Below are positions 1 through 64,000 of a DNA stretch of 64,000 bases, one piece after another. The notes below the pieces were generated by a model, which made no database searches, was not told the DNA's origin, and worked only from the letters and a program-made list of their open reading frames with translations. The translations under genes and the position numbers were made by a program. Origin of the DNA: Thiogranum longum (GTDB lineage Bacteria; Pseudomonadota; Gammaproteobacteria; DSM-19610); assembly GCF_004339085.1 (NCBI RefSeq), contig NZ_SMFX01000001.1, positions 1,005,227-1,069,226 on the forward strand. Reading direction: 5' to 3'. Every line of letters begins with the position of its first letter. The first letter of the stretch is position 1.

Positions 1-479
1 CTGAAACCCTGGCGCCGGAACTGCCACTGGAACCCTTTCCCCCGCTTCGTGAACCCGTACCGGCAAGTCGGGCCATCCTGACAGAGCCTGCCGGCGCCAA
101 AGTCGCGCAACAGTCCTCTCCGCCGACGCAAGCCGTTGAAGAACCAGTGCCTGCACCAGAGCCGGCTGTGATTGTGCCGCCAGCGCCCGTCGCGGCACCG
201 GCAAAGCCCCTGCCGATTGAAAAGCCGGTAACCGAGCCACTTAAAGGTAGCTGGGTCGTGCAGGTAGTCAGTCTGTCGAGTGAATCGAATGCCCTGGCGT
301 TGCGGGACAAACTGCGCAAGGGCGGTTTTGCGACCCAGGTCGAGCAGGTGCGGGTGGATGGCAAGGCCCGCTACCGGGTGCGCGTTGGACCTTTCCTGGA
401 TCGTGCCGAGGCGGACCGCGTCAGAAAACAGGTCGCGGAGCGTTTCGACCAGAATGGCCGGGTAATGTCGTATCCGTAA
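1..479 (+). CDS. SPOR-domain protein, DedD-like (5' end outside window)
   Basis: The frame is open from the left edge (codons in phase from base 3), so only the C-terminal ~159 residues are visible. A Pro/Ala/Glu-rich linker runs to about base 240, followed by a ~75-residue SPOR domain that begins GSWVVQVVSL and carries the usual second half RYRVRVGPF. SPOR domains bind denuded septal peptidoglycan; DedD-type proteins have an N-terminal membrane anchor, a linker and this domain, and act at the division site. The position directly before cvpA and purF is the known dedD-cvpA-purF order. The anchor is off the window, so DedD identity is inferred from context. Confidence 0.8.
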   Translation, partial: ETLAPELPLEPFPPLREPVPASRAILTEPAGAKVAQQSSPPTQAVEEPVPAPEPAVIVPPAPVAAPAKPLPIEKPVTEPLKGSWVVQVVSLSSESNALALRDKLRKGGFATQVEQVRVDGKARYRVRVGPFLDRAEADRVRKQVAERFDQNGRVMSYP

Positions 480-571
480 TTAATCGTTCGCCTTCACTGT
501 CCTGCTTCGAGTAAAATACCGCCATTGCGACATCGGCCTGAGAGGCCCGGGATATACATGCAGGTTCTGGT

Positions 572-1063
572 TTGATCTGGGTCGATTACTTCATTCTGGC
601 GATCATCACAATTTCTGCGCTACTGAGCTTGTGGCGCGGATTTTTCAAGGAAGCACTGTCGCTGGTGACCTGGGTAGCGGCATTGTGGGTGGCGATGCTG
701 TATTTCGGTGATTTCAGCGGTTACCTGTCGCAGTGGATCGAAACCCCGTCAGTACGCCGATGGGTGGCGTTTGCCGTTCTGTTTGTGGCGACAGTCATTG
801 CGGGTGGCGTAGTGAATTTCCTGGTTGGCAAGCTGGTGGAGAAATCCGGGCTTAGCGCGACTGACCGGGCGCTGGGTATGGTGTTTGGTGTGGCACGTGG
901 TGCCGTAATCGTGGCCGTACTGGTAATGCTGGCAGGATTGACATCAGTGCCGCAGGATCCCTGGTGGAACGAGTCGCTGCTGCTGGCGCATTTTCAGGAC
1001 ATGGCGATGTGGTTGCGCAGTTTTCTGCCCGCCAGCATCGCGGAAAACATTCAATTCGGGTAA
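572..1063 (+). CDS. cvpA: CvpA family inner-membrane protein
   Basis: A 163-residue protein of normal CvpA length with four hydrophobic segments (about residues 5-25, 28-48, 66-86 and 105-125). It starts MIWVDYFILAIITISALLSL and has the family motif WRGFFKEALSL in the first cytoplasmic loop. CvpA was first described in E. coli for colicin V production and is linked to envelope homeostasis; its molecular activity is not settled. The start is TTG at 572; the only nearby ATG (558) runs into a stop after five codons. It lies 15 bp before purF, as in E. coli and Pseudomonas, and is probably cotranscribed with it. Confidence 0.93.
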   Translation: MIWVDYFILAIITISALLSLWRGFFKEALSLVTWVAALWVAMLYFGDFSGYLSQWIETPSVRRWVAFAVLFVATVIAGGVVNFLVGKLVEKSGLSATDRALGMVFGVARGAVIVAVLVMLAGLTSVPQDPWWNESLLLAHFQDMAMWLRSFLPASIAENIQFG

Positions 1064-1078
1064 GCGAAGGTCGGGCTT

Positions 1079-2590
1079 GTGTGTGGCATAGTCGGTATTG
1101 TTTCAAATGGTGCGGTCAATCAGTCAATTTATGACGCGCTGACCATTCTCCAGCATCGCGGGCAGGACGCTGCCGGTATCATGACCTGCGAGGGTAGTCA
1201 GCTCTACCTGCGCAAGAGTAATGGTCTGGTGCGCGATGTCTTTCACACCCGCCACATGCTGCGGCTGCGCGGCAAGATGGGCATAGGTCATGTCCGTTAT
1301 CCCACGGCGGGTTGTGAAAGTTCGGCAGAAGCCCAGCCTTTCTATGTGAATTCACCCTATGGCCTGACGCTGGCACACAATGGCAACCTGGTGAATGCCG
1401 AGTCGCTGAAAAAGAATCTGTTTCGCGAAGATCTGCGTCATATCAATACGGATTCCGATTCTGAAGTATTGCTCAATGTGTTCGCCCATGAGTTACAGCG
1501 GCGTGGCAAGTTGCGCATCAATGCCGATGATGTGTTTGCTGCCGTCTCCGGCGTGCACCAGCGCTGCAAGGGTGCATATGCAGCGGTGGCCATGATTACC
1601 GGTTTCGGAGTCGTGGCATTCCGTGACCCGCACGGTGTGCGGCCACTGGTGTATGGCCGCCGTAAAAACAGTGAGGGCTATGATTACATGGCGGCTTCCG
1701 AGAGCGTCGCACTCGACTCACTGGGTTTTGAGCTGATCGATGACGTACGCCCGGGCGAGGCGGTATTTCTCGGTTACGATGGCAGTATCGTAACGCGCCA
1801 GTGCGCCGATCAACCATCATATTCGCCGTGTATATTCGAACACGTCTACCTGGCGCGTCCTGATTCCATTATTGATAATGTCTCTGTCTACAAGGCGCGT
1901 TTGCGCATGGGCGAGGCGCTGGCAGAAAAGATCGAGCGTGAACGTCCGCAGCACGATATCGACGTCGTGATCCCCATCCCGGATACCAGCCGCACGGCAG
2001 CCTTGCAGCTGGCCAATACGCTGGGCATCAAGTACCGCGAAGGTTTTATCAAGAACCGCTATATCGGCCGCACCTTTATCATGCCCGGTCAGCAGCAGCG
2101 CAAGAAGTCGGTGCGCCAGAAACTCAATGCCATTGAGCTGGAATTTCGCGACAAGAACGTGATGCTGGTGGATGACTCCATTGTGCGGGGTACGACATCA
2201 CAGCAGATCATACAGATGGCACGCGATGCCGGTGCCCGCAATGTCTACTTTGCCTCGGCTGCGCCGCCGGTACGCTATCCCAACGTCTACGGTATCGATA
2301 TGCCGACCAAGGATGAGCTGATTGCGCATGGTCGCACGGTGGAGCAGATTGCAGAGGAAATCGGCGCTGACTGGCTGGTGTTCCAGGCGCTCGATGACCT
2401 GGTCGAGGCGGTGCGCAAGGGTAATCCCGATATCAGCGAATTCGACTGCTCGGTGTTTACCGGTGAGTATGTAACCGGTGGCGTGGATGCTGAATACCTC
2501 GATCACATCGAGCAGCTGCGCAGCGATGCCGCCAAGCAGGACCGCCGACTGGCTGACCATGAGGTCATCGAGCTGCACAATAATGCTTGA
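1079..2590 (+). CDS. purF: Amidophosphoribosyltransferase
   Basis: This enzyme transfers glutamine-derived ammonia to PRPP to make phosphoribosylamine, the first committed step of purine synthesis. The N-terminus MCGIVGIV leaves Cys2 as the nucleophile of the Ntn glutaminase domain (about residues 2-235) after Met removal. The C-terminal phosphoribosyltransferase domain has the PRPP loop [13 protein letters not shown] near residue 365. Length (503 residues) is normal for the gammaproteobacterial form. The start is GTG at 1079, fixed by the need for Cys at position 2. It follows cvpA closely and is followed by the metZ leader. Confidence 0.98.
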
Positions 2591-2623
2591 CGAGAGACAG
2601 TAACGAATCTAATCTCGTCGTTA

Positions 2624-2680
2624 TTGCGCCGATTTGAATTCAGCTTGCGGGCGCATTATAAATCCGGCTAAAGCGAAGGC
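2624..2680 (+). promoter_or_regulatory. SAM-II (SAM-alpha) type riboswitch aptamer candidate upstream of metZ
   Basis: The region can fold as the H-type pseudoknot of SAM-II. P1 is GCGCC (2626-2630) with GGCGC (2650-2654). The intervening loop begins GATTTGAA and ends AGCTTGC. P2 pairs GCTT (2643-2646) with AAGC (2671-2674). The joining strand ATTATAAATC and the conserved-looking GGCTAAAGCG match what I recall of SAM-II consensus. SAM-II aptamers bind S-adenosylmethionine and switch off methionine-synthesis genes, mostly in Alphaproteobacteria. Position, strand and the downstream gene (metZ) all fit. The identity comes from reading, not from a covariance-model search. Confidence 0.72.
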
Positions 2681-2714
2681 GCCTGCCCTCGTACAGCCGA
2701 TGGCGGGTTTTTTT
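2681..2714 (+). terminator. Intrinsic terminator, probable expression platform of the metZ riboswitch
   Basis: Stem GCCTGCC (2681-2687) pairs with GGCGGGT (2702-2708), allowing G-T pairs, and runs straight into seven T (2708-2714). It sits just after the aptamer and 36 bp before the metZ start. The 5' arm overlaps GCGCC (2679-2683), which could instead pair with the aptamer strand GGCGC (2650-2654). That gives a plausible antiterminator when SAM is absent. Confidence 0.6.
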
Positions 2715-2749
2715 GCGCCCGCGGTTATTTCGAGTATAGGAGCCGGGTC

Positions 2750-3931
2750 ATGCCTGACAACAAAGACAGATCGCCTGGGCTGGAAACCCTTGCAGTACGC
2801 GCGGGGCAGCACCGCACGTCAGAAGGCGAGCATTCGGAGCCGATCTTCCCGACATCGAGTTACGTGTTCGATTCGGCGGCTGCAGCAGCTGCACGTTTTT
2901 CCGGTGAGGAACCCGGTAATATCTATTCCCGTTTCACCAACCCGACCGTGCGCACATTCGAGGAACGCCTGGCAGCAATGGAAGGGGGGGAGCGATGCGT
3001 GGCCACTGCTTCCGGGATGTCAGCAATCTATGCGACCTGTGCCGGCCTGTTAAGGAGTGGTGATCATGTCGTGTCATCACGCAGTATTTTCGGCAGCACC
3101 ACCTTGCTGTTCACCAACTTCCTGCAGAAATTCGGTATCGAAACCACTTTTGTTTCGCAGGAAGACGTAGACGAGTGGGCCCGGGCAATTCGTCCGGAGA
3201 CAAAACTACTGTTCCTGGAAACACCTTCAAATCCGCTTACGGCCATTGCCGATATTCGCGCACTGGCGGATCTGGCCCATGCACATGATTGCCTGCTGGC
3301 CGTGGACAACTGTTTTTGTACTCCCGTGTTGCAGCGCCCGCTCGAACTTGGCGCCGATATTGTTATTCATTCTGCCACCAAGTATCTCGATGGTCAGGGT
3401 CGCTGTGTCGGTGGCGCAGTTGTCGGTTCCCGGGACATTGTGGGTGAGGGTGTGTACGGATTCCTGCGGACCTGTGGGCCGAGCATGAGTCCATTCAATG
3501 CGTGGGTATTCCTGAAAGGACTGGAAACGCTGTCGCTGCGCATGAAGGCGCATTGCTGCTCGTCCCAGGTGCTGGCTGAATGGTTGCAGGAACAGCCGAC
3601 GGTAGAGCGGGTGTTCTATCCCGGGCTGGCATCGCATCCGCAGCATGCGCTGGCCAGTACCCAGCAGTCGGGTTATGGCGGTATTGTGTCATTTGAAGTG
3701 AAGGGTGGTCAGACAGCGGCGTGGAAGGTGATCGACAGTACGCAAATCTGTTCCATTACGGCCAACCTGGGTGATGCAAAGACAACAATAACGCATCCGG
3801 CAACCACTACGCATGGTCGCCTGACACCGGAACAGCGTGCAGAAGCGGGTATTTCGGACGGTCTGGTTCGGGTTGCCGTGGGCCTGGAAACGCTGGACGA
3901 CCTGATAGACGACCTTCAGCACGGTCTTTGA
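2750..3931 (+). CDS. metZ: O-succinylhomoserine sulfhydrylase
   Basis: A PLP enzyme of the Cys/Met metabolism family that makes homocysteine directly from O-succinylhomoserine and sulfide. Family motifs are SRFTNPTV (PLP-phosphate region), ETPSNP, DNCFCTP and HSATKYLDG, with the Schiff-base Lys at residue 211. The 393-residue length fits MetZ, and purF-metZ adjacency is the Pseudomonas order. The ATG at 2750 has GGAG (2739-2742) upstream. A SAM-II-like leader and terminator in front suggest feedback by SAM. Close relatives (MetB, MetC, MetY) share the fold; the choice of MetZ rests on overall sequence look and locus. Confidence 0.9.
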   Translation: MPDNKDRSPGLETLAVRAGQHRTSEGEHSEPIFPTSSYVFDSAAAAAARFSGEEPGNIYSRFTNPTVRTFEERLAAMEGGERCVATASGMSAIYATCAGLLRSGDHVVSSRSIFGSTTLLFTNFLQKFGIETTFVSQEDVDEWARAIRPETKLLFLETPSNPLTAIADIRALADLAHAHDCLLAVDNCFCTPVLQRPLELGADIVIHSATKYLDGQGRCVGGAVVGSRDIVGEGVYGFLRTCGPSMSPFNAWVFLKGLETLSLRMKAHCCSSQVLAEWLQEQPTVERVFYPGLASHPQHALASTQQSGYGGIVSFEVKGGQTAAWKVIDSTQICSITANLGDAKTTITHPATTTHGRLTPEQRAEAGISDGLVRVAVGLETLDDLIDDLQHGL

Positions 3932-3950
3932 CTTGAGGAGAGTATCGACG

Positions 3951-4655
3951 ATGGACAAACGGGCTATTTCATATTTTCTGCCACTGCTGGCGGCGATGTT
4001 CTGGCACGCCCTGGCGCATGCTGAAGCAATACCGGTCGGCGACCGGGTCAGTTTTCACGTCGAGGCCAGTCGCGAGGTGCAGAATGACCAGGTTTCCGCA
4101 GTACTTCAGGCGCAAGCCGAGGATCGAGACGCAGCAAAGCTGGCGGATGAGATCAACCGTACCATGAGCTGGGCTCTTCAGCAGGTGAAAACCGGGAAGG
4201 GCGTTATGCCACAGAGCGGGAACTACCGCACCTATCCGGTTTATGAAGATCGCAAAATTGTGCGTTGGCGGGGTGTGCAGGAGCTGCATCTGGAATCACG
4301 TGATGTGGAGGCGCTCAGCCGCTTGCTGGGCAGCTTGCAGGCACGCCTGCAAATCCAGTCGATGCAATTTTCCGTATCTACTGGCACGCGTGATGCCATC
4401 GAGGATGAGCTGATTGCAGAAGCATTGGACGCGTTCCGGAAGCGTGCATCGCTGATTGCCAAAAGCCTGAAAGCCAGCGGGTATGCCCTGCTTGATATCA
4501 ATATCGGTGGTGCAGGCCGACCACCGGTTGTGCCCATGCGTATGGAAAGTGCCGCCCGGGTCAGCGCAGCATCGGTGGCGCCACCGGCGGTAGAGCAGGG
4601 TAGCAGCAGCATCAGCGTGCAGGTCAGTGGTTCGATTCACCTGCTGAGAGAGTAA
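3951..4655 (+). CDS. Periplasmic SIMPL-domain (DUF541) protein
   Basis: A 234-residue protein with a cleavable signal peptide (MDKRAISYFLPLLAAMFWHA, cleavage near AHAEA) followed by a SIMPL/DUF541 domain. The typical features are SFHVEASREVQNDQVSAVLQ, the pairing of Asp/Ala-rich helices with VYEDRKIVRWRGVQEL, and a C-terminal SISVQVSGSIHL strand. DUF541 proteins are periplasmic or outer-membrane-linked oligomers with no agreed function. I chose ATG 3951 over an in-frame TTG at 3933 because GAGGAG lies just upstream and the signal peptide then begins properly. It follows metZ by 19 bp and may be read through from it. Confidence 0.82.
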   Translation: MDKRAISYFLPLLAAMFWHALAHAEAIPVGDRVSFHVEASREVQNDQVSAVLQAQAEDRDAAKLADEINRTMSWALQQVKTGKGVMPQSGNYRTYPVYEDRKIVRWRGVQELHLESRDVEALSRLLGSLQARLQIQSMQFSVSTGTRDAIEDELIAEALDAFRKRASLIAKSLKASGYALLDINIGGAGRPPVVPMRMESAARVSAASVAPPAVEQGSSSISVQVSGSIHLLRE

Positions 4656-4685
4656 TGCGACCGGCGGTGCAGGCAGGGGTCCTGT

Positions 4686-5027
4686 TCAGTGCTCCTCGCA
4701 CAGGCTGATTTTTCCAACGCCCCAGCGCAGGAAATCTTCAAATGCCAGTCGACTTTTTTCTGACAGATCCATGCCGTCGGGCACACGTGAGATATTCACC
4801 GTGCAGGAACTGGAGACGGCGCGATCAATCTTGTCGCCATTATAGTGCGGCATAATGACAAACTGTCTGACCGTCTCGTGCTCGAATTCAAACGGACTGG
4901 AAATCTGCAAGAGATAATAGACTTCGCGCGAGGGGCCGGGGATTACCGCAATTCCTTCGGCAGCAACCGGGTTTTGTCCGGTGTACTCGTACGGCTCGTA
5001 GATTTCGAGGACATGTTGTTGTTTCAT
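4686..5027 (-). CDS. Hypothetical protein (113 residues)
   Basis: I do not recognise a family. The protein starts MKQQHVLEIYEPYEYTGQNP and is a soluble, acidic alpha/beta-looking chain with no signal peptide or membrane segment. ATG 5027 is preferred over an upstream in-frame start at 5084 because AAGGA precedes it at normal spacing. It is convergent with the SIMPL gene and divergent from the ferritin-like gene, with an AT-rich palindromic region between the latter two. Codon use looks like that of its neighbours, so it is probably a real resident gene. Confidence 0.6.
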   Translation of the reverse strand: MKQQHVLEIYEPYEYTGQNPVAAEGIAVIPGPSREVYYLLQISSPFEFEHETVRQFVIMPHYNGDKIDRAVSSSCTVNISRVPDGMDLSEKSRLAFEDFLRWGVGKISLCEEH

Positions 5028-5108
5028 AGGCTTGTCCTTCGATACGGTGCTTTCGAGCATGCCTAAAGTGGTCAGGGCTGTCAAAGCAGAAGCTGTAGAG
5101 ACATTACA

Positions 5109-5143
5109 TTCTACCGTAGAAATATATCATAACAACATGTTAT
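5109..5143. promoter_or_regulatory. AT-rich divergent control region with two palindromes
   Basis: The short gap between the hypothetical gene (minus) and the ferritin-like gene (plus) is strikingly AT-rich. It holds two perfect palindromes: TTCTAC-C-GTAGAA (5109-5121) and ATAACA-ACA-TGTTAT (5129-5143). A -10-like TATGATAAT follows at 5145-5153. These could be operator sites or part of the promoters; no known regulator motif is recognised. Confidence 0.35.
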
Positions 5144-5176
5144 ATATGATAATATATAAATCCATAATTTGGGGAA

Positions 5177-5992
5177 ATGATGCAGAACCTGTTCGACCAG
5201 GCTAAACGTTGCCTTGATTGCAGCGATCCGGTTGAGAAGCTGGCGCTGACGGCGCAAACATTTACAGCGCTGTTGGCCGGGGACCTCAGCCTGGAATCCT
5301 GTCATGCACCGCTGCCCTTCAGCGATGCCGGTCGTCCGCGTCGTCCCAGGCTGGTAGCGCCGCGGGCACTGCCGCGTCGCAGCCCGGCAAGTCGGGAAGG
5401 TCGTATTGCCCTGCTGCATGCCATTGCGCATATCGAGTTCAATGCCATTAACCTGGCATGGGATGCGGTATATCGTTTTCGTGGCCTCCCGGACCGCTAC
5501 TATCATGACTGGTCGCGTGTTGCCGCCGAAGAGGCTTACCATTTCCGTTTGCTGGCCGCACGACTGGCTGAGCTGGGCTCATCATACGGTGACATGGATG
5601 CACACGACGGCCTGTGGGCAACGGCTGCGCGTACTGCCCATGATCCGCTGGTGCGTATGGCGCTGGTGCCACGTGTACTGGAAGCGCGGGGACTGGACGT
5701 GACGCCCGGTATGATTGAGCGGCTGGACAAGGTTGGTGATAATGCTACCGTGGGGTTGCTCGAAATTATCCTGCGCGACGAAATTGGCCACGTGGAAATA
5801 GGGACGCGCTGGTTCCGCCACCTGTGCGCGCAGCGCCGGCTGGATTCCGGGCAGACTTTTCAACGCTTGCTCTCGGAATATATGCAGGGGCAGGTGAGGC
5901 CGCCGTTTCATTACGAAGCACGTCGTCGCGCCGGTTTCAGCGACAGTGAAATGCGTCACCTTGAGGTGATGGCAAAAAAGGATGGTAAGTAA
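5177..5992 (+). CDS. DUF455 family ferritin-like protein
   Basis: A 271-residue, all-helical protein of the DUF455 family, which belongs to the ferritin-like diiron superfamily. Likely metal ligands are in AHIEFNAINLAWDA (about residue 83), EEAYHFRLLAARL (about residue 118) and RDEIGHVEIGTRW (about residue 200), the spaced Glu/His pattern of a four-helix diiron bundle. The substrate is unknown; tRNA-hydroxylase-like or oxidase roles have been suggested for relatives but nothing here settles it. The ATG at 5177 follows a GGGG run. An uncharacterised secreted protein overlaps its end and may be in the same transcript. Confidence 0.85.
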   Translation: MMQNLFDQAKRCLDCSDPVEKLALTAQTFTALLAGDLSLESCHAPLPFSDAGRPRRPRLVAPRALPRRSPASREGRIALLHAIAHIEFNAINLAWDAVYRFRGLPDRYYHDWSRVAAEEAYHFRLLAARLAELGSSYGDMDAHDGLWATAARTAHDPLVRMALVPRVLEARGLDVTPGMIERLDKVGDNATVGLLEIILRDEIGHVEIGTRWFRHLCAQRRLDSGQTFQRLLSEYMQGQVRPPFHYEARRRAGFSDSEMRHLEVMAKKDGK

Positions 5993-6728
5993 ATTGATGA
6001 ATGCTGTGTTTTTTAATACGTTGCTTCGCAGGACAGTCTGTTATGTACTGTTTATTCCGTGCAGTCTGTCTGTAGCCTTGCCGTCAGTCGCTGAAACGCG
6101 TGCAACCGTACTCTGGTACCTGGAACAGGAAGCCGGCAACGAACCCTGGGAAGTGCGCTACATTATTACCGATCACTATTTACGCTCCGACCAGGGTGAC
6201 GGCAGCGTTGACTTTGTTCTGCTGGATCGTCGGGAGAAACAAATCTACAACGTGGTCGAGGACAGTCGAACGATTCTGAATATCGATGGTCGTGGTGAAA
6301 CCGGTAAACGTCCCGAAGCACTCGATATCGAGGTGAAGCGAAGTCATGACAGTGACGCGCCAACGCTGGAAGGCCAGGATTCCACCACACTGAAACTGTT
6401 CGCCGATGGAGAGCTGTGTTATTCAAGTGTGGTTGTCGAGGGCCTGATGGACGATAGCCGTGATGCTTTCGAGGCATTCGCCGATGTACTGGCCGTTCAG
6501 CAGCAGCGTTCAAAGGGAAATACACCAGCTGAATATATTACGCCCTGTTTCCAGGCGCGCTATTTATACAAGGCGGATTTTGATGTGGCGCTGGGATTGC
6601 CCGTGATTACCTGGGGGCCAAAAGGTGAACATCGTCAGCTGCTGCGTTACGAGCGTGACGTGGTGATTGATGATGCCCTGTTTGAGTTGCCGAAGGATTA
6701 CGAACAGTATCAGCCGCTGGCGCCCTGA
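5982..6728 (+). CDS. Secreted protein of unknown function
   Basis: A 248-residue protein with an N-terminal signal peptide (hydrophobic VCYVLFIPCSLSVALPSVA, cleavage near VAETRA) and a beta-rich mature part beginning TRATVLWYLEQEAGNEPWEV. Two Cys (in ELCYSS and TPCFQA) could form a periplasmic disulfide. It overlaps the end of the DUF455 gene by 11 bp, so translation is likely coupled. A second ATG at 5997 is an equally possible start; neither has a strong ribosome site. I recognise no family. Confidence 0.68.
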   Translation: MVSKLMNAVFFNTLLRRTVCYVLFIPCSLSVALPSVAETRATVLWYLEQEAGNEPWEVRYIITDHYLRSDQGDGSVDFVLLDRREKQIYNVVEDSRTILNIDGRGETGKRPEALDIEVKRSHDSDAPTLEGQDSTTLKLFADGELCYSSVVVEGLMDDSRDAFEAFADVLAVQQQRSKGNTPAEYITPCFQARYLYKADFDVALGLPVITWGPKGEHRQLLRYERDVVIDDALFELPKDYEQYQPLAP

Positions 6729-6734
6729 CTGTTC

Positions 6735-7460
6735 TTAAAGGGGCAGTGACTCGAGCCTCAGCCCCCCCTGCCTGTCGGCAAACAGTACACTGCCCCGGTC
6801 AACCCAGTCCCCAAGGACGATACGTGTGAACGGGTGTTGGCCCTGTTCAGCAGGGTGAATGCCCGGGCGGTGTGTATGCCCGTGTATCAGCAGGTCAGCC
6901 TCGTATTGCACCATGAACTGGATTACGGTATCCGGGTTGACATCCATAATGTCGTCGCGTTTGCCCAGGATAGACTGGCGGCTTTCAGCCCGCATCTGCC
7001 GGGCAAGTTGCCGGCGCTCCTGCAGGGGTTTCGCCAGTATCCGCTGTTGCCATAACGGGTCTCGCACCAGGCGGCGGATTTGCTGGTACTCGTGGTCATC
7101 GCTGCACAGCAGGTCACCGTGCATCAGCAGGGTACGGCGCCCATAAAGATCAATGACTGCCGGGTCTGCCGTCAACCGGCAGGCGCTGGCCTTAAGGAAC
7201 TGTTCCCCGATCAGGAAATCCCGGTTGCCGTGCATCAGTGTGACCGGGGTGCCGGCTTTTACACAGTGGTTCAGGGCAACACTGACCTGGCCACAAAGGG
7301 GTGCCGGGTCATCGTCACCGATCCAGGCCTCGAAAAGATCGCCCAGGATATACAAGGCGTCAGCATTGCCTGCCTGCAGGCCAAGCCAGTGAATGAAGCC
7401 GTCGATAACTGCCGGGCGTGCCGGGTCGAGGTGCAGGTCAGAGATGAACAGGGTGGACAA
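6735..7460 (-). CDS. lpxH: UDP-2,3-diacylglucosamine diphosphatase
   Basis: This enzyme hydrolyses UDP-2,3-diacylglucosamine to lipid X and UMP, the fourth step of lipid A synthesis, at the inner membrane. Metallophosphoesterase motifs are all present: ISDLHLD, LGDLFEAWIGDDD, HGNRDFL, MHGD and LIHGHTHRP. I chose TTG at 7460 because the protein then starts STLFISDLHL, aligning with E. coli MATLFIADLHL, and an A/G-rich AGGGGGG lies upstream. A longer TTG start at 7493 is possible. It lies downstream of ppiB on the same strand. Confidence 0.94.
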   Translation of the reverse strand: MSTLFISDLHLDPARPAVIDGFIHWLGLQAGNADALYILGDLFEAWIGDDDPAPLCGQVSVALNHCVKAGTPVTLMHGNRDFLIGEQFLKASACRLTADPAVIDLYGRRTLLMHGDLLCSDDHEYQQIRRLVRDPLWQQRILAKPLQERRQLARQMRAESRQSILGKRDDIMDVNPDTVIQFMVQYEADLLIHGHTHRPGIHPAEQGQHPFTRIVLGDWVDRGSVLFADRQGGLRLESLPL

Positions 7461-7499
7461 GAGAGGGTATGCCCCCCTGTGACGGGGAGGCAATTGTCA

Positions 7500-7997
7500 T
7501 CAATCTTCGACGGTAACTTTCTCGATAACGACATCTTCAGCAGGCACGTCCTGGTGTCCGCCGCTGTTACCGGTAGTGACTTTTTCGATGTCCTGTACAA
7601 CATCCATGCCATCGGTCACTTTACCGAATACACAATAGCCCCAGCCTTGTGCATTGGGTGCTGTGAAATTCAGGAAACCATTGTCCTTGGCATTGATGAA
7701 GAACTGCGCAGTGGCGGAGTCCGGGTCCGGTGTACGTGCCATGGCAATGGTGCCGAGGTCATTTGTCAGACCGTTGTCTGCTTCATTCTTGATCGGTTCG
7801 CGGGTTGTTTTCTGTGTCATGCCTGGCTCAAAGCCACCACCCTGAATCATAAAACCGGGGATGACGCGGTGGAAAATAGTACCGTCATAAAAACCGGATT
7901 TGGCATATTCAGCAAAATTGGCGACGGTAATCGGTGCTTTTTCTTCATCGAGCTCGAGCACGATGGTGCCCTTGTTGGTTTGCATCTGGACTTTCAT
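7500..7997 (-). CDS. ppiB: Cytoplasmic peptidyl-prolyl cis-trans isomerase B (cyclophilin)
   Basis: A 165-residue bacterial cyclophilin without signal peptide that catalyses X-Pro cis-trans isomerisation. Core motifs are [37 protein letters not shown] and [15 protein letters not shown], holding the catalytic Arg and the substrate-pocket Phe/Met/Gln residues. It lies between a secreted paralogue upstream and lpxH downstream, the latter within 40 bp, which suggests one minus-strand transcript. A good GGAGACAA-type ribosome site precedes ATG 7997. The ppiB-lpxH pairing is common in gammaproteobacteria. Confidence 0.96.
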
Positions 7998-8042
7998 GGT
8001 TGTCTCCTGGTGAATCCTGTTGCGGGTGGCTGCACGCGCAGT

Positions 8043-8660
8043 TTATTTGCTGGTCTCGTTCGCTGCCGGCGCAGGCACGGGTTGTTCAACGGTAACTTTT
8101 TCAATGACAATGTCTTCTTTCGGAACATCGCCATACATGCCGCGTTTTCCTCTTGGTGTCTTCTCGATGGCTTTCACAACGTCCATGCCCTTGATGACTT
8201 TGCCAAACACGCAGTAGCCACCCTGTGATGGATAGTCCAGCGCGGCATTGTTACCGGTATTGATGAAGAACTGCGAGGTTGCAGAATCCGCATTGCGGGT
8301 ACGCGCCATGGCGATGGTGCCCACGGTGTTGTGCAGACCGTTGCGGGATTCATTTTTGATCGGTGCGTGGGTAGGCTTCTTGACCATGCCGGGCTCAAAG
8401 CCGCCACCCTGTATCATGAAGCCGGGAATGACGCGGTGGAAGAGGGTACCGTCGTAAAAACCGGCATTAGCATATTCCACGAAATTATTGACGGTAACCG
8501 GGGCCTTGCGCCGATCCAGTTCAAGGACGATTTCGCCCTTGCTTGTCTGCATGTGAACAATAACGGTATCACCGGCACTGGCGGTTTTTTTGCCTGTGTC
8601 AGCATGGGCGGCTGTTGAGAGTAACAGTGCCCCAAGGATAAGTTTCAAAAAACGTGTCAT
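8043..8660 (-). CDS. ppiA: Periplasmic peptidyl-prolyl isomerase A (cyclophilin)
   Basis: A 205-residue cyclophilin with an N-terminal signal peptide (MTRFLKLILGALLLSTAAHA, cleavage after AHA). The catalytic core [18 protein letters not shown] is identical to that of ppiB next door. A short Pro/Ala-rich tail follows the fold. It is very probably the periplasmic partner of ppiB from a tandem duplication. GGAGC precedes the ATG at 8660. Its job would be folding of exported proteins; bacterial PpiA is usually dispensable. Confidence 0.93.
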   Translation of the reverse strand: MTRFLKLILGALLLSTAAHADTGKKTASAGDTVIVHMQTSKGEIVLELDRRKAPVTVNNFVEYANAGFYDGTLFHRVIPGFMIQGGGFEPGMVKKPTHAPIKNESRNGLHNTVGTIAMARTRNADSATSQFFINTGNNAALDYPSQGGYCVFGKVIKGMDVVKAIEKTPRGKRGMYGDVPKEDIVIEKVTVEQPVPAPAANETSK

Positions 8661-8770
8661 GGCGGAGGCTCCTTTTTGCAGCGCGTATCATAGCGGTTTC
8701 CGCGCGCCTGACCAATTTTTGTTAACATGCCTGCCGGTTAACGCCCGCAGATCGGGCGGCCTGATAATGT

Positions 8771-8790
8771 GTCTGCGCGGATGCGCAGAC
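8771..8790 (+). other. Perfect hairpin in the cysS leader
   Basis: GTCTGCGC (8771-8778) and GCGCAGAC (8783-8790) form an 8-bp stem with a GGAT loop, 30 bp before the cysS start. There is no T-run, so it is not a terminator. It could stabilise or modulate the cysS messenger, or be a regulator site. No known motif is recognised. Confidence 0.3.
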
Positions 8791-8820
8791 AGTCCGACAG
8801 CGCCAACGGAGCCCTGACGC

Positions 8821-10209
8821 ATGCTGAAACTGTTCAACACCCAGTCACGCCGGAAAGAAGAATTTGTGCCGATCGAGCCGGGCAAGGTACGCATGTACGT
8901 GTGCGGCATGACGGTCTATGACCTGTGCCACCTTGGTCATGCGCGCGTACTGGTGGTGTTTGACGTGATTGTCCGGCACTTGCGCAACCTGGGCTATGAA
9001 GTGACCTACGTACGCAATGTCACTGATATTGATGACAAGATTATCCGGCGGGCGCAGGAGAATGGTGAAACCATCCAGTCGCTCACCGACCGCTTTATTA
9101 CCGCCATGCATGAGGATGCCGACGCACTGGGCGTGTTACGCCCCGATTTTGAGCCGCGTGCCACCGAATCGATGGACGATATTCTGTCCATGATCGGGGT
9201 TCTGCTGGAGAAAGGCTATGCCTACCAGGGTAAAAATGGCGATATCTATTATTCAGTCAGCCACTTCGAGAATTACGGGCGGTTGTCCGGCAAAAAACTG
9301 GAAGACCTGCGTGCCGGTGCGCGCGTGGATGTCGATGAAGACAAGCGCGATTCACTGGATTTCGTGCTGTGGAAAGCGGCCAAACCCGATGAACCAAGCT
9401 GGCCGTCGCCCTGGGGCGAGGGCAGGCCAGGCTGGCATATCGAATGCTCGGCCATGGCCACCGAGTGCCTGGGGGCACACTTCGACATTCATGGCGGCGG
9501 TATGGACCTGCAGTTCCCGCATCACGAAAACGAGATTGCCCAGTCCGAGGCCGCTACCGGCGAGCACTTCGTGAACTACTGGATCCACAATGGTTTTGTG
9601 CAGGTGGACGAGGAAAAAATGTCCAAATCGCTGGGCAATTTTTTCACCGTGCGTGAAATACTGTCTGTGTACCAGCCGGAAGAGGTTCGTTATTTTATTC
9701 TGGCCAGCCACTATCGCAGCCCGCTGAACTACAGCGACGACAACCTGGACAAGGCACGTGGCGCCTTGCAGCGACTGTACACGGCACTGCGCGATACCGA
9801 TACGGATCTGCAGGCAGAGCCGATTGCTGACTATGTCGAGCGTTTCGGCGCAGCCATGAATGATGATTTCAACACGCCCGAGGCACTGGCTGTATTGTTC
9901 GAGCTGGCGCGCGCAATCAACCGTAGTCGTGATAGCGGTGACGGGCAACTCGATACCCTTGTCGCTACCCTGCGGTTGCTGGGTGGGCGACTTGGCCTGT
10001 TGCAGTCAGACCCCGAAGCCTACCTGCGCGGCGATACGGCACAGGGTGAAGCAGGCGATGATGCGCTGATTGATGACCTCGTTGCGCAGCGTCAGGCTGC
10101 CCGCGAACGGCGCGACTGGGCCGAGGCTGACCGGCTTAGGGAGAAACTGACAGAGATGGGCATTGAGCTGGAGGATTCGGCCGAAGGGACCCGCTGGCGG
10201 AGGGCGTAG
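8821..10209 (+). CDS. cysS: Cysteinyl-tRNA synthetase
   Basis: Class I aminoacyl-tRNA synthetase charging tRNA-Cys. The HIGH-type signature is CHLGHARV (about residue 38) and the KMSKS loop is [11 protein letters not shown] (about residue 265). Zinc ligands are expected from C28, C208 and the [14 protein letters not shown] segment. The C-terminal DALR/anticodon region ends with an Arg-rich [14 protein letters not shown] helix. The length of 462 residues is normal. The ATG 8821 start matches the family N-terminus [15 protein letters not shown]. It is divergent from ppiA and convergent with folD. Confidence 0.98.
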
Positions 10210-10234
10210 TGAGACTTCTGATCCTTTTATTTCC

Positions 10235-10304
10235 TGTCATACCGGTGCATGTCGGCATCCAGAGATTCAGCGCAATAGATTCCGGCCTACGCCGGAATGA
10301 CGGG
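10235..10304. repeat. Short palindromic dispersed repeat (CCGGAATGACG family)
   Basis: A degenerate left half (TGTCATACCGGTGCATGTCGG) is followed by a hairpin ATTCCGGC-CTAC-GCCGGAAT (10279-10298) and GACGGG. The same unit occurs at 30173-30200 and 39797-39885. It sits between the convergent ends of cysS and folD, where its hairpin may stop transcription or protect mRNA 3' ends. Confidence 0.75.
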
Positions 10305-10333
10305 TATTTAAACCAGAATGATGGCTTGTTATT

Positions 10334-11185
10334 TTAGTCGTGCAGCGTTTCCGCTGCATAGACCGTATTCTGTATCAGTGTGGCAACCGTCATTGGCCCC
10401 ACGCCCCCGGGGACTGGTGTAATCCAGGCGGCCCGCTCCTTTGCGACCTCAAAACCGACATCACCGATCAGGCCGTTTTCCGTGCGATGTATACCGACAT
10501 CGATGACGGTTGCGCCTGACTGCACCCATTCACCGGGTACCAGGCCGGGCTTGCCGGCGGCTACCACCAGGATTTCCGCAGCACGAACATGAGCTTCCAG
10601 GTCACGGGTAAACCGGTGGCAGCAGGTCACGGTGGCGCCTGCCAGCAGGAGCTCCAGTCCCATCGGCCGGCCGACGTGATTGGACGCACCGACAACCACC
10701 GCCTCGCGCCCGTGGTATTCCTCGCCGGTACTGTCGAGCAGGGTAATGATGCCACGCGGTGTGCAGGGACGTAGCTGTGGCATGCGCACAGCGAGACGGC
10801 CGATATTATACGGGTGGAAACCATCCACATCCTTGTCCGGGCTGATACGCTCGATTACCGTTTGAGTGCCGATCTGCGCCGGCAGCGGAAGCTGTACCAG
10901 GATGCCATCGATCTCTTCATCCTCGTTGAGCGCATCGATCAATTCCAGCAAGGTCTGTTCGCTGGTGTCATCCGGCAGATCCCATGACCGTGACAGTACC
11001 CCCGTTTCCTCGCAGGCGGTGCGTTTATTCCTGACATAGATTTCGGAGGCTGGATCCGCACCCACCAGGATTACCGCCAGCCCGGGTCGACGCTTGCCGG
11101 CAGCCAGTCGGGCGTTGATTTGTTCTTTTGCCTGCTGGCGTGTGGTGGCTGCGATGGTTTTGCCGTCAATGATGCGGGCGCTCAT
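10334..11185 (-). CDS. folD: Bifunctional methylenetetrahydrofolate dehydrogenase/cyclohydrolase
   Basis: FolD interconverts 5,10-methylene-THF, methenyl-THF and 10-formyl-THF and supplies formyl groups to PurN, which is also in this window. Motifs are [13 protein letters not shown] (with the catalytic Lys), [37 protein letters not shown] (NADP site) and [16 protein letters not shown]. The length of 283 residues from ATG 11185 equals the usual size. An upstream in-frame extension to 11254 is rejected because ATG 11185 has AGGAA before it and begins SARIIDGK like other FolD proteins. Confidence 0.97.
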
Positions 11186-11271
11186 GAAAATCCGGTTCCT
11201 GACTTCGCTGCTGGGAAGGCCGGCGATTCTCGCATGCAGGCTGCAAGCGGACAAGCGAACAGGATAATTTC

Positions 11272-11280
11272 TGGTATACT
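11272..11280 (+). promoter_or_regulatory. Extended -10 promoter for the tRNA cluster
   Basis: TGGTATACT is an extended -10 box (TGn plus TATACT at 11275-11280). It is followed by GCCGCGC, a GC-rich discriminator typical of stringently controlled stable-RNA promoters. No clear -35 is seen. It lies about 70 bp before the first tRNA of the cluster and overlaps the folD upstream region. Confidence 0.45.
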
Positions 11281-11352
11281 GCCGCGCTTCGGCCGTTGAC
11301 GCTGGGCAGGTGGGACCGTATTATCGCCCGCCCATCCGGCACTGCCGAGATG

Positions 11353-11429
11353 CGGGGTATAGCGCAGTCTGGTAGCGCGCCTGCTTTGGGAGCAGGATGT
11401 CGGGAGTTCGAATCTCTCTACCCCGACCA
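11353..11429 (+). tRNA. tRNA-Pro (anticodon TGG)
   Basis: A 77-nt cloverleaf including an encoded CCA end. The acceptor pairs CGGGGTA with TACCCCG. The anticodon arm CCTGC-TTTGGGA-GCAGG reads TGG, decoding CCN proline codons. It is the first of a run of four closely spaced tRNAs. Confidence 0.97.
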
Positions 11430-11479
11430 ATTTTTTTGCTGTCTGATGCGTCAGATGCAGATCGGTGGTTCGAGTTTTT

Positions 11480-11556
<77 letters not shown>

Positions 11557-11582
11557 GACAGAATGAGTTTGTAGCAGTTTAT

Positions 11583-11659
11583 GGCGGGCGTAGCTCAGTT
11601 GGTAGAGCACAGGATTGTGACTCCTGTGGTCGCCGGTTCGATCCCGGTCGTTCGCCCCA
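11583..11659 (+). tRNA. tRNA-His (anticodon GTG)
   Basis: The anticodon arm CAGGA-TTGTGAC-TCCTG reads GTG. An encoded extra G (11583) can pair with C73 (11656), the G-1 identity element of histidine tRNA. The acceptor stem includes two G-T pairs. CCA is encoded at 11657-11659. Confidence 0.96.
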
Positions 11660-11675
11660 TTACACTTTGCTATCC

Positions 11676-11751
11676 GGGCCGTTAGCTCAGTTGGTAGAGC
11701 AGGAGACTCTTAATCTCTTGGTCGAAGGTTCGAGTCCTTCACGGCCCACCA
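11676..11751 (+). tRNA. tRNA-Lys (anticodon CTT)
   Basis: A 76-nt tRNA with encoded CCA. The acceptor pairs GGGCCGT with ACGGCCC. The anticodon arm GGAGA-CTCTTAA-TCTCT places CTT at positions 34-36, decoding AAG. It is the last tRNA of the cluster before a strong terminator. Confidence 0.95.
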
Positions 11752-11760
11752 TTAATTCAG

Positions 11761-11785
11761 ACCCGCGCTTGCGCGGGTTTTTATT
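11761..11785 (+). terminator. Intrinsic terminator of the tRNA cluster
   Basis: ACCCGCGC (11761-11768) pairs perfectly with GCGCGGGT (11771-11778) around a TT loop, followed by TTTTATTTT. It directly follows tRNA-Lys and separates the cluster from tRNA-Leu. Confidence 0.9.
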
Positions 11786-11804
11786 TTCCGGGTATTTTTT
11801 GGGG

Positions 11805-11833
11805 TTATACTCGATTTTCCAAACCCGTATAAT
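11805..11833 (+). promoter_or_regulatory. Promoter for tRNA-Leu (and possibly tig)
   Basis: A consensus -10 TATAAT (11828-11833) is preceded at exactly 17 bp by TTATAC (11805-11810), a moderate -35. It lies between the cluster terminator and tRNA-Leu, so a fresh start here is required. Transcription may continue into tig. Confidence 0.55.
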
Positions 11834-11881
11834 CACTTGCTTGTGTTGCGGCCTTGATTAATCAGTACCTTGGCACACATT

Positions 11882-11966
<85 letters not shown>

Positions 11967-12066
11967 GAATTACAACGGTTTTCTGTCTTCGCACAGTTGT
12001 TACGATTCACTGTAGCCGGGGATACACGTTTTTTTTGCAACTGAATTTCAAGTTTGAGGGTATGAC

Positions 12067-13359
12067 ATGCAAGTTTCCGTTGAAACAACCAGTGGGCTGG
12101 GTCGCCGTATGACGGTGCAGATTCCGGCGGAACAGATAGACCAGCAGGTGGACAGCAAGCTTCAGCAGCTTACCCGTTCGGTGCGTCTGGACGGTTTTCG
12201 TCCCGGCAAGGTACCGCTGGGTGTCGTGAAGAAACGCTATGAATCACAGGTTCGGGAAGAAACGGCTGCGGAACTGATTGCTTCCACTTACGAGCAGGCC
12301 CTGCAACAGGAAAATCTCAAGCCGGCCGGAGAGCCGAGTATCGAACAGACGCGTAACCGCTCCGGTGAAGAACTGGAATACGTGGCGATCTTCGATGTGT
12401 ATCCGGAGATTGTCATACCGGATCTGGGCGATCTGAAGCTCGAGCGGCCTGTCGCCGAGGTGTCCGATACAGAAATCGATGCCATGCTCGAAAAGCTGCG
12501 TTCGCAGCGGGTAACCTGGACCAGGGTCGATCGGGCTGCGGCAAATGGAGATCGTGTCGAGATAGATTTCGAAGGCAGCATTGATGGTCAGCCGTTCAAC
12601 GGTAACGCCGCACAGAATGTTCCACTGGAACTGGGAAGCGGTTCGATGATTCCCGGTTTCGAGGAGCAACTGGCAGGTGTCAGCGCCGGTGACCACAAGA
12701 CGATTGAAGTGACATTCCCGGATGATTACGGGTCAGCCGAGGTGGCAGGCAAGACGGCGAAATTTGATATCACCGTGCACAGTGTTTCCGAGCCGGCCAT
12801 GCCGGAACTGGATGACGAGTTTGCCCGCGCTTTTGGTGTTGGTGACGGTGGCCTGGACGCATTACGTGAGGAAGTGCGCAAGAATATGCGTCGAGAGCTG
12901 GATGCTGTAATCAAGAAGAGCATCAAATCACAGGTCTTTGATGCATTGCTGGAAAAGGCTGACCTTGATGTGCCGGCTTCGCTGCTGGACAGCGAGATCG
13001 AGGCCCTTATCAAGAAAGATGGCGCGACTGCCGATGCAGGGAGCGATGATCGTAGCCGCTACGAGGAAGAGGCGCGTCGTCGTGTGTCACTGGGTCTGTT
13101 GATTTCGGAGATTATTCAGCGCAATCAGCTGGCGGTTAATCCTGATCGTGTTCGTGAAACGATCGAGGAGATGGCGCAGTCCTACGAGAACCCGGAAGAA
13201 GTTGTACAGTGGTACTACAGTAACCAGGAAATGTTGTCAGGTGTGCAGACCCTCATCATGGAAGAAACCGTGGCGGAATGGGTAACAGAACAGGCGCAGG
13301 TCGAGGACAAGGCCACAACATTTGAGGAACTCATGCAGTCAGCCAGCGGCGCTGCGTAG
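12067..13359 (+). CDS. tig: Trigger factor (ribosome-bound chaperone and prolyl isomerase)
   Basis: Trigger factor binds the ribosome exit tunnel and shields nascent chains. The N-terminal ribosome-binding signature is [16 protein letters not shown] (about residues 42-57). The FKBP-type domain (about residues 150-240) begins [16 protein letters not shown] and contains [15 protein letters not shown]. The C-terminal helical arms end near residue 425. The length of 430 residues is standard. ATG 12067 follows GAGGG at good spacing. It heads the tig-clpP-clpX-lon-hupB block. Confidence 0.98.
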
Positions 13360-13375
13360 CAAAGGAAACAACCGA

Positions 13376-14035
13376 ATGTCAGATAGCATGATCAAGGGCG
13401 GTGGAGATATCCAGGCGCTGAATCTCGTTCCTATGGTGATCGAGCAGACTGCTCGTGGTGAACGTTCCTACGATATTTACTCGCGTCTGCTCAAGGAACG
13501 CGTGGTATTCGTGGTGGGTCCGGTAGAGGATTACATGGCCAACGTCATCGTGGCGCAGTTGTTGTTCCTTGAATCCGAGAATCCCGACAAGGATGTTCAT
13601 CTTTACATCAATTCGCCTGGTGGTTCGGTAACAGCGGGCCTGGCAATCTATGACACCATGCAGTTCATCAAGGCGGATGTCAGCACCATGTGTATCGGGC
13701 AGGCAGCCAGTATGGGTGCTGTTCTTCTTGCCGGTGGCGCAAAAGGCAAGCGCTTCTGCCTGCCGCATTCTCGCATGATGATTCACCAGCCGCTGGGTGG
13801 TTTCCAGGGTCAGGCGACCGATATCGATATCCATGCCAAAGAGATCCTGCTGGTGCGCGAGCGGCTTAATACGATTTTATCGAATCATACGGGCCAGCCA
13901 ATGGAAAAAATCCAGAATGACACGGATCGGGACAATTTCCTGGGCGCCCAGGATGCAAAGGATTATGGCCTGATCGACGAGATTCTGTCATCACGGAAAG
14001 AAACAGCGGGCGCTGAAGAAAGCAGCGACGCCTGA
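13376..14035 (+). CDS. clpP: ATP-dependent Clp protease proteolytic subunit
   Basis: The serine peptidase of ClpXP. The catalytic Ser is in [11 protein letters not shown] (Ser112) and His in MMIHQPLGG (His137); the oligomer-forming [13 protein letters not shown] is present. ATG 13376 is chosen, 17 bp after tig, because AAAGGAAA precedes it. A longer frame from 13322 overlaps tig and is not needed. The C-terminal tail after DEILSSR is slightly longer and acidic compared with E. coli. It probably forms an operon with tig and clpX. Confidence 0.98.
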
Positions 14036-14202
14036 AGGGTGTTGACGGTGTAAAAACCGTAGATTCCCGCCGGGAACACTTGTCAGCGGTGCGGGGACGT
14101 AGTTGAATAGGAACCTGTTGTTTTCGCGGCAGTCTGTATGTTCAGTTGGACAGCAATCTGCCGTTGATATGGCCAAGGGAATCGCAAGTCGGGATATCGA
14201 GT

Positions 14203-15477
<1,275 letters not shown>

Positions 15478-15505
15478 CGTTGATTTTCGATTTATTCCGC
15501 CCCGG

Positions 15506-15528
15506 GCCCGATGATGTTGTCATCGGGC
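15506..15528. terminator. Hairpin after clpX, possible terminator
   Basis: GCCCGATGA (15506-15514) pairs perfectly with TCATCGGGC (15520-15528) over a TGTTG loop, 29 bp after the clpX stop. There is no proper T-run afterwards, so termination may be weak or factor-dependent. The hairpin may mainly protect the clpX mRNA end. Confidence 0.4.
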
Positions 15529-15645
15529 CTGTCAGCGTTTACCTGCAAAAGAACTATACTGCGAAACATGACCCGTATCGCCGGTAGCCCGGGTGTAAAC
15601 CATGGCTTGTTTCTTGCAGAAATCTTTGTGGGGCACAAAACCGCC

Positions 15646-15674
15646 ATTGAAATGTCTTATGGCTGACCCCATGT
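15646..15674 (+). promoter_or_regulatory. Sigma-32 (heat shock) promoter of lon
   Basis: ATTGAAA (15646-15652) and CCCCATGT (15667-15674) are separated by 14 bp. The E. coli sigma-32 consensus is CTTGAAA, an 11-16 bp spacer, then CCCCATnT, so only the first base differs. The site is 68 bp before the lon ATG. lon is a classic RpoH regulon member. Confidence 0.75.
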
Positions 15675-15741
15675 CAAAGTGCCGGGAGCCCGTTAAAAGC
15701 GTGACTCCCCTGATCAGAACCGGATACTGAGGTACTCTCCT

Positions 15742-18189
15742 ATGGAGCAAAACGAAAACACCCCTGCAATAACAGACAATGAGTCCACAGCCGTCGTTCC
15801 GGTTCTGCCGTTGCGCGATGTCGTTGTTTACCCACACATGGTGATCCCGCTGTTTGTCGGGCGCGAGAAATCGATACGCGCGCTGGAAACGGCAATGGAT
15901 GACGACAAGCGGATTCTGCTGGTTGCCCAGAAGAGTGCCGAGGTCGATGATCCGCAGGTGGATGACATTCATGAGATCGGTACGCTTTCCACCATTCTGC
16001 AGCTGTTGAAGCTGCCCGATGGCACCGTCAAGGTGCTGGTCGAGGGTTCCGAGCGCGCGAGTCTTGTCAAGTTTGAAACCACCGATGAATTTTTCTCGGC
16101 GCAGATCAAACCTCTGGGGCATGGTGAACAGGCCGGTGAGCGCGAGGTCGAGGTGCTGATGCGCTCCCTGCTGACGTTGTTCGACCAGTACGTGAAGCTG
16201 AACAAGAAAGTCCCGCCCGAGATCCTGACATCCCTGTCCGGGATCGATGAGCCCGGTCGCCTGGCTGATACCATCGCCGCACACATGGCGCTCAAACTGG
16301 ACGAGAAACAACGCATCCTCGAAATCGAGAATGTGCGTGAGCGGCTTGAACACCTGATGGGTATGATCGAGGGCGAGATCGATGTCCTGCAGATCGAGAA
16401 ACGCATCCGTGGCCGCGTCAAGCAGCAGATGGAGAAGAGTCAGCGCGAGTACTACCTGAACGAACAGATGAAGGCCATCCAGAAGGAACTGGGTGACATG
16501 GACGATGTGCCCAACGAAACCGATGAGTACCAGGAGAAAATCGAAAAGGCGGGCATGAGCAAGGAAGCGAAAGAGAAGGCCATGTCCGAGCTGAACAAGC
16601 TCAAGATGATGTCGCCGATGTCCGCAGAGGCAACGGTTGTACGCAACTACATCGACTGGCTGGTCAGTGCGCCCTGGAAAAAACGCACCAAGATCCGCCA
16701 TGACCTGGCGCGTGCACAGACGGTGCTCGATGAAGATCACTACGGTCTGGACAAGGTCAAGGAACGTATTCTTGAATACCTCGCCGTGCAGCAGCGTGTG
16801 CGCAAACTGAAAGGCCCGATCCTGTGCCTGGTGGGGCCGCCCGGTGTCGGCAAGACCTCGTTGGGTCGTTCCATTGCGCGTGCGACCAACCGCAAGTTTA
16901 CCCGTATGTCACTGGGTGGCGTGCGTGACGAGGCCGAGATTCGGGGTCATCGCAGGACCTACATCGGTTCGCTTCCAGGCAAGATTATCCAGAACCTGTC
17001 CAAGGTCGGCGTGCGCAATCCGCTGTTCCTGCTGGACGAGATCGACAAGATGTCGATGGATTTCCGTGGCGATCCGTCGTCTGCACTTCTCGAAGTGCTG
17101 GACCCGGAACAGAACTCGACCTTTGGCGACCATTACCTGGAAGTGGAGTTTGATTTGTCCGATGTAATGTTCGTCGCGACTTCCAACTCACTGAACATTC
17201 CTGGTCCTTTGCTGGATCGTATGGAAGTCATCCGTATCCCCGGGTACACCGAGGACGAGAAGGTTAATATCGCAACCCGTTACCTGTTGCCCAAGCAGAT
17301 CAAGAATGCCGGCCTCAAGGAAGACGAGCTGAGTATCAGTGAAAAGGCAATCTATGACATTGTGCGTTTCTATACCCGTGAGGCGGGCGTGCGAAACCTC
17401 GAGCGCGAGCTTGCCAAAATCTGCCGCAAGGTGGTGAAGGAACTGTTGCTGAAAGAAGGTGAGGGCAAGATTTCCGTAACACCGCGCAACCTTGAAAAGT
17501 ATCTCGGTGTACGGCGCTTCCGTTACGGGCTGGCCGAAGAGAATGACCAGATCGGTCAGGTCACCGGCCTGGCATGGACCGAGGTGGGTGGTGAACTGCT
17601 GAGCATCGAGTCAACCATCGTTCCCGGCAAGGGTCGGCTTATTCACACCGGCCAGCTGGGCGATGTGATGCAGGAGTCGATCCAGGCGGCGACCACCGTT
17701 GTGCGCAGCCGTGCCGAAGCGCTGGGTATCGAGGAAGATTTCTATCAGAAATACGATATTCACGTTCACGTGCCGGAAGGCGCTACCCCGAAGGATGGCC
17801 CGAGTGCCGGTGTGGGTATGTGTACCGCGCTGGTGTCCGCACTGACGCGTATTCCGGTTCGCGCTGATGTTGCCATGACCGGCGAGATCACCTTGCGCGG
17901 TGAAATTTTACCTATCGGCGGACTCAAGGAGAAGCTGCTGGCAGCTCATCGTGGTGGTATCACTACCGTGTTGATTCCAGAGGAAAACCGCAAGGATCTG
18001 GCGGAAATTCCCAAGAACGTCAAGGACAAGCTGGAGATTCTTCCTGTCAAATGGATCGATGAGGTGCTGGAGGTTGCGTTGCAACATCCGCCTGCACCAC
18101 TGTCCGGGAAAGGTGAAGAAAAAGCAGGTGACAAGGTCAAGGACAAGTCCAAAGCCGGCGGTAAAGGCAAGGCGCTTCGTACTCACTGA
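15742..18189 (+). CDS. lon: ATP-dependent protease La
   Basis: A homohexameric AAA+ protease degrading damaged and regulatory proteins. The N-terminal LON substrate domain starts [20 protein letters not shown]. Walker A is GPPGVGKTS and Walker [11 protein letters not shown]. The Ser-Lys catalytic dyad is Ser688 in [10 protein letters not shown] and Lys731 in [14 protein letters not shown]. The core ends near residue 788. A 27-residue Lys/Gly-rich tail ([20 protein letters not shown] region) is longer than in E. coli Lon. ATG 15742 follows GAGG. A sigma-32 promoter match lies upstream. Confidence 0.98.
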
Positions 18190-18202
18190 CATTTTGTCTC
18201 AG

Positions 18203-18255
18203 GCCCGTCTTTCGTGTAATTACGAATCTTTTACACGGAAGACGGGCTTTTTATT
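18203..18255 (+). terminator. Intrinsic terminator after lon
   Basis: GCCCGTCTT (18203-18211) pairs with AAGACGGGC (18239-18247). An inner stem CGTGTAA/TTACACG lengthens the hairpin, and TTTTTATTT follows. It separates lon from hupB. Confidence 0.88.
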
Positions 18256-18373
18256 TGACGCGTCTGTCACACCCTTGGTATAAAACCGGGCGTGCATGCC
18301 GGTGGTCCGAATTGGCCTTTCCTGGATACAGGGTTTAAGTTGTCTGGATCGAGTCCCGGTACGCGAATCGCAT

Positions 18374-18379
18374 TATAAT
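18374..18379 (+). promoter_or_regulatory. -10 element upstream of hupB
   Basis: A perfect TATAAT lies 29 bp before the hupB start, after the lon terminator. No good -35 is found 16-18 bp upstream (GAGTCC there), so the promoter may need an activator. The location alone supports a dedicated hupB promoter. Confidence 0.4.
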
Positions 18380-18408
18380 TTCCATTTTGATCCTGAGGGC
18401 CAAACTCG

Positions 18409-18681
18409 ATGAATAAAGCCGAAATGATTGACGCCGTTGCTAGCTCCGCTGATCTGTCCAAGGCGGACGCAACACGGGCTGTCGATGCCGTGTTAGACAC
18501 CATTACCGAAACGCTGCGTAAGGGTGATTCTGTCACGCTCGTGGGTTTTGGCACTTTTGAAGTTCGCGCCCGTGCTGCGCGTGCCGGCCGTAATCCCCAG
18601 ACCGGTGAAACTATCCAGATCAAGGCGTCAAACTCGCCTGCATTCAAGGCTGGTAAAGCGTTTAAGGATGCCGTAAACTAG
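18409..18681 (+). CDS. hupB: DNA-binding protein HU-beta
   Basis: A 90-residue nucleoid protein with the DNABII fold that bends and compacts DNA. It starts [19 protein letters not shown]. The beta-arm signature [22 protein letters not shown] is intact and the C-terminus [13 protein letters not shown] is typical. lon-hupB order is the E. coli order and favours HupB over HupA or IHF. GAGGGCC precedes the ATG. Two tRNAs follow within 15 bp. Confidence 0.97.
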
Positions 18682-18695
18682 CGCGCTTTCCTCGA

Positions 18696-18771
18696 GGGTG
18701 CTTAGCTCAGCTGGGAGAGCGTCGCCCTTACAAGGCGAATGTCGGGGGTTCGATCCCCTCAGCACCCACCA
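18696..18771 (+). tRNA. tRNA-Val (anticodon TAC)
   Basis: A 76-nt tRNA with encoded CCA. The acceptor pairs GGGTGCT with AGCACCC. The anticodon arm TCGCC-CTTACAA-GGCGA reads TAC. It begins 15 bp after hupB. Confidence 0.97.
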
Positions 18772-18778
18772 AGGATAT

Positions 18779-18855
18779 GGAGCGGTAGTTCAGCTGGTTA
18801 GAATACCGGCCTGTCACGCCGGGGGTCGCGGGTTCGAGTCCCGTCCGCTCCGCCA
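18779..18855 (+). tRNA. tRNA-Asp (anticodon GTC)
   Basis: A 77-nt tRNA with encoded CCA. The acceptor pairs GGAGCGG with CCGCTCC. The anticodon arm CCGGC-CTGTCAC-GCCGG reads GTC. Only 7 bp separate it from tRNA-Val, so the two are cotranscribed. Confidence 0.97.
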
Positions 18856-18865
18856 CCTTAAGCAG

Positions 18866-18899
18866 AACGGGCGTCCACATGGGCGCCCGTTTTTATTTT
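18866..18899 (+). terminator. Intrinsic terminator after tRNA-Asp
   Basis: ACGGGCG (18867-18873) pairs with CGCCCGT (18884-18890), followed by TTTTATTTT. It ends the hupB-tRNA unit before ppiD. Confidence 0.88.
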
Positions 18900-18962
18900 C
18901 AGGGCGCTATAATGCGCCTTTACTTCAAAAACACATAAAACACGGATAAGCGGGATTTACCT

Positions 18963-20876
18963 ATGTTGCAAGCGTTTCGCGAACGGGTCATGGGCTGGTT
19001 GGGCTGGGTCATAATCGGACTCGTGATCATGACCTTTGCTCTCTTCGGGCTGGGGTCCTACCTGCAGGACAAGAGCCAGGTCTATGCGGCCAAGGTCAAC
19101 GATACAGAGATATCTCCCCGGGAGCTGCAGCAGGCCTACCAGCAACAGCGTGCACGCATGCAGGAAATGATGGGCGATGCCTATAACCCTGCGCTGATCG
19201 ATGACGCTCTGCTGCGCAAGCAGGCGCTGGATGGATTGATCAACCGTGAGCTGTTACTGCAGGCTGCGCGTGATAACGGGCTGACGATCAGTGATGCATT
19301 GCTGGCCGCACAGATACACGCCATACCGGCTTTCCAGGAAGATGGGGAATTTTCCGAAAAGCGCTACCGCGACCTTGTTACACGTCGTGGACAAACTGTT
19401 TCACAGGTTGAATATGCGACTCGCAACAGTCTGTTGACCGAACAGTTACTGAGTGGTGTGGGCGGGACGGTTTTTGTGACAGCGGGCGAGCTCGATCGCG
19501 CCTACCGGCTGCAAAACCAGAAACGTGATTTTGCCTACCTGATTGTATCTGCCAAGCCGTTTGAGTCCACAGTCAAGATCAACGAGGAACAGATCAAGAC
19601 ATATTACGAGAAGCACATCGACGATTTCATTGTGCCGGAACGGGTGAAACTCTCCTACCTGCGTTTGAACAGTGACGGGCTTGGAGATTCACTGGAAGTC
19701 AACGAAGCCGACCTGGAAGCTTATTACGAAGCGCGCAAGGTGTCGTTGAAGACCAAAGAGCAACGTCGTGCCAGCCATATTCTCATTTCAGTAGCAGCTG
19801 ATGCTGATGAGGAAACAGTAGCAAAAGCCAGGGCCGAAGCGGATGCTATACGCGCAAGGCTGGCCGCTGGTGCCGACTTCGCCGAACTGGCGAAGGAAAA
19901 TTCCGACGATCCAGGTTCAGCAAAGCAGGGTGGTGACCTGGGATTCTTCAACACTGGAGACATGGTGCCGGAGTTCGATAAAACGGTGTTCGCCATGGAG
20001 AAAGGTGACGTTTCCGAGCCAATCCGCACCCAGTTCGGTTTCCATATCATCAAGCTGACTGATGTGAAGGGCGGTGAAATCCCCCCACTCGCCGAAATTC
20101 GCGATGACCTCGTACGTGAAATGCAGCAGGAAAAGATTGATGAGATTTTCTACGAGCAGGTCGAGCAGCTGACTAACCTGAGTTATGAGAATCCTGACTC
20201 ACTTGACGCAGCTGCCGAAGCGCTCGGCCTGGAAGTCCAGTCGTCTGACTGGCTTGATGCGAAAGGTGGTCCCGGTATCGGTCAATACCCGAAAGTGGTC
20301 GCAGCGGCATTTTCCGATGATGTGCTGGAAGGCGGTAATAACAGTGAACCGGTAGAAGTCGGCCCTAACGATGTGATTGTGGTAAGGGTCGAGGAACGGC
20401 AGTCAGAGCACCAGGCGCCACTTGAAGATGTCCGCGATGAAGTCATCGCAGGGCTTAAACAGGAACTGGCGGCCGAGGCCGCGCGTTCCCGTGGCGAGAG
20501 CCTTATGACGCGCCTGGAAGAGGGTGGTGCAACCCTGGAAGAACTGAATAACCAGGACTACTATGCTTACAGAAAAGCGGAAGGAGTTACCCGTGCAACA
20601 GGCGGCTTCAACCCGGAAGTCATGCACAAGGCGTTCACCCTTGCGCGCCCGCAGGAGGGCAAGCCGGTGGATTACAGTTTTGCATTGTCCAACGGCGATT
20701 TTGCATTGATACGCCTGACTGCAGTGACTGATGGAGATCCTTCCGAACTCAAACCGGAGCAGCGAACGCAGATGGCGCGTGGTTACGAGAATATGTACCG
20801 TTCACTGGAACTTGATACCCTGATCCGTGATCTGCGTGCCCGGGCCGATATTGTGATTCCGCAGGATAGCGAGTAA
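18963..20876 (+). CDS. ppiD: Membrane-anchored periplasmic folding factor PpiD
   Basis: A 637-residue protein with an N-terminal signal anchor (about residues 13-35, WLGWVIIGLVIMTFALFGLG), a SurA-like N-domain and a parvulin (PpiC) domain at about residues 260-370. That domain contains RRASHILIS, AELAKENSDDPGSAKQGGDL and TQFGFHIIKL. PpiD sits near the Sec translocon and helps exported proteins leave it; E. coli PpiD has little isomerase activity of its own. The downstream-of-hupB position is the E. coli order. ATG 18963 begins MLQAFRERVMGWLGW, like the family. Confidence 0.95.
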   Translation: MLQAFRERVMGWLGWVIIGLVIMTFALFGLGSYLQDKSQVYAAKVNDTEISPRELQQAYQQQRARMQEMMGDAYNPALIDDALLRKQALDGLINRELLLQAARDNGLTISDALLAAQIHAIPAFQEDGEFSEKRYRDLVTRRGQTVSQVEYATRNSLLTEQLLSGVGGTVFVTAGELDRAYRLQNQKRDFAYLIVSAKPFESTVKINEEQIKTYYEKHIDDFIVPERVKLSYLRLNSDGLGDSLEVNEADLEAYYEARKVSLKTKEQRRASHILISVAADADEETVAKARAEADAIRARLAAGADFAELAKENSDDPGSAKQGGDLGFFNTGDMVPEFDKTVFAMEKGDVSEPIRTQFGFHIIKLTDVKGGEIPPLAEIRDDLVREMQQEKIDEIFYEQVEQLTNLSYENPDSLDAAAEALGLEVQSSDWLDAKGGPGIGQYPKVVAAAFSDDVLEGGNNSEPVEVGPNDVIVVRVEERQSEHQAPLEDVRDEVIAGLKQELAAEAARSRGESLMTRLEEGGATLEELNNQDYYAYRKAEGVTRATGGFNPEVMHKAFTLARPQEGKPVDYSFALSNGDFALIRLTAVTDGDPSELKPEQRTQMARGYENMYRSLELDTLIRDLRARADIVIPQDSE

Positions 20877-20887
20877 GCACGCGCCGC

Positions 20888-22171
20888 ATGTTGCGCCTCC
20901 AGCTCCACTGGCAAATACTGATTGCGCTGGTGCTGGCGGTGGTTGCCGGGCGTTTAAGCGGGGTAGATGGCGACCTTCTCGGCGTTACACTTTATCCCGT
21001 CTACGAGTTTATCGGTGCATTGTTCATGAATGCGCTGAAAATGATCATCGTTCCGTTGATCGTTTCAACCATTATCACCGGTGTATCGGGCCTGGGTAAT
21101 ACGCAGGGGCTTGGTCGGCTGAGTGGAAAAACCCTGCTGTTTTATTTAACAACAAGCCTGTTGGCGATCATGGTCGGACTGATGTTCGTCAACCTGATTA
21201 ACCCCGGCATTATTGACGGCACACCGGCACGCGAAGTGCTGGGTTTGAGTGAGGCGGCCGCAAATGAAGCCGCACAGAAAGTGCAGGGACGTTCTGCTTC
21301 AGACCTGACCGATGTCTTCCTCAGTATGGTGCCGCCAAACGTAGTGGCGGCTGCTGCCAACGGCCAGATGCTCGGGCTGATCTTTTTCAGTCTGTTGTTC
21401 GGCTACTTTCTTACACGGATCGATCGTGAAGCCGGTGATTTGCTGTCACGGTTCTGGTCCGGCGTGGCCGATGTCATGATGGCAATGACAGGCCTGATCA
21501 TGAAGTTTGCGCCGCTGGGCGTGTTTGGCCTGGTGGCGAAGACGGTCGCCGAAATCGGTCCTGACCAGCTCAATGCGCTGGCCTTTACCCTGGGCAGTTT
21601 TACCCTCAGTGTGCTGCTGGCACTGGCCTTCCATGTGCTTGTCACGCTCCCGTTGCTGTTATGGCTGGTGGGTCGGGTCAACCCGGTGAAGCAGTTCCAG
21701 GCCATGATGCCGGCCATGCTGACCGCTTTTTCGACGGCCTCGTCATCAGCCACCCTGCCATTGACCATAGAATGCGTGCGGGACAATGCAAAAGTGTCCA
21801 ACCGCACCGCGAGTTTTGTTTTGCCGCTCGGCGCTACCGTCAATATGGATGGTACCGCCCTGTATGAATGTGTTGCGGCAATGTTTATTGCACAGGCCTA
21901 CGGGTTGCAACTTGATCTTGTGACGCAATTTACCGTGGTGTTGGTGGCTTTGCTGACATCGATTGGCGTGGCAGGTATCCCTGCGGCCAGCCTGGTGGCG
22001 ATCACGATCATTCTTGCCACGATCGGGCTACCGGTGGAGGCCATTGGCCTGATTCTGGCGGTGGACCGTATCCTGGATATGTTCCGTACGTCGGTTAACG
22101 TGTTCAGTGATTCCTGCGGGGCGGTGATTATTGCCCGGACCGAGGGGGAGACGGGCGTTTTACAAGGTTGA
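20888..22171 (+). CDS. Dicarboxylate/amino acid:cation symporter (DAACS/SLC1 family)
   Basis: A 427-residue inner-membrane symporter of the GltP/DctA family with about eight transmembrane helices and two re-entrant loops. Family signatures are FMNALKMIIVPLIVSTI, TAFSTASSSATLPLTIEC (HP1 serine-rich tip), ATVNMDGTALYECVAAMFIAQ (TM7 NMDGT cation site), GIPAASLVAITIIL (HP2) and DRILDMFRTSVNVFSDSCGAVI. Substrates are probably glutamate/aspartate or C4-dicarboxylates with H+ or Na+; the sequence does not decide which. It begins 11 bp after ppiD and may be cotranscribed with it. Confidence 0.9.
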   Translation: MLRLQLHWQILIALVLAVVAGRLSGVDGDLLGVTLYPVYEFIGALFMNALKMIIVPLIVSTIITGVSGLGNTQGLGRLSGKTLLFYLTTSLLAIMVGLMFVNLINPGIIDGTPAREVLGLSEAAANEAAQKVQGRSASDLTDVFLSMVPPNVVAAAANGQMLGLIFFSLLFGYFLTRIDREAGDLLSRFWSGVADVMMAMTGLIMKFAPLGVFGLVAKTVAEIGPDQLNALAFTLGSFTLSVLLALAFHVLVTLPLLLWLVGRVNPVKQFQAMMPAMLTAFSTASSSATLPLTIECVRDNAKVSNRTASFVLPLGATVNMDGTALYECVAAMFIAQAYGLQLDLVTQFTVVLVALLTSIGVAGIPAASLVAITIILATIGLPVEAIGLILAVDRILDMFRTSVNVFSDSCGAVIIARTEGETGVLQG

Positions 22172-22179
22172 TGTTTTTC

Positions 22180-22381
22180 GTCGAAGGTGGGCGTGCGTTT
22201 TTTTCAGGCGGCGATTTGCCCGCTACGCGGGTTCCCTGCGCTTCTCGACATTTTGCGCGCTCGCTAAACTCACGATCCGCGCTGGCGTGCGAACCGCTCA
22301 GACAGAAGCTCGCTTGATCGCAAAATGTCTGCGATGCTCGGCTGCATCGATGCCTGAAAAAAACGCACGCCCACCCTCGAC
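22180..22381. repeat. Nested inverted-repeat element (202 bp)
   Basis: The outer arms 22180-22209 and 22352-22381 are 30 bp and complementary except for one base. They begin GTCGAAGGTGGGCGTGCG and contain a T7 tract. Inside them GACATTTTGCG (22247-22257) and CGCAAAATGTC (22319-22329) form a second perfect 11-bp pair. The interior has GC-rich short palindromes (GATGC/GCATC near 22333-22350). No transposase is present. It could be a MITE-like element or a structured RNA that also ends the symporter transcript (arm begins 9 bp after the stop). Confidence 0.7.
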
Positions 22382-22407
22382 TTGCTCCGTGCTGGTGCCA
22401 GCCAATT

Positions 22408-22488
22408 CGTCATTGCGAGCGCAGCGAAGCAATCTTTTTCAGCCTCGCACTGGTTCCAGAAGATGGCTTTGTGCTGCTCGCAATGACG
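22408..22488. repeat. Dispersed palindromic repeat, CGTCATTGCGAGC family, copy 1
   Basis: CGTCATTGCGAGC (22408-22420) and GCTCGCAATGACG (22476-22488) are perfect inverted arms. The left arm continues GCAGCGAAGCAATC; the right inner part has decayed. A better preserved copy lies at 58091-58175. Repeats of this kind are scattered in many proteobacterial genomes; they have no coding content. It abuts the nested inverted repeat and the fabI 3' end. Confidence 0.85.
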
Positions 22489-22516
22489 GGGTGACTAACA
22501 CCTCGACACCCTGACT

Positions 22517-23305
22517 TCAGTCATCCAGTGGAGGCATACCGGTGGTGTTGTAACCGGCATCAACGTAGGTGACTTCACCCGTGATACCGGACGCCAGGTC
22601 AGAACAGAGGAAAGCCGCTGCGTTGCCGACTTCGTCGATGGTGACATTCTTGCGCAAGGGTGAAGTGCGTTCCATCAGGTCGAGCATTTTCCGGAAATTA
22701 CTGATGCCTGCCGCTGCCAGGGTCTTGATCGGGCCGGCGGAGATGGCATTGACGCGGATGCCATCCGGGCCGAGGCTTTGTGCCATGTAGCGCACATTGG
22801 CTTCCAGGCTGGCCTTGGCGAGGCCCATGACGTTGTAGTTCGGCATGGCCTTCTCGGCGCCGTAGTAGCTCAGGGTCAGCAGGGCGCCGTCACGGCCTTC
22901 CATCATCCGGCAACCGGCCTTGGCCAGCGCAGAGAAGCTGTAGGAACTGATTTCGTGTGCAACGCGGAAGCCTTCGCGGCTGACGGACTCAAGGTAGTCA
23001 CCTTCCAGCTCGGCGCGCGGTGCGAAGGCGACCGAGTGAACAATGATATCCAGGTGGTCCCAGTAGTCGTCGAGGTGGTCGAAGACGGCGTCGATCTGCT
23101 CATCATCGGAGACGTCGCAGGGTACGATGATTTCCGTTCCGCATTCGCCGGCCATTTTTTCCACCCGGTCGCGCAGTTTCTCGTTCTGGTAGGTGAAGGC
23201 GAGCTCGGCGCCTTCGCGTTGCATGGCCTTGGCGATGCCCCAGGCAATCGACCGGTTGCTGGCGAGTCCAACGATGAGCGCACGTTTGCCGGTTAGAAAT
23301 CCCAT
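22517..23305 (-). CDS. fabI: Enoyl-[acyl-carrier-protein] reductase (NADH)
   Basis: The last step of each fatty-acid elongation cycle. A short-chain dehydrogenase fold of 262 residues: N-terminal [20 protein letters not shown] (nucleotide site of the FabI type, not GxxxGxG). The catalytic Tyr/Lys pair is in [19 protein letters not shown] (Tyr-x6-Lys). [13 protein letters not shown] follows. An upstream 107-bp gap separates it from the divergent transporter operon. It is the triclosan/isoniazid-type target class, in contrast to FabV or FabL. Confidence 0.97.
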
Positions 23306-23413
23306 GGCTGCTTCTGACCTCTGTCTGATAGTTTGATGGCGCTAAGGTACCGGAAAACCGTGGCGACGGGAAGTCCTGTGAAAGCCCGCCTGCGCACCCT
23401 ATAATGCGGGCTC

Positions 23414-25630
23414 ATGCATGCGCTACACACGCGGTTCGACAGGCTGGACGGATTTCTCAGGGGGCTGGGATGGTTCCTCGTCAGTATTGCCGTTACAGCC
23501 TGCGGTGATCAGCCGTGGAACAGCCCCTATCCGCCCGATCAGGCGGGCAAGAATATTCTCTATTCCTCGTTCAGCGCGCGGCCCAAACACCTGGACCCGG
23601 CACAGTCGTACAGCTCAAACGAAGTGGTGTTTACCGGCCAGATCTACGAACCGCCCCTGCAATATCATTTCCTGAAGCGACCTTACCAGCTGGAACCGCT
23701 GACTGTTTCGCAGATGCCTGAACCCTATTATCTGGATGAGCAGGGCAATCGTCTGTCCGACGATGCAGCGGATACCTCTATCGCCTACAGCGTCTACGAT
23801 ATCGAGATCAAGCCAGGTATCCGTTACCAGCCACATCCCGCCTTTGCGAAACATGCCAGTGGGGCCTTTGTTTATCACGATCTCGATATCACAGACAGTG
23901 ATGACTTCAGTGCGCTTGCGGATTTCCCCCTGACCGGCAGCCGCGAACTGGTGGCGGCCGATTATGTTTACGAGATCAAGCGGCTTGCACATCCACACCT
24001 GCATTCACCGATTTTCGGCTTAATGGCGGACTACATTGTCGGCCTTGAAGAATATGCCGTAACGTTGCAAAAGGCTGTTGATGAAGGTGAAAAATCAGCC
24101 AATGCAGCGTTAACACTGAAGCTGGATGATTACCCGCTGAAAGGCGCAACAGTACTCGACCGCTACCGTTATCGCATTACGGTGCGTGGCAAATACCCCC
24201 AGTTTCGTTATTGGCTGGCCATGCCGTTTTTTGCACCGGTACCCTGGGAGGCTGATGTGTTCTATAACCAGCCGGGTATGAAGGAACGCAACATCACACT
24301 GGACTGGTACCCGGTCGGCACCGGGCCTTACATGCTCACGGTAAATGATCCAAACCGACAGATGGTGATGGAACGCAACCCGAATTTTCGTGGTGAGGTT
24401 TACCCGGACAGTGGTGAGCCCGCTGATATGAAGGCGGGTTTTCTTGAGGATGCCGGTCGCAACGTCCCGTTTATAGACCAGGTTATTTACAGCCTGGAAA
24501 AAGAAGCTATCCCGACATGGAACAAGTTCCTGCAGGGCTATTACGATGCGTCCGGTGTGAGTTCGGACAGTTTCGACCAGGCCATTCAGGTGGGTGGCGG
24601 TGGTTCTATCTCACTGACACCGGAGCTCCAGGCCAAGGGTATCCACCTGAATACGGCCGTTTCAACCTCGATCTATTACACGGGTTTCAACATGGTTGAC
24701 CCGGTTGTGGGGGGTAACAGTGAGCGTGCACGCCTGCTGCGCCATGCCATTGCCATTGCCATGGACTACGAAGAATACATCTCTATCTTTGCCAACGGGC
24801 GTGGTATTCCCGCACAGAGTCCCTTGCCGCCGGGTATTTTCGGTTTTCGTGAAGGCAAGGAAGGCGTAAACCCCTGGGTATATGACTGGACACCGCAAGG
24901 CCCGAAGCGTAAATCCATCGAAGCAGCGCGACGCCTGCTCGCGGAAGCCGGTTACCCGGATGGCCGCGATGTGAAAACCGGCAAGCCGCTGGTGCTGTAC
25001 CTCGATGCCACCGGTGGCGGGCCGGATGACTCTGCACGCCAGAACTGGATCCGTAAACAGTTCAACAAGCTGGACATACAGCTACAGATTCGTAACACCG
25101 ACTACAATCGTTTTCAGGACAAGATGCTCAAGGGCACGGCACAGATTTTCCAGTGGGGCTGGAATGCCGATTACCCGGACCCGGAAAATTTCCTGTTCCT
25201 GCTCTATGGCAAAAATGCCAAGTTCAAAAAGAACGGTGAGAATGCGGCCAACTACAGTAATCCGGAATATGATCGCCTGTTCGACAAAATGAAAAACATG
25301 CCCAATGGCCCGGCGCGCCAGGCCATTATTGATCGCATGGTCGACATCCTGCGCCGCGACGCGCCGTGGGTATTTGGCTTCCATCCCAAGCAGTTTGTGC
25401 TGTACCACGACTGGTACTTCAACGCCAAGCCCAACCTGATGGCCAATAATACGCTTAAATACAAGCGTATCGACCCCGTAGTGCGCGAGCAAAAGCGGCG
25501 TGAGTGGAATAAGCCGATTGTCTGGCCGCTGGGCCTGATGGGTTTGTTACTGGTGTTGATGGTGATTCCGGCTGTGATCGGTTACAGGCGCCACGAAAAC
25601 CGGCGCATGCTGGCGGAGACAGACAGATGA
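23414..25630 (+). CDS. Peptide-type ABC transporter substrate-binding lipoprotein
   Basis: A 738-residue family 5 solute-binding protein (SBP_bac_5). The N-terminus has a lipobox ending VTAC (Cys30). The binding domain starts KHLDPAQSYSSNEVVFTGQIY and contains DWYPVGTGPYML, YYTGFNMVDPVVG and IFQWGWNADYPDPENF. Unusually, residues about 703-723 (WPLGLMGLLLVLMVIPAVIG) form a C-terminal membrane helix followed by a basic tail. So the protein seems tethered at both ends. It heads a four-gene operon with 4-bp overlaps. E. coli YejA is the nearest arrangement I know. A TATAAT at 23400-23405 lies very close to the start. Confidence 0.88.
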   Translation: MHALHTRFDRLDGFLRGLGWFLVSIAVTACGDQPWNSPYPPDQAGKNILYSSFSARPKHLDPAQSYSSNEVVFTGQIYEPPLQYHFLKRPYQLEPLTVSQMPEPYYLDEQGNRLSDDAADTSIAYSVYDIEIKPGIRYQPHPAFAKHASGAFVYHDLDITDSDDFSALADFPLTGSRELVAADYVYEIKRLAHPHLHSPIFGLMADYIVGLEEYAVTLQKAVDEGEKSANAALTLKLDDYPLKGATVLDRYRYRITVRGKYPQFRYWLAMPFFAPVPWEADVFYNQPGMKERNITLDWYPVGTGPYMLTVNDPNRQMVMERNPNFRGEVYPDSGEPADMKAGFLEDAGRNVPFIDQVIYSLEKEAIPTWNKFLQGYYDASGVSSDSFDQAIQVGGGGSISLTPELQAKGIHLNTAVSTSIYYTGFNMVDPVVGGNSERARLLRHAIAIAMDYEEYISIFANGRGIPAQSPLPPGIFGFREGKEGVNPWVYDWTPQGPKRKSIEAARRLLAEAGYPDGRDVKTGKPLVLYLDATGGGPDDSARQNWIRKQFNKLDIQLQIRNTDYNRFQDKMLKGTAQIFQWGWNADYPDPENFLFLLYGKNAKFKKNGENAANYSNPEYDRLFDKMKNMPNGPARQAIIDRMVDILRRDAPWVFGFHPKQFVLYHDWYFNAKPNLMANNTLKYKRIDPVVREQKRREWNKPIVWPLGLMGLLLVLMVIPAVIGYRRHENRRMLAETDR

Positions 25631-26604
25631 TCGCCTATATCATTCGTCGTCTGTTGTATGCCATCCCGATTCTCATCGGCGTTAACCTGATTACCTTTGT
25701 ATTGTTCTTTGTGGTCAACAGTCCCGACGATGTGGCGCGTATGCATCTCGGAATGAAACATGTCACAGCGGAAGCGGTGGAAAAATGGAAGGCCGAACAT
25801 GGCTATGATCAACCCCTGCTGTATAACAGGGATGCGCAGGGCGCTGAGAAGCTGACGGACACCATTTTCTTCGACAAGTCAGCCAGGTTGTTTGCCTTTG
25901 ATTTCGGTTCATCCGATGCAGGGCGTAACATCGGTGATGACATCAGCAAGCGCATGTGGCCAAGCCTTGCCATTGCTATCCCGACATTACTGCTGGGTCT
26001 GCTGGTACATATCAGCTTTGCCATGCTGCTGGCATTTTTCCGTGGTACCTACCTGGACCTGTCAGGCGTAGTGCTGACGGTTGTACTGATGTCGATTTCG
26101 GGCCTGTTTTACATCATTGCCGGCCAGTACCTGTTCAGCAAGGTTCTGCATCTTGTTCCAATCTCGGGTTACGAACCGGGCTGGCAGGCATGGCGCTTTG
26201 TGTTGTTGCCAGTGCTGATAGGCGTGTTTTCCGGCCTGGGCTCCAGTGGCCGCTGGTACCGGACTATCTTTCTGGAAGAGATCGGTCGCGACTACGTGCG
26301 CACTGCGCGGGCCAAGGGGTTACCGGAACTTAGACTGCTGTTCACTCATGTGCTGAAGAATGCCATGGTGCCGATTCTTACCGGCGTGGTCGTGATATTG
26401 CCCTTGTTGTTTATGGGCAGCCTTATCATGGAGTCTTTTTTCGGTATTCCGGGACTGGGCAGCTACACCATCGAGGCTATCCAGAAACAGGATTTTGCCA
26501 TCGTGCGTGCCATGGTGTTCCTGGGTTCGGTGCTGTACATCATCGGCCTGCTGCTCACCGACCTGTCCTACACGCTGGTTGACCCGAGGATACGCCTGTC
26601 ATGA
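25627..26604 (+). CDS. Peptide-type ABC transporter permease (DppB/YejB-like)
   Basis: A 325-residue inner-membrane permease of the BPD_transp_1 family. It starts IAYIIRRLLYAIPILIGVNLITF, the classic DppB/OppB first helix. The EAA loop that docks the ATPase is YVRTARAKGLPELRLLFTHVLKNA. The C-terminus ends LLTDLSYTLVDPRIRLS as usual. ATGA overlap with the upstream gene (25627-25630) and with the downstream gene (26601-26604) shows tight coupling. Substrate is unknown; short peptides are the usual cargo. Confidence 0.94.
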   Translation: MIAYIIRRLLYAIPILIGVNLITFVLFFVVNSPDDVARMHLGMKHVTAEAVEKWKAEHGYDQPLLYNRDAQGAEKLTDTIFFDKSARLFAFDFGSSDAGRNIGDDISKRMWPSLAIAIPTLLLGLLVHISFAMLLAFFRGTYLDLSGVVLTVVLMSISGLFYIIAGQYLFSKVLHLVPISGYEPGWQAWRFVLLPVLIGVFSGLGSSGRWYRTIFLEEIGRDYVRTARAKGLPELRLLFTHVLKNAMVPILTGVVVILPLLFMGSLIMESFFGIPGLGSYTIEAIQKQDFAIVRAMVFLGSVLYIIGLLLTDLSYTLVDPRIRLS

Positions 26605-28007
26605 TCAAGCCGGTAATCCTGTGGACCGACGCGCTGGTGTTCCTGCTGGTGGTGATAGTCGTTGCTTTCGCGCTTTATGCGCGACGCCATGAACACTTGC
26701 GGGCGCCGTGGCGGGAAGTCGTCAAGGGACGTATCGCCATTGCCTCCCTGGTGGTGCTGGCGTTCTACACGTTGACCGGTCTGCTCGATTCCATGCATTA
26801 CCGCAAGGCACTGCCCGTACAGAATGGCCAGGTCGAAATGCAATACGCCGGTGAAGTCGTCAGTGTTCTGGATGACCTGCTCGGTGGGGTCGGGACCCAG
26901 GTGGAGAAAACCTATTCCGCCCCGTTTGCGACAACACTATATACACGTGAAACTGTGGTCGATGAGAAGGGTGTATCACGGCGGATTTTCCCCCGCCTGA
27001 AATACGGGGGAGCGCACCTCGAAAATCCTGAACGGGATCGGGCGGCTGACATTGCCCGTCGATCCCTGAAATCTGCCGGACAGGCTGTCCTGGTGATGCT
27101 GGGGCTGACTGTAGTGCTGTCACTGTTGCTTGCCCGGCACTGGACGTGTTCCGCCAGGGAAGCCGTGCAACGTATCCTGCGCGGCAAGACAGAGGTTCCG
27201 TGGCGCACAGGACTGTTCACCCTGTTCCTGTTTGCCCTGCTTGCCGCGCTGATTGTAAACCTTGCCAGTGCCTGGCATGTCCTGGGTACCGACAAAGTGG
27301 GCAAGGATGTACTCTACCAGACCATCAAGAGCATCCGTACTGGCCTGGTCATCGGTACGCTTACCACACTGGTGATGCTGCCGTTTGCCGTGTTCCTCGG
27401 CATGATGGCCGGCTATTTCCGTGGCTGGGTCGATGACGTGATCCAGTATCTGTATACCACGCTGAACTCTATCCCCGGCGTGTTGCTGATTGCCGCCTCC
27501 GTGCTGATGATGCAGGTGTACATGGACACGCACCCGGAACTGTTTGAAACCATGGCCGAGCGTGCCGACCTGCGCCTGCTGTTCCTGTGTCTGATCCTGG
27601 GCATCACCAGCTGGACCGGGTTGTGCCGTTTGCTGCGAGGGGAAACACTCAAGCTGCGCGAACTCGATTATGTGCAGGCAGCGAATGCCTTTGGCGTACC
27701 GCGGTTGGTCATCATGGTCCGTCACCTGCTGCCGAACCTGATGCACCTGGTGCTCATTGCCGTGGTCATTGATTTCAGCGGCCTGGTGCTGGCCGAAGCG
27801 GTATTGTCCTACGTTGGTGTCGGTGTCGATCCGACCACCATGAGCTGGGGTAATATGATCAACCGTGCGCGGCTGGAAATGGCGCGTGAACCCATGGTGT
27901 GGTGGTCATTACTGGCCGCGTTCACGTTTATGTTTACCCTGGTGCTGGCAGCCAACCTGTTTTCCGACGCGGTGCGCGATGCCTTTGACCCAAGAATGCG
28001 GCGATAA
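26601..28007 (+). CDS. Peptide-type ABC transporter permease (DppC/YejE-like) with long N-terminal part
   Basis: A 468-residue permease, well above the ~300-340 residues usual for DppC or YejE. The permease domain begins near residue 225 (GTDKVGKDVLYQTIKSIRTGL) and has the EAA loop YVQAANAFGVPRLVIMVRHLLPNLMH. The extra N-terminal part has three or four helices and a ~85-residue soluble loop (about residues 65-150). It ends FSDAVRDAFDPRMRR as in the family. It overlaps the DppB-like gene by 4 bp and precedes the ATPase gene by 3 bp. Confidence 0.9.
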   Translation: MIKPVILWTDALVFLLVVIVVAFALYARRHEHLRAPWREVVKGRIAIASLVVLAFYTLTGLLDSMHYRKALPVQNGQVEMQYAGEVVSVLDDLLGGVGTQVEKTYSAPFATTLYTRETVVDEKGVSRRIFPRLKYGGAHLENPERDRAADIARRSLKSAGQAVLVMLGLTVVLSLLLARHWTCSAREAVQRILRGKTEVPWRTGLFTLFLFALLAALIVNLASAWHVLGTDKVGKDVLYQTIKSIRTGLVIGTLTTLVMLPFAVFLGMMAGYFRGWVDDVIQYLYTTLNSIPGVLLIAASVLMMQVYMDTHPELFETMAERADLRLLFLCLILGITSWTGLCRLLRGETLKLRELDYVQAANAFGVPRLVIMVRHLLPNLMHLVLIAVVIDFSGLVLAEAVLSYVGVGVDPTTMSWGNMINRARLEMAREPMVWWSLLAAFTFMFTLVLAANLFSDAVRDAFDPRMRR

Positions 28008-28010
28008 CCC

Positions 28011-30038
28011 ATGACCCGGACACTCCTCGAAGTCAAAGACCTGAAAGTCCGCCTCGGCAGCGGCGACAATGCCGTGCGCCCGGTGGATGGCATAAGTTTC
28101 AGCATAGCGCGCGGCGAAACATTTGCCCTGCTGGGAGAGTCCGGTTGTGGGAAATCCATGACCGCACTGTCACTGTTACGCCTGTTACCGCAACCCGCCG
28201 GCGAGATTACTGCAGGCTCGGTAAAGCTCGACGGCGAAGAACTGCTGGCATTGCCGGAATCCGGTATGCGCCGTATACGTGGTGCGCGCATAGCCATGAT
28301 CTTCCAGGAACCGCAGACCTCCCTCAACCCGGTCATGACCATCGGTGAACAAATCAGTGAAAGCCTGGCCTTGCACAAGGGGCTGGAAGGCGACGCAGCG
28401 CGACAGGAAGTGATTCGACTGCTCGATGCCGTCGGCATACCTGATGCCGCACGGCGCCATGATGAGTACCCGCACCAGCTGTCCGGGGGTATGAAACAGC
28501 GGGTGATGATTGCCATGGCACTGGCCGGTGACCCGGACCTGCTGATTGCCGACGAACCGACAACGGCGCTGGATGTCACCATCCAGGCACAGGTGCTGGA
28601 ACTGATTGCAGCGTTACAACGTGAACGTGGTATGGCCGTGCTGCTGATTACACACGACCTTGGCGTGGTCGCCGGCATGGCGGATCACGTTGCAGTGATG
28701 TATGCCGGACAGATCATCGAACAGGCCCCCCGTGATGCCTTCTACAGTGACCCGCATCACCCCTACAGTCAGCGGTTATTTGCAGCGTTACCCGATAGCA
28801 GCAAGCGCGAGCAGCGGCTGACGGTGATACCCGGTACCGTGCCGCCGCTCAACCAGGTTTTCCATGCCTGCCGCTTCGCCGAGCGTTGTGACCGTGCCTG
28901 GGACGTTTGCAGGCAGGTTGCCCCTGACTGGTTTGACGAGGGAAGTGACCGTGGTATGCGTTGCCACCTTGCCGACCCGACACGCAGTGTGCCGGAATCC
29001 GCCACTTCCCGGCCGGATAACGTAGTGGAGAAGGTTGCAGCAACGGCTGTGGGTGCAGGTGACGAGCTGCTGGAAACCCGCGACCTGCAAGTGTACTTCC
29101 CGATCCAGAAAGGTCTGTTTCGCCGTACCGTGGGCTACGTGCGCGCAGTCGATGGGGTCAGCCTGTCAATTCCCCGTGGTAAAACGGTTGCACTGGTTGG
29201 TGAATCCGGGTGCGGCAAGACAACCGCCGGCAAAGGTATCCTGCAATTGCTGAAACCGACCGGTGGATCGGTCTGTTTCGAGGGCACCGACCTGACAGTA
29301 TTGCGGGGGGAAGCCTTGCGCAAACGCCGCTCGGAGTTCCAGATTATTTTCCAGGATCCGTTTTCATCCATGAATCCGCGTATGAATATCGGCGACATCA
29401 TCGAAGAGGGTATGATCGCGCAGGGTATCGGTGGTGATGCAACACAACGCCGCCGTCGTACCGACAAGTTGCTCGACCAGGTCGGTCTTCGCCCTGAACA
29501 CCGTAGTCGCTATCCCCACCAGTTCTCCGGTGGTCAACGCCAACGTATATGCATAGCCCGTGCGCTTGCCGTCGATCCAAAACTGATTGTCTGTGATGAA
29601 CCGACCAGTGCGCTGGATGTTTCAGTGCAGGCGCAGATCCTGAACCTGCTGAAAGACCTGCAAAGTGAGCTGGGGTTTTCCTACCTGTTCATTACCCATG
29701 ACCTCTCGGTTGTATCCTACCTCGCCGACCGTGTGGCGGTGATGTACCTTGGGCGTATTGTGGAAGAGGGCAGCGTCAGTGATGTACTGGACAATGCGCA
29801 GCATCCGTACACGCAGGCCCTGCTGTCTGCAGTGCCGACGCTGGACAAGGATACGCAGCGCGAGATCATTCGACTGGAAGGCGACTTGCCCTCACCGGCG
29901 AATCCACCTGCCGGTTGCCATTTCCACCCCCGTTGCCCGCAGGCCTTCGATGCCTGCCGTGAGTCATATCCGCCGGTGGTGCAGTTAAGTGAAGGGCATA
30001 CGGCGCGTTGCCATTTACTGGTTGGTCCGGAGGAATAA
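28011..30038 (+). CDS. Fused double ATPase of the peptide-type ABC transporter (YejF-like)
   Basis: A 675-residue fusion of two ABC ATPases. Domain 1 (about 1-265) has Walker A GESGCGKSM, signature LSGGMKQR and Walker B LLIADEPTTALD. Domain 2 (about 345-600) has GESGCGKTT, FSGGQRQR and LIVCDEPTSALD. Each ends with the oligo_HPY-type Cys region: CRFAERCDRAWDVC and CHFHPRCPQAFDAC, both C-x5-C-x6-C. Such Cys sets have been tied to an Fe-S cluster in Dpp/Opp ATPases. It powers the permease pair encoded just upstream. A palindromic repeat lies 135 bp after the stop. Confidence 0.95.
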   Translation: MTRTLLEVKDLKVRLGSGDNAVRPVDGISFSIARGETFALLGESGCGKSMTALSLLRLLPQPAGEITAGSVKLDGEELLALPESGMRRIRGARIAMIFQEPQTSLNPVMTIGEQISESLALHKGLEGDAARQEVIRLLDAVGIPDAARRHDEYPHQLSGGMKQRVMIAMALAGDPDLLIADEPTTALDVTIQAQVLELIAALQRERGMAVLLITHDLGVVAGMADHVAVMYAGQIIEQAPRDAFYSDPHHPYSQRLFAALPDSSKREQRLTVIPGTVPPLNQVFHACRFAERCDRAWDVCRQVAPDWFDEGSDRGMRCHLADPTRSVPESATSRPDNVVEKVAATAVGAGDELLETRDLQVYFPIQKGLFRRTVGYVRAVDGVSLSIPRGKTVALVGESGCGKTTAGKGILQLLKPTGGSVCFEGTDLTVLRGEALRKRRSEFQIIFQDPFSSMNPRMNIGDIIEEGMIAQGIGGDATQRRRRTDKLLDQVGLRPEHRSRYPHQFSGGQRQRICIARALAVDPKLIVCDEPTSALDVSVQAQILNLLKDLQSELGFSYLFITHDLSVVSYLADRVAVMYLGRIVEEGSVSDVLDNAQHPYTQALLSAVPTLDKDTQREIIRLEGDLPSPANPPAGCHFHPRCPQAFDACRESYPPVVQLSEGHTARCHLLVGPEE

Positions 30039-30430
30039 CACCAGCCCGCGACTTGTCCGCTACCATATCCGTCGATTCGTCTTTCATTGACAAGTAAATT
30101 CTAATTAGTCTTGAATCGACCCGAAATTGCCGTTCACGTTATTCTATCCGATCGTTCGGATGTATGGTATTTCGTCATTCCGGCGCATGCCGGAATGACG
30201 GGAATGCTAGACGACGGGTTCTGGCCGAAAGCAGACTTTACTAAGACCACTGTGGTAGTCAAAATGGGTGACAGGTCAATTGGGTCACAGATTGTGAAAC
30301 TGAAACTTTAAATATCGTGGATTTTAAGCGACTCTCATACTTAAAACGTATCGTGCCTATTAATTAATCGTGATACTTAGATCTGATATATATCATTTAT
30401 CTTACTGTTGATAGGTAATGGAGATTCAAA
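30039..30430. other. Gene-free AT-rich gap at the border of an accessory region
   Basis: No gene is supported here. It contains a spaced inverted repeat GTCGATTC (30071-30078) / GAATCGAC (30113-30120), a short palindromic repeat at 30173-30200, and then strongly AT-rich DNA up to the DUF2846-like gene. The base composition change starts about 30235 and marks the edge of the accessory stretch that ends near 32.0 kb. Confidence 0.6.
30173..30200. repeat. Short palindromic repeat (CGTCATTCCGGC family)
   Basis: CGTCATTCCGGC (30173-30184) and GCCGGAATGACG (30189-30200) are perfect 12-bp arms with a GCAT loop. This is the same repeat family as at 10235-10304 and 39797-39885. It may act as the end of the transporter operon transcript. 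Confidence 0.85.
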
Positions 30431-30898
30431 ATGCGGCTAATTATTTTAATATCATTAGCACTTTTAGCCTCTTGTGCTGCGACTGGTCCAGCTTTCACTG
30501 AAAAGCCAGCGCATCGAAGTGACATGGTAAAAGTATATATTTTCAGGACCCATAGTCGAGCTGAAGCACGAAGTGCATCGATCGAGATAGACGGCGATAA
30601 GATTGGCAATCTTCGTGAACGCGGATATTTAGAGTCCGAGATAGCTCCTGGCAAACATGCCATCGAATCAAAATGGTGGTTTGATGCTGGTGTATCGAAT
30701 TCACAATTTGTAGGCGACTTCGTCGCGGGTAAAGAATATTTTCTCAGGTTGTACGTAGACTTTCTGGGGTATAACACAGTAGCAACAGGTATGGCATCTA
30801 TGCCTGTAGCGGTATCAGGAAGATTTGCAACGGGTATAATTCTATTAGATAAAGAGCATGCACTACCACTTATAAGAGATACCAGGTTATCAAAGTGA
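30431..30898 (+). CDS. DUF2846-like lipoprotein
   Basis: A 155-residue lipoprotein: signal MRLIILISLALLASC with lipobox LASC (Cys15). The mature part starts with a short polar linker, then VKVYIFRTHSRAEARSASIEIDGDKIG and APGKHAIESKWWF. That arrangement (a strand-rich domain with a described ligand, a 'PGKH' turn and a basic/aromatic strand) resembles DUF2846. The function of the family is unknown. GGAG precedes ATG 30431. The gene is AT-richer than the core and is flanked by gene-poor DNA, in line with horizontal gain. Confidence 0.65.
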   Translation: MRLIILISLALLASCAATGPAFTEKPAHRSDMVKVYIFRTHSRAEARSASIEIDGDKIGNLRERGYLESEIAPGKHAIESKWWFDAGVSNSQFVGDFVAGKEYFLRLYVDFLGYNTVATGMASMPVAVSGRFATGIILLDKEHALPLIRDTRLSK

Positions 30899-31183
30899 GA
30901 GTTAGTATTTGTGTGGCATATGCGCCAATCCAGAGCTGGAAATACTACATGGCAGTGAGCGTTCGCATTAATGTGTTCAATATCCACTCTTTGGATCTGA
31001 TGGCTAAGTGAATTGTCAACAGTTTGTGTCTCACGCCTGAGAACCGGATGAAATAGTTGCCAAAACAGGTCGAGTGCCAGGAATTCATTCGAGCTGATGT
31101 AATTACAACAAATTTATGCGGTTAACTCACTATATGTTGCAGCCAGAATTAGGGGTTGGGCGTGAGGCGGGTAGCGTCTAAAA

Positions 31184-31726
31184 ATGTATAACGAGACACG
31201 GGGTCTCGTTAATACCACTATTATGAGTCGTAGCCAAATGGAAGGAAGAGTTATAACACTTGGATGGGTAACAATAATTCTAGCAATCTGGGGTGTTGCT
31301 TGGGCTACGGTGTGGAGTGTATTTAGTCATTCAGCTAAGCAGAGGCGAATTCACATTGAGAAACAAGGTATGTGGATTATCTTTTGGTTTTCCCTTAGTG
31401 CCGTAGCGATTGCATTATTTGCCTTTGCACTTGAGGAGGCAGGAGCGGAAAAACAATCGGTTGTAATAATTCCTTCTGGTATCGCTGGCTGTATTCTATT
31501 AGTTATCGCTATATGGACGCTAATTAATCCACACCCAGATCGCATCAAGGGGATTTACTGGCCTGCTGTGATGGCCACGTTAGCTGTAGGCATATCTTTG
31601 CTAATACTCCCGGCGCTCCTTAAAGATGCATGGTTATTATGGTTTGCATTATTCTGGTTACTACTTGTGAGTGCAATACAGGTTTTTGTTCATCTTAAGC
31701 GGTTGCTTGGTAATGAAAACTCATAA
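31184..31726 (+). CDS. Hypothetical inner-membrane protein
   Basis: About 180 residues with five predicted helices (VITLGWVTIILAIWGVAWATV; GMWIIFWFSLSAVAIALFAF; a third near IAGCILLVIAIWTLI; two more after GIYWPAVMATL). I know no family. The start is unsure: ATG 31184 lies against a perfect hairpin AACGAGAC/GTCTCGTT (31190-31210) that would hide it, and ATG 31223 or 31238 may be used instead. AT-rich. The stop codon TAA (31724-31726) falls inside an attC-like sequence, as in integron cassettes. Confidence 0.5.
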   Translation: MYNETRGLVNTTIMSRSQMEGRVITLGWVTIILAIWGVAWATVWSVFSHSAKQRRIHIEKQGMWIIFWFSLSAVAIALFAFALEEAGAEKQSVVIIPSGIAGCILLVIAIWTLINPHPDRIKGIYWPAVMATLAVGISLLILPALLKDAWLLWFALFWLLLVSAIQVFVHLKRLLGNENS

Positions 31727-31777
31727 CTAGGCGGCCAAGGTGGACGGCTTCGCCGCCACTTGCCTTGATCGTTGAAT
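31723..31777 (+). other. Weak attC-like site
   Basis: AAC (31725-31727) and GTTGAAT (31771-31777, fitting GTTRRRY) bracket an imperfect hairpin. CAAGG/CCTTG, TGG/CCA and CGGC/GCCG pair, with an unpaired A at 31744 and CTTG at 31759-31762. The preceding gene stops within it. Arm spacing is less symmetrical than in a standard attC, so this is the weakest of three such sites. Confidence 0.35.
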
Positions 31778-32063
31778 GTCCGCTTTCGCTGAATATTTAT
31801 ATTCCTGAAAGTCTTCTTCTGGCCGAAGCAGGACTGACAATCGCCCATAAATATGGATTACGGTGTGCGCCAGAATTACGGGATCCATTGTGTTCAGTTA
31901 CCCTCTATATCGTACTGAACAAGTCCCGGGGCAATTCAAACCACCTGCGCCAGGGGAGATTGCCGCGCTAATTGTAGGGAAAACACCGCCTCAACCTTGC
32001 TGCGCCGGTCTTGACGCATGTTAGACTGCGCGACTTAAAGTTTACGGGACAGGAAAAATAACC
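31778..32063. other. Gene-poor stretch with possible gene remnants
   Basis: Short open frames exist on the plus strand but none has a convincing start or known motif. One frame running 31851-32023 reads protein-like in part (for example PGQFKPPAPGEIAALIVG) and may be the tail of a lost gene. The base composition returns to core type by about 31940. Nothing else is seen before the aminotransferase gene. Confidence 0.4.
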
Positions 32064-33245
32064 ATGAGTCACCAGTCATTTCACCCGCCGCTACGCACCC
32101 TGATGGGCCCCGGTCCATCCGACGTTAACCCGCGCGTTCTCGAAGCCATGTCACGCCCGACCATCGGCCACCTTGACCCGATGTTCGTTGCCCTGATGGA
32201 TGATATGAAGGTATTGCTGCGCTACGCCTTCCAGACCGATTACGATCTGGCCATGCCGGTGTCAGCACCGGGGTCGGCCGGGATGGAAACCTGTTTCGTG
32301 AATCTCGTCGAACCGGGTGACACGGTGCTGGTGTGCCAGAACGGTGTGTTCGGTGGTCGTATGAAAGAAAACGTCGAACGCTGTGGCGCGACCGCTGTGA
32401 TGGTGGAAGATGAGTGGGGCAAGCCGGTCGACCCGAACAAGGTCGAGGAAGCGCTGAAAGCGAACCCGGATATCCGCCTTGTTGCCTTTGTTCACGCCGA
32501 GACATCGACGGGTGCAATTTCCGATGCGAAAACACTGGCCGAAATCGCTCATCGCCATGACTGCCTGATTATTGCCGACTGTGTCACCTCGCTGGGCGGT
32601 TCACCGTTGAAAGTATCAGAGTGGGGCCTGGACGCGGTGTATTCCGGTACACAGAAGTGCCTGTCGTGTACGCCGGGCCTGTCGCCTGTGACGTTCAGTC
32701 CTGCGGCCATCGAGCGTATCCAGAATCGCAAAAGCAAGGTGCAGAGCTGGTTTATGGATCTGAACCTGGTACTGGGTTACTGGGGCGGTGGTGCGAAACG
32801 TGCCTATCATCACACGGCGCCGATCAACGCGCTGTACGGTTTGCATGAATCGCTCGTCATTCTGGAAGAAGAAGGTATCGAGAATGCCTGCCAGCGTCAC
32901 CAGCATAATCATAGTGCGCTGCGTGCCGGTATCGAGGCGATGGGGTTGTCATTTGTTGTTGACGAGGCATGTCGCCTGCCGCAACTGAACTCGGTCACGA
33001 TTCCGGATGGTGTGGATGAGGCTGCTGTCCGGTCGCGCCTGCTGAATGAATATAACCTGGAGATCGGCGCCGGTCTCGGCCCGCTGGCTGGCAAGATCTG
33101 GCGTATCGGTCTGATGGGTTTTGCAAGTAACCAGACGAATGTTCTGTTATGCCTGGGCGCGCTTGATGCTGTGCTGACCGACATGAAGGCACCAATCAAG
33201 TCCGGTGTGGCTGTCGAGGCAGCAATGAAGGTGTTTGCTTCCTGA
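32064..33245 (+). CDS. Serine-glyoxylate/alanine-glyoxylate type aminotransferase
   Basis: A 393-residue class V PLP aminotransferase. It starts with the family's [16 protein letters not shown] and GHLDPMF. The PLP Asp is in [12 protein letters not shown] and the Schiff-base Lys in SGTQKCLS (Lys198). The C-terminal [18 protein letters not shown] is typical of alanine/serine:glyoxylate transaminases. It probably converts glyoxylate plus serine or alanine to glycine plus the keto acid; the exact amino donor cannot be read. A GGAAAAAT site precedes the ATG. A strong two-way terminator separates it from the convergent parvulin gene. Confidence 0.87.
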
Positions 33246-33282
33246 GACATTTCCGAACCGGTGGGCCATTATTCCGGGCAAT

Positions 33283-33324
33283 AAAAAGCCCGCCTCCTTA
33301 TTAACGGGAGGCGGGCTTTTTTTG
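33283..33324. terminator. Bidirectional intrinsic terminator
   Basis: AAAAAGCCCGCCTCC (33283-33297) pairs with GGAGGCGGGCTTTTT (33307-33321), an exceptionally long perfect stem with A and T runs on the two flanks. It serves the converging aminotransferase and parvulin genes. Confidence 0.95.
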
Positions 33325-33332
33325 TTTCAGGC

Positions 33333-34322
33333 TTACGGAGTGGAGCCGTTGCCAGTTGCGGCAGGTGCGTCTTCGCCTGCTGTGGTGCTGTCAGCAGAAG
33401 CGTCCTGACCTCCTTCCTCACTGGCCTGCTCGTCTGCAGCCGGGGCTACCGGTAACGGCGTGGGGGCAGGCGCCGGGGCAACGGCAATTTCCACGATCTC
33501 AATATCAGCCTTTCCGCGCAGACTCTGAATGTAATCCTGCACACGCTGGTTTCGTACCATCATTTCCAACTGGGGTTTCACCTGCTCGAAGGGCGGAGGT
33601 GAAGGCTGCCGCGAGTCTTCAAGCAGAATGATGTGCCAGCCAAACTGGGTTTTGACCGGTTCCTTTGTATAGGAGCCTTTTTCCATACCGACAACCGCGT
33701 CGCTGAATGGCTTGACCATCGACTTGGGCGCGAACCAGCCAAGGTCGCCACCGCTCTTGCCGGACGGGCCGGTGGAATTTTTCTTTGCCAGTTCGGCAAA
33801 GTCTGCACCCTTGTCAAGTTCGCCGATCAGCTTTTCTGCTGTCTCCTTGTCTTTGACCAGGATATGACGCGCCTTGTATTCATTACCGGTCTGAACCTTT
33901 TCATCGTACAGCGCTTTCAGTTCTTCGTCGGTGATCGGGTTCTTCGCCAGCTGTTGCTGGAAAGCGGCAGAAGCGACTACAGCACGACGCTGCAAATCGA
34001 TTTGAGCCTGAACTTCAGGCGATTTGTCGACGCCCTGTGCCAGGCCGTCCTGGCGGACCAGTTCGAGGCTGATGATTTCCTCGAGCACCGCTTTCTTGTC
34101 GGTCGGGCTGCCCGGTGAGCGGCGCTGACGCTGTTCCATATACAGGTTTACGGTGTTTTCGGTGATTGGCGTGCCGTTCACCGTGGCCAGAACCTTGCTG
34201 TCATCGGTGGCGACGGCGGGTGTCGTGGCAGCCTTTTCAGTGGTGCTGTCATCAGCAGGTTTCTGACAGGCTGTCAGTGTGCCGGCAAGCGCCAGCGCAA
34301 GTGTCAGGTAGCGAAGTTTCAT
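33333..34322 (-). CDS. Parvulin-type peptidyl-prolyl isomerase lipoprotein
   Basis: A 329-residue lipoprotein: MKLRYLTLALALAGTLTAC with lipobox LTAC (Cys19). A SurA-like N-terminal helical region is followed by a PpiC rotamase domain (about residues 150-240) with KARHILVKDKETAEKLI, ELAKKNSTGPSGKSGGDLGW and TQFGWHIILLEDSR. The C-terminal ~50 residues are Pro/Ala/Glu-rich and look disordered. It probably assists outer-membrane or periplasmic folding. It is the last gene of a minus-strand run with yciB, yciI and bolA. Confidence 0.9.
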   Translation of the reverse strand: MKLRYLTLALALAGTLTACQKPADDSTTEKAATTPAVATDDSKVLATVNGTPITENTVNLYMEQRQRRSPGSPTDKKAVLEEIISLELVRQDGLAQGVDKSPEVQAQIDLQRRAVVASAAFQQQLAKNPITDEELKALYDEKVQTGNEYKARHILVKDKETAEKLIGELDKGADFAELAKKNSTGPSGKSGGDLGWFAPKSMVKPFSDAVVGMEKGSYTKEPVKTQFGWHIILLEDSRQPSPPPFEQVKPQLEMMVRNQRVQDYIQSLRGKADIEIVEIAVAPAPAPTPLPVAPAADEQASEEGGQDASADSTTAGEDAPAATGNGSTP

Positions 34323-34348
34323 GGTTTCTTCCTTGTCGTGGTTTTGTT

Positions 34349-34624
34349 TCAGGATGAGGTTTCAGACGGCGTTGACGCCTTGATACTCAGGGCGTGGATT
34401 TCTGTATGCATAATATCATCGACAGCGTCATAGACGAGACGGTGACGCTGTATCAGGGATTTTCCTTCAAAACTATCCGAGATAATTTCGACATCAAAGT
34501 GACCGGCGCCGCCGGCACTGGCGTGGCCGACGTGCTTGTGACTTTCGTCCTGGATGTTCAGTTGCTGCGGTGCAAAGGTTTTTTCCAGTCGCTCGCGAAT
34601 CATGCTGATACGTTCAGTTGTCAT
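34349..34624 (-). CDS. bolA: BolA family protein
   Basis: A 91-residue protein with the BolA fold. It starts MTTERISMIRERLEKTFAPQ and has the conserved HKHVGHASAGGAGHFDVEI segment and the helix-turn-helix-like RHRLVYDAVDDIM. The invariant His of EIHALSIKA near the end is a [2Fe-2S] ligand in BolA-glutaredoxin complexes. Its ATG begins directly after the yciI stop (no gap), so translation is coupled. BolA (with monothiol glutaredoxin) works in iron-sulfur handling and stress shape control. Confidence 0.94.
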   Translation of the reverse strand: MTTERISMIRERLEKTFAPQQLNIQDESHKHVGHASAGGAGHFDVEIISDSFEGKSLIQRHRLVYDAVDDIMHTEIHALSIKASTPSETSS

Positions 34625-34924
34625 TCAGGGGAGAACCTTCTTAAAGGGTTTGACGTCGATACGTTCGTAAACGCCGGCGCTGACATAAGGGTCGACATCG
34701 GCCCACTGGCGCGCTTCTTCAAGTGAGTCGAATTCAGCGACCACCAGGCTGCCGGTAAAACCGGCTGCGCCCGGGTCTTCACTGTCGATGGCCGGGTGCG
34801 GGCCGGCGAGAATCAGGCGGCCCTGGTTTTGTAATGCCTCAAGGCGTTCCACGTGAGAGGGCCGTGCCGACAGGCGTTTGTCCAGCGTGCCGGGCCTGTC
34901 CTGGCTGATAAAGGCATACAGCAT
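34625..34924 (-). CDS. yciI: YciI family protein
   Basis: A 99-residue ferredoxin-like alpha/beta protein. YciI signatures are [32 protein letters not shown] and [21 protein letters not shown], with a conserved His (in SHVE) and Asp (in DVDPY) proposed as a catalytic pair. The ATG at 34924 overlaps the yciB stop by one base (TGATG). A longer frame up to 35128 lies inside yciB and is dismissed. The substrate is unknown. Confidence 0.9.
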
Positions 34925-35472
34925 CAGGACTCTTCCCCGGATTCTTCCTCGATCATGTAACGCCCAAGGTAAAAGCCCTGGCCGACAACAAAGGCGAAGG
35001 TAATGCCGAGCATGCCAAACAGCTTGAAGTTGACCCAGGTTTCTTCCGAAAAGGTGTAGGCGACATACAGGTTCAGCAGCCCGATACTGATGAAAAAGCT
35101 GATCCACATCCAGCTGAGGCGGAGCCATACAGGGTGCGGTGCCTGGATGGCGTGGCTCATCATACGTTCGACGATGGGTTTCTCGCCAATCCAGTGGCTG
35201 CCGAGGAAGGCGGCGGCAAAAAGCCAGTTAACAACACTGGGCTTCCATTTAATAAATACCGGGTCACGCAGGAACAGGGTCAGGCCACCAAAGAACAGCA
35301 GTAACCCGAAGGTGATGAGGTGCATTTTTTCAAAGCGGCGGTGGCGTATCCAGAACACCAGCGTCTGTATGGCGGCGGCACCGATAGCGACAGCTGTTGC
35401 CGTGTAGATATCCCCCAGCTTGTAGGCGATGAAAAACAGCAGAATGGGGAAAAAATCGTAAAGAAACTTCAT
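34924..35472 (-). CDS. yciB: Inner membrane-spanning protein YciB (intracellular septation protein A)
   Basis: A 182-residue integral membrane protein starting [20 protein letters not shown], very like E. coli YciB. Five or six helices follow, and conserved [18 protein letters not shown] and [11 protein letters not shown]-type segments are present. It is involved in cell-envelope synthesis and septation in enterics and Shigella. The ATG 35472 start matches the family; a TTG 30 bases upstream is less likely. yciB-yciI-bolA-parvulin forms a compact operon. Confidence 0.93.
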
Positions 35473-35514
35473 TGTGACTTTCGTACTCTCATGTTCTGGC
35501 AAATATCCGTGCTG

Positions 35515-36258
35515 TCAGTGCAGCGTACGGTCGATGCTCCATTTGCGGTAGTAGCGATCCATGACTTCGCGGACATGGGGCGGGTAGTTTAGCAAGTCCA
35601 TCTGCTCCATGCCTTCTGAAAAGAACTTTGGCGCGTCCTGGGGCAGGTGGCTGATCAGCGCCTGGAAGGCCGTGTCCATGGCATCAGTCTGGTGTGTCCG
35701 TGTTGCAACAATGGCCCGGTTCATCTGCAATACCCGCCATGGCCGCCCCGGGTTGTCTTTTTCCAGGTCCTCGCGGATGAAATCTGCCGTAGCATCGATG
35801 ACTTCACCCATGGTCTGGTACAGGGTCAACAATTCATCCGGGGCACACATGGTGTTGGCCTGTTGCGCAAGCGCGTCGACAACAGGTTCCAGTAGCTGTA
35901 TTTCGCCACCGTGCCGGCCAATCCAGCGTGCCATGCTGATGGTATGCGTCTGCAAATCCTGATGAACCTCGGGAAGCCCGAGCCGGGTGGCCCAGCCCAG
36001 TGTTTCTTCAAACAAACCCAGTGCGTACTCGCCGAGTTCAGTGACAGCATCTGCGGCGGGTTGGTTCCCGCTGCGGGCATCATATTCGGTGCGCCGCATG
36101 GCATCGAACAGCTGATTGAAGGTCTCGACCAGTACGGGCGGACTGGCGGGTTCCTCCGCAGGTGCGGAAGGCTGCAGGTCATAGCTGTCGAGCAACTCGG
36201 AAAGACAGGTGGACAGGCCTTCACGCAGGTTGGCTAGTGTCGGATCGGGTAATGACAT
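35515..36258 (-). CDS. Conserved hypothetical protein
   Basis: A 247-residue soluble, mostly helical, acidic protein starting MSLPDPTLANLREGLSTCLS. No signal peptide, membrane helix or catalytic motif stands out. Conserved-looking blocks are MRRTEYDARSG, ARWIGRHGGEIQLLEPVVDALA and NYPPHVREVMDRYYRKWSIDRTLH. It lies directly upstream of yciB on the same strand and divergent from rnm. I do not recognise it; the codon use and position suggest a resident gammaproteobacterial gene. Confidence 0.8.
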   Translation of the reverse strand: MSLPDPTLANLREGLSTCLSELLDSYDLQPSAPAEEPASPPVLVETFNQLFDAMRRTEYDARSGNQPAADAVTELGEYALGLFEETLGWATRLGLPEVHQDLQTHTISMARWIGRHGGEIQLLEPVVDALAQQANTMCAPDELLTLYQTMGEVIDATADFIREDLEKDNPGRPWRVLQMNRAIVATRTHQTDAMDTAFQALISHLPQDAPKFFSEGMEQMDLLNYPPHVREVMDRYYRKWSIDRTLH

Positions 36259-36335
36259 GGGGCATTATCATACCGGATTGGCGGTATTCACGCAGGGGGA
36301 AGCGCCAGGGGCGGCGCTCCGGTACAATAGGCCGG

Positions 36336-37184
36336 ATGGACATTTGCTACGATTTACACAGCCATTCAACGGCTTCTGACGGTACCCTGACCCCGGCCGG
36401 GCTGCTGGAGAGGGCCCGTGCGGCCGGCGTGGATGTATTGGCGCTGACCGATCACGATACGTTGGCCGGTCTTGCTGAAGCGCAAGTGGCTGCAGATGCG
36501 GCTGGCTTATCCCTTATACCTGGCGTGGAAATATCCGTCAGTTGGCAGCACATGACCATCCACGTGCTGGGTTTGAATGTCAGCCCCGCTTACCGGCCAT
36601 TAATCGACGGGCTGGTCGGATTGCAGGACTACCGGGTATGGCGCGCCGAAGAGATTGCCCGCAAGCTAGAGAAGAGCGGTATCGCCGGTGCCCTGAAGGG
36701 TGCGCAAAACCACTGCAAGGGTGGCATTCTCAGTCGTACCCACTTTGCGCATTTCCTGGTCGAGGCGGGTCGTGCCGCTTCTGTGAGTGACGTTTTCAGG
36801 CACTACCTGGTGCGCGGCAAGCCGGGCTTTGTAGGTGGACAGTGGGCATCGATGGAAGATGCATTGCGCTGGATTACCGAGGCCGGTGGTCTGCCGGTCA
36901 TCGCTCACCCGGCGCGCTACGGTCTTACACGCACCAAACTTAACCGGCTGGTCAGTGAATTCCAGGAAGCCGGCGGAGCGGGTATCGAAGTCGTATCCGG
37001 CAGTCATTCGCGGGATGAGACGCTTCACATGGCGGCAGTGGCAAGGACACATGGCCTGCTCGCTTCCTGTGGCTCCGATTATCACGGCCCGGAAAAACCC
37101 TGGGTGGAGCTTGGGCGATTGCGTGAACTGCCGGACGGCTGCACGCCGATCTGGCAGGCGGATAGCTGGCCGGTCACCGCATGA
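36336..37184 (+). CDS. rnm: PHP-domain phosphoesterase, RNase AM / 3',5'-nucleotide phosphatase
   Basis: A 282-residue polymerase-and-histidinol-phosphatase domain protein, the YciV/Rnm type. Metal-binding motifs are DLHSHSTASDGTL, LTDHDTLAGLAEA, IPGVEIS, RTHFAHFLVEAG, VIAHPARYGL and GSDYHGP. E. coli Rnm trims the 5' ends of 5S rRNA and small RNAs and hydrolyses pAp-like nucleotides. ATG 36336 is preferred over longer upstream frames because the family starts YDLHSHS. A TACAAT -10 box lies at 36323-36328. It overlaps yciO by 4 bp (ATGA). Confidence 0.92.
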   Translation: MDICYDLHSHSTASDGTLTPAGLLERARAAGVDVLALTDHDTLAGLAEAQVAADAAGLSLIPGVEISVSWQHMTIHVLGLNVSPAYRPLIDGLVGLQDYRVWRAEEIARKLEKSGIAGALKGAQNHCKGGILSRTHFAHFLVEAGRAASVSDVFRHYLVRGKPGFVGGQWASMEDALRWITEAGGLPVIAHPARYGLTRTKLNRLVSEFQEAGGAGIEVVSGSHSRDETLHMAAVARTHGLLASCGSDYHGPEKPWVELGRLRELPDGCTPIWQADSWPVTA

Positions 37185-37801
37185 GTCAGTTATTCGAGAT
37201 ACACCCGGACAATCCGCAGCCACGATTGATCCGGCAGGCTGCACAGATTATCAGCGAGGGCGGAGTCGTCGCTGTGCCGACGGATTCCTGTTATGCACTG
37301 GTATGCCACCTTGATGACAAGATGGCGGTGGAGCGTATACAGCGCATCCGGCACCTCGACAAAAAACATAATTTCACCCTGTTGTGCCGAGACCTGTCGG
37401 AGATCGCCAACTACGCGCGCGTCAGTAATTATGCGTACCGTTTTCTCAAGTCACATACCCCGGGCCCCTACACCTTTATCCTGCGTGCTACCGCGGTCGT
37501 GCCGAACCGTTTGCAGCATAAAAAGCGCAAGACGATCGGTATCCGCGTGCCGGCCCACAATGTCGTGACGGATCTGCTGGGCGAGCTTGGACAGCCGGTG
37601 ATGAGCGTGACACTGATTTTACCCGGCAGTGACTTTCCCGAAACCGATGCCGAAGATATCCGCGAAAAACTCGAACACCAGCTTGATCTGGTGATCGATG
37701 GCGGGCATTGTGGCATCGAACCAACAACGGTAGTCGACCTGACCGGCGATGTACCCGAAGTGACCCGCCACGGTAAAGGGCCGGTCGAGGAATTTGCCTG
37801 A
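37181..37801 (+). CDS. yciO: Sua5/YciO/YrdC family protein YciO
   Basis: A 206-residue member of the Sua5-YciO-YrdC family. Motifs are GGVVAVPTDSCYALVCHL, KKHNFTLLCRDLSEIA, GPYTFILRAT and KRKTIGIRVPAH, the positively charged threonylcarbamoyl-AMP pocket. TsaC/Sua5 proteins make threonylcarbamoyl-AMP for tRNA t6A; E. coli YciO has no firmly assigned role but shares the fold. The length and the rnm-yciO order favour YciO over TsaC. Confidence 0.9.
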   Translation: MSQLFEIHPDNPQPRLIRQAAQIISEGGVVAVPTDSCYALVCHLDDKMAVERIQRIRHLDKKHNFTLLCRDLSEIANYARVSNYAYRFLKSHTPGPYTFILRATAVVPNRLQHKKRKTIGIRVPAHNVVTDLLGELGQPVMSVTLILPGSDFPETDAEDIREKLEHQLDLVIDGGHCGIEPTTVVDLTGDVPEVTRHGKGPVEEFA

Positions 37802-37802
37802 A

Positions 37803-38516
37803 ATGTTACAAACCGTTTTTATGCAGGACCTGACGCTGGTACAGCAGGTCAGTGCCTGGTTGTTGCCGGTGTTACTGGCGATTACCGTCCACGAAGTCGC
37901 TCACGGCTGGGTTGCGCGTATGTTCGGCGATCATACGGCCGAAATGATGGGCCGCCTGTCGCTCAACCCGCTGCGCCACGTCGATCCGATCGGTACCATT
38001 GTTGTGCCCGGGCTGATGTTGCTGATGCCTGGCGGTTTTGTGTTCGGCTGGGCCAAACCGGTCCCGGTCGACTGGCGTAATTTGCGGCGCCCCAAGCAGG
38101 ATATGGTGTGGGTTGCCGCTGCCGGGCCGGCCGTCAACCTGGTGATGGGTCTGGGCTGGGCGCTGGTGGCGAGACTGGCGCTGGGCCTGCCGGCAGACAG
38201 CGGCATGGCACTGCCCCTGTTATTGATGGGCGTGGCCGGTATTCTGATCAACACCGTGCTGGCTGTCCTGAACATGCTGCCACTGCCACCGCTGGACGGC
38301 GGGCGCGTGCTGACCGGCCTGCTGCCGACGCGCTATGCCATACCTTTTTCACGTATCGAGCCCTATGGGTTCTGGATACTGATCTTTTTACTGATGACCG
38401 GGTCACTGGGCTGGTTGATGCGGCCGATGATGAACTTCGTACTGGGCCTTATGGTATCGGCTTCCGGTCTGCGTGTATGGGACTTTCAGCGTTTGCTGGA
38501 TGCATTGATGTCGTGA
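37803..38516 (+). CDS. Site-2-type membrane metalloprotease (peptidase M50)
   Basis: A 237-residue integral membrane zinc protease. The metal motif HEVAH is at residues 30-34 in the first helix, and the third ligand is in the NMLPLPPLDGGRVL segment. About six helices are predicted. Prokaryotic members of this short type (rseP-unrelated, no PDZ) are common next to trpS and scpA in gammaproteobacteria, but their substrates are unknown. I use ATG 37803; a TTG at 37794 (overlapping yciO) is possible. Confidence 0.9.
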   Translation: MLQTVFMQDLTLVQQVSAWLLPVLLAITVHEVAHGWVARMFGDHTAEMMGRLSLNPLRHVDPIGTIVVPGLMLLMPGGFVFGWAKPVPVDWRNLRRPKQDMVWVAAAGPAVNLVMGLGWALVARLALGLPADSGMALPLLLMGVAGILINTVLAVLNMLPLPPLDGGRVLTGLLPTRYAIPFSRIEPYGFWILIFLLMTGSLGWLMRPMMNFVLGLMVSASGLRVWDFQRLLDALMS

Positions 38517-38545
38517 ATACAGAAATTTTAAGGAGCTGATCGACC

Positions 38546-39754
38546 TTGGCAAGCGCAACTGATAACCGGGTACTGTCAGGCATGCGACCGACCGGTCGCC
38601 TGCATCTTGGCCACTACCACGGTGTACTGAAAAACTGGGTGAACCTGCAGCATGAATATGACTGTTACTTCTTTGTTGCCGACTGGCACGCACTGACCAC
38701 CCATTACGAAGACCCGCAGATCATCAGCGACAGCGTACTGGATATGGTCATCGACTGGCTGGCTGCCGGCGTCAACCCGGCCAGCGCCAAGTTATTTGTG
38801 CAGTCTGATGTGCCGCAGCACGCCGAATTGCATTTACTGTTATCCATGATTACACCACTGGGCTGGCTGGAGCGGGTGCCAAGCTACAAGGACCAGCAGG
38901 AGAAGTTGCGTGAACGTGATCTCGCGACTTACGGTTTCCTCGGTTACCCCTTGTTGCAAAGCGCGGACATCCTGATCTACCGCGCCGGATCTGTGCCTGT
39001 CGGTGAGGACCAGGTCGCGCACGTCGAGCTGACGCGTGAAGTGGCGCGCCGTTTCAATCACCTCTACGGTCGCGAACCGGACTTTGAGGAAAAGGCCGAC
39101 GCGGCCATCAGGAAGATGGGCAAGAAAAACGCCAAACTGTATCGCGAGCTGCGCAAGCGCTACCAGGAGCAGGGCGATACCGAAGCACTGGACACCGGTC
39201 GCGCACTGCTCGACAGCCAGGGCAACCTGGCGATGGGTGATCGTGAGCGCTTGTTCGGCTACCTTGAAGGGGGCGGGCGAATCATCCTGCCCGAACCGCA
39301 GGCACTGCTGACACCGGCCTCGAAAATGCCCGGCCTGGACGGGCAGAAAATGTCCAAGTCCTACGGCAACACCATCGCCCTGCGCGACGACCCGGACGAA
39401 GTGGAAAAGAAACTGCGTACCATGCCTACCGACCCGGCGCGCGTGCGCCGCGACGACCCCGGCAACCCGGACAAGTGCCCGGTATTCCAGCTGCACCAGG
39501 TGTACTCGGACGACAACCGCCTGCAATGGGTGCGCGAAGGCTGCACCTCGGCGGGTATTGGCTGCCTGGACTGCAAACAGCCGATCATCGACGCCGTACG
39601 CAGTGAGCTGGCGCCAATCCGTGAACGTGCCCGCGAATTTGAGGAAGACCCGCAGCTGGTGCGTAATATTCTGCGTGAAGGTGGAGAGGCTGCGCGTGAT
39701 GTAGCGGAAGAGACAATGGCTGAAGTAAGAGCTGTAATTGGTTTGAATTACTAG
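38546..39754 (+). CDS. trpS: Tryptophanyl-tRNA synthetase with a Cys motif of Fe-S type
   Basis: A 402-residue class I tRNA synthetase. The HIGH signature is GRLHLGHYHG and KMSKS is GQKMSKSYGNT. It is longer than the ~330-residue common form, with an insert near residues 170-230. Near the C-terminus Cys311-x21-Cys333-x6-Cys340-x2-Cys343 closely resembles the [4Fe-4S] motif known from Thermotoga maritima TrpRS, where the cluster sits by the anticodon site. Start TTG 38546 follows AAGGAG. It lies between a membrane protease and scpA. Confidence 0.95.
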   Translation: MASATDNRVLSGMRPTGRLHLGHYHGVLKNWVNLQHEYDCYFFVADWHALTTHYEDPQIISDSVLDMVIDWLAAGVNPASAKLFVQSDVPQHAELHLLLSMITPLGWLERVPSYKDQQEKLRERDLATYGFLGYPLLQSADILIYRAGSVPVGEDQVAHVELTREVARRFNHLYGREPDFEEKADAAIRKMGKKNAKLYRELRKRYQEQGDTEALDTGRALLDSQGNLAMGDRERLFGYLEGGGRIILPEPQALLTPASKMPGLDGQKMSKSYGNTIALRDDPDEVEKKLRTMPTDPARVRRDDPGNPDKCPVFQLHQVYSDDNRLQWVREGCTSAGIGCLDCKQPIIDAVRSELAPIRERAREFEEDPQLVRNILREGGEAARDVAEETMAEVRAVIGLNY

Positions 39755-39796
39755 AGAAATTTCACTTAAACTTTCATACCGGCAATGTAAACCTGA

Positions 39797-39885
39797 CCCG
39801 TCATACCGGCGCAGGCCGGTATCCATGTGGCCCCGTGCCATGGATTCCGGCCTGCGCCGGAATGAGAGGGTTGCCGGAATGACGG
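39797..39885. repeat. Double copy of the short palindromic repeat between trpS and scpA
   Basis: Two hairpins in tandem: CCGTCATACCGGCGCAGGCCGGTA (39798 on) and ATTCCGGCCTGCGCCGGAAT (39844-39863), with a third CCGGAATGACGGG at 39873-39885. They belong to the same family as 10235-10304 and 30173-30200. The stretch separates the trpS stop from the scpA start (204 bp) and is otherwise empty. Confidence 0.85.
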
Positions 39886-39958
39886 GTTTACGATTCAGTC
39901 CGGTTTCCAACAGCCCCACGGGTGTTACAATGCCTCCAACATCATCAGGGCTTATTGA

Positions 39959-40822
39959 ATGACCGACACGCTGGCGCCACAGGACAACACTCCCGAACAA
40001 GCCGAAATGCCGTTTGCCTTTGTGCAGGGCGAAGCGGTCACGACACTGCCCAAAGACCTCTACATCCCGCCGGATGCGCTGGAGGTTTTTCTCGAGGCAT
40101 TCGAAGGCCCGCTGGATCTGTTGTTGTACCTGATCCGCCGGCAGAACCTCGACGTGCTCGATATCCCGATTGCCGAAATCACCCGCCAGTACATGGACTA
40201 CATCGACCTGATGCAGGACCTGCGGCTGGAGCTGGCCGCCGAGTACCTGGTAATGGCCGCCATGCTGGCCGAGATCAAGTCGCGCATGTTGTTGCCGCGC
40301 GTGGTGGAAAGCGAAGAGGAAGACGACCCGCGTGCCGAGCTGGTACGCCGCCTGCAGGAGTACGAACGCTACAAACAGGCTGCCGAAGATGTTGACCACC
40401 TGCCCCGTGTGGGACGCGACGTATTCCCGGTGGAGCTGGTCGGCCCCGAAAAACAGGCTGTGCCGAGGCCGCCGGAAGTCTCATTGCAGGAACTGCTGAT
40501 TGCTGCGCGCGAGGCCATGACGCGCGCCGAGATGTTCACCAGTCACCATATCCAGATGGAGCCGTTGTCAGTTCGCGAGCGCATGTCGGCGGTCCTGGAC
40601 TGCATCGGTGAAAAAGATTTCACCCCCTTCGGCAAACTGTTTACCGTCGAAGAGGGACGCATGGGTGTCGTTGTATCACTGCTGGCAGTACTGGAACTGA
40701 TAAAGGAGTCCCTCATCGAGCTGGTGCAGTCAGAGCCCTTTGCGCCCATTTACATCAAGGCCGCGGGTTCGCACGCAGTGCTGGAAGAAGACGAACTGCC
40801 GGCGGTGTCCGGTGAATCCTGA
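39959..40822 (+). CDS. scpA: Segregation and condensation protein A
   Basis: A 287-residue kleisin subunit of the SMC-ScpAB or related condensin. The N-terminal EAFEGPLDLLLYLIRRQNLDV is the classic ScpA signature, and LAAEYLVMAAMLAEIKSRMLLP follows. The C-terminal winged-helix part (after residue 200) has RMGVVVSLLAVLELIKESL. ScpA bridges the SMC heads with ScpB. The ATG is 4 bp after a TTGA segment with no strong ribosome site, so the start is by homology. scpB follows 19 bp later. Confidence 0.95.
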   Translation: MTDTLAPQDNTPEQAEMPFAFVQGEAVTTLPKDLYIPPDALEVFLEAFEGPLDLLLYLIRRQNLDVLDIPIAEITRQYMDYIDLMQDLRLELAAEYLVMAAMLAEIKSRMLLPRVVESEEEDDPRAELVRRLQEYERYKQAAEDVDHLPRVGRDVFPVELVGPEKQAVPRPPEVSLQELLIAAREAMTRAEMFTSHHIQMEPLSVRERMSAVLDCIGEKDFTPFGKLFTVEEGRMGVVVSLLAVLELIKESLIELVQSEPFAPIYIKAAGSHAVLEEDELPAVSGES

Positions 40823-40841
40823 ACACGGGAACAGGAAAGCT

Positions 40842-41576
40842 ATGAGCGAGAGCGATACACGTATCAAATACATTGTGGAGTCCGTGCTGCTGGCGTCCGG
40901 CAAGCCGCTGACGCTGGACAACATCCTTGCCGTGTTCGGTGACGGTGAAAAACCCGAACGTGACCAGATCCGCGACGCCATCACGGCACTCCAGGAAGAC
41001 TACGCGGAGCGCGGTATCGAGCTGGTGCAGGTCGGCAGTGGTTACCGTATCCAGGTCGGGCAGGACATGGAGCCCTGGGTGTCGCGCCTTACCGAAGAAA
41101 AACCGCAGCGTTACACACGGGCACTGCTGGAAACCCTGGCGCTGGTTGCATACCGGCAACCGATCACGCGCGGCGAAATCGAAGACATCCGTGGCGTCAG
41201 TGTCAGCAGCTCGATCATGAAGACCCTGCAGGACCGTGAGTGGGTGCGTGTGGTCGGTCATCGTGATGTACCGGGCCGCCCGGCCATGTATGGCACTACC
41301 AAAAAATTCCTCGACTACTTCAACCTCAAGGGGCTGGATGACCTGCCCACCCTGATGGAGCTGCGTGATTTTGATTCCATCAACGCCGAACTGGAACTGG
41401 CCATGCCGGGGGAAGCCGCACCGGATCTGACAATCGTCGACAATGAAGATGCCGCTGTGGAGACCGAAGCCGAAGAGACGGCATCGGATGATACAGGTCT
41501 TCAGGCAGACGACGAATCCGCAACCGTTGTGCAGGTGGCTGTCGATACCCAAGACCCGCCCGGCACCATTCACTAG
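40842..41576 (+). CDS. scpB: Segregation and condensation protein B
   Basis: A 244-residue winged-helix protein partnering ScpA. It starts MSESDTRIKYIVESVLLASG, with the typical ALLETLALVAYRQPITRGEIEDIRGVSVS and GHRDVPGRPAMYGTTKKFLDYF. The C-terminal ~55 residues are acidic and probably disordered. ATG 40842 follows AGGAAA and corrects a longer in-frame extension into scpA. Cotranscribed with scpA and rluB. Confidence 0.95.
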   Translation: MSESDTRIKYIVESVLLASGKPLTLDNILAVFGDGEKPERDQIRDAITALQEDYAERGIELVQVGSGYRIQVGQDMEPWVSRLTEEKPQRYTRALLETLALVAYRQPITRGEIEDIRGVSVSSSIMKTLQDREWVRVVGHRDVPGRPAMYGTTKKFLDYFNLKGLDDLPTLMELRDFDSINAELELAMPGEAAPDLTIVDNEDAAVETEAEETASDDTGLQADDESATVVQVAVDTQDPPGTIH

Positions 41577-41588
41577 TTTCCACACCCT

Positions 41589-42413
41589 ATGGAAGAGCGT
41601 TTACAAAAAGTTCTGGCGAAAGCCGGCCTGGGTTCGCGACGCCAGATGGAAGCGTGGATTCGCGAAGGTCGCGTCGAAGTCGATGGCCAGCGCGCCGAGC
41701 TGGGACAGAAGGTGAGCGAAACCCAGCGTATCGTGGTGGACGGACGCCGTGTGCACCTCAAGCCGGCCAACAGCGACGCACCGGAAGTCATCGTCTACCA
41801 CAAACCGCTCGGTGAGGTCAGCAGCCGCGATGACCCGGAAGGGCGCCCGACGGTATTTCACAACCTTCCAAAGCCGCGCCAGGGCCGCTGGATCAGTGTC
41901 GGCCGGCTGGATATCAATACCTCCGGGCTGTTGCTGTTCACCACCGATGGCGAACTGGCGCATCGCCTCATGCACCCCTCGCAGGAAATCGAACGTGAAT
42001 ACGCCGTGCGGCTGCTGGGTGATGTCGACATGCCCATGCTGGAACGGCTGGTCGATGGCGTCGAACTGGAAGAGGGTGTGGCGCGTTTTGCCGCCATTGA
42101 AGAATCCGGCGGCAGTGGCGCCAACCGCTGGTTTCATGTCATTCTCAAGGAAGGGCGCAACCGCGAAGTGCGTCGACTGTGGGAATCACAGGGCGTCAAG
42201 GTCAGCCGGCTGACACGCGTGCGCTACGGTCCGGTGATACTGGAACGCAAGTTGCGCCAGGGGAAGTCGCGGCCACTGCTTGCCGATGAAATGAAAGCAC
42301 TCTACGAAGCCGCCGGGCTGGACACGCCGGTGATCGTGGCACCCGCACCCGAGAAACGAATACAGCGTTCATCCCGCAAGCCGAGACAGCACGCGGCGCG
42401 CAAGCGACACTGA
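41589..42413 (+). CDS. rluB: 23S rRNA pseudouridine synthase B
   Basis: A 274-residue RsuA-family pseudouridine synthase. An N-terminal S4 RNA-binding domain (MEERLQKVLAKAGLGSRRQM) is followed by the catalytic domain with VGRLDINTSGLLLFTTDGELA, where the Asp in RLDINT is the nucleophile. The basic C-terminal tail (RSSRKPRQHAARKRH) suits rRNA binding. RluB modifies U2605 (E. coli numbering) of 23S rRNA. It follows scpB by 12 bp, an order common in gammaproteobacteria. Confidence 0.94.
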   Translation: MEERLQKVLAKAGLGSRRQMEAWIREGRVEVDGQRAELGQKVSETQRIVVDGRRVHLKPANSDAPEVIVYHKPLGEVSSRDDPEGRPTVFHNLPKPRQGRWISVGRLDINTSGLLLFTTDGELAHRLMHPSQEIEREYAVRLLGDVDMPMLERLVDGVELEEGVARFAAIEESGGSGANRWFHVILKEGRNREVRRLWESQGVKVSRLTRVRYGPVILERKLRQGKSRPLLADEMKALYEAAGLDTPVIVAPAPEKRIQRSSRKPRQHAARKRH

Positions 42414-42483
42414 ACGGGTCGCACGTGACAAAACACGGTGCAGCGGTCATGCTATGCGTGTATTGAATTAATGGACGGAAAGC

Positions 42484-43947
42484 ATGCCCCGCAAGACCTT
42501 TGACAGAAAAGCTGTCGCGCTGCAATGGCGCAGAACCAAAATTATCGCCACCCTCGGGCCGGCCTCGGATACACCGGAGATGGTCGCAAAGCTGATCGAC
42601 GCCGGGGTAGACCTGTTTCGCATCAACATGTCACACGGCGATCAGGCGACACACCGCAAGACCGTCAGACATGTGCGCCGCGCCGCAAAAGCCGCCGGGC
42701 GGCACGTCGCTATCCTCATGGACCTGTGTGGCCCGAAAATTCGCGTCGGCAACTTCGAGTCCGGCAGTATCCAGCTTAAAAACGGCAGCACGGTTGTCGT
42801 AACCACGCGCCCCGTGACCGGCAAGCCCGGCCTGATACCGTCCCAGTACAAATCCCTGCACAAGGACGTCAAGCCCGGCGAGCGCATCCTGCTCGACGAT
42901 GGCAACCTGGCGTTACGCGTCGTGGCAGTGAAAGGCAAGGATGTGACCTGCAAGGTCGTGGAAGGCGGCGTACTGTCAAACCACAAGGGCATGAACCTGC
43001 CCAACTCGAAACTTTCCACCTCGGCGCTGACCGCCAAGGACCGAGCCGATGTGCAACTGGCGGTCGAGGCAGACGTAGACTTTGTGGCGCTCAGTTTCGT
43101 CCGCCATGCCCGCGATGTACAGCAGCTGGCGCGCTACCTGAAACGGCTCGATAGCAATATCCCGATTGTCAGCAAGATCGAACACCCGGATGCCGTCGCC
43201 AATATCGACGACATCATGAATGAGTCCTACGGCATTATGATCGCGCGTGGTGATCTCGGGATCGAATTACCGGCAGAGAAAGTGCCGCTGATCCAGCGCG
43301 AACTGATACAGAAGTCGCGCCAGCTCGGAATACCGGTCATCGTGGCGACACAGATGCTGGAATCCATGATGACCCACTCGCGTCCGACCCGCGCCGAGGT
43401 CACCGACGTGGCCGGTGCCGCCATGCTCAGCGCCGATGCCGCCATGCTGTCGGGTGAATCCGCCGCCGGCAAATACCCGCTGCAGGCCGTTCAGACCATG
43501 GACCGTATCCTGCGCGAGGTGGAGCGTCACCAGTGGCAGGAAGGGCACTTCGCCATCGAGTCGATTGCCGACCGTGCTCAAAAATTCCATTTTGTACGTG
43601 AATCCATGGCGCACGCCGCCGTGCAACTTACCCACGACCTGGAAGTGGAAGCCATTATTGTGCCCACGCATACCGGCACCACGGCGCGTATCATGGCGGC
43701 ACACCGGCCACTGCCGCCGGCCGTTGGTGTCTGCTCCGATATCCGGGTATGCCGCCAGATGGCATTACACTGGGGCATCGTGCCGGTTTATGAGCCCAAG
43801 GCGCGCGGCCGCAACTGGAGGACCATCTGCACGCACATCTCAAAGCAGTGCCGGCTGGGTGAGAGCGGGCACGATGTGTTGCTGGTATCCGGCTTCAACG
43901 ATGACCCGGTCAAGAACGAACCGGTATTGAAGCTGATGCATTTATAA
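42484..43947 (+). CDS. pyk: Pyruvate kinase
   Basis: A 487-residue glycolytic enzyme that transfers phosphate from PEP to ADP. Motifs are RRTKIIATLGPASDT, INMSHGDQATH, MDLCGPKIRVG, SKIEHPDAVANIDDI (catalytic Lys), MIARGDLGIELP and VIVATQMLESM. The AAMLSADAAMLSGESAAG segment around residue 325 is a variant of the usual DGxDAVMLSGETAAG. The C-terminal allosteric domain is present. ATG 42484 follows GGACGGAAAGC. A 69-bp gap separates it from rluB. Confidence 0.96.
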   Translation: MPRKTFDRKAVALQWRRTKIIATLGPASDTPEMVAKLIDAGVDLFRINMSHGDQATHRKTVRHVRRAAKAAGRHVAILMDLCGPKIRVGNFESGSIQLKNGSTVVVTTRPVTGKPGLIPSQYKSLHKDVKPGERILLDDGNLALRVVAVKGKDVTCKVVEGGVLSNHKGMNLPNSKLSTSALTAKDRADVQLAVEADVDFVALSFVRHARDVQQLARYLKRLDSNIPIVSKIEHPDAVANIDDIMNESYGIMIARGDLGIELPAEKVPLIQRELIQKSRQLGIPVIVATQMLESMMTHSRPTRAEVTDVAGAAMLSADAAMLSGESAAGKYPLQAVQTMDRILREVERHQWQEGHFAIESIADRAQKFHFVRESMAHAAVQLTHDLEVEAIIVPTHTGTTARIMAAHRPLPPAVGVCSDIRVCRQMALHWGIVPVYEPKARGRNWRTICTHISKQCRLGESGHDVLLVSGFNDDPVKNEPVLKLMHL

Positions 43948-43998
43948 AACGCCTGCGCGGCCGCTAAAAGGCGCAACGGAACAGGGAAATACGTTGCC

Positions 43999-45435
43999 AT
44001 GGGTTCACACCAGTACGACCTGCTGATTATCGGCGCCGGCGTGTCAGGTACCGCGCTGTTGTATGAAACCGCAAAATACACCGATATAAAGCATATCGGC
44101 GTCATTGAAAAATATGCCGCCCCGGCACGCGTTAACTCCCTGTCCAGCAACAACAGCCAGACCCTGCACTGCGGCGACATCGAAACCAACTACACGCTGG
44201 AAAAAGCACTCAAGGTGCAGCGCGCAGCGCGCATGCTGGCCAACTACTGCCTCAGCCAGCCTGACAAGGATCACCTGATCTACGCCTACCCGAAAATGGT
44301 ACTCGGCGTCGGCGAATCTGAATGCCAGTTATTGCGTGAGCGTTTCGAAGTATTCGGGCCCCACTATCCCAACCTGAAACTACTGGAAAAGAAAGCTATC
44401 GCCCGCATCGAACCGGCCGTGGTCACACTTGCCAACGGCCGTATTCGTGAACAGGAGATCGTCGCTCTCGGCTCCACGGATGAATACACCGCCGTCAACT
44501 TCGAAGCGCTGTCGCGCTCCTTCGTACGCCAGGCGCTGGCCGTCGAAGGAAAAGATATCGATATCCACTACAACGAGACGGTTCATCACATCAAGATCGA
44601 GGACGAGCGTTTCCTGGTAGAGACCGGCGGTACCTGCTACCAGACTCGTGCGCTGGTGGTATGCGCCGGAGGCCACAGCCTGAAGCTGGCGCAGGATCTG
44701 GGCTATGGTCTGCACTATTCCTGCCTGCCTGTGGCGGGGAGTTATTACTTCACACCCCAGAACCTGAACGGCAAGGTGTACACCGTCCAGAACGACAAAC
44801 TGCCGTTTGCCGCCATCCACGGCGACCCGGATGTACTGGTGCCGGGCAAGACGCGCTTTGGCCCCACCGCGCTGATCCTGCCGATACTCGAACGCTACAA
44901 CTACCGCACCCTGCCTGATTTCCTGCGCGTATTCCGTTTCGACCGCCGCGTGGCGAAGGTGTTGTGGGACCTGTTCCGGGTTGCCGATATACGCAACTAC
45001 ATGCTCAAGAATATTTTGTTTGAAGTGCCGGTGATTCGTAAATTCCTTTTCCTGCGCGACGTGCGGAAAATCGTTCCGTCTTTACGCTGGCGCGATCTTA
45101 CCTTCGCACGCAAGGTCGGCGGTATCCGTCCCCAGCTGATCGATAAAATAAAAGGTGTACTACTGATGGGCGAGGCCAAGATCAATCCGGGCAACGGAGT
45201 GATATTCAACATGACACCTTCCCCGGGTGGCACTTCGTGCATGGAGAACGCCGAGATCGACATGCGCATAGTCGCCAAACACCTTGGTGCAAGCATAAAC
45301 GAGGATGCGCTGAAAAGTGACCTGCTGGGCGAAGATAAAGAACACGGTGAAGAAGACTTTACCGGCCGCCTTCTCGACGATTCCGGCAGTGAAGAGGGTC
45401 TGTTCAGACGCCTTTCGAGGCGATTCAGAAAGTAG
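43999..45435 (+). CDS. FAD-dependent oxidoreductase, malate:quinone oxidoreductase-like
   Basis: A 478-residue flavoprotein. The N-terminal FAD site is YDLLIIGAGVSGTALLYETA. The next segment NSLSSNNSQTLHCGDIETNYT resembles the substrate region of Mqo proteins (PF06039). The C-terminal part has INPGNGVIFNMTPSPGGTSC near the isoalloxazine. Mqo oxidises malate to oxaloacetate and passes electrons to quinone at the inner membrane. Overall similarity looks moderate, so another 2-hydroxyacid substrate is possible. The C-terminal ~50 residues are charged. It begins 51 bp after pyk. Confidence 0.75.
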   Translation: MGSHQYDLLIIGAGVSGTALLYETAKYTDIKHIGVIEKYAAPARVNSLSSNNSQTLHCGDIETNYTLEKALKVQRAARMLANYCLSQPDKDHLIYAYPKMVLGVGESECQLLRERFEVFGPHYPNLKLLEKKAIARIEPAVVTLANGRIREQEIVALGSTDEYTAVNFEALSRSFVRQALAVEGKDIDIHYNETVHHIKIEDERFLVETGGTCYQTRALVVCAGGHSLKLAQDLGYGLHYSCLPVAGSYYFTPQNLNGKVYTVQNDKLPFAAIHGDPDVLVPGKTRFGPTALILPILERYNYRTLPDFLRVFRFDRRVAKVLWDLFRVADIRNYMLKNILFEVPVIRKFLFLRDVRKIVPSLRWRDLTFARKVGGIRPQLIDKIKGVLLMGEAKINPGNGVIFNMTPSPGGTSCMENAEIDMRIVAKHLGASINEDALKSDLLGEDKEHGEEDFTGRLLDDSGSEEGLFRRLSRRFRK

Positions 45436-45461
45436 GCAACCACAGGAGGCTTCACAGGGAA

Positions 45462-45644
45462 GTGAAAGCAACGTTTAAACCGGTATCAGTACGCACCGGC
45501 TTTAACGAAAGGGATCTCAGGTCACTGGTAAAGCGTGCTGGTGGCTACTGGAACCCGGACAAGAAAGCCTGGACTCTGTCCTGCATGGCGGCACATGATC
45601 CTGGGCTTGAAAAACGTATACTTGACGAATCTTTAGATTTATAG
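45462..45644 (+). CDS. Small conserved protein, 60 residues
   Basis: A GTG-started protein (MKATFKPVSVRTGFNERDLR...) with a strong AGGAGG 12 bases before. The pattern RxGFxExDLRxxVKxAGGxWNPxKKxW is one I have seen in many short conserved proteins from diverse bacteria, often near toxin-antitoxin or accessory loci. Function is unknown. It lies at the core/accessory border, 26 bp after the flavoprotein gene. Confidence 0.65.
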   Translation: MKATFKPVSVRTGFNERDLRSLVKRAGGYWNPDKKAWTLSCMAAHDPGLEKRILDESLDL

Positions 45645-45721
45645 TTTATGTATCTATATATAAGGTAGAGGGTAATCGTGTAATTTGGGGGTCGGATACC
45701 GGGCGCTGGCGAACACACCCA

Positions 45722-45889
45722 ATGGATTCAAAGGTTTCTTTCAAAGTGACTGACAGCTCGGTAACGGTCGTAGATGCATATGGCGATGGATCGTCGAGCA
45801 AGGAAAATATTCTCTGGAACAACTTGGGAAATAAGAAGCTGACCAGGCGCCCCAGTCGGACGCTTTGCGTCGCTGGGCTTAGACGTTAG
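45722..45889 (+). pseudogene. Probable cassette gene remnant (55 codons)
   Basis: An open frame ATG 45722 reading MDSKVSFKVTDSSVTVVDAY and continuing GDGSSSKENILWNN looks protein-like and stays open upstream to about 45626 without a better start. It ends at TAG inside the attC-like site, a hallmark of cassette genes. No ribosome site is convincing. It is either a short gene or the 3' end of a deleted one. Confidence 0.35.
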
Positions 45890-45891
45890 CC
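45838..45891 (+). other. attC-like recombination site 2
   Basis: GCTGAC (45838-45843) can pair with GTTAGC (45885-45890) with one G-T pair, giving outer R-type boxes around GTTAGCC. The inner stem CCCAG-CG-ACGC (45851-45863) pairs with GCGT-CG-CTGGG (45867-45877) and leaves T45856 and G45859 unpaired on one strand only, like the extrahelical bases that direct integron integrase. The upstream frame stops in the right box, and the transporter gene starts 25 bp later. Confidence 0.5.
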
Positions 45892-45915
45892 TCAAATCTA
45901 ACCACAGGAGCGTTA

Positions 45916-46998
45916 TTGAAAGCCCAAGTAACATTCATTGATTTTGTTCTAAAAGAGTGGCTGGTCATTGCCTCGGGTGCTGGTTTTACGCTGACGACTT
46001 TTTATACAAAGCATTTTCCGGTCTACTCAACCAATGAAATAGAGGTATTGTTCATACTATTTGTTCTATTCGTTGCGGTTAATGGTTTGCAGAAAAGTGG
46101 GCTGATATTAAAAATCGCCCAAAGCATAGAAAAGGGTAAAGTCATACCTTTAAAGCTGGTGCTGGCAACCTTTTTCTTGTCCATGCTGGTAACAAATGAT
46201 ATTGCGTTAATAGTCATTGTTCCGCTTACGTTATCACTTAACATCAATCGAAAAGATATTCTGGTTATTTTGGAGGCATTAGCGGCCAATTCTGGTTCAG
46301 CATTGACACCGGTTGGCAATCCGCAGAACCTTTATATTTACTGGTTTTACGGTATTCATCCTGATGCATTCATAAAAACAATCGCCCCATTTTCATTGGT
46401 TTTTCTTGGTCTGCTAATTGTTTCTTCAATTCTTGTTAAAATCCAAAATGATTTACAGGAAGTTCAAGTACAGAAAATCAACAAAAAGGCATATCTTTAC
46501 GGTGTGTTGCTTATTGTTGTTCTTCTAACAGTCTTCCGTGTTTTCCCTGTTTCAGCCGGGTTTGTTGTCATTCTTTTTGCGCTCGCATTCGACCGAAAAG
46601 CCTTGTGTATTGATTATGCACTACTATTCAGCTTCTTTTTCTTTTTTGGTATTGCAGACAATCTAAAGACTATACTGACCTCGGAAATAAGCCATTCAGG
46701 GCATATTTTTCTATTTTCAGCCTTGGCAAGCCAAGTCATGAGCAATGTTCCGGCAACGCTATTATTCGCAAAATTTACATCAAACTGGCAGGCGTTGTTA
46801 TGGGGTGCAAATGCAGGTGGCTTTGGTAGTTTATTTGGTTCATTGGCAAATCTGATAGCCTATAAATTATATGTTACACATGAAGGCACAAATAACGCGG
46901 CCATATTTACTGCAAGATTCCTTATAATGGGCTACATGGCACTGTTTGTATCAATAGGCTTATATTTTCTATTGTATCGGCCGGGGGCTTTGTTATGA
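45916..46998 (+). CDS. ArsB/NhaD superfamily ion transporter
   Basis: A 360-residue integral membrane protein with about ten helices. LVTNDIALIVIVPLTLSLN and ANSGSALTPVGNPQNLYIYW are the two re-entrant family signatures of the ArsB/NhaD/SLC13 superfamily, and SNVPATLLFAKFTSN lies in the second half, with GANAGGFGSLFGSLANLIAY after it. The ion is unknown; arsenite, Na+/H+ and anion carriers share this fold. TTG 45916 follows AGGAG with 6-bp spacing. The gene is AT-richer than the core and sits right after an attC-like site, so it was probably acquired. Confidence 0.8.
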   Translation: MKAQVTFIDFVLKEWLVIASGAGFTLTTFYTKHFPVYSTNEIEVLFILFVLFVAVNGLQKSGLILKIAQSIEKGKVIPLKLVLATFFLSMLVTNDIALIVIVPLTLSLNINRKDILVILEALAANSGSALTPVGNPQNLYIYWFYGIHPDAFIKTIAPFSLVFLGLLIVSSILVKIQNDLQEVQVQKINKKAYLYGVLLIVVLLTVFRVFPVSAGFVVILFALAFDRKALCIDYALLFSFFFFFGIADNLKTILTSEISHSGHIFLFSALASQVMSNVPATLLFAKFTSNWQALLWGANAGGFGSLFGSLANLIAYKLYVTHEGTNNAAIFTARFLIMGYMALFVSIGLYFLLYRPGALL

Positions 46999-47005
46999 AT
47001 CGTCA

Positions 47006-47110
47006 ATGGGCAAACAAGGTGCTGCACCGGACGGTGAACCTGGTTCTTATACATTAATTTCAAACAACCCGACAATCATTAATTGGGAGATCCATGATGA
47101 AAGTACTTAA
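47006..47110 (+). pseudogene. Short gene fragment between accessory genes
   Basis: An ATG-started frame reading MGKQGAAPDGEPGSYTLISN and then NPTIINWEIHDEST (34 codons) lies between the transporter and the secreted-protein gene and overlaps the start of the latter by 17 bp. It reads like real protein but has no ribosome site. It may be a gene fragment left by rearrangement; alternatively it is chance. Confidence 0.25.
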
Positions 47111-47702
47111 TTATATTCTTGCGGCATGTTTAGCAACCAGTCTGTCAATAGCTGTAGCTAATACAAATGGTTTTGTTGCCGTTCCTGCATCAGCCTTTTC
47201 AGAAATAGATAGCAAAAGCTCTGATGAGCCTGGCAGTTACAAGGGAAACTCGACGGGAACTTCGCGTGATTTTAAAGGCACAATGTTTGCGCCTGTAAAT
47301 CTGCCTCATGGCTCTATTGTTACCTCTTTTGCATGTGGAGGAAAAACAAATGGTGGTTTTCTGGTTGGCTTCAAATTACGCCGAAATGAACCGCAGCAGG
47401 AAAATATTGACATGGCATCAATAGAAAGTGCCAGAGAAACCGAAGAAGGTCTGATTAACACGGGTATGGGTATAGCTGGGTATCAATTTCTAAATACCAA
47501 TTCTATTGGTTCTGCGAACATCGATAACTCAAAGTTCAATTATTTCATTGCTGCTTCACCAATAAATCCTTTGCCAAATACCACCTCTCCAATAAGACCT
47601 AACTGTATTGATAGATGCGTAAGCGTGAATTATTGCAATGTGGGTTACACCATTGTGGAGCCTGATCCCAGCGAGAATGCCGGGACAACAGCAGGACATT
47701 GA
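47094..47702 (+). CDS. Secreted protein of unknown function
   Basis: A 202-residue protein with a signal peptide (MMKVLNYILAACLATSLSIA, cleavage near AVANTN). The mature part is polar, Ser/Asn/Gly-rich and beta-like (FKGTMFAPVNLPHGSIVTSF). A C-terminal Cys cluster (NCIDRCVSVNYCNVGY) with one more Cys in FACGGK suggests disulfides. GGGAGATCC precedes the ATG pair at 47094/47097. AT-rich codon use matches the island. No family is recognised. Confidence 0.65.
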   Translation: MMKVLNYILAACLATSLSIAVANTNGFVAVPASAFSEIDSKSSDEPGSYKGNSTGTSRDFKGTMFAPVNLPHGSIVTSFACGGKTNGGFLVGFKLRRNEPQQENIDMASIESARETEEGLINTGMGIAGYQFLNTNSIGSANIDNSKFNYFIAASPINPLPNTTSPIRPNCIDRCVSVNYCNVGYTIVEPDPSENAGTTAGH

Positions 47703-47850
47703 AACGACAGCCTGGCATCAGTCCTGTTTAAGCTGACAAATTAATGGGGTCGGTGACAAATGGACTAATTTTCGATAGCCAACTAGAATTAATTGTTACC
47801 GCCCCCTTTGTACACTTTGGAAAAGAAATCGAGCGGTAATTGAAGAAAAT

Positions 47851-47910
47851 GCATAACAAACGTATCAAAGGCGATGCTCGTACCTCGCGCGCTTTATGCG
47901 GGCGTTATGT
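47851..47910 (+). other. attC-like recombination site 3 (best of three)
   Basis: GCATAAC (47851-47857) pairs with GTTATGT (47904-47910) along all seven bases with one G-T pair. After 3-nt spacers on each side (AAA and GGC), CGTAT (47861-47865) pairs with ATGCG (47896-47900). The centre has AAAG/CTTT and GCG/CGC with single unpaired bases C47866 and G47891. This symmetrical R-spacer-L architecture with extrahelical bases is that of an integron attC. Its orientation agrees with site 2. Confidence 0.62.
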
Positions 47911-47951
47911 TTATTGTGTCCGCACCCTTGGGTTTTGAGTCGAGATAGTTT

Positions 47952-48326
47952 GTGAAAAGATCAACAAAAGCAGCCCTTCTTTCAGGCTTGATATTCCCTG
48001 GTACCGGGCATCTGTACTTGAAGCGATATGTCCATGGCGCCATATTGTGTATGGCTTCAGCTACCGCAATTTATTTCATTGTCTCTGCTATTGTGACCAC
48101 GGCGCTTGAGGTTGTCGAAAAAATCCAAAACGGAAATGGCGCTGTTGCGCTTGATATGGCGACCATCACGGATTTGGTGTCACAACAGTCAAGTGGTAGT
48201 GAACAACCAATGAATATAGCCACGGTTGCGTTGGTCGTTTGTTGGGTTATAGGTATCGTCGATTCGTATCGACAGGGGCGTGCACAGGAAAAGCTCGATG
48301 ATGTGGAGGGTGAAAAAGAATCATGA
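47952..48326 (+). CDS. Small membrane protein
   Basis: A 124-residue protein from GTG 47952 starting MKRSTKAALLSGLIFPGTGH and continuing LYLKRYVHGAI, a pattern seen in small TM2/DUF5683-like membrane proteins. Two transmembrane helices lie at about residues 33-52 and 88-105. A Lys/Glu-rich tail follows. It starts 42 bp after an attC-like site. Function unknown. Confidence 0.6.
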   Translation: MKRSTKAALLSGLIFPGTGHLYLKRYVHGAILCMASATAIYFIVSAIVTTALEVVEKIQNGNGAVALDMATITDLVSQQSSGSEQPMNIATVALVVCWVIGIVDSYRQGRAQEKLDDVEGEKES

Positions 48327-48393
48327 CAACGCCCTCGAGTTCAGCAAGTAACGCCGGGCTCAGAACGCAGTTTAAAAACGGGTAAAAAGAACT

Positions 48394-48672
48394 ATGAAAA
48401 ATATTACAGGCAATGTGGATGTTGCGAGAATTGAAGAAGCCATTCATATGCTGAATTCAAACGTTGAACAAGAGAGAATCAAATCTTTCGTCGCAATATT
48501 GGAAGCAATAAAGCAAGACCCTGGACAGGAATCACTTTTAGTGCAGCTTCGTGATGCATTTCAGAATCTTGGTATAACCCAGGGTGCAGTTTTAACCTAT
48601 GCGTCCTCTATTTATGATCTGATAGTTGATGATCCCTTCGGTGAGAATGAACCGGATTCGGACGATAATTAA
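48394..48672 (+). CDS. Hypothetical acidic small protein
   Basis: A 92-residue, helical and acidic protein (MKNITGNVDVARIEEAIHML ... DPFGENEPDSDDN). It has no signal peptide or membrane helix. No clear ribosome site is seen (AAAGAACT upstream). It is AT-rich like the island. I recognise no family. A weak GGGG-AG-CCCC hairpin with a TTTTAT tail (48694-48709) follows and may end the transcript. Confidence 0.55.
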   Translation: MKNITGNVDVARIEEAIHMLNSNVEQERIKSFVAILEAIKQDPGQESLLVQLRDAFQNLGITQGAVLTYASSIYDLIVDDPFGENEPDSDDN

Positions 48673-48693
48673 TTCCAGATAAAAGTATAAAAC

Positions 48694-48709
48694 GGGGAGC
48701 CCCCCTTTT
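48694..48709 (+). terminator. Weak terminator-like hairpin
   Basis: GGGG (48694-48697) can pair with CCCC within the C-run at 48700-48705, followed by TTTTATT. The stem is short, so efficiency is doubtful. It lies 22 bp after the hypothetical small gene, at the end of the accessory island. Confidence 0.35.
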
Positions 48710-48801
48710 ATTGAAACCCGCGCTATTGCGGAACGCTCCTGTCGTCGTTCAGGCAAGCCATTAATGCTATCAGAAGGCACTGATAAAACGGGGCTGAATA
48801 T

Positions 48802-48810
48802 TGGTATAAT
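48802..48810 (+). promoter_or_regulatory. Extended -10 promoter of the carbonic anhydrase gene
   Basis: TGG-TATAAT is a consensus -10 (48805-48810) with the TGn extension. It lies 98 bp before the carbonic anhydrase ATG. A clear -35 is not present, as is usual for extended -10 promoters. Confidence 0.45.
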
Positions 48811-48858
48811 CAGCAATATAGCGAGCGATGATTACAGGGTCTTTGTTTGCGGAGAATT

Positions 48859-48933
48859 ATGAAATCCAGGTCGTTGCGTGAGAAATGTGTACAGGAGTTC
48901 CCGGGTCATGAAAACGTTAAAGCATCTGTTTGA
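48859..48933 (+). CDS. Upstream small ORF (24 codons) overlapping the carbonic anhydrase start
   Basis: ATG 48859 has a near-ideal GGAG ribosome site five bases upstream and encodes MKSRSLREKCVQEFPGHENV plus KASV. The frame ends 26 bp inside the carbonic anhydrase gene. It may couple translation to that gene or be a regulatory leader peptide. No attenuator structure is seen. Chance cannot be ruled out for so short a frame. Confidence 0.35.
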   Translation: MKSRSLREKCVQEFPGHENVKASV

Positions 48934-49534
48934 AAGAAATCAGGCCTGGGCCAGTGAAATCAAGGAGCGGGATCCCGATTTTTTCTCGCAGCTCTCAATG
49001 CAGCAATCACCGGAATACCTCTGGATTGGTTGTTCCGACAGCAGGGTACCGGCAAACCAGATTGTCAATCTCCCCCCGGGAGAGGTGTTCGTTCATCGCA
49101 ATATAGCCAACCTTGTCGTTCATACGGACCTGAATTGCCTCTCGGTGATTCAGTTCGCGGTTGATGTGCTGAAAGTAAAGCATATTGTAGTGTGCGGCCA
49201 TTATGGGTGCGGCGGGATCACTGCAGCTATGGAAAACACAGAGCATGGCCTGATCGATAACTGGTTACGTCACGTGAAAGATGTGGGTCGTTTTAATGCC
49301 GACATGTTAAGTGGTCTGGATAATGCGGAAAAGCATGATTTGCTGTGCGAGCTGAATGTAAGGGAACAAGTGATAAATGTTTGCAATACAACCATCGTGC
49401 GGGACGCATGGAAGAAGGGTATCGAGCTGGCTGTTCACGGCTGGGTGTACAGCATTGAAGATGGAATCCTGAAAGACCTGGACACCTGTATTACGTCCAA
49501 GGAGCAATTGATTGAGACGACTCGCAATGCCTAG
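48908..49534 (+). CDS. can: Beta-class carbonic anhydrase
   Basis: A 208-residue zinc enzyme interconverting CO2 and bicarbonate. Zinc ligands and catalytic pair: CSDSR (Cys and Asp/Arg dyad, about residue 43) and HYGCGG (His and Cys, about residue 100), with HRNIANLVV between. ATG 48908 (MKTLKHLFERNQAW) is the family start and follows CAGGAG. A short upstream ORF overlaps it. ppx follows 26 bp later. Confidence 0.93.
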   Translation: MKTLKHLFERNQAWASEIKERDPDFFSQLSMQQSPEYLWIGCSDSRVPANQIVNLPPGEVFVHRNIANLVVHTDLNCLSVIQFAVDVLKVKHIVVCGHYGCGGITAAMENTEHGLIDNWLRHVKDVGRFNADMLSGLDNAEKHDLLCELNVREQVINVCNTTIVRDAWKKGIELAVHGWVYSIEDGILKDLDTCITSKEQLIETTRNA

Positions 49535-49560
49535 CCTGGCCCGGGTGTCGCGCGCCTTAT

Positions 49561-51066
49561 ATGGATAAAGACGACGAAAAGCGCATTGTCGCGGCTGTAG
49601 ATCTTGGTTCCAACAGCTTTCATATGATTGTTGCCCGACTTGAAGAGGAGGGTACTTTATCGATCATAGACAAGCTGCGTGAACCCGTTCGCCTGGGCGA
49701 AGGCCTTAAAGGCAATGGCAAGCTCTCACGTGAGGTCACCGACCGTGCGCTGGCTTGCCTGGAGCGGTTTGGGCAGCGTATTCGCAACCTTCCTCACGGC
49801 GATGTTCGCGTCGTCGGTACCAACACCTTGCGCGTTGCCACCAATGCTGAAAAATTTGTCGCTGAGGCACAGCGTCTGCTGGGTCATTCAATCGAAATTG
49901 TTTCAGGCCGCGAGGAGGCGCGCCTGATCTACCTGGGTGTTGCGCATGGCCGTGCCGCACGGGAAGGCCGGCGACTGGTTGTAGATATTGGTGGTGGTAG
50001 TACCGAGCTTATTATCGGTGAAGGTGGTGATTCCCTTCTGCGTGAAAGTCTGTATACCGGCTGCGTCAGCACCAGCAAGGAATTCTTCGATGGTGGTGAG
50101 ATAACAGAAAAACGCATGAAAGCGGCCATTCTTAATGCCAGTCTTGCGATTCATCCTGTGGCGCAGGATTTCAGGGCAGGCAAGGGCAGGTGGGAGGAGG
50201 CGGTGGGCTGTTCGGGCACCATCAAGGCCATCAGGAATATCGCCCAGGCCGAAGGCTGGTGTGACACCGGTATTACGCTCAAATCCCTTTACCAGATGCG
50301 TAACCGGTTAATCAAACAGGGGCATGTTGACAGGCTCAGGCTCGAGAGTCTGAAGGAAGATCGGTCGCCGGTACTGCCTGGCGGACTTGCCGTCCTGATT
50401 GCTGTTTTTGAAACCTTGGGCATCAAACAAATGCGGGTTTCGGGGCAGGCGCTGAGGGAAGGGCTGCTGTACGACCTGGTCGGACGAATCCAGCACAGGG
50501 ATGCGCGTGATGCGACGGTGGATTCGGTTGTCAGGCGCTGGAACCTTGATGTCGGCCATGCTGATAACGTGATGCGTACTTCCCTGTTACTGTTCGCGCA
50601 GGTCGAGAAAGACTGGAAACTGATCGAGGAGAACCGGCAGCTACTGAAATGGGCCGCGCAACTGCACGAGATTGGTTTGCAAATCTCGCACGGTGCCTAC
50701 CACAAGCATGGTGCGTACATACTGATGCATGCTGATCTTCCGGGGTTCTCGCGTACCGAGCAGGCTCTTCTGGCAACACTGGTTCTGAATCACCGGCAGA
50801 AAATTCGCCTGAACAGTTTCGATGAGCTGGTCAGCCGCGCGCAAAAGCCGGGCCTGCGTCTGTGCATTCTGTTGCGCCTTGCTGTCCTGTTTCACCGTGG
50901 GCGAACCGATGAGCAGGTGCCAGATGTTTCAATGGAGCTCGACAGGGAAAAAATAATACTCACATTTCCCGAACGCTGGCTGGAACAGCACTCTCTGACC
51001 GACGCAGATTTGCAGAAAGAGGCCCGCTATATTGAGGCCGCGGGATTGTCGCTGGACTACCGTTAG
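49561..51066 (+). CDS. ppx: Exopolyphosphatase (Ppx/GppA family)
   Basis: A 501-residue ASKHA-fold enzyme that cuts terminal phosphates from polyphosphate. Motifs are AAVDLGSNSFHMIVARLEE, VGTNTLRVATN, GREEARLIYLGVAHG and LVVDIGGGSTELIIGEGG. The C-terminal HD-like domain has AAQLHEIGLQISHGAYHKHGAY. Its length and domain set suit Ppx; GppA (pppGpp phosphatase) is a close relative and cannot be fully excluded. It is convergent with ppk2 and its neighbour, which lie on the minus strand 8 bp away. Confidence 0.92.
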   Translation: MDKDDEKRIVAAVDLGSNSFHMIVARLEEEGTLSIIDKLREPVRLGEGLKGNGKLSREVTDRALACLERFGQRIRNLPHGDVRVVGTNTLRVATNAEKFVAEAQRLLGHSIEIVSGREEARLIYLGVAHGRAAREGRRLVVDIGGGSTELIIGEGGDSLLRESLYTGCVSTSKEFFDGGEITEKRMKAAILNASLAIHPVAQDFRAGKGRWEEAVGCSGTIKAIRNIAQAEGWCDTGITLKSLYQMRNRLIKQGHVDRLRLESLKEDRSPVLPGGLAVLIAVFETLGIKQMRVSGQALREGLLYDLVGRIQHRDARDATVDSVVRRWNLDVGHADNVMRTSLLLFAQVEKDWKLIEENRQLLKWAAQLHEIGLQISHGAYHKHGAYILMHADLPGFSRTEQALLATLVLNHRQKIRLNSFDELVSRAQKPGLRLCILLRLAVLFHRGRTDEQVPDVSMELDREKIILTFPERWLEQHSLTDADLQKEARYIEAAGLSLDYR

Positions 51067-51074
51067 CTGTGATG

Positions 51075-51347
51075 TCAGGCGTTCTTTTTTCTGAGTTTCT
51101 TTTTGATCTTGCTTTTTTTAATGGCTTTTTTTGATTGTTCTTTTACGTATGACTCCATCTGTTTGCTGAGTTTGCGGTGCTTTTCCCTTATGACATCTAC
51201 ATCACCCTTGATCCTGGACTTGGCGTTCTTGACCTTGAGCAAGGCTTTTTCGGCTCGTCGGGCGGCTTTTTCTGCCTTCCTGGCTGCTTTGCGGGCCTTC
51301 TTGATAATCAGGTCGAGTTTTTTCTCGGAGGGTTTTTCTTTGGGCAC
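51075..51347 (-). CDS. Lysine-rich small protein downstream of ppk2
   Basis: A 90-residue, extremely basic protein: about one third of residues are Lys, with Ala and Arg next. The core repeats a KKARKAARKAEKAARRAEKA-like pattern, which is a strong alpha-helix with one face of Lys and one of Ala, similar to histone H1-tail-like bacterial proteins (AlgP/PhaF tails). It starts MPKEKPSEKKLDLIIKKARK. It follows ppk2 by 24 bp on the same strand and so may be cotranscribed. The function is unknown; binding of polyphosphate or nucleic acid is inferred only from charge. Confidence 0.7.
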   Translation of the reverse strand: MPKEKPSEKKLDLIIKKARKAARKAEKAARRAEKALLKVKNAKSRIKGDVDVIREKHRKLSKQMESYVKEQSKKAIKKSKIKKKLRKKNA

Positions 51348-51370
51348 AGCTGTAATCTCCTTGCCTGACG

Positions 51371-52354
51371 TTATCCCTGAAAAACGGTGGATGATTCACG
51401 GTTATTCATGGTCCTGGTAGACCCTACGATGAGCGGGTCCGGTGCTCGCGCTACTATCGGGTCCTTGCTCGGATAATCGAGTTGATGCAGGTAATGCCGC
51501 ATGCAGTTTATTCGGGCGCGCTTTTTGTCATCCGATTTGATGACAGTCCACGGGGCGTCTGCTGTATCCGTATAGAAAAACATGGTGTTCTTTTCGCGGG
51601 TGTACTCATCCCACCTGTTGAGGGATTCGAGATCAATCGGACTCAGCTTCCACTGCTTCAGTGGATCATGACGTCGCGCATGAAACCTGCGCAACTGTTC
51701 CTGGCGACTGACCGAGAACCAGAACTTGAACAGGTGCATCCCTGAATTGACGAGCATACGCTCGATCTGTGGTACCTGGCGCAGAAATTCAAGATGTTCG
51801 TCCGGAGTACAAAACCCCATTACACGTTCAACACCGGCGCGGTTGTACCAGGAGCGATCATAGAAAACCATTTCACCACGTGTTGGAAGATGTTGTATGT
51901 ATCGCTGGAAATACCATTGGCCAATTTCACGCTCGGTCGGTTTTTCCAGTGCGACAACATGGGCAGCGCGCGGATTCAGGTGTTCCATGAAGCGTTTTAT
52001 GGCCCCCCCTTTCCCGGCGGCATCACGACCTTCAAACAGTGCGAGGATGCGCTGGCCACTCTCTTTCACCCAGGCCTGCACTTTCAGCAATTCAATCTGA
52101 AGCAGGTGTTTTTCGTTTTCATATTCTTCCAGGCTGATTTTCTCGGGATAAGGGTATTCTCCCAGTTCATAGCTGATCTTCAGCAACTCTTTGCCACCGA
52201 TAATCTTTGGCGAATCCATTACTTTGTGGGGGTTGGTCATGCGCTTCATCAGTTTGCGAAGCTGCTTTTTGTTTCTTTTCCTGGCGACTACAGGTTTCAC
52301 CTTTTCGGGGCCAGAATTCTGGATAACGGACACATCTCTCAGGTTAGTCGACAC
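51371..52354 (-). CDS. ppk2: Polyphosphate kinase 2
   Basis: A ~327-residue PPK2 enzyme, which moves phosphate between polyphosphate and nucleoside diphosphates. Walker A is FEGRDAAGKGGAIKRF, Walker B VFYDRSWYNRAGVERVMGF, and the lid contains RFHARRHDPLKQWKLSPID. The class I PPK2 layout (single domain, N-terminal basic stretch RKRNKKQLRKLMKRM) fits nucleoside diphosphate phosphorylation. I choose GTG 52354 because AAAGGA precedes it; a TTG at 52402 is the longest option. A 16-bp palindrome lies just upstream. Confidence 0.93.
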   Translation of the reverse strand: MSTNLRDVSVIQNSGPEKVKPVVARKRNKKQLRKLMKRMTNPHKVMDSPKIIGGKELLKISYELGEYPYPEKISLEEYENEKHLLQIELLKVQAWVKESGQRILALFEGRDAAGKGGAIKRFMEHLNPRAAHVVALEKPTEREIGQWYFQRYIQHLPTRGEMVFYDRSWYNRAGVERVMGFCTPDEHLEFLRQVPQIERMLVNSGMHLFKFWFSVSRQEQLRRFHARRHDPLKQWKLSPIDLESLNRWDEYTREKNTMFFYTDTADAPWTVIKSDDKKRARINCMRHYLHQLDYPSKDPIVARAPDPLIVGSTRTMNNRESSTVFQG

Positions 52355-52390
52355 AGCTTTTCCTTTGACGTCGTGATTTTCTGAATTTGG

Positions 52391-52406
52391 ATACTTGTAC
52401 AAGTAT
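52391..52406. promoter_or_regulatory. 16-bp perfect palindrome upstream of ppk2
   Basis: ATACTTGTACAAGTAT is a perfect dyad with no spacer, 37 bp before the ppk2 start (52354) and 146 bp before dcd on the other strand. Its symmetry is that of a dimeric repressor operator. The regulator is unknown. TATAGT (52404-52409) overlaps it and could be a -10. Confidence 0.5.
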
Positions 52407-52551
52407 AGTCAGTATCTGTCGGGGTGAGTAGAAAATGCCATGATCCAGGTCAAACTTCAGCGAATCTGCCCTGGATTCATAACGTAGCCACTTTTTTTAC
52501 GCCTTGTTTCCCGGTATCGTTGCCGCTCGAATTTTCAGTGCAGGGCAGACG

Positions 52552-53121
52552 ATGTCAATTAAATCCGATCAGTGGATTCGCCGCATGGCGGAGCAGGAAG
52601 GCATGATTGAGCCATTCGTGGCGGGACAGGTGCGCGAGCACGAGGGGACGGGCCGGGTCATTTCCTACGGCACGTCCAGCTATGGCTACGACATACGCTG
52701 CGCGGACGAATTCAAGATTTTCACCAATATCAATTCTGCCGTGGTCGACCCCAAGAATTTTGATGACAACAGTTTTGTCAACGTGAAGTCTGACGTCTGC
52801 ATTATCCCGCCCAATTCCTTTGCGCTGGCGCGCACGGTGGAGTATTTCCGTATTCCACGCGATGTGCTGACCATCTGCCTGGGCAAGTCGACCTATGCGC
52901 GTTGCGGAATTATTGTCAATGTCACTCCGCTGGAGCCGGAGTGGGAAGGGCATGTCACACTGGAGTTCTCCAACACCACACCGTTGCCGGCCAAGATCTA
53001 CGCCAACGAGGGGGTGGCGCAGGTGTTGTTCCTGGGCGCCGACGAGGTTTGTGAAACCTCTTACCGGGATCGTGGCGGCAAGTACCAGGGGCAGACCGGA
53101 GTGACTCTGCCAAAGGCCTGA
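52552..53121 (+). CDS. dcd: dCTP deaminase
   Basis: A 189-residue trimeric enzyme turning dCTP into dUTP for thymidylate supply. Motifs are [46 protein letters not shown] (with the catalytic Glu) and [13 protein letters not shown]. Length is normal for gammaproteobacteria. ATG 52552 ([15 protein letters not shown]) is the family start; the in-frame codon at 52504 is ignored. Convergent with the DUF3108 gene. Confidence 0.96.
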
Positions 53122-53132
53122 CAGCGGCCAGG

Positions 53133-53918
53133 CTAGTCGGCCTGGTCCTGGGCAAGGCGCGGGTTGAGATCCAGCTTCTGTAACAGGATTTCCACCTTTA
53201 CGCCGGCCTTTTTCTGTTTCAGGAAACGTACCGGGAAGTAATCCAGTGCCGGTGCACCCCATACCAGGCTTTTGTCTTTTTTGTCATCCTTGCGTTCAGC
53301 GCGGATCGTCTCATAGTCACCGAACGGGAGTGCAATGGTTTCTTTGCCAGTCACCTCGAATACATAGTGTTTGATGCGTCCACGGGTAGCGACCGGGTAT
53401 TCGAGCCGGGTTTTGCCGTCGCGAAGATCGAGCAGCATGGCCATCTGCATCACCAGGCTGTCGAGTGTGCCTTCGGGCATTTCTATATCCCAGTGCTTAC
53501 CGGCCCCGCGGTTGGTAACGCGCAGACGTTTCCAGTCGAACAGCAGGTGGGCGTTGTCGTCGTCATCGCCTTCTTCCCGTTCAGAACGAAATTCAAGCGG
53601 CTTGATGGTGCCGTCAACGTAGCGCCAGCGGCTACTCTGTACGGATGTGTCTGATCCGAGCAGGGCGGCAACACCGGTCGATTTCGAGCGCTGCCGGTAC
53701 AGGTATTCGTCAGCGCCCTTGTGCATCAGGGAGAAGGTGGCCTCGCCAACCTTGATGCCGTTCACGCGTACGATGTAATCGGCGACAAACTCCGGAAAGG
53801 GTTCTTCTGCTCCGGCCACTATAGGTAGCGCGGGCAAGGATGTGATGACAAGTACGGTGAGCATGGCGAAGTGGCGTGCCAGCAGGCCGGATCTTCTGTT
53901 GTCAGGGTGTCGTGTCAC
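53133..53918 (-). CDS. DUF3108 periplasmic protein
   Basis: A 261-residue protein with an N-terminal signal sequence (about residues 17-36, ending PALPIVAGAEEPF). The DUF3108 domain follows: FVADYIVRVNGIKVGEATFSL, DLRDGKTRLEYPVATRGRI and KDKSLVWGAPALDYFPVRF. It resembles a beta-sandwich outer-membrane-associated fold; role unknown. GTG 53918 overlaps the purN stop by four bases (GTGA), so it is translated after purN. purN-DUF3108 adjacency is common in gammaproteobacteria. Confidence 0.88.
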   Translation of the reverse strand: MTRHPDNRRSGLLARHFAMLTVLVITSLPALPIVAGAEEPFPEFVADYIVRVNGIKVGEATFSLMHKGADEYLYRQRSKSTGVAALLGSDTSVQSSRWRYVDGTIKPLEFRSEREEGDDDDNAHLLFDWKRLRVTNRGAGKHWDIEMPEGTLDSLVMQMAMLLDLRDGKTRLEYPVATRGRIKHYVFEVTGKETIALPFGDYETIRAERKDDKKDKSLVWGAPALDYFPVRFLKQKKAGVKVEILLQKLDLNPRLAQDQAD

Positions 53919-54574
53919 GCTGCCTCCAGTTGTTTCGGTGCATCCAGCACTTCGCCATCGAAGTGCAGGCCATCGTCTTCCAGACTGACACGGCCTTCAG
54001 CAATCCACTGTATGACAGTGACATAAAGACGGTGTTCCTGTTCCAGCACGCGTTGTTCGAGTGTATCGGCATTATCGTCTGGCAATACGGGTAGGCGTAC
54101 CTGTGCGATGACCGGGCCACCATCGAGTTCTTCAGTCACGAAATGGACGCTGGCGCCGTGTTCGGTGTGGCCGGCTTCGAGAGCACGACGGTGGGTGTCG
54201 AGGCCGCGAAGCTCGGGTAGCAGGGACGGGTGTATGTTAATCAGGCGACCGCTGTAGTGGTGTACAAACGCCGGTGAAAGGATGCGCATGAAGCCGGCCA
54301 GCACGACCAGCCCGGGCTTGAACAGGTCGATCATGCCCTGCAGGGCGTGATCATAAGCTTCGCGGTCAGGGTAATCCGCGGCGTCCAGCACCAGTGTGTC
54401 GATTGCGCGTTCACTGGCGCAGGCAAGTCCGGGCGCATCGACACGGTTACTGATGACGGCGCTGACCACGGCCGGCAGTTCTCCTGCGTCGATGGCTTCG
54501 AGTATGGCTTTCAGGTTGGAGCCACGGCCCGAGATCAGTACCACCAGCTTCAGGGGGGCATGCGTTTCAGTCAT
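53915..54574 (-). CDS. purN: Phosphoribosylglycinamide formyltransferase
   Basis: A 219-residue transferase that adds formyl from 10-formyl-THF to GAR in purine synthesis. Motifs are [49 protein letters not shown] (catalytic Asn/His region) and [15 protein letters not shown] (catalytic Asp). It overlaps purM by 8 bp upstream and the DUF3108 gene downstream. With folD and purF in the same window, much of one-carbon/purine flow is encoded here. Confidence 0.97.
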
Positions 54575-55625
54575 TCAGCTCGACGCGCGCCTCGCCTTTG
54601 CCGGATTTCACGCTGCCCAGTTGCCAGGCATTTTCGCCCTGTGCTTCAAGCAGCGCGAGGGTCGCATCACAGTTGGACTGCGGTACACAAATGACCATGC
54701 CAACGCCGCAGTTGAGGGTGCGGTACATTTCAAAACTGTCGACGTTACCCTGTTCCTGCAACCAGCGAAACACGGCGGGCCATTGCCAGCTGCCGGTGTC
54801 GATGCTGGCGACGGTATTGTTTGGCAGCATGCGCGGTAGATTCTCCGGCAGGCCACCACCGGTAACGTGGCACAGGCTGTGGACTTCGACTTTTTCCAGC
54901 AGCGCCAGCAGTGACTTGACGTATATGCGGGTCGGTTCCAGCAGCCAGTCAATCAGGGGCTTGCCCTCCAGCGGCATGTCGAAGCCGGCGCCGCTGACTT
55001 CAAGGATTTTACGAATCAGTGAATAACCGTTGGAGTGTGGACCGGAGGAGGCCAGTGCAATCAGTGCATCGCCGGCCTGTACTGACTGGCCATCGATGAC
55101 CTTGTCTTTTTCTACAATGCCGACACAGAAGCCGGCCAGGTCGTAGTCCTCGGCCTTGTACATGCCGGGCATTTCCGCGGTTTCACCACCGATCAGCGCG
55201 GCACCCGCCAGTTCGCAGCCACGGCCAATGCCTGTCACCACGTCGGTGGCAATATCGACGTCCAGCTTGCCGGTGGCGTAGTAGTCGAGAAAGAACAACG
55301 GTTCCGCGCCCTGCACGATAATGTCATTGGCGCACATGGCCACCAGGTCGATGCCGATGGTGTCGTGTTTGCCGCTGTCAATGGCCAGTTTCAGCTTGGT
55401 GCCGACGCCGTCTGTGCCGGACACCAGTAGCGGCTGGCGGTAGCGGTCAAGCGGCAGTTCGAACAGCGCGCCGAAACCTCCCAGGCCGGATACCACACCG
55501 GGACGGCGGGTTTTGGCGACTACGGGCTTGATGCGTTCGACGAGGGAATTGCCGGCATCGATATCGACGCCGGCATCACGGTAACTGATCGATGAACCGG
55601 AAGATGAGGGTTTCTGGCCGGACAC
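54567..55625 (-). CDS. purM: Phosphoribosylformylglycinamidine cyclo-ligase
   Basis: A 352-residue AIR synthetase. Signatures are [77 protein letters not shown] and [17 protein letters not shown]-like blocks. GTG 55625 follows GGAGT, so the longer frame up to 55685 is not used. It overlaps purN. It is divergent from the DUF2066 gene across 139 bp. Confidence 0.97.
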
Positions 55626-55764
55626 GGCGGACTCCAAACGGGAAATGCGTAATGTTACTAGGAAACTACCCCGGGCGAAATGCACCCGTATGTTGATCCG
55701 TGGGTACTGAGACCACTTATCGACCTATGGTAAGGTACAGACTCGATATTTTCGGGGATAGTTG

Positions 55765-56820
55765 ATGAGTGGATTGAGGCTGCGCCAGGTGCTGATCTGT
55801 TGTCTGTGCTTGCTGGTGCTTGATCAGAGCGCGTTGGCAGCGCGTCTGGACAACCTGTTCCAGGCCGATGCGCCGGCTAGCGGGCGCGATCCGGCGGCGC
55901 GCCAGGCAGCACTGAAACAGGCGCTGGCCACGGTGCTGGTGCGTATCACGGGTGATGCAACCCTTGCCAATAACGGACAAGCTCGTACGTTACTGCGCGA
56001 ACCCGGCCGTTTCGTCGCCCAGTACCGGTTTAACGAAACGCCGGCGCGCAAGCCGGGTGCAGCCCCGGAACTGCACCTGTGGGCACAATTTGATGAAGTC
56101 GCCCTGACGCGCGCGCTACGCGACCTGGGCTTGCCCTACTGGGGTCGGGACCGACCGGACGTACTGGTGTGGCTGGCAGTGGATGACGGTGGCAAACGCT
56201 TCCTGGTATCGGATACCAGCCGGAATTCACTGGCTGATACGTTGCACGATGCGGCGCAGCAAAGTGGCTTGCCGGTCAGCCTGCCGCTGCTTGATTTACA
56301 GGATCAGCGGGCGGTGAGTTTCTCCGACCTGTGGGGTGGCTTCCTGGGTCCGGTACAGAAAGCATCGGAGCGCTACCGCCCACAGGTCGTGCTGGTTGGT
56401 CGTGTGGACCGTTCGCGCAGTGGCTGGAACGGCCAGTGGACGTTGCTGGGTGCTGGTGCCAGTCATAACTGGACGGTGCACGGTGTCAGTGCTGAAGATA
56501 CTGTACAAAAAGGACTGTCCGAGTCGACCAGCCTGCTGGCATCGCGCTATGCGGTGGTAGCCAGTGACCAGGGCAGTCGACAGGTTTCCGTGCAGGGAAT
56601 CGACCGCCTGGAAGATTTTGCCCGGGTACAGGGCTACCTGTCATCGCTGAGCCCTGTTGAACAGGTCCAGGTGGCAATGGTGAAAGGTGACGAAGTGCAG
56701 TTTTCCCTGCAATTGAGCACCAGCGAACAAAGCCTGGTACGACTGATCCGGCTGGGCCATGTGCTTGAGCCGCTGAGTACTGGAGCCGATGCCCTGTGGC
56801 AGTTCCGGCTGATCCGCTGA
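55765..56820 (+). CDS. DUF2066 protein
   Basis: A 351-residue periplasmic protein with signal peptide MSGLRLRQVLICCLCLLVLD, cleavage near ALAARL. The DUF2066 features are RQAALKQALATVLVRITGDATL, RYRPQVVLVGRVDRSRSG and the C-terminal LSTSEQSLVRLIRLGHVLEP. Function unknown; in many gammaproteobacteria it lies beside purM and hda as here. ATG 55765 is preferred over TTG 55762. A CDP-alcohol phosphatidyltransferase gene follows 10 bp later. Confidence 0.9.
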   Translation: MSGLRLRQVLICCLCLLVLDQSALAARLDNLFQADAPASGRDPAARQAALKQALATVLVRITGDATLANNGQARTLLREPGRFVAQYRFNETPARKPGAAPELHLWAQFDEVALTRALRDLGLPYWGRDRPDVLVWLAVDDGGKRFLVSDTSRNSLADTLHDAAQQSGLPVSLPLLDLQDQRAVSFSDLWGGFLGPVQKASERYRPQVVLVGRVDRSRSGWNGQWTLLGAGASHNWTVHGVSAEDTVQKGLSESTSLLASRYAVVASDQGSRQVSVQGIDRLEDFARVQGYLSSLSPVEQVQVAMVKGDEVQFSLQLSTSEQSLVRLIRLGHVLEPLSTGADALWQFRLIR

Positions 56821-56830
56821 AGACATCGGT

Positions 56831-57376
56831 ATGCGCGCGCGCGATATTCCCAACCTGATCACTATTGGCCGTATCCTGCTGGTCATCCCGGTGACCTGGG
56901 CGCTGCTGGACGGGCGTTACGCGCTGGCGCTGGCACTGTTCTTTATTGCCGGATTTTCCGATGCGCTGGACGGCTTTCTCGCCAAGCATTTCCACTGGAC
57001 CAGTCGGCTTGGTGCCTTGCTCGATCCGCTTGCAGACAAGGCGTTACTGATTTCCTGCTATGCAGCACTCACATGGAACGCTTTGTTACCGGCCTGGTTA
57101 TTCGGGCTGGTGGTATTACGTGACGTGGTCATTGTCAGCGGGGCGGTACTGTATAACTTCCGTGTAGAGCGGCTCGATGCACGGCCCACGCTGGTGAGTA
57201 AACTGAATACCCTGTTGCAGATCGTGCTGGTGTTGCTGGTGATCTTTCACCAGGCCACCGGTTATGGCGACAGTCAATGGATCACCTGGCTGGTTTATGC
57301 CGTTACCCTCAGTATACTCTGGAGCGGACTGGACTATGTGATCACCTGGGGTCGTCGGGCAAGGGATCATTCATGA
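56831..57376 (+). CDS. CDP-alcohol phosphatidyltransferase family protein
   Basis: A 181-residue integral membrane enzyme of the PgsA-like family. The signature D-x2-DG-x2-A(R/K)-x8-G-x3-D-x3-D is in SDALDGFLAKHFHWTSRLGA and LLDPLADK (Lys replaces the common Arg). It joins a CDP-diacylglycerol lipid to an alcohol, most likely glycerol phosphate. The N-terminus RARDIPNLITIGRILL is PgsA-typical. A distinct second pgsA may exist elsewhere. The stop overlaps hda by four bases. Confidence 0.88.
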   Translation: MRARDIPNLITIGRILLVIPVTWALLDGRYALALALFFIAGFSDALDGFLAKHFHWTSRLGALLDPLADKALLISCYAALTWNALLPAWLFGLVVLRDVVIVSGAVLYNFRVERLDARPTLVSKLNTLLQIVLVLLVIFHQATGYGDSQWITWLVYAVTLSILWSGLDYVITWGRRARDHS

Positions 57377-58071
57377 GTCGTCAGCTGGCGCTGGAGCTCC
57401 AGCTGCGGGCCTCCGCACGTTTCTCAAGTTTCGTGGCCGGTCCCAATGCCGAGTTGTTACGTGAGTTACAGCGTCTGGCGGTGTGCGAAGGTGAAAGTTT
57501 CATGTTTTGTCGGGGTGCCCGGGGTTCCGGCAAGACGCACCTGTTACAGGCCTGCTGCCATGCCGCAACAGAACATGGCTGTACGGCTGCCTATCTGTCC
57601 CTGAATGACATCGACACTATTCCCCCTGAAATACTGGAAGGGTGGGAGCAGTTCGAACTGGTTTGCCTGGACGATATTGAAAATATCGCCGGCAGGCCGG
57701 ACTGGGAAGAGGGTGTGTTTCATTTCTATAACCGGGTACGTGAGCAGGGCGGCCGTTTGCTGGTCAGCGCGTCGTGTGCACCTGCACAGCTGGATATCAC
57801 ACTGGCGGACTTACAGTCACGGCTAAGCTGGGGCGTGGTGTACCCGATTCATGCCCTGGATGATGAGCAACGCTGCGCAGCCATGCAATTGCGGGCAAAA
57901 CAGAAAGGCTGCGAGCTGCCGGATGAAACGGCGGTCTACCTTCTGCGCAGGTTGCCGCGTGAATTACCGGCCTTGTTCGACACCCTCGACCGGCTCGACG
58001 AGGCGTCGCTGGCGGCGCAGCGCAAGCTTACCGTTCCTTTCGTCAAGTCCGTGTTGCAGTCAGAACGCTAA
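57373..58071 (+). CDS. hda: DnaA regulatory inactivator Hda
   Basis: A 232-residue AAA+ protein of the DnaA family, which with the sliding clamp promotes hydrolysis of DnaA-ATP and stops over-initiation. It starts MSRQLALELQLRASARFSSF, with the clamp-binding QLALEL box, then P-loop GARGSGKTHLLQACC, Walker B FELVCLDDIENIAG and LSWGVVYPI sensor region. The ATG at 57373 overlaps the stop of the CDP-alcohol gene (ATGA). A dispersed repeat follows 19 bp after the stop. Confidence 0.95.
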   Translation: MSRQLALELQLRASARFSSFVAGPNAELLRELQRLAVCEGESFMFCRGARGSGKTHLLQACCHAATEHGCTAAYLSLNDIDTIPPEILEGWEQFELVCLDDIENIAGRPDWEEGVFHFYNRVREQGGRLLVSASCAPAQLDITLADLQSRLSWGVVYPIHALDDEQRCAAMQLRAKQKGCELPDETAVYLLRRLPRELPALFDTLDRLDEASLAAQRKLTVPFVKSVLQSER

Positions 58072-58090
58072 CCTCCGGAACCCTGCCCTG

Positions 58091-58175
58091 CCCGTCATTG
58101 CGAGCGCAGCGAAGCAATCTCTTCGGGCTTGTACCAGCCTGCAGGAGATTGCTTCGCTGCGCTCGCAATGACGGG
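58091..58175. repeat. Dispersed palindromic repeat, CGTCATTGCGAGC family, copy 2 (near-perfect)
   Basis: Perfect 31-bp inverted arms: 58091-58121 (begins CCCGTCATTGCGAGCGCAGC) and 58145-58175. The arms enclose a 23-bp loop. Copy 1 at 22408-22488 has the same outer arms with a decayed interior. Whether it is mobile, an RNA hairpin or a nucleoid-protein site cannot be told. Confidence 0.92.
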
Positions 58176-58216
58176 GGGTTGTCGGGATGGCGCGGGCTTT
58201 TGTCGGGATGGCGTGG

Positions 58217-59528
<1,312 letters not shown>

Positions 59529-59665
59529 CAGGTTGGACTCCTTGCAGATCGCGGCGGTATTTTGCGGGATCGCGTCGATGCAGTACAGCGCTTTCTTGAC
59601 CCTGCCATGGCGCAGTGCTAGCGTGTTAACCCCGTTAGATATAGCGATATAGTGCCTTGTTACGA

Positions 59666-60001
59666 ATGTTCGGATATCAATGCAAAACTTCTGGCCCAGC
59701 CACCCCCCGCACCCGGTTTTCCGCCCTGTTGCTGTTGGCCGTCTGCTTGCTTGCCGGCTCCGGCTGCAAGACCGCGCCTGTGCAGGAAATGAGCGAGGCC
59801 CGTCAGGCAATTGATGCGGCGCGTGCGGCAGGTGCCGAACGATTCGCAAACCCGGAACTGGAACAGGCACTTTCGTCACTCAAGGCAGCCGAGAAGATGC
59901 TCAATGATCGACGGTTTCGTGACGCCAGGCGCAGCGCGCGGCAGGCACGTGATGAGGCCATCAAGGCGCGCCAGTCAGCACAGGATGCCAGTGATCAATA
60001 A
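59666..60001 (+). CDS. DUF4398 lipoprotein
   Basis: A 111-residue lipoprotein: a hydrophobic LLLLAVCLLAGSGC lipobox (Cys34 from ATG 59666). The mature part is an Ala/Arg-rich helical hairpin (QAIDAARAAGAERFANPELE ... RRSARQARDEAIKARQSA), the DUF4398 type. The next gene encodes the same kind of domain plus LysM, so the two are paralogues. A TTG at 59657 is an alternative start. Confidence 0.8.
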   Translation: MFGYQCKTSGPATPRTRFSALLLLAVCLLAGSGCKTAPVQEMSEARQAIDAARAAGAERFANPELEQALSSLKAAEKMLNDRRFRDARRSARQARDEAIKARQSAQDASDQ

Positions 60002-60173
60002 AAATCTCCGGCAGGGGAATTTTTGCTGATTTGATGCGTCCTTTCGGATTAATGCGGGGTATAGTATGGCCCGTCTGGATTACTTGACACCCGGATGATG
60101 CGGGTGGTAGCTTCACAAAAATACAGAAATACGAAAAAAGTGCCACGGATCAACCACTAGCGGAGTAACTTTC

Positions 60174-60926
60174 ATGAAAAGAATTCTTAACGGCAAAGCA
60201 CTTGTTCCTGTCGTTCTTGCCCTCGGCCTGGTCGCAGGTTGCGCCACCACCCCAAAGGAAGAACCCGCAGCGAAAGGACCAAGTGAAGTCTCACAGGCGA
60301 TTGACAGCGCCAAGTCAGCCATTGCTTCCGCCAAGTCCGTGAACTGGATCTGGCGCGATACAGAAAAATTCCTCAAGCAGGCTGAAGCCGCTGCAGCCAA
60401 GGGTGACGACGCGACGGCTATCAAGCTGGCCAACAAGGCCCGCAGCCAGGCCGAACTGGCTGTTGACCAGTACTATCTTGAAACGGCCAAGGTGCTGTAC
60501 GCCGAGGCAGGTAATGCCAGCGGTCTCACCGCAGAGCAGAAGAGCACGCTGAATGCGGCAGGCATCGCTATTGGCAACGCCGAGGGACGCAAGGCGTATG
60601 ACCTTCTCAATCCACTGGTGACCGAGCTGCGTGCGGCATCGATCAAGGTTGAAGTGGTTCGTGGAGACAGCCTGTGGTCAATCTCCGGCAAGTCTGACGT
60701 TTACAACAATCCTTACCAGTGGCCGCTGATCTACAAGGCCAACCGTGACCAGATCAAGGATGCAGACCTGATTTACCCCGGTCAGACACTGACGGTCGAT
60801 CGTAACCCGACGGCTGCCGAAGTGGATGCGGCTGTAGATCACGCGCGTAATCGTGGTGCCTGGTCGATCGGCGTGGTGGAAGAGAGTGACCGTAACTACC
60901 TGGGTGGTTCACTCGAACTCAAGTAA
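60174..60926 (+). CDS. LysM-domain lipoprotein with DUF4398-like helical part
   Basis: A 250-residue lipoprotein: MKRILNGKALVPVVLALGLV with lipobox VAGC (Cys23). Residues about 38-110 form an Ala/Lys-rich helical region like DUF4398 (QAIDSAKSAIASAKS). A LysM domain at about 160-205 (VVRGDSLWSISGKSDVYNNP, continuing YQWPLIYKANRD and YPGQTLTV) should bind peptidoglycan. So it likely links the outer membrane to the wall. GGAG precedes the ATG. A terminator follows. Confidence 0.88.
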   Translation: MKRILNGKALVPVVLALGLVAGCATTPKEEPAAKGPSEVSQAIDSAKSAIASAKSVNWIWRDTEKFLKQAEAAAAKGDDATAIKLANKARSQAELAVDQYYLETAKVLYAEAGNASGLTAEQKSTLNAAGIAIGNAEGRKAYDLLNPLVTELRAASIKVEVVRGDSLWSISGKSDVYNNPYQWPLIYKANRDQIKDADLIYPGQTLTVDRNPTAAEVDAAVDHARNRGAWSIGVVEESDRNYLGGSLELK

Positions 60927-60946
60927 GTCCCGCAACAGGGAAACTG

Positions 60947-60973
60947 AAAAAGGCCCCGAAAGGGGCCTTTTTT
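60947..60973. terminator. Intrinsic terminator after the LysM gene
   Basis: AAAAAGGCCCC (60947-60957) pairs with GGGGCCTTTTTT with a GAAA tetraloop. A and T runs on both sides suggest it works in both directions for the converging LysM and minus-strand genes. Confidence 0.93.
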
Positions 60974-60974
60974 A

Positions 60975-62546
60975 TTACCCGTCACCGGGTATATAAATAA
61001 AGCGCTCGTAACCCGGTTCTGATTCCAGTTGTTCAGCACATTGCACCCTGTTGGGGCCGCGTTTGTTGTGGAGCGAAAATTCCATGTCCTTTTGTAACTG
61101 GCCATTGCGCGTAATGAGCGTGAGTATGCGCTCTGCACCACGTTTCTGAACGGCGGAGAAGGCCGGCTGGTACTCGCCACCAAGACCTGTTTCATCGGGG
61201 AGGCGGATAACCACGGGTTGTGGATCCCGGCTGAGGTATTGCAGGCCCATTTCAAAGCCGTTACCGGCATCGGCTTCGATCAGCCAGCGGCAGGCGGCCA
61301 GTACCCAGTTGCCTTGCGTACCGGCATCCGGGCGACGCAGGGCAACCAGCTGACCGACTTTAGGGTAGGGTTTCTGTACACCGTGATAGGTGACGGCGAC
61401 TCCTCCATCACCGCGATTCAGGCTGGCGCAGTTGAATGCTGGTGCGAGGGTGTTGGCGCTGGCTTCCAGTGCGCCATGTTCGCCAATATCGATAACATCC
61501 TGTTCCCCGGGATTGATGAACAGTGCCGGGTCAAAACAGCGCCCCTGGTTGATCATGCAGTAAGCGCTGTCCAGCCCGTTAACAAGCTCAATGCGGGCAT
61601 GTGTTTCTTCGCGATCAGTCTTGCGGTCCGGTTTTTCCTCCCACAGTGCATGCAGTTGCCGGAAGGCATGCAGCAGGGTGGAAGCCGGGATATCCGAGGG
61701 CAGGCCGATGGCCTGCGCCTGTCGGTACTGGGCAAGTTTGTCGATATCACCGGCCAGTTGTTCGAGCAGCTCGTCAACATGAAGAAACAGTGCTGATTGA
61801 GGCTGACTATCGTTCGGGTTCCAGGTTTCACGAAGCGGGTAGCCAGGGTGATCGCCGGCAGTTTCGGGGTTTGGGTCAATCGTGCTCAATGCCATGTGAT
61901 GACGAAAATAACGATCCAGTGCAGCCACCATTCCGGTCGGAAGGTGATAGGGGTCAGTTTGCCGCAGCAGCGCCGTTAAACGAAAACACTCATCCAGCTG
62001 GAGGTTGCCTGCACCGGGCAGTTCGCCCCGGTAGCCAGCGCGGTCGTTTTCCATTGCAAACCGGAATAGCGTCAGGCATTCACTCCACAGGGCACGAGGT
62101 GCACGTTGATAGTGGCTGTAGTAATGACTCAACTGCAATCCCAGCGTATAGATAGCACCAAGCAGTGCCTGGGGTAGCTGGCGTGTCTCAATGAAGCCGG
62201 CTTTCTTGTTGACCAGATCGTTGACGATGATCTTGTAGCCGAAGCAGATGTCCTGGCACAGGCGCTTTAGCAATGCGCCGGTATCATCGTTACGATTCAG
62301 CTTGGTCGGGAGCGACGAACTGAGCCGCTGCCAGGCGTTCAGGAAGTCTCCCAGTGTTTCGACGCGTGCGGTCACTGCCATGGGCTGGCGATTCATGATG
62401 CGCAGTTGCTGGCTGGTAATGCTGGCCGCGCGCTGCAGGTCGAGGTAGGGGAGGTTTTCCAGCCACTCGCGCACTTCACGCGGTTTGATGCGGATGGCCG
62501 GGCCTGTCCTGTCCTGTGCCGGAATGGTGAGTTGCAGCTTTTGCAC
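60975..62546 (-). CDS. Large conserved hypothetical protein
   Basis: A 523-residue cytoplasmic protein starting MQKLQLTIPAQDRTGPAIRI. The N-terminal ~300 residues are helical; REVREWLENLPYLDLQRAA is the most conserved-looking block, and similar proteins occur in Pseudomonas. The last ~150 residues are strand-rich (SLNRGDGGVAVTYHGVQKPY, AACRWLIEADAGNGFEMGLQ) and recall a PilZ-like barrel without an obvious c-di-GMP RxxxR motif. I cannot name the family. The gene is convergent with the LysM gene and divergent-free upstream of the fumarase end. Confidence 0.75.
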   Translation of the reverse strand: MQKLQLTIPAQDRTGPAIRIKPREVREWLENLPYLDLQRAASITSQQLRIMNRQPMAVTARVETLGDFLNAWQRLSSSLPTKLNRNDDTGALLKRLCQDICFGYKIIVNDLVNKKAGFIETRQLPQALLGAIYTLGLQLSHYYSHYQRAPRALWSECLTLFRFAMENDRAGYRGELPGAGNLQLDECFRLTALLRQTDPYHLPTGMVAALDRYFRHHMALSTIDPNPETAGDHPGYPLRETWNPNDSQPQSALFLHVDELLEQLAGDIDKLAQYRQAQAIGLPSDIPASTLLHAFRQLHALWEEKPDRKTDREETHARIELVNGLDSAYCMINQGRCFDPALFINPGEQDVIDIGEHGALEASANTLAPAFNCASLNRGDGGVAVTYHGVQKPYPKVGQLVALRRPDAGTQGNWVLAACRWLIEADAGNGFEMGLQYLSRDPQPVVIRLPDETGLGGEYQPAFSAVQKRGAERILTLITRNGQLQKDMEFSLHNKRGPNRVQCAEQLESEPGYERFIYIPGDG

Positions 62547-62609
62547 GTGCCCCTTGTATCCTTTAATGGGTTAACGGCTTCTATATCGGTAAGTTACGCC
62601 AAATCTGGA

Positions 62610-64000
62610 CTATTCTGTGACGATTTCTATACCGGCGATACGTTGCTTCCATTCCGCGGGGCCGGTCTGGTGGACAGAGACACCAGTGGTGTCGACGGCA
62701 ACCGTGACCGGCATGTCCTCCACCTGGAATTCATAGACAGCTTCCATGCCCAGCTCCGGCCAGGCAACGACGTGTGCTTTGCGGATGGCTTTCGACACCA
62801 GGTAAGCGGCGCCACCGGTGGCGATCAGGTATACCGCGCGGTGCTTTTTGATGGATTCGATGGCCGCCGGTCCGCGCTCTGCCTTGCCGATCATGCCGAT
62901 CAGGCCGGTTTTCTCCAGCAAGGTATCGGTGAACTTGTCCATGCGCGTGGCGGTGGTGGGGCCAGCCGGGCCGACAGCTTCCCCGTCGACCGGGTCGACC
63001 GGCCCGACGTAGTAAATAAAGCGGTTGTGGAAATCCAGTCCGTCGGGCAGGGATTCGCCCTTTGCCAGGGTTTCGACAATGCGTTTGTGCGCCGCATCAC
63101 GACCGGTCAGCAGGTGGCCGCTGAGCAGTAGCGTTTCTCCCGGTTTCCAGTCGCGTATTGCGGTAGCGTCGAGCTCATCCAGGTTGACCCGACGCGAGCT
63201 GGTGGTCGGGTCCCAGGGGATCTGTGGCCATTCATCGAGGGAGGGGGGGGTGGCAAACGCCGGGCCACTGCCGTCGAGTTCCAGGTGGATATGCCGGGTG
63301 GCTGCACAGTTGGGAACGATGGCGACCGGTTTGGATGCGGCATGCGTGGGATAGTCGAGGATTTTCACGTCGAGCACCGTGGTCATGCCGCCAAGCCCCT
63401 GTGCACCGATGCCCAGTTTGTTAACGCGGTCGAGAATCTCCAGGCGCAATTCCTCAACGGTATTTGATGGACCGCGCTGTTGCAGCTCATGGATATCGAT
63501 GGGTGCCATGAGTGATTGCTTGGCCAGCAGCATGGCTTTTTCCGATGTACCGCCGATGCCGATACCGAGGATGCCCGGCGGGCACCAGCCGGCGCCCATT
63601 CCCGGCACCTGGTCCACGACCCAGTCCGCCACGCTGTCGCTCGGGTTGAGAATGGCAAAGCGCGATTTATTCTCCGAACCGCCTCCCTTTGCTGCCAGGG
63701 TAATGGAAACCTTGTTGCCGGCCACCAGGCGGCTGTGAATCACAGCCGGCGTGTTGTCACCGGTGTTGCGGCGGGCACCGGCCGGGTCCTCCACAATCGA
63801 GGCGCGCAACGGGTTGTCGGGGTTGAGGTAGGCGCGATGTACGCCTTCGTTGACCATGTCCTCGACACTTTTTTCCGCGTCCCAGCGTACGTCCATGCCT
63901 ATATCCAGAAAAACCGTGACAATACCTGTGTCCTGGCAGATCGGGCGCTTGCCTTCCGCGCACATTCGCGAGTTGATGAGAATCTGCGCAATAGCATCGC
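62610..64000 (-). CDS. fum: Class I fumarate hydratase (5' end outside window)
   Basis: A class I (iron-sulfur) fumarase converting fumarate to malate; about 463 C-terminal residues are visible and the frame stays open to the right edge. Expected [4Fe-4S] Cys are in RPICQDTG, AGWCPPGILGIGIGGTSEKA and PNCAATRHIHLELD. The C-terminal beta domain has GPTTATRMDKF and LIATGGAAYLVSKAI. Together with the Mqo-like flavoprotein it would supply malate oxidation in the citric acid cycle. Confidence 0.94.
   Translation of the reverse strand, partial: DAIAQILINSRMCAEGKRPICQDTGIVTVFLDIGMDVRWDAEKSVEDMVNEGVHRAYLNPDNPLRASIVEDPAGARRNTGDNTPAVIHSRLVAGNKVSITLAAKGGGSENKSRFAILNPSDSVADWVVDQVPGMGAGWCPPGILGIGIGGTSEKAMLLAKQSLMAPIDIHELQQRGPSNTVEELRLEILDRVNKLGIGAQGLGGMTTVLDVKILDYPTHAASKPVAIVPNCAATRHIHLELDGSGPAFATPPSLDEWPQIPWDPTTSSRRVNLDELDATAIRDWKPGETLLLSGHLLTGRDAAHKRIVETLAKGESLPDGLDFHNRFIYYVGPVDPVDGEAVGPAGPTTATRMDKFTDTLLEKTGLIGMIGKAERGPAAIESIKKHRAVYLIATGGAAYLVSKAIRKAHVVAWPELGMEAVYEFQVEDMPVTVAVDTTGVSVHQTGPAEWKQRIAGIEIVTE

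Follow-up and report, generated by a model that had tools for sequence, protein, structure and literature searches.

A probable SAM-II riboswitch with its own terminator in the metZ leader of Thiogranum longum

In the window, by which is meant the whole 64,000-nucleotide stretch of Thiogranum longum DNA analysed here, the 159-nt gap between the stop codon of purF (2590) and the start of metZ (2750) contains all of the sequence pieces from which a first-pass annotation had proposed a SAM-II-type riboswitch (Table 1). ATTTGAA is found at 2632-2638, GCTTGC at 2643-2648, ATAAAT at 2658-2663 and GGCTAAAGC at 2666-2674, each where it had been placed. The P1 helix is also present as described, with GCGCC (2626-2630) pairing to GGCGC (2650-2654), and is longer by the further pair U2625-A2655. 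Its loop bears GAUUUGA and GCUUGC, and the 3' tail bears AUAAAU and GGCUAAAGCGA (2666-2676). The P2 pseudoknot is likewise retained, but not in the register originally given (2643-2646 with 2671-2674); in the register homologous to that of the solved SAM-II and SAM-V structures U2646 pairs with A2670 and U2645 with A2671, leaving A2672 unpaired. An intrinsic terminator does precede metZ, as had been claimed, its stem formed by CCTGCC and GGCGGG with an inner TCG/CGA. Directly after its T-run a GCCCG-containing stretch (2715-2722), with counterparts in several relatives (L012, L017 and L024 among them), is complementary to the GCGGG of the falling arm (stem 2703-2722) and perhaps forms a structure in read-through RNA.

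Table 1. Features of the metZ leader and its surroundings, with matches to RF02424 at other loci.
Feature	Position	Strand	Remarks
purF	1079..2590	+	upstream neighbour; stop codon overlaps -35 box; TIGR01134 537 bits
Probable sigma-70 promoter	2587..2615	+	TTGACG 2587-2592, TAATCT 2610-2615 (or TCTAAT 2608-2613)
P1 helix of SAM-II aptamer, 6 bp	2625-2630 x 2650-2655	+	GCGCC/GGCGC plus U2625-A2655
L1 GATTTGA, third strand of predicted SAM-binding triplex	2631..2637	+	U2633-U2635 in 98-99/99 copies
P2 pseudoknot	2640..2676	+	2643-2648 x 2667-2674; U2669, A2672 unpaired; register by homology to PMC6061858
Outer P2	UC 2640-2641 x GA 2675-2676	+	
Antiterminator	2665..2699	+	2665-2669 x 2695-2699, 2673-2676 x 2689-2692, 2678-2680 x 2685-2687; nascent-RNA fold
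Intrinsic terminator	2682..2714	+	2682-2687 x 2702-2707, 2689-2691 x 2698-2700, T-run 2708-2714; -13.3 kcal/mol
metZ, O-succinylhomoserine sulfhydrylase, putative controlled gene	2750..3931	+	NF006003 697 bits, TIGR01325 591 bits
RF02424 matches opposite SAM-II-like aptamer	window 2626-2697 (minus); L223 1533-1706; L228 1467-1640 (minus); L224 670-875 (minus)		

When positions 2616-2692 were compared with all of Rfam the best match was to SAM_alpha/SAM-II (RF00521), running end to end with a score of 32.4 bits and an E-value of 6e-6. The covariance-model check suggested at first pass therefore returns a clear match, but one that falls short of the RF00521 gathering score of 36 bits, a curation threshold and not a structural trait, so that a default annotation run shows nothing here. 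Other members of the same subgroup exceed the cut-off (42.1, 40.8, 40.4 and 38.1 bits). Across the 2.9-Mb genome the SAM_alpha search ranked the metZ leader first, followed by a metK leader at 31.2 bits, with the next best hit at 13.2 bits. A covariance model built from 19 aptamers, R1, gives the window copy 80.2 bits, its training set having included that sequence. Homology runs in both directions, RF00521 finding the window and R1 recovering the S. meliloti metZ SAM-II riboswitch with 27.5 bits and an E-value of 1.3e-5, where Rfam gives 85.2 bits. The plain folding energy of the element is unremarkable (z -1.2), as expected of a pseudoknot; the energy models used leave pseudoknots out. Two other families were rejected for the window, the long-loop SAM-II (RF01726; 13.9 bits against a threshold of 44) and Bp2_287 (RF02424; 20.1 against 70, on the minus strand), and the Rfam search gave no SAM-V match there. 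Two tRNA clusters, at 11353-11963 (five tRNAs) and 18696-18852 (two), are the only above-threshold Rfam matches in the window.

Structure conservation was assessed for P1 and P2 in 99 aligned copies. The two helices together are 92.7% paired, compared with 88.4% in shuffles and 26-49% in slid controls, and their double-changed cells number 57, where shuffles give 19.3 and none of 500 comes as high. P1 is 95.8% paired with double-sided changes in five of its six pairs, figures biased towards P1 by the use of a P1-containing model for the alignment; the compensatory changes are visible in the raw sequences (GCGCC/GGCGC, ATGCC/GGCAT, TCGCC/GGCGA and GCACC/GGTGC). The cells of P2 are 90.3% paired and mostly invariant, so covariation backs P1 far more than P2. 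Pairing of both helices is thus conserved in relatives despite the sub-threshold score, which leaves the assignment standing, its rejection having been tied by the first-pass annotation to a low score combined with a loss of P1 and P2 pairing. SAM-V binds SAM almost identically to SAM-II (PMC6061858), and the ligand-site positions were carried over from the SAM-V contacts (PMC6061858), the residue-by-residue transfer to SAM-II being our own mapping. The eight equivalents in the window, U2633-U2635, U2646, U2669 and A2670-A2672, are all kept in 96 of the 99 copies.

R1 detects the element in 182 of 369 sampled genomes of the Gammaproteobacteria in the sense of GTDB, which also take in the former Betaproteobacteria. 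It lies upstream of metZ at 40 of 80 named metZ loci, with one further weak case, in Thiohalobacter, Thiogranum, Ectothiorhodospira, Leucothrix, Nitrococcus, tubeworm endosymbionts and Gallionella; among these 80 loci R1 did not find it at metZ in Acinetobacter, Microbulbifer or Methylococcales. The gene downstream of 117 leaders is metZ in 75 and metK in 17, with metN (L033, L162 and L166), metE (L152 and L030), metF (L138) and metX (L148) among the others. Two of the metN leaders (L162 and L166) have a much longer loop before GCUAAA, and no terminator was found in them. In the Thiogranum genome itself a second SAM-II aptamer followed by a terminator stands before metK, the SAM synthetase gene (L002, G000:C1:388283-388355, minus), which settles the context of the element in the metZ leader. 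Directly after metK and before ahcY is a SAH riboswitch (RF01057, 69.2 bits, threshold 37; L222), so that the genes of the SAM cycle would carry a SAM-off and then a presumed SAH-on switch in series. A search that does detect MetJ, the repressor by which gammaproteobacteria usually respond to SAM, in E. coli found it neither in this genome nor in 19 relatives.

On a MetZ tree, many forks of which are weak, presence and absence of the element need 13 changes compared with 26.7 for shuffled labels. This is suggestive of, and compatible with, an old trait lying deep in the class and lost many times; the same numbers and the deep spread fit a recent import from alphaproteobacteria less well. R1 also finds gamma-type aptamers on plasmids of Legionella adelaidensis (L226 1998-2057, 64.0 bits) and Paracoccus seriniphilus (L227 1500-1558, 66.1 bits). 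Their location on plasmids, in the second case in an alphaproteobacterium, is a hint of some horizontal transfer. A strict pattern of the element had no match in viral contigs.

The covariance model, the compensatory changes, the letters of the ligand site, the methionine regulon and the reciprocal recovery of the S. meliloti riboswitch together bear out a SAM-II-type riboswitch with a terminator before metZ, and we put the probability that the leader is a transcription-terminating SAM-II riboswitch at about 90%. In 83 of the 117 leaders P1 is preceded, 35-41 nt upstream, by TTGAC together with a suitably spaced -10-like box, and the promoter score is at least 9 in 73% of leaders but in only 4.5% of shuffles. 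A plain consensus scan of the window gave no report, the promoter being weak by that scan, so the case for it there rests on this conserved position, from which the RNA would be expected to start just before P1, near 2620-2622. A promoter just before P1 has likewise been described for alphaproteobacterial SAM-II (PMC1273637). With simple scripts of our own a terminator was found in 99 of the 117 leaders, its rising arm starting with CC[CT]GC in 82 of the 99, and pairing partners were sought for the 3' strand of P2, GCUAAAGCGA. In the nascent RNA a mean of 7.7 of the 10 bases of this strand are paired downstream, compared with 3.1 when the downstream sequence is shuffled, and at least four are so paired in 94% of 97 leaders. 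The resulting antiterminator is in many relatives a near-perfect pairing of GCUAAAGC with GCUUU[AG]GC. That of the window (CGGCU with AGCCG, GCGA with UCGU and GGC with GCC) is a shifted form of it, the terminator arm in the genus of the window having diverged from the common GCTTTAGC. Because both need the 3' strand of P2 the putative SAM-binding pseudoknot and the antiterminator are mutually exclusive, and antiterminator and terminator compete for 2685-2699.

These features suggest a switch in which transcription, from a promoter that overlaps the purF 3' end, would begin a few bases before P1. With SAM scarce, GGCUAAAGCGA would pair with 2689-2699 before the falling arm of the terminator is made, and the hairpin so formed, by occupying part of the rising arm, would let the polymerase read into metZ. 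With SAM plentiful, P1 would form and SAM would lock GCUAAAGC onto 2643-2648 as the P2 pseudoknot; held there, the strand would be unavailable for the antiterminator, the terminator would form and metZ would be off.

A variant within the SAM-II reading takes the 3' strand of P1, in place of that of P2, as the antiterminator. The pairing of 2650-2654 with 2679-2683 put forward at first pass can indeed form, extending to 8 bp (2647-2654 with 2679-2686), and in the window its energy when taken by itself as a duplex, -16.1 kcal/mol, beats all 100 shuffles, but it is not the antiterminator that is conserved. It has a probability of about zero in the nascent fold, where local P1 and the hairpin of the P2 strand win, and its shuffle rank has a median of 0.12 among the metZ leaders, compared with 0.00 for the P2-strand pairing. 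As the antiterminator it would therefore seem unlikely, although it may help in the genus of the window. Less probable again is that the aptamer acts mainly on translation or RNA stability, the terminator serving purF or being constitutive. SAM-II of S. meliloti metA does work at both of these levels even though a terminator follows it (PMC9373788), and the 18 of 117 leaders that are without a terminator, metN leaders among them, would also fit such control. The ribosome site of metZ, on the other hand, lies more than 20 nt past the terminator and not near P2, the antiterminator is conserved, and the same terminator design follows the metK aptamer, where the upstream gene is a different one.

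Returning to the SAM-II riboswitch, its ligand is assigned from sequence, and riboswitch classes with changed specificity exist, so a similar fold sensing SAH or a different metabolite might be envisaged. We regard this as very improbable, as the sulfonium-facing U2634 and U2646 and the adenine and aminoacyl contacts U2669, A2670 and A2672 are conserved, the downstream genes serve to make SAM or to supply methionine, and SAH has a riboswitch of its own in this genome, in front of ahcY. Chance resemblance, or a conserved hairpin of the purF 3' UTR without riboswitch function, could appeal to the sub-threshold score and the unremarkable folding energy but is hardly credible given the genome-wide score gap, the conservation and the recurrence of the same element with compensatory changes at the unrelated metK, metN, metF, metE and metX loci.

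Compared with RF00521 and the S. meliloti metZ riboswitch, the element has in common P1, the P2 pseudoknot, the GAUUUG and UUGC...GCUAAA ligand site, the terminator and metZ as target; the subgroup of the window differs from RF00521 in P1 (GCGCC/GGCGC), a short outer P2, the consensus CAG[CA]UUGCGGGCGC, the sub-threshold score and the metK target. The pseudoknot architecture and ligand site are also common to long-loop SAM-II (RF01726) and SAM-V. The presence of SAM-II in a gammaproteobacterial metZ leader, noted as of interest at first pass, is real but less of a surprise than thought, since a 2007 paper had already recorded scattered SAM-II in gammaproteobacteria and, in alpha- and betaproteobacteria, SAM-II that is mostly linked to a terminator (PMC2258182). 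A later 199-genome study gave SAM_alpha only for Rhizobiales and Rhodobacterales, with metK not among its targets (PMC4239095).

The same study describes a betaproteobacterial 'metXZ' element, a pseudoknot with terminators before metX and metZ, to which no ligand is given there and which is counted apart from SAM_alpha (Leyn 2014, PMC4239095). As set out there, its six conserved regions, its pseudoknot of regions 1/4 and 2/6, its terminator and its proposed antiterminator fit the element of the window, a comparison made at the level of the description. In the open-access literature only its own paper was found to treat it. To judge from Burkholderia metZ leaders, it is probably the same element.

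A second published RNA occupies the same DNA before metZ and next to purF. The Burkholderia 'sRNA' Bp2_Cand287 (Bp2_Cand287_SIPHT), reported beside purF, metZ and metX (PMC3521395), became RF02424; RT-PCR detected RNA from one or other strand of the region (PMC3521395). It differs from the element of the window in having been modelled as an sRNA on the antisense strand, and in Burkholderia L3 is longer. Across the class every RF02424 match with a comparable position overlies an R1 match on the opposite strand, as in Burkholderia stagnalis, B. arboris and Caballeronia, where in replicons from a plasmid collection RF02424 matches of 201, 204 and 96 bits lie opposite an R1 match on the metZ strand. 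A search for RF02424 in the order of G227 (four genomes, probably not Burkholderiales) found nothing. On this evidence Bp2_287 appears to be a SAM-II riboswitch read from its antisense strand, and the Rfam family may have been built on the wrong strand.

We think it fairly likely that, where MetJ is lacking, many gamma- and betaproteobacteria rely chiefly on a large and for the most part unannotated SAM-II subgroup to sense SAM for methionine and SAM synthesis, that metXZ and, on the wrong strand, Bp2_287 are this same riboswitch, and that the 3' strand of P2 doubles as its antiterminator. If so, SAM-II, usually filed as alphaproteobacterial, would prove to be common, and might be old, across much of the gamma/beta lineage, where the standard threshold overlooks it, a ligand would be supplied for two orphan RNA elements in the literature, SAM synthetase would be a direct SAM-II target, and the P2-strand scheme would offer a testable model of termination control by SAM-II. 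Judged against the open-access literature, the breadth of the subgroup under the Rfam cut-off, the metK target and the strand evidence for Bp2_287 are new here; subscription papers may describe parts of this.

Some copies stand in less usual surroundings. On contig G347:C57 (L221) a tandem SAM-II (7993-8149, minus), of which the first copy has a terminator and the second is a variant that lacks it, precedes a gene for a MoxR-type AAA ATPase (6492-7949, minus), a gene context for tandem SAM-II of which we know no other example. Further downstream (within 3298-5196, minus) is a divergent SAM synthetase paralogue with all three S-AdoMet_synt Pfam domains. Tandem SAM-II as such is already known (PMC9481103). 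Genomes G264 (L177, L179, L182, L185 and L187) and G376 (L181, L183, L186, L188 and L189) hold 10 and 6 SAM-II-like copies, several of them in tandem. These adjoin non-methionine genes, with genes for an ADP-ribosylglycohydrolase, an ARPP-1 protein and a PD-(D/E)XK nuclease nearby, and the loci are possibly mobile or conflict-related.
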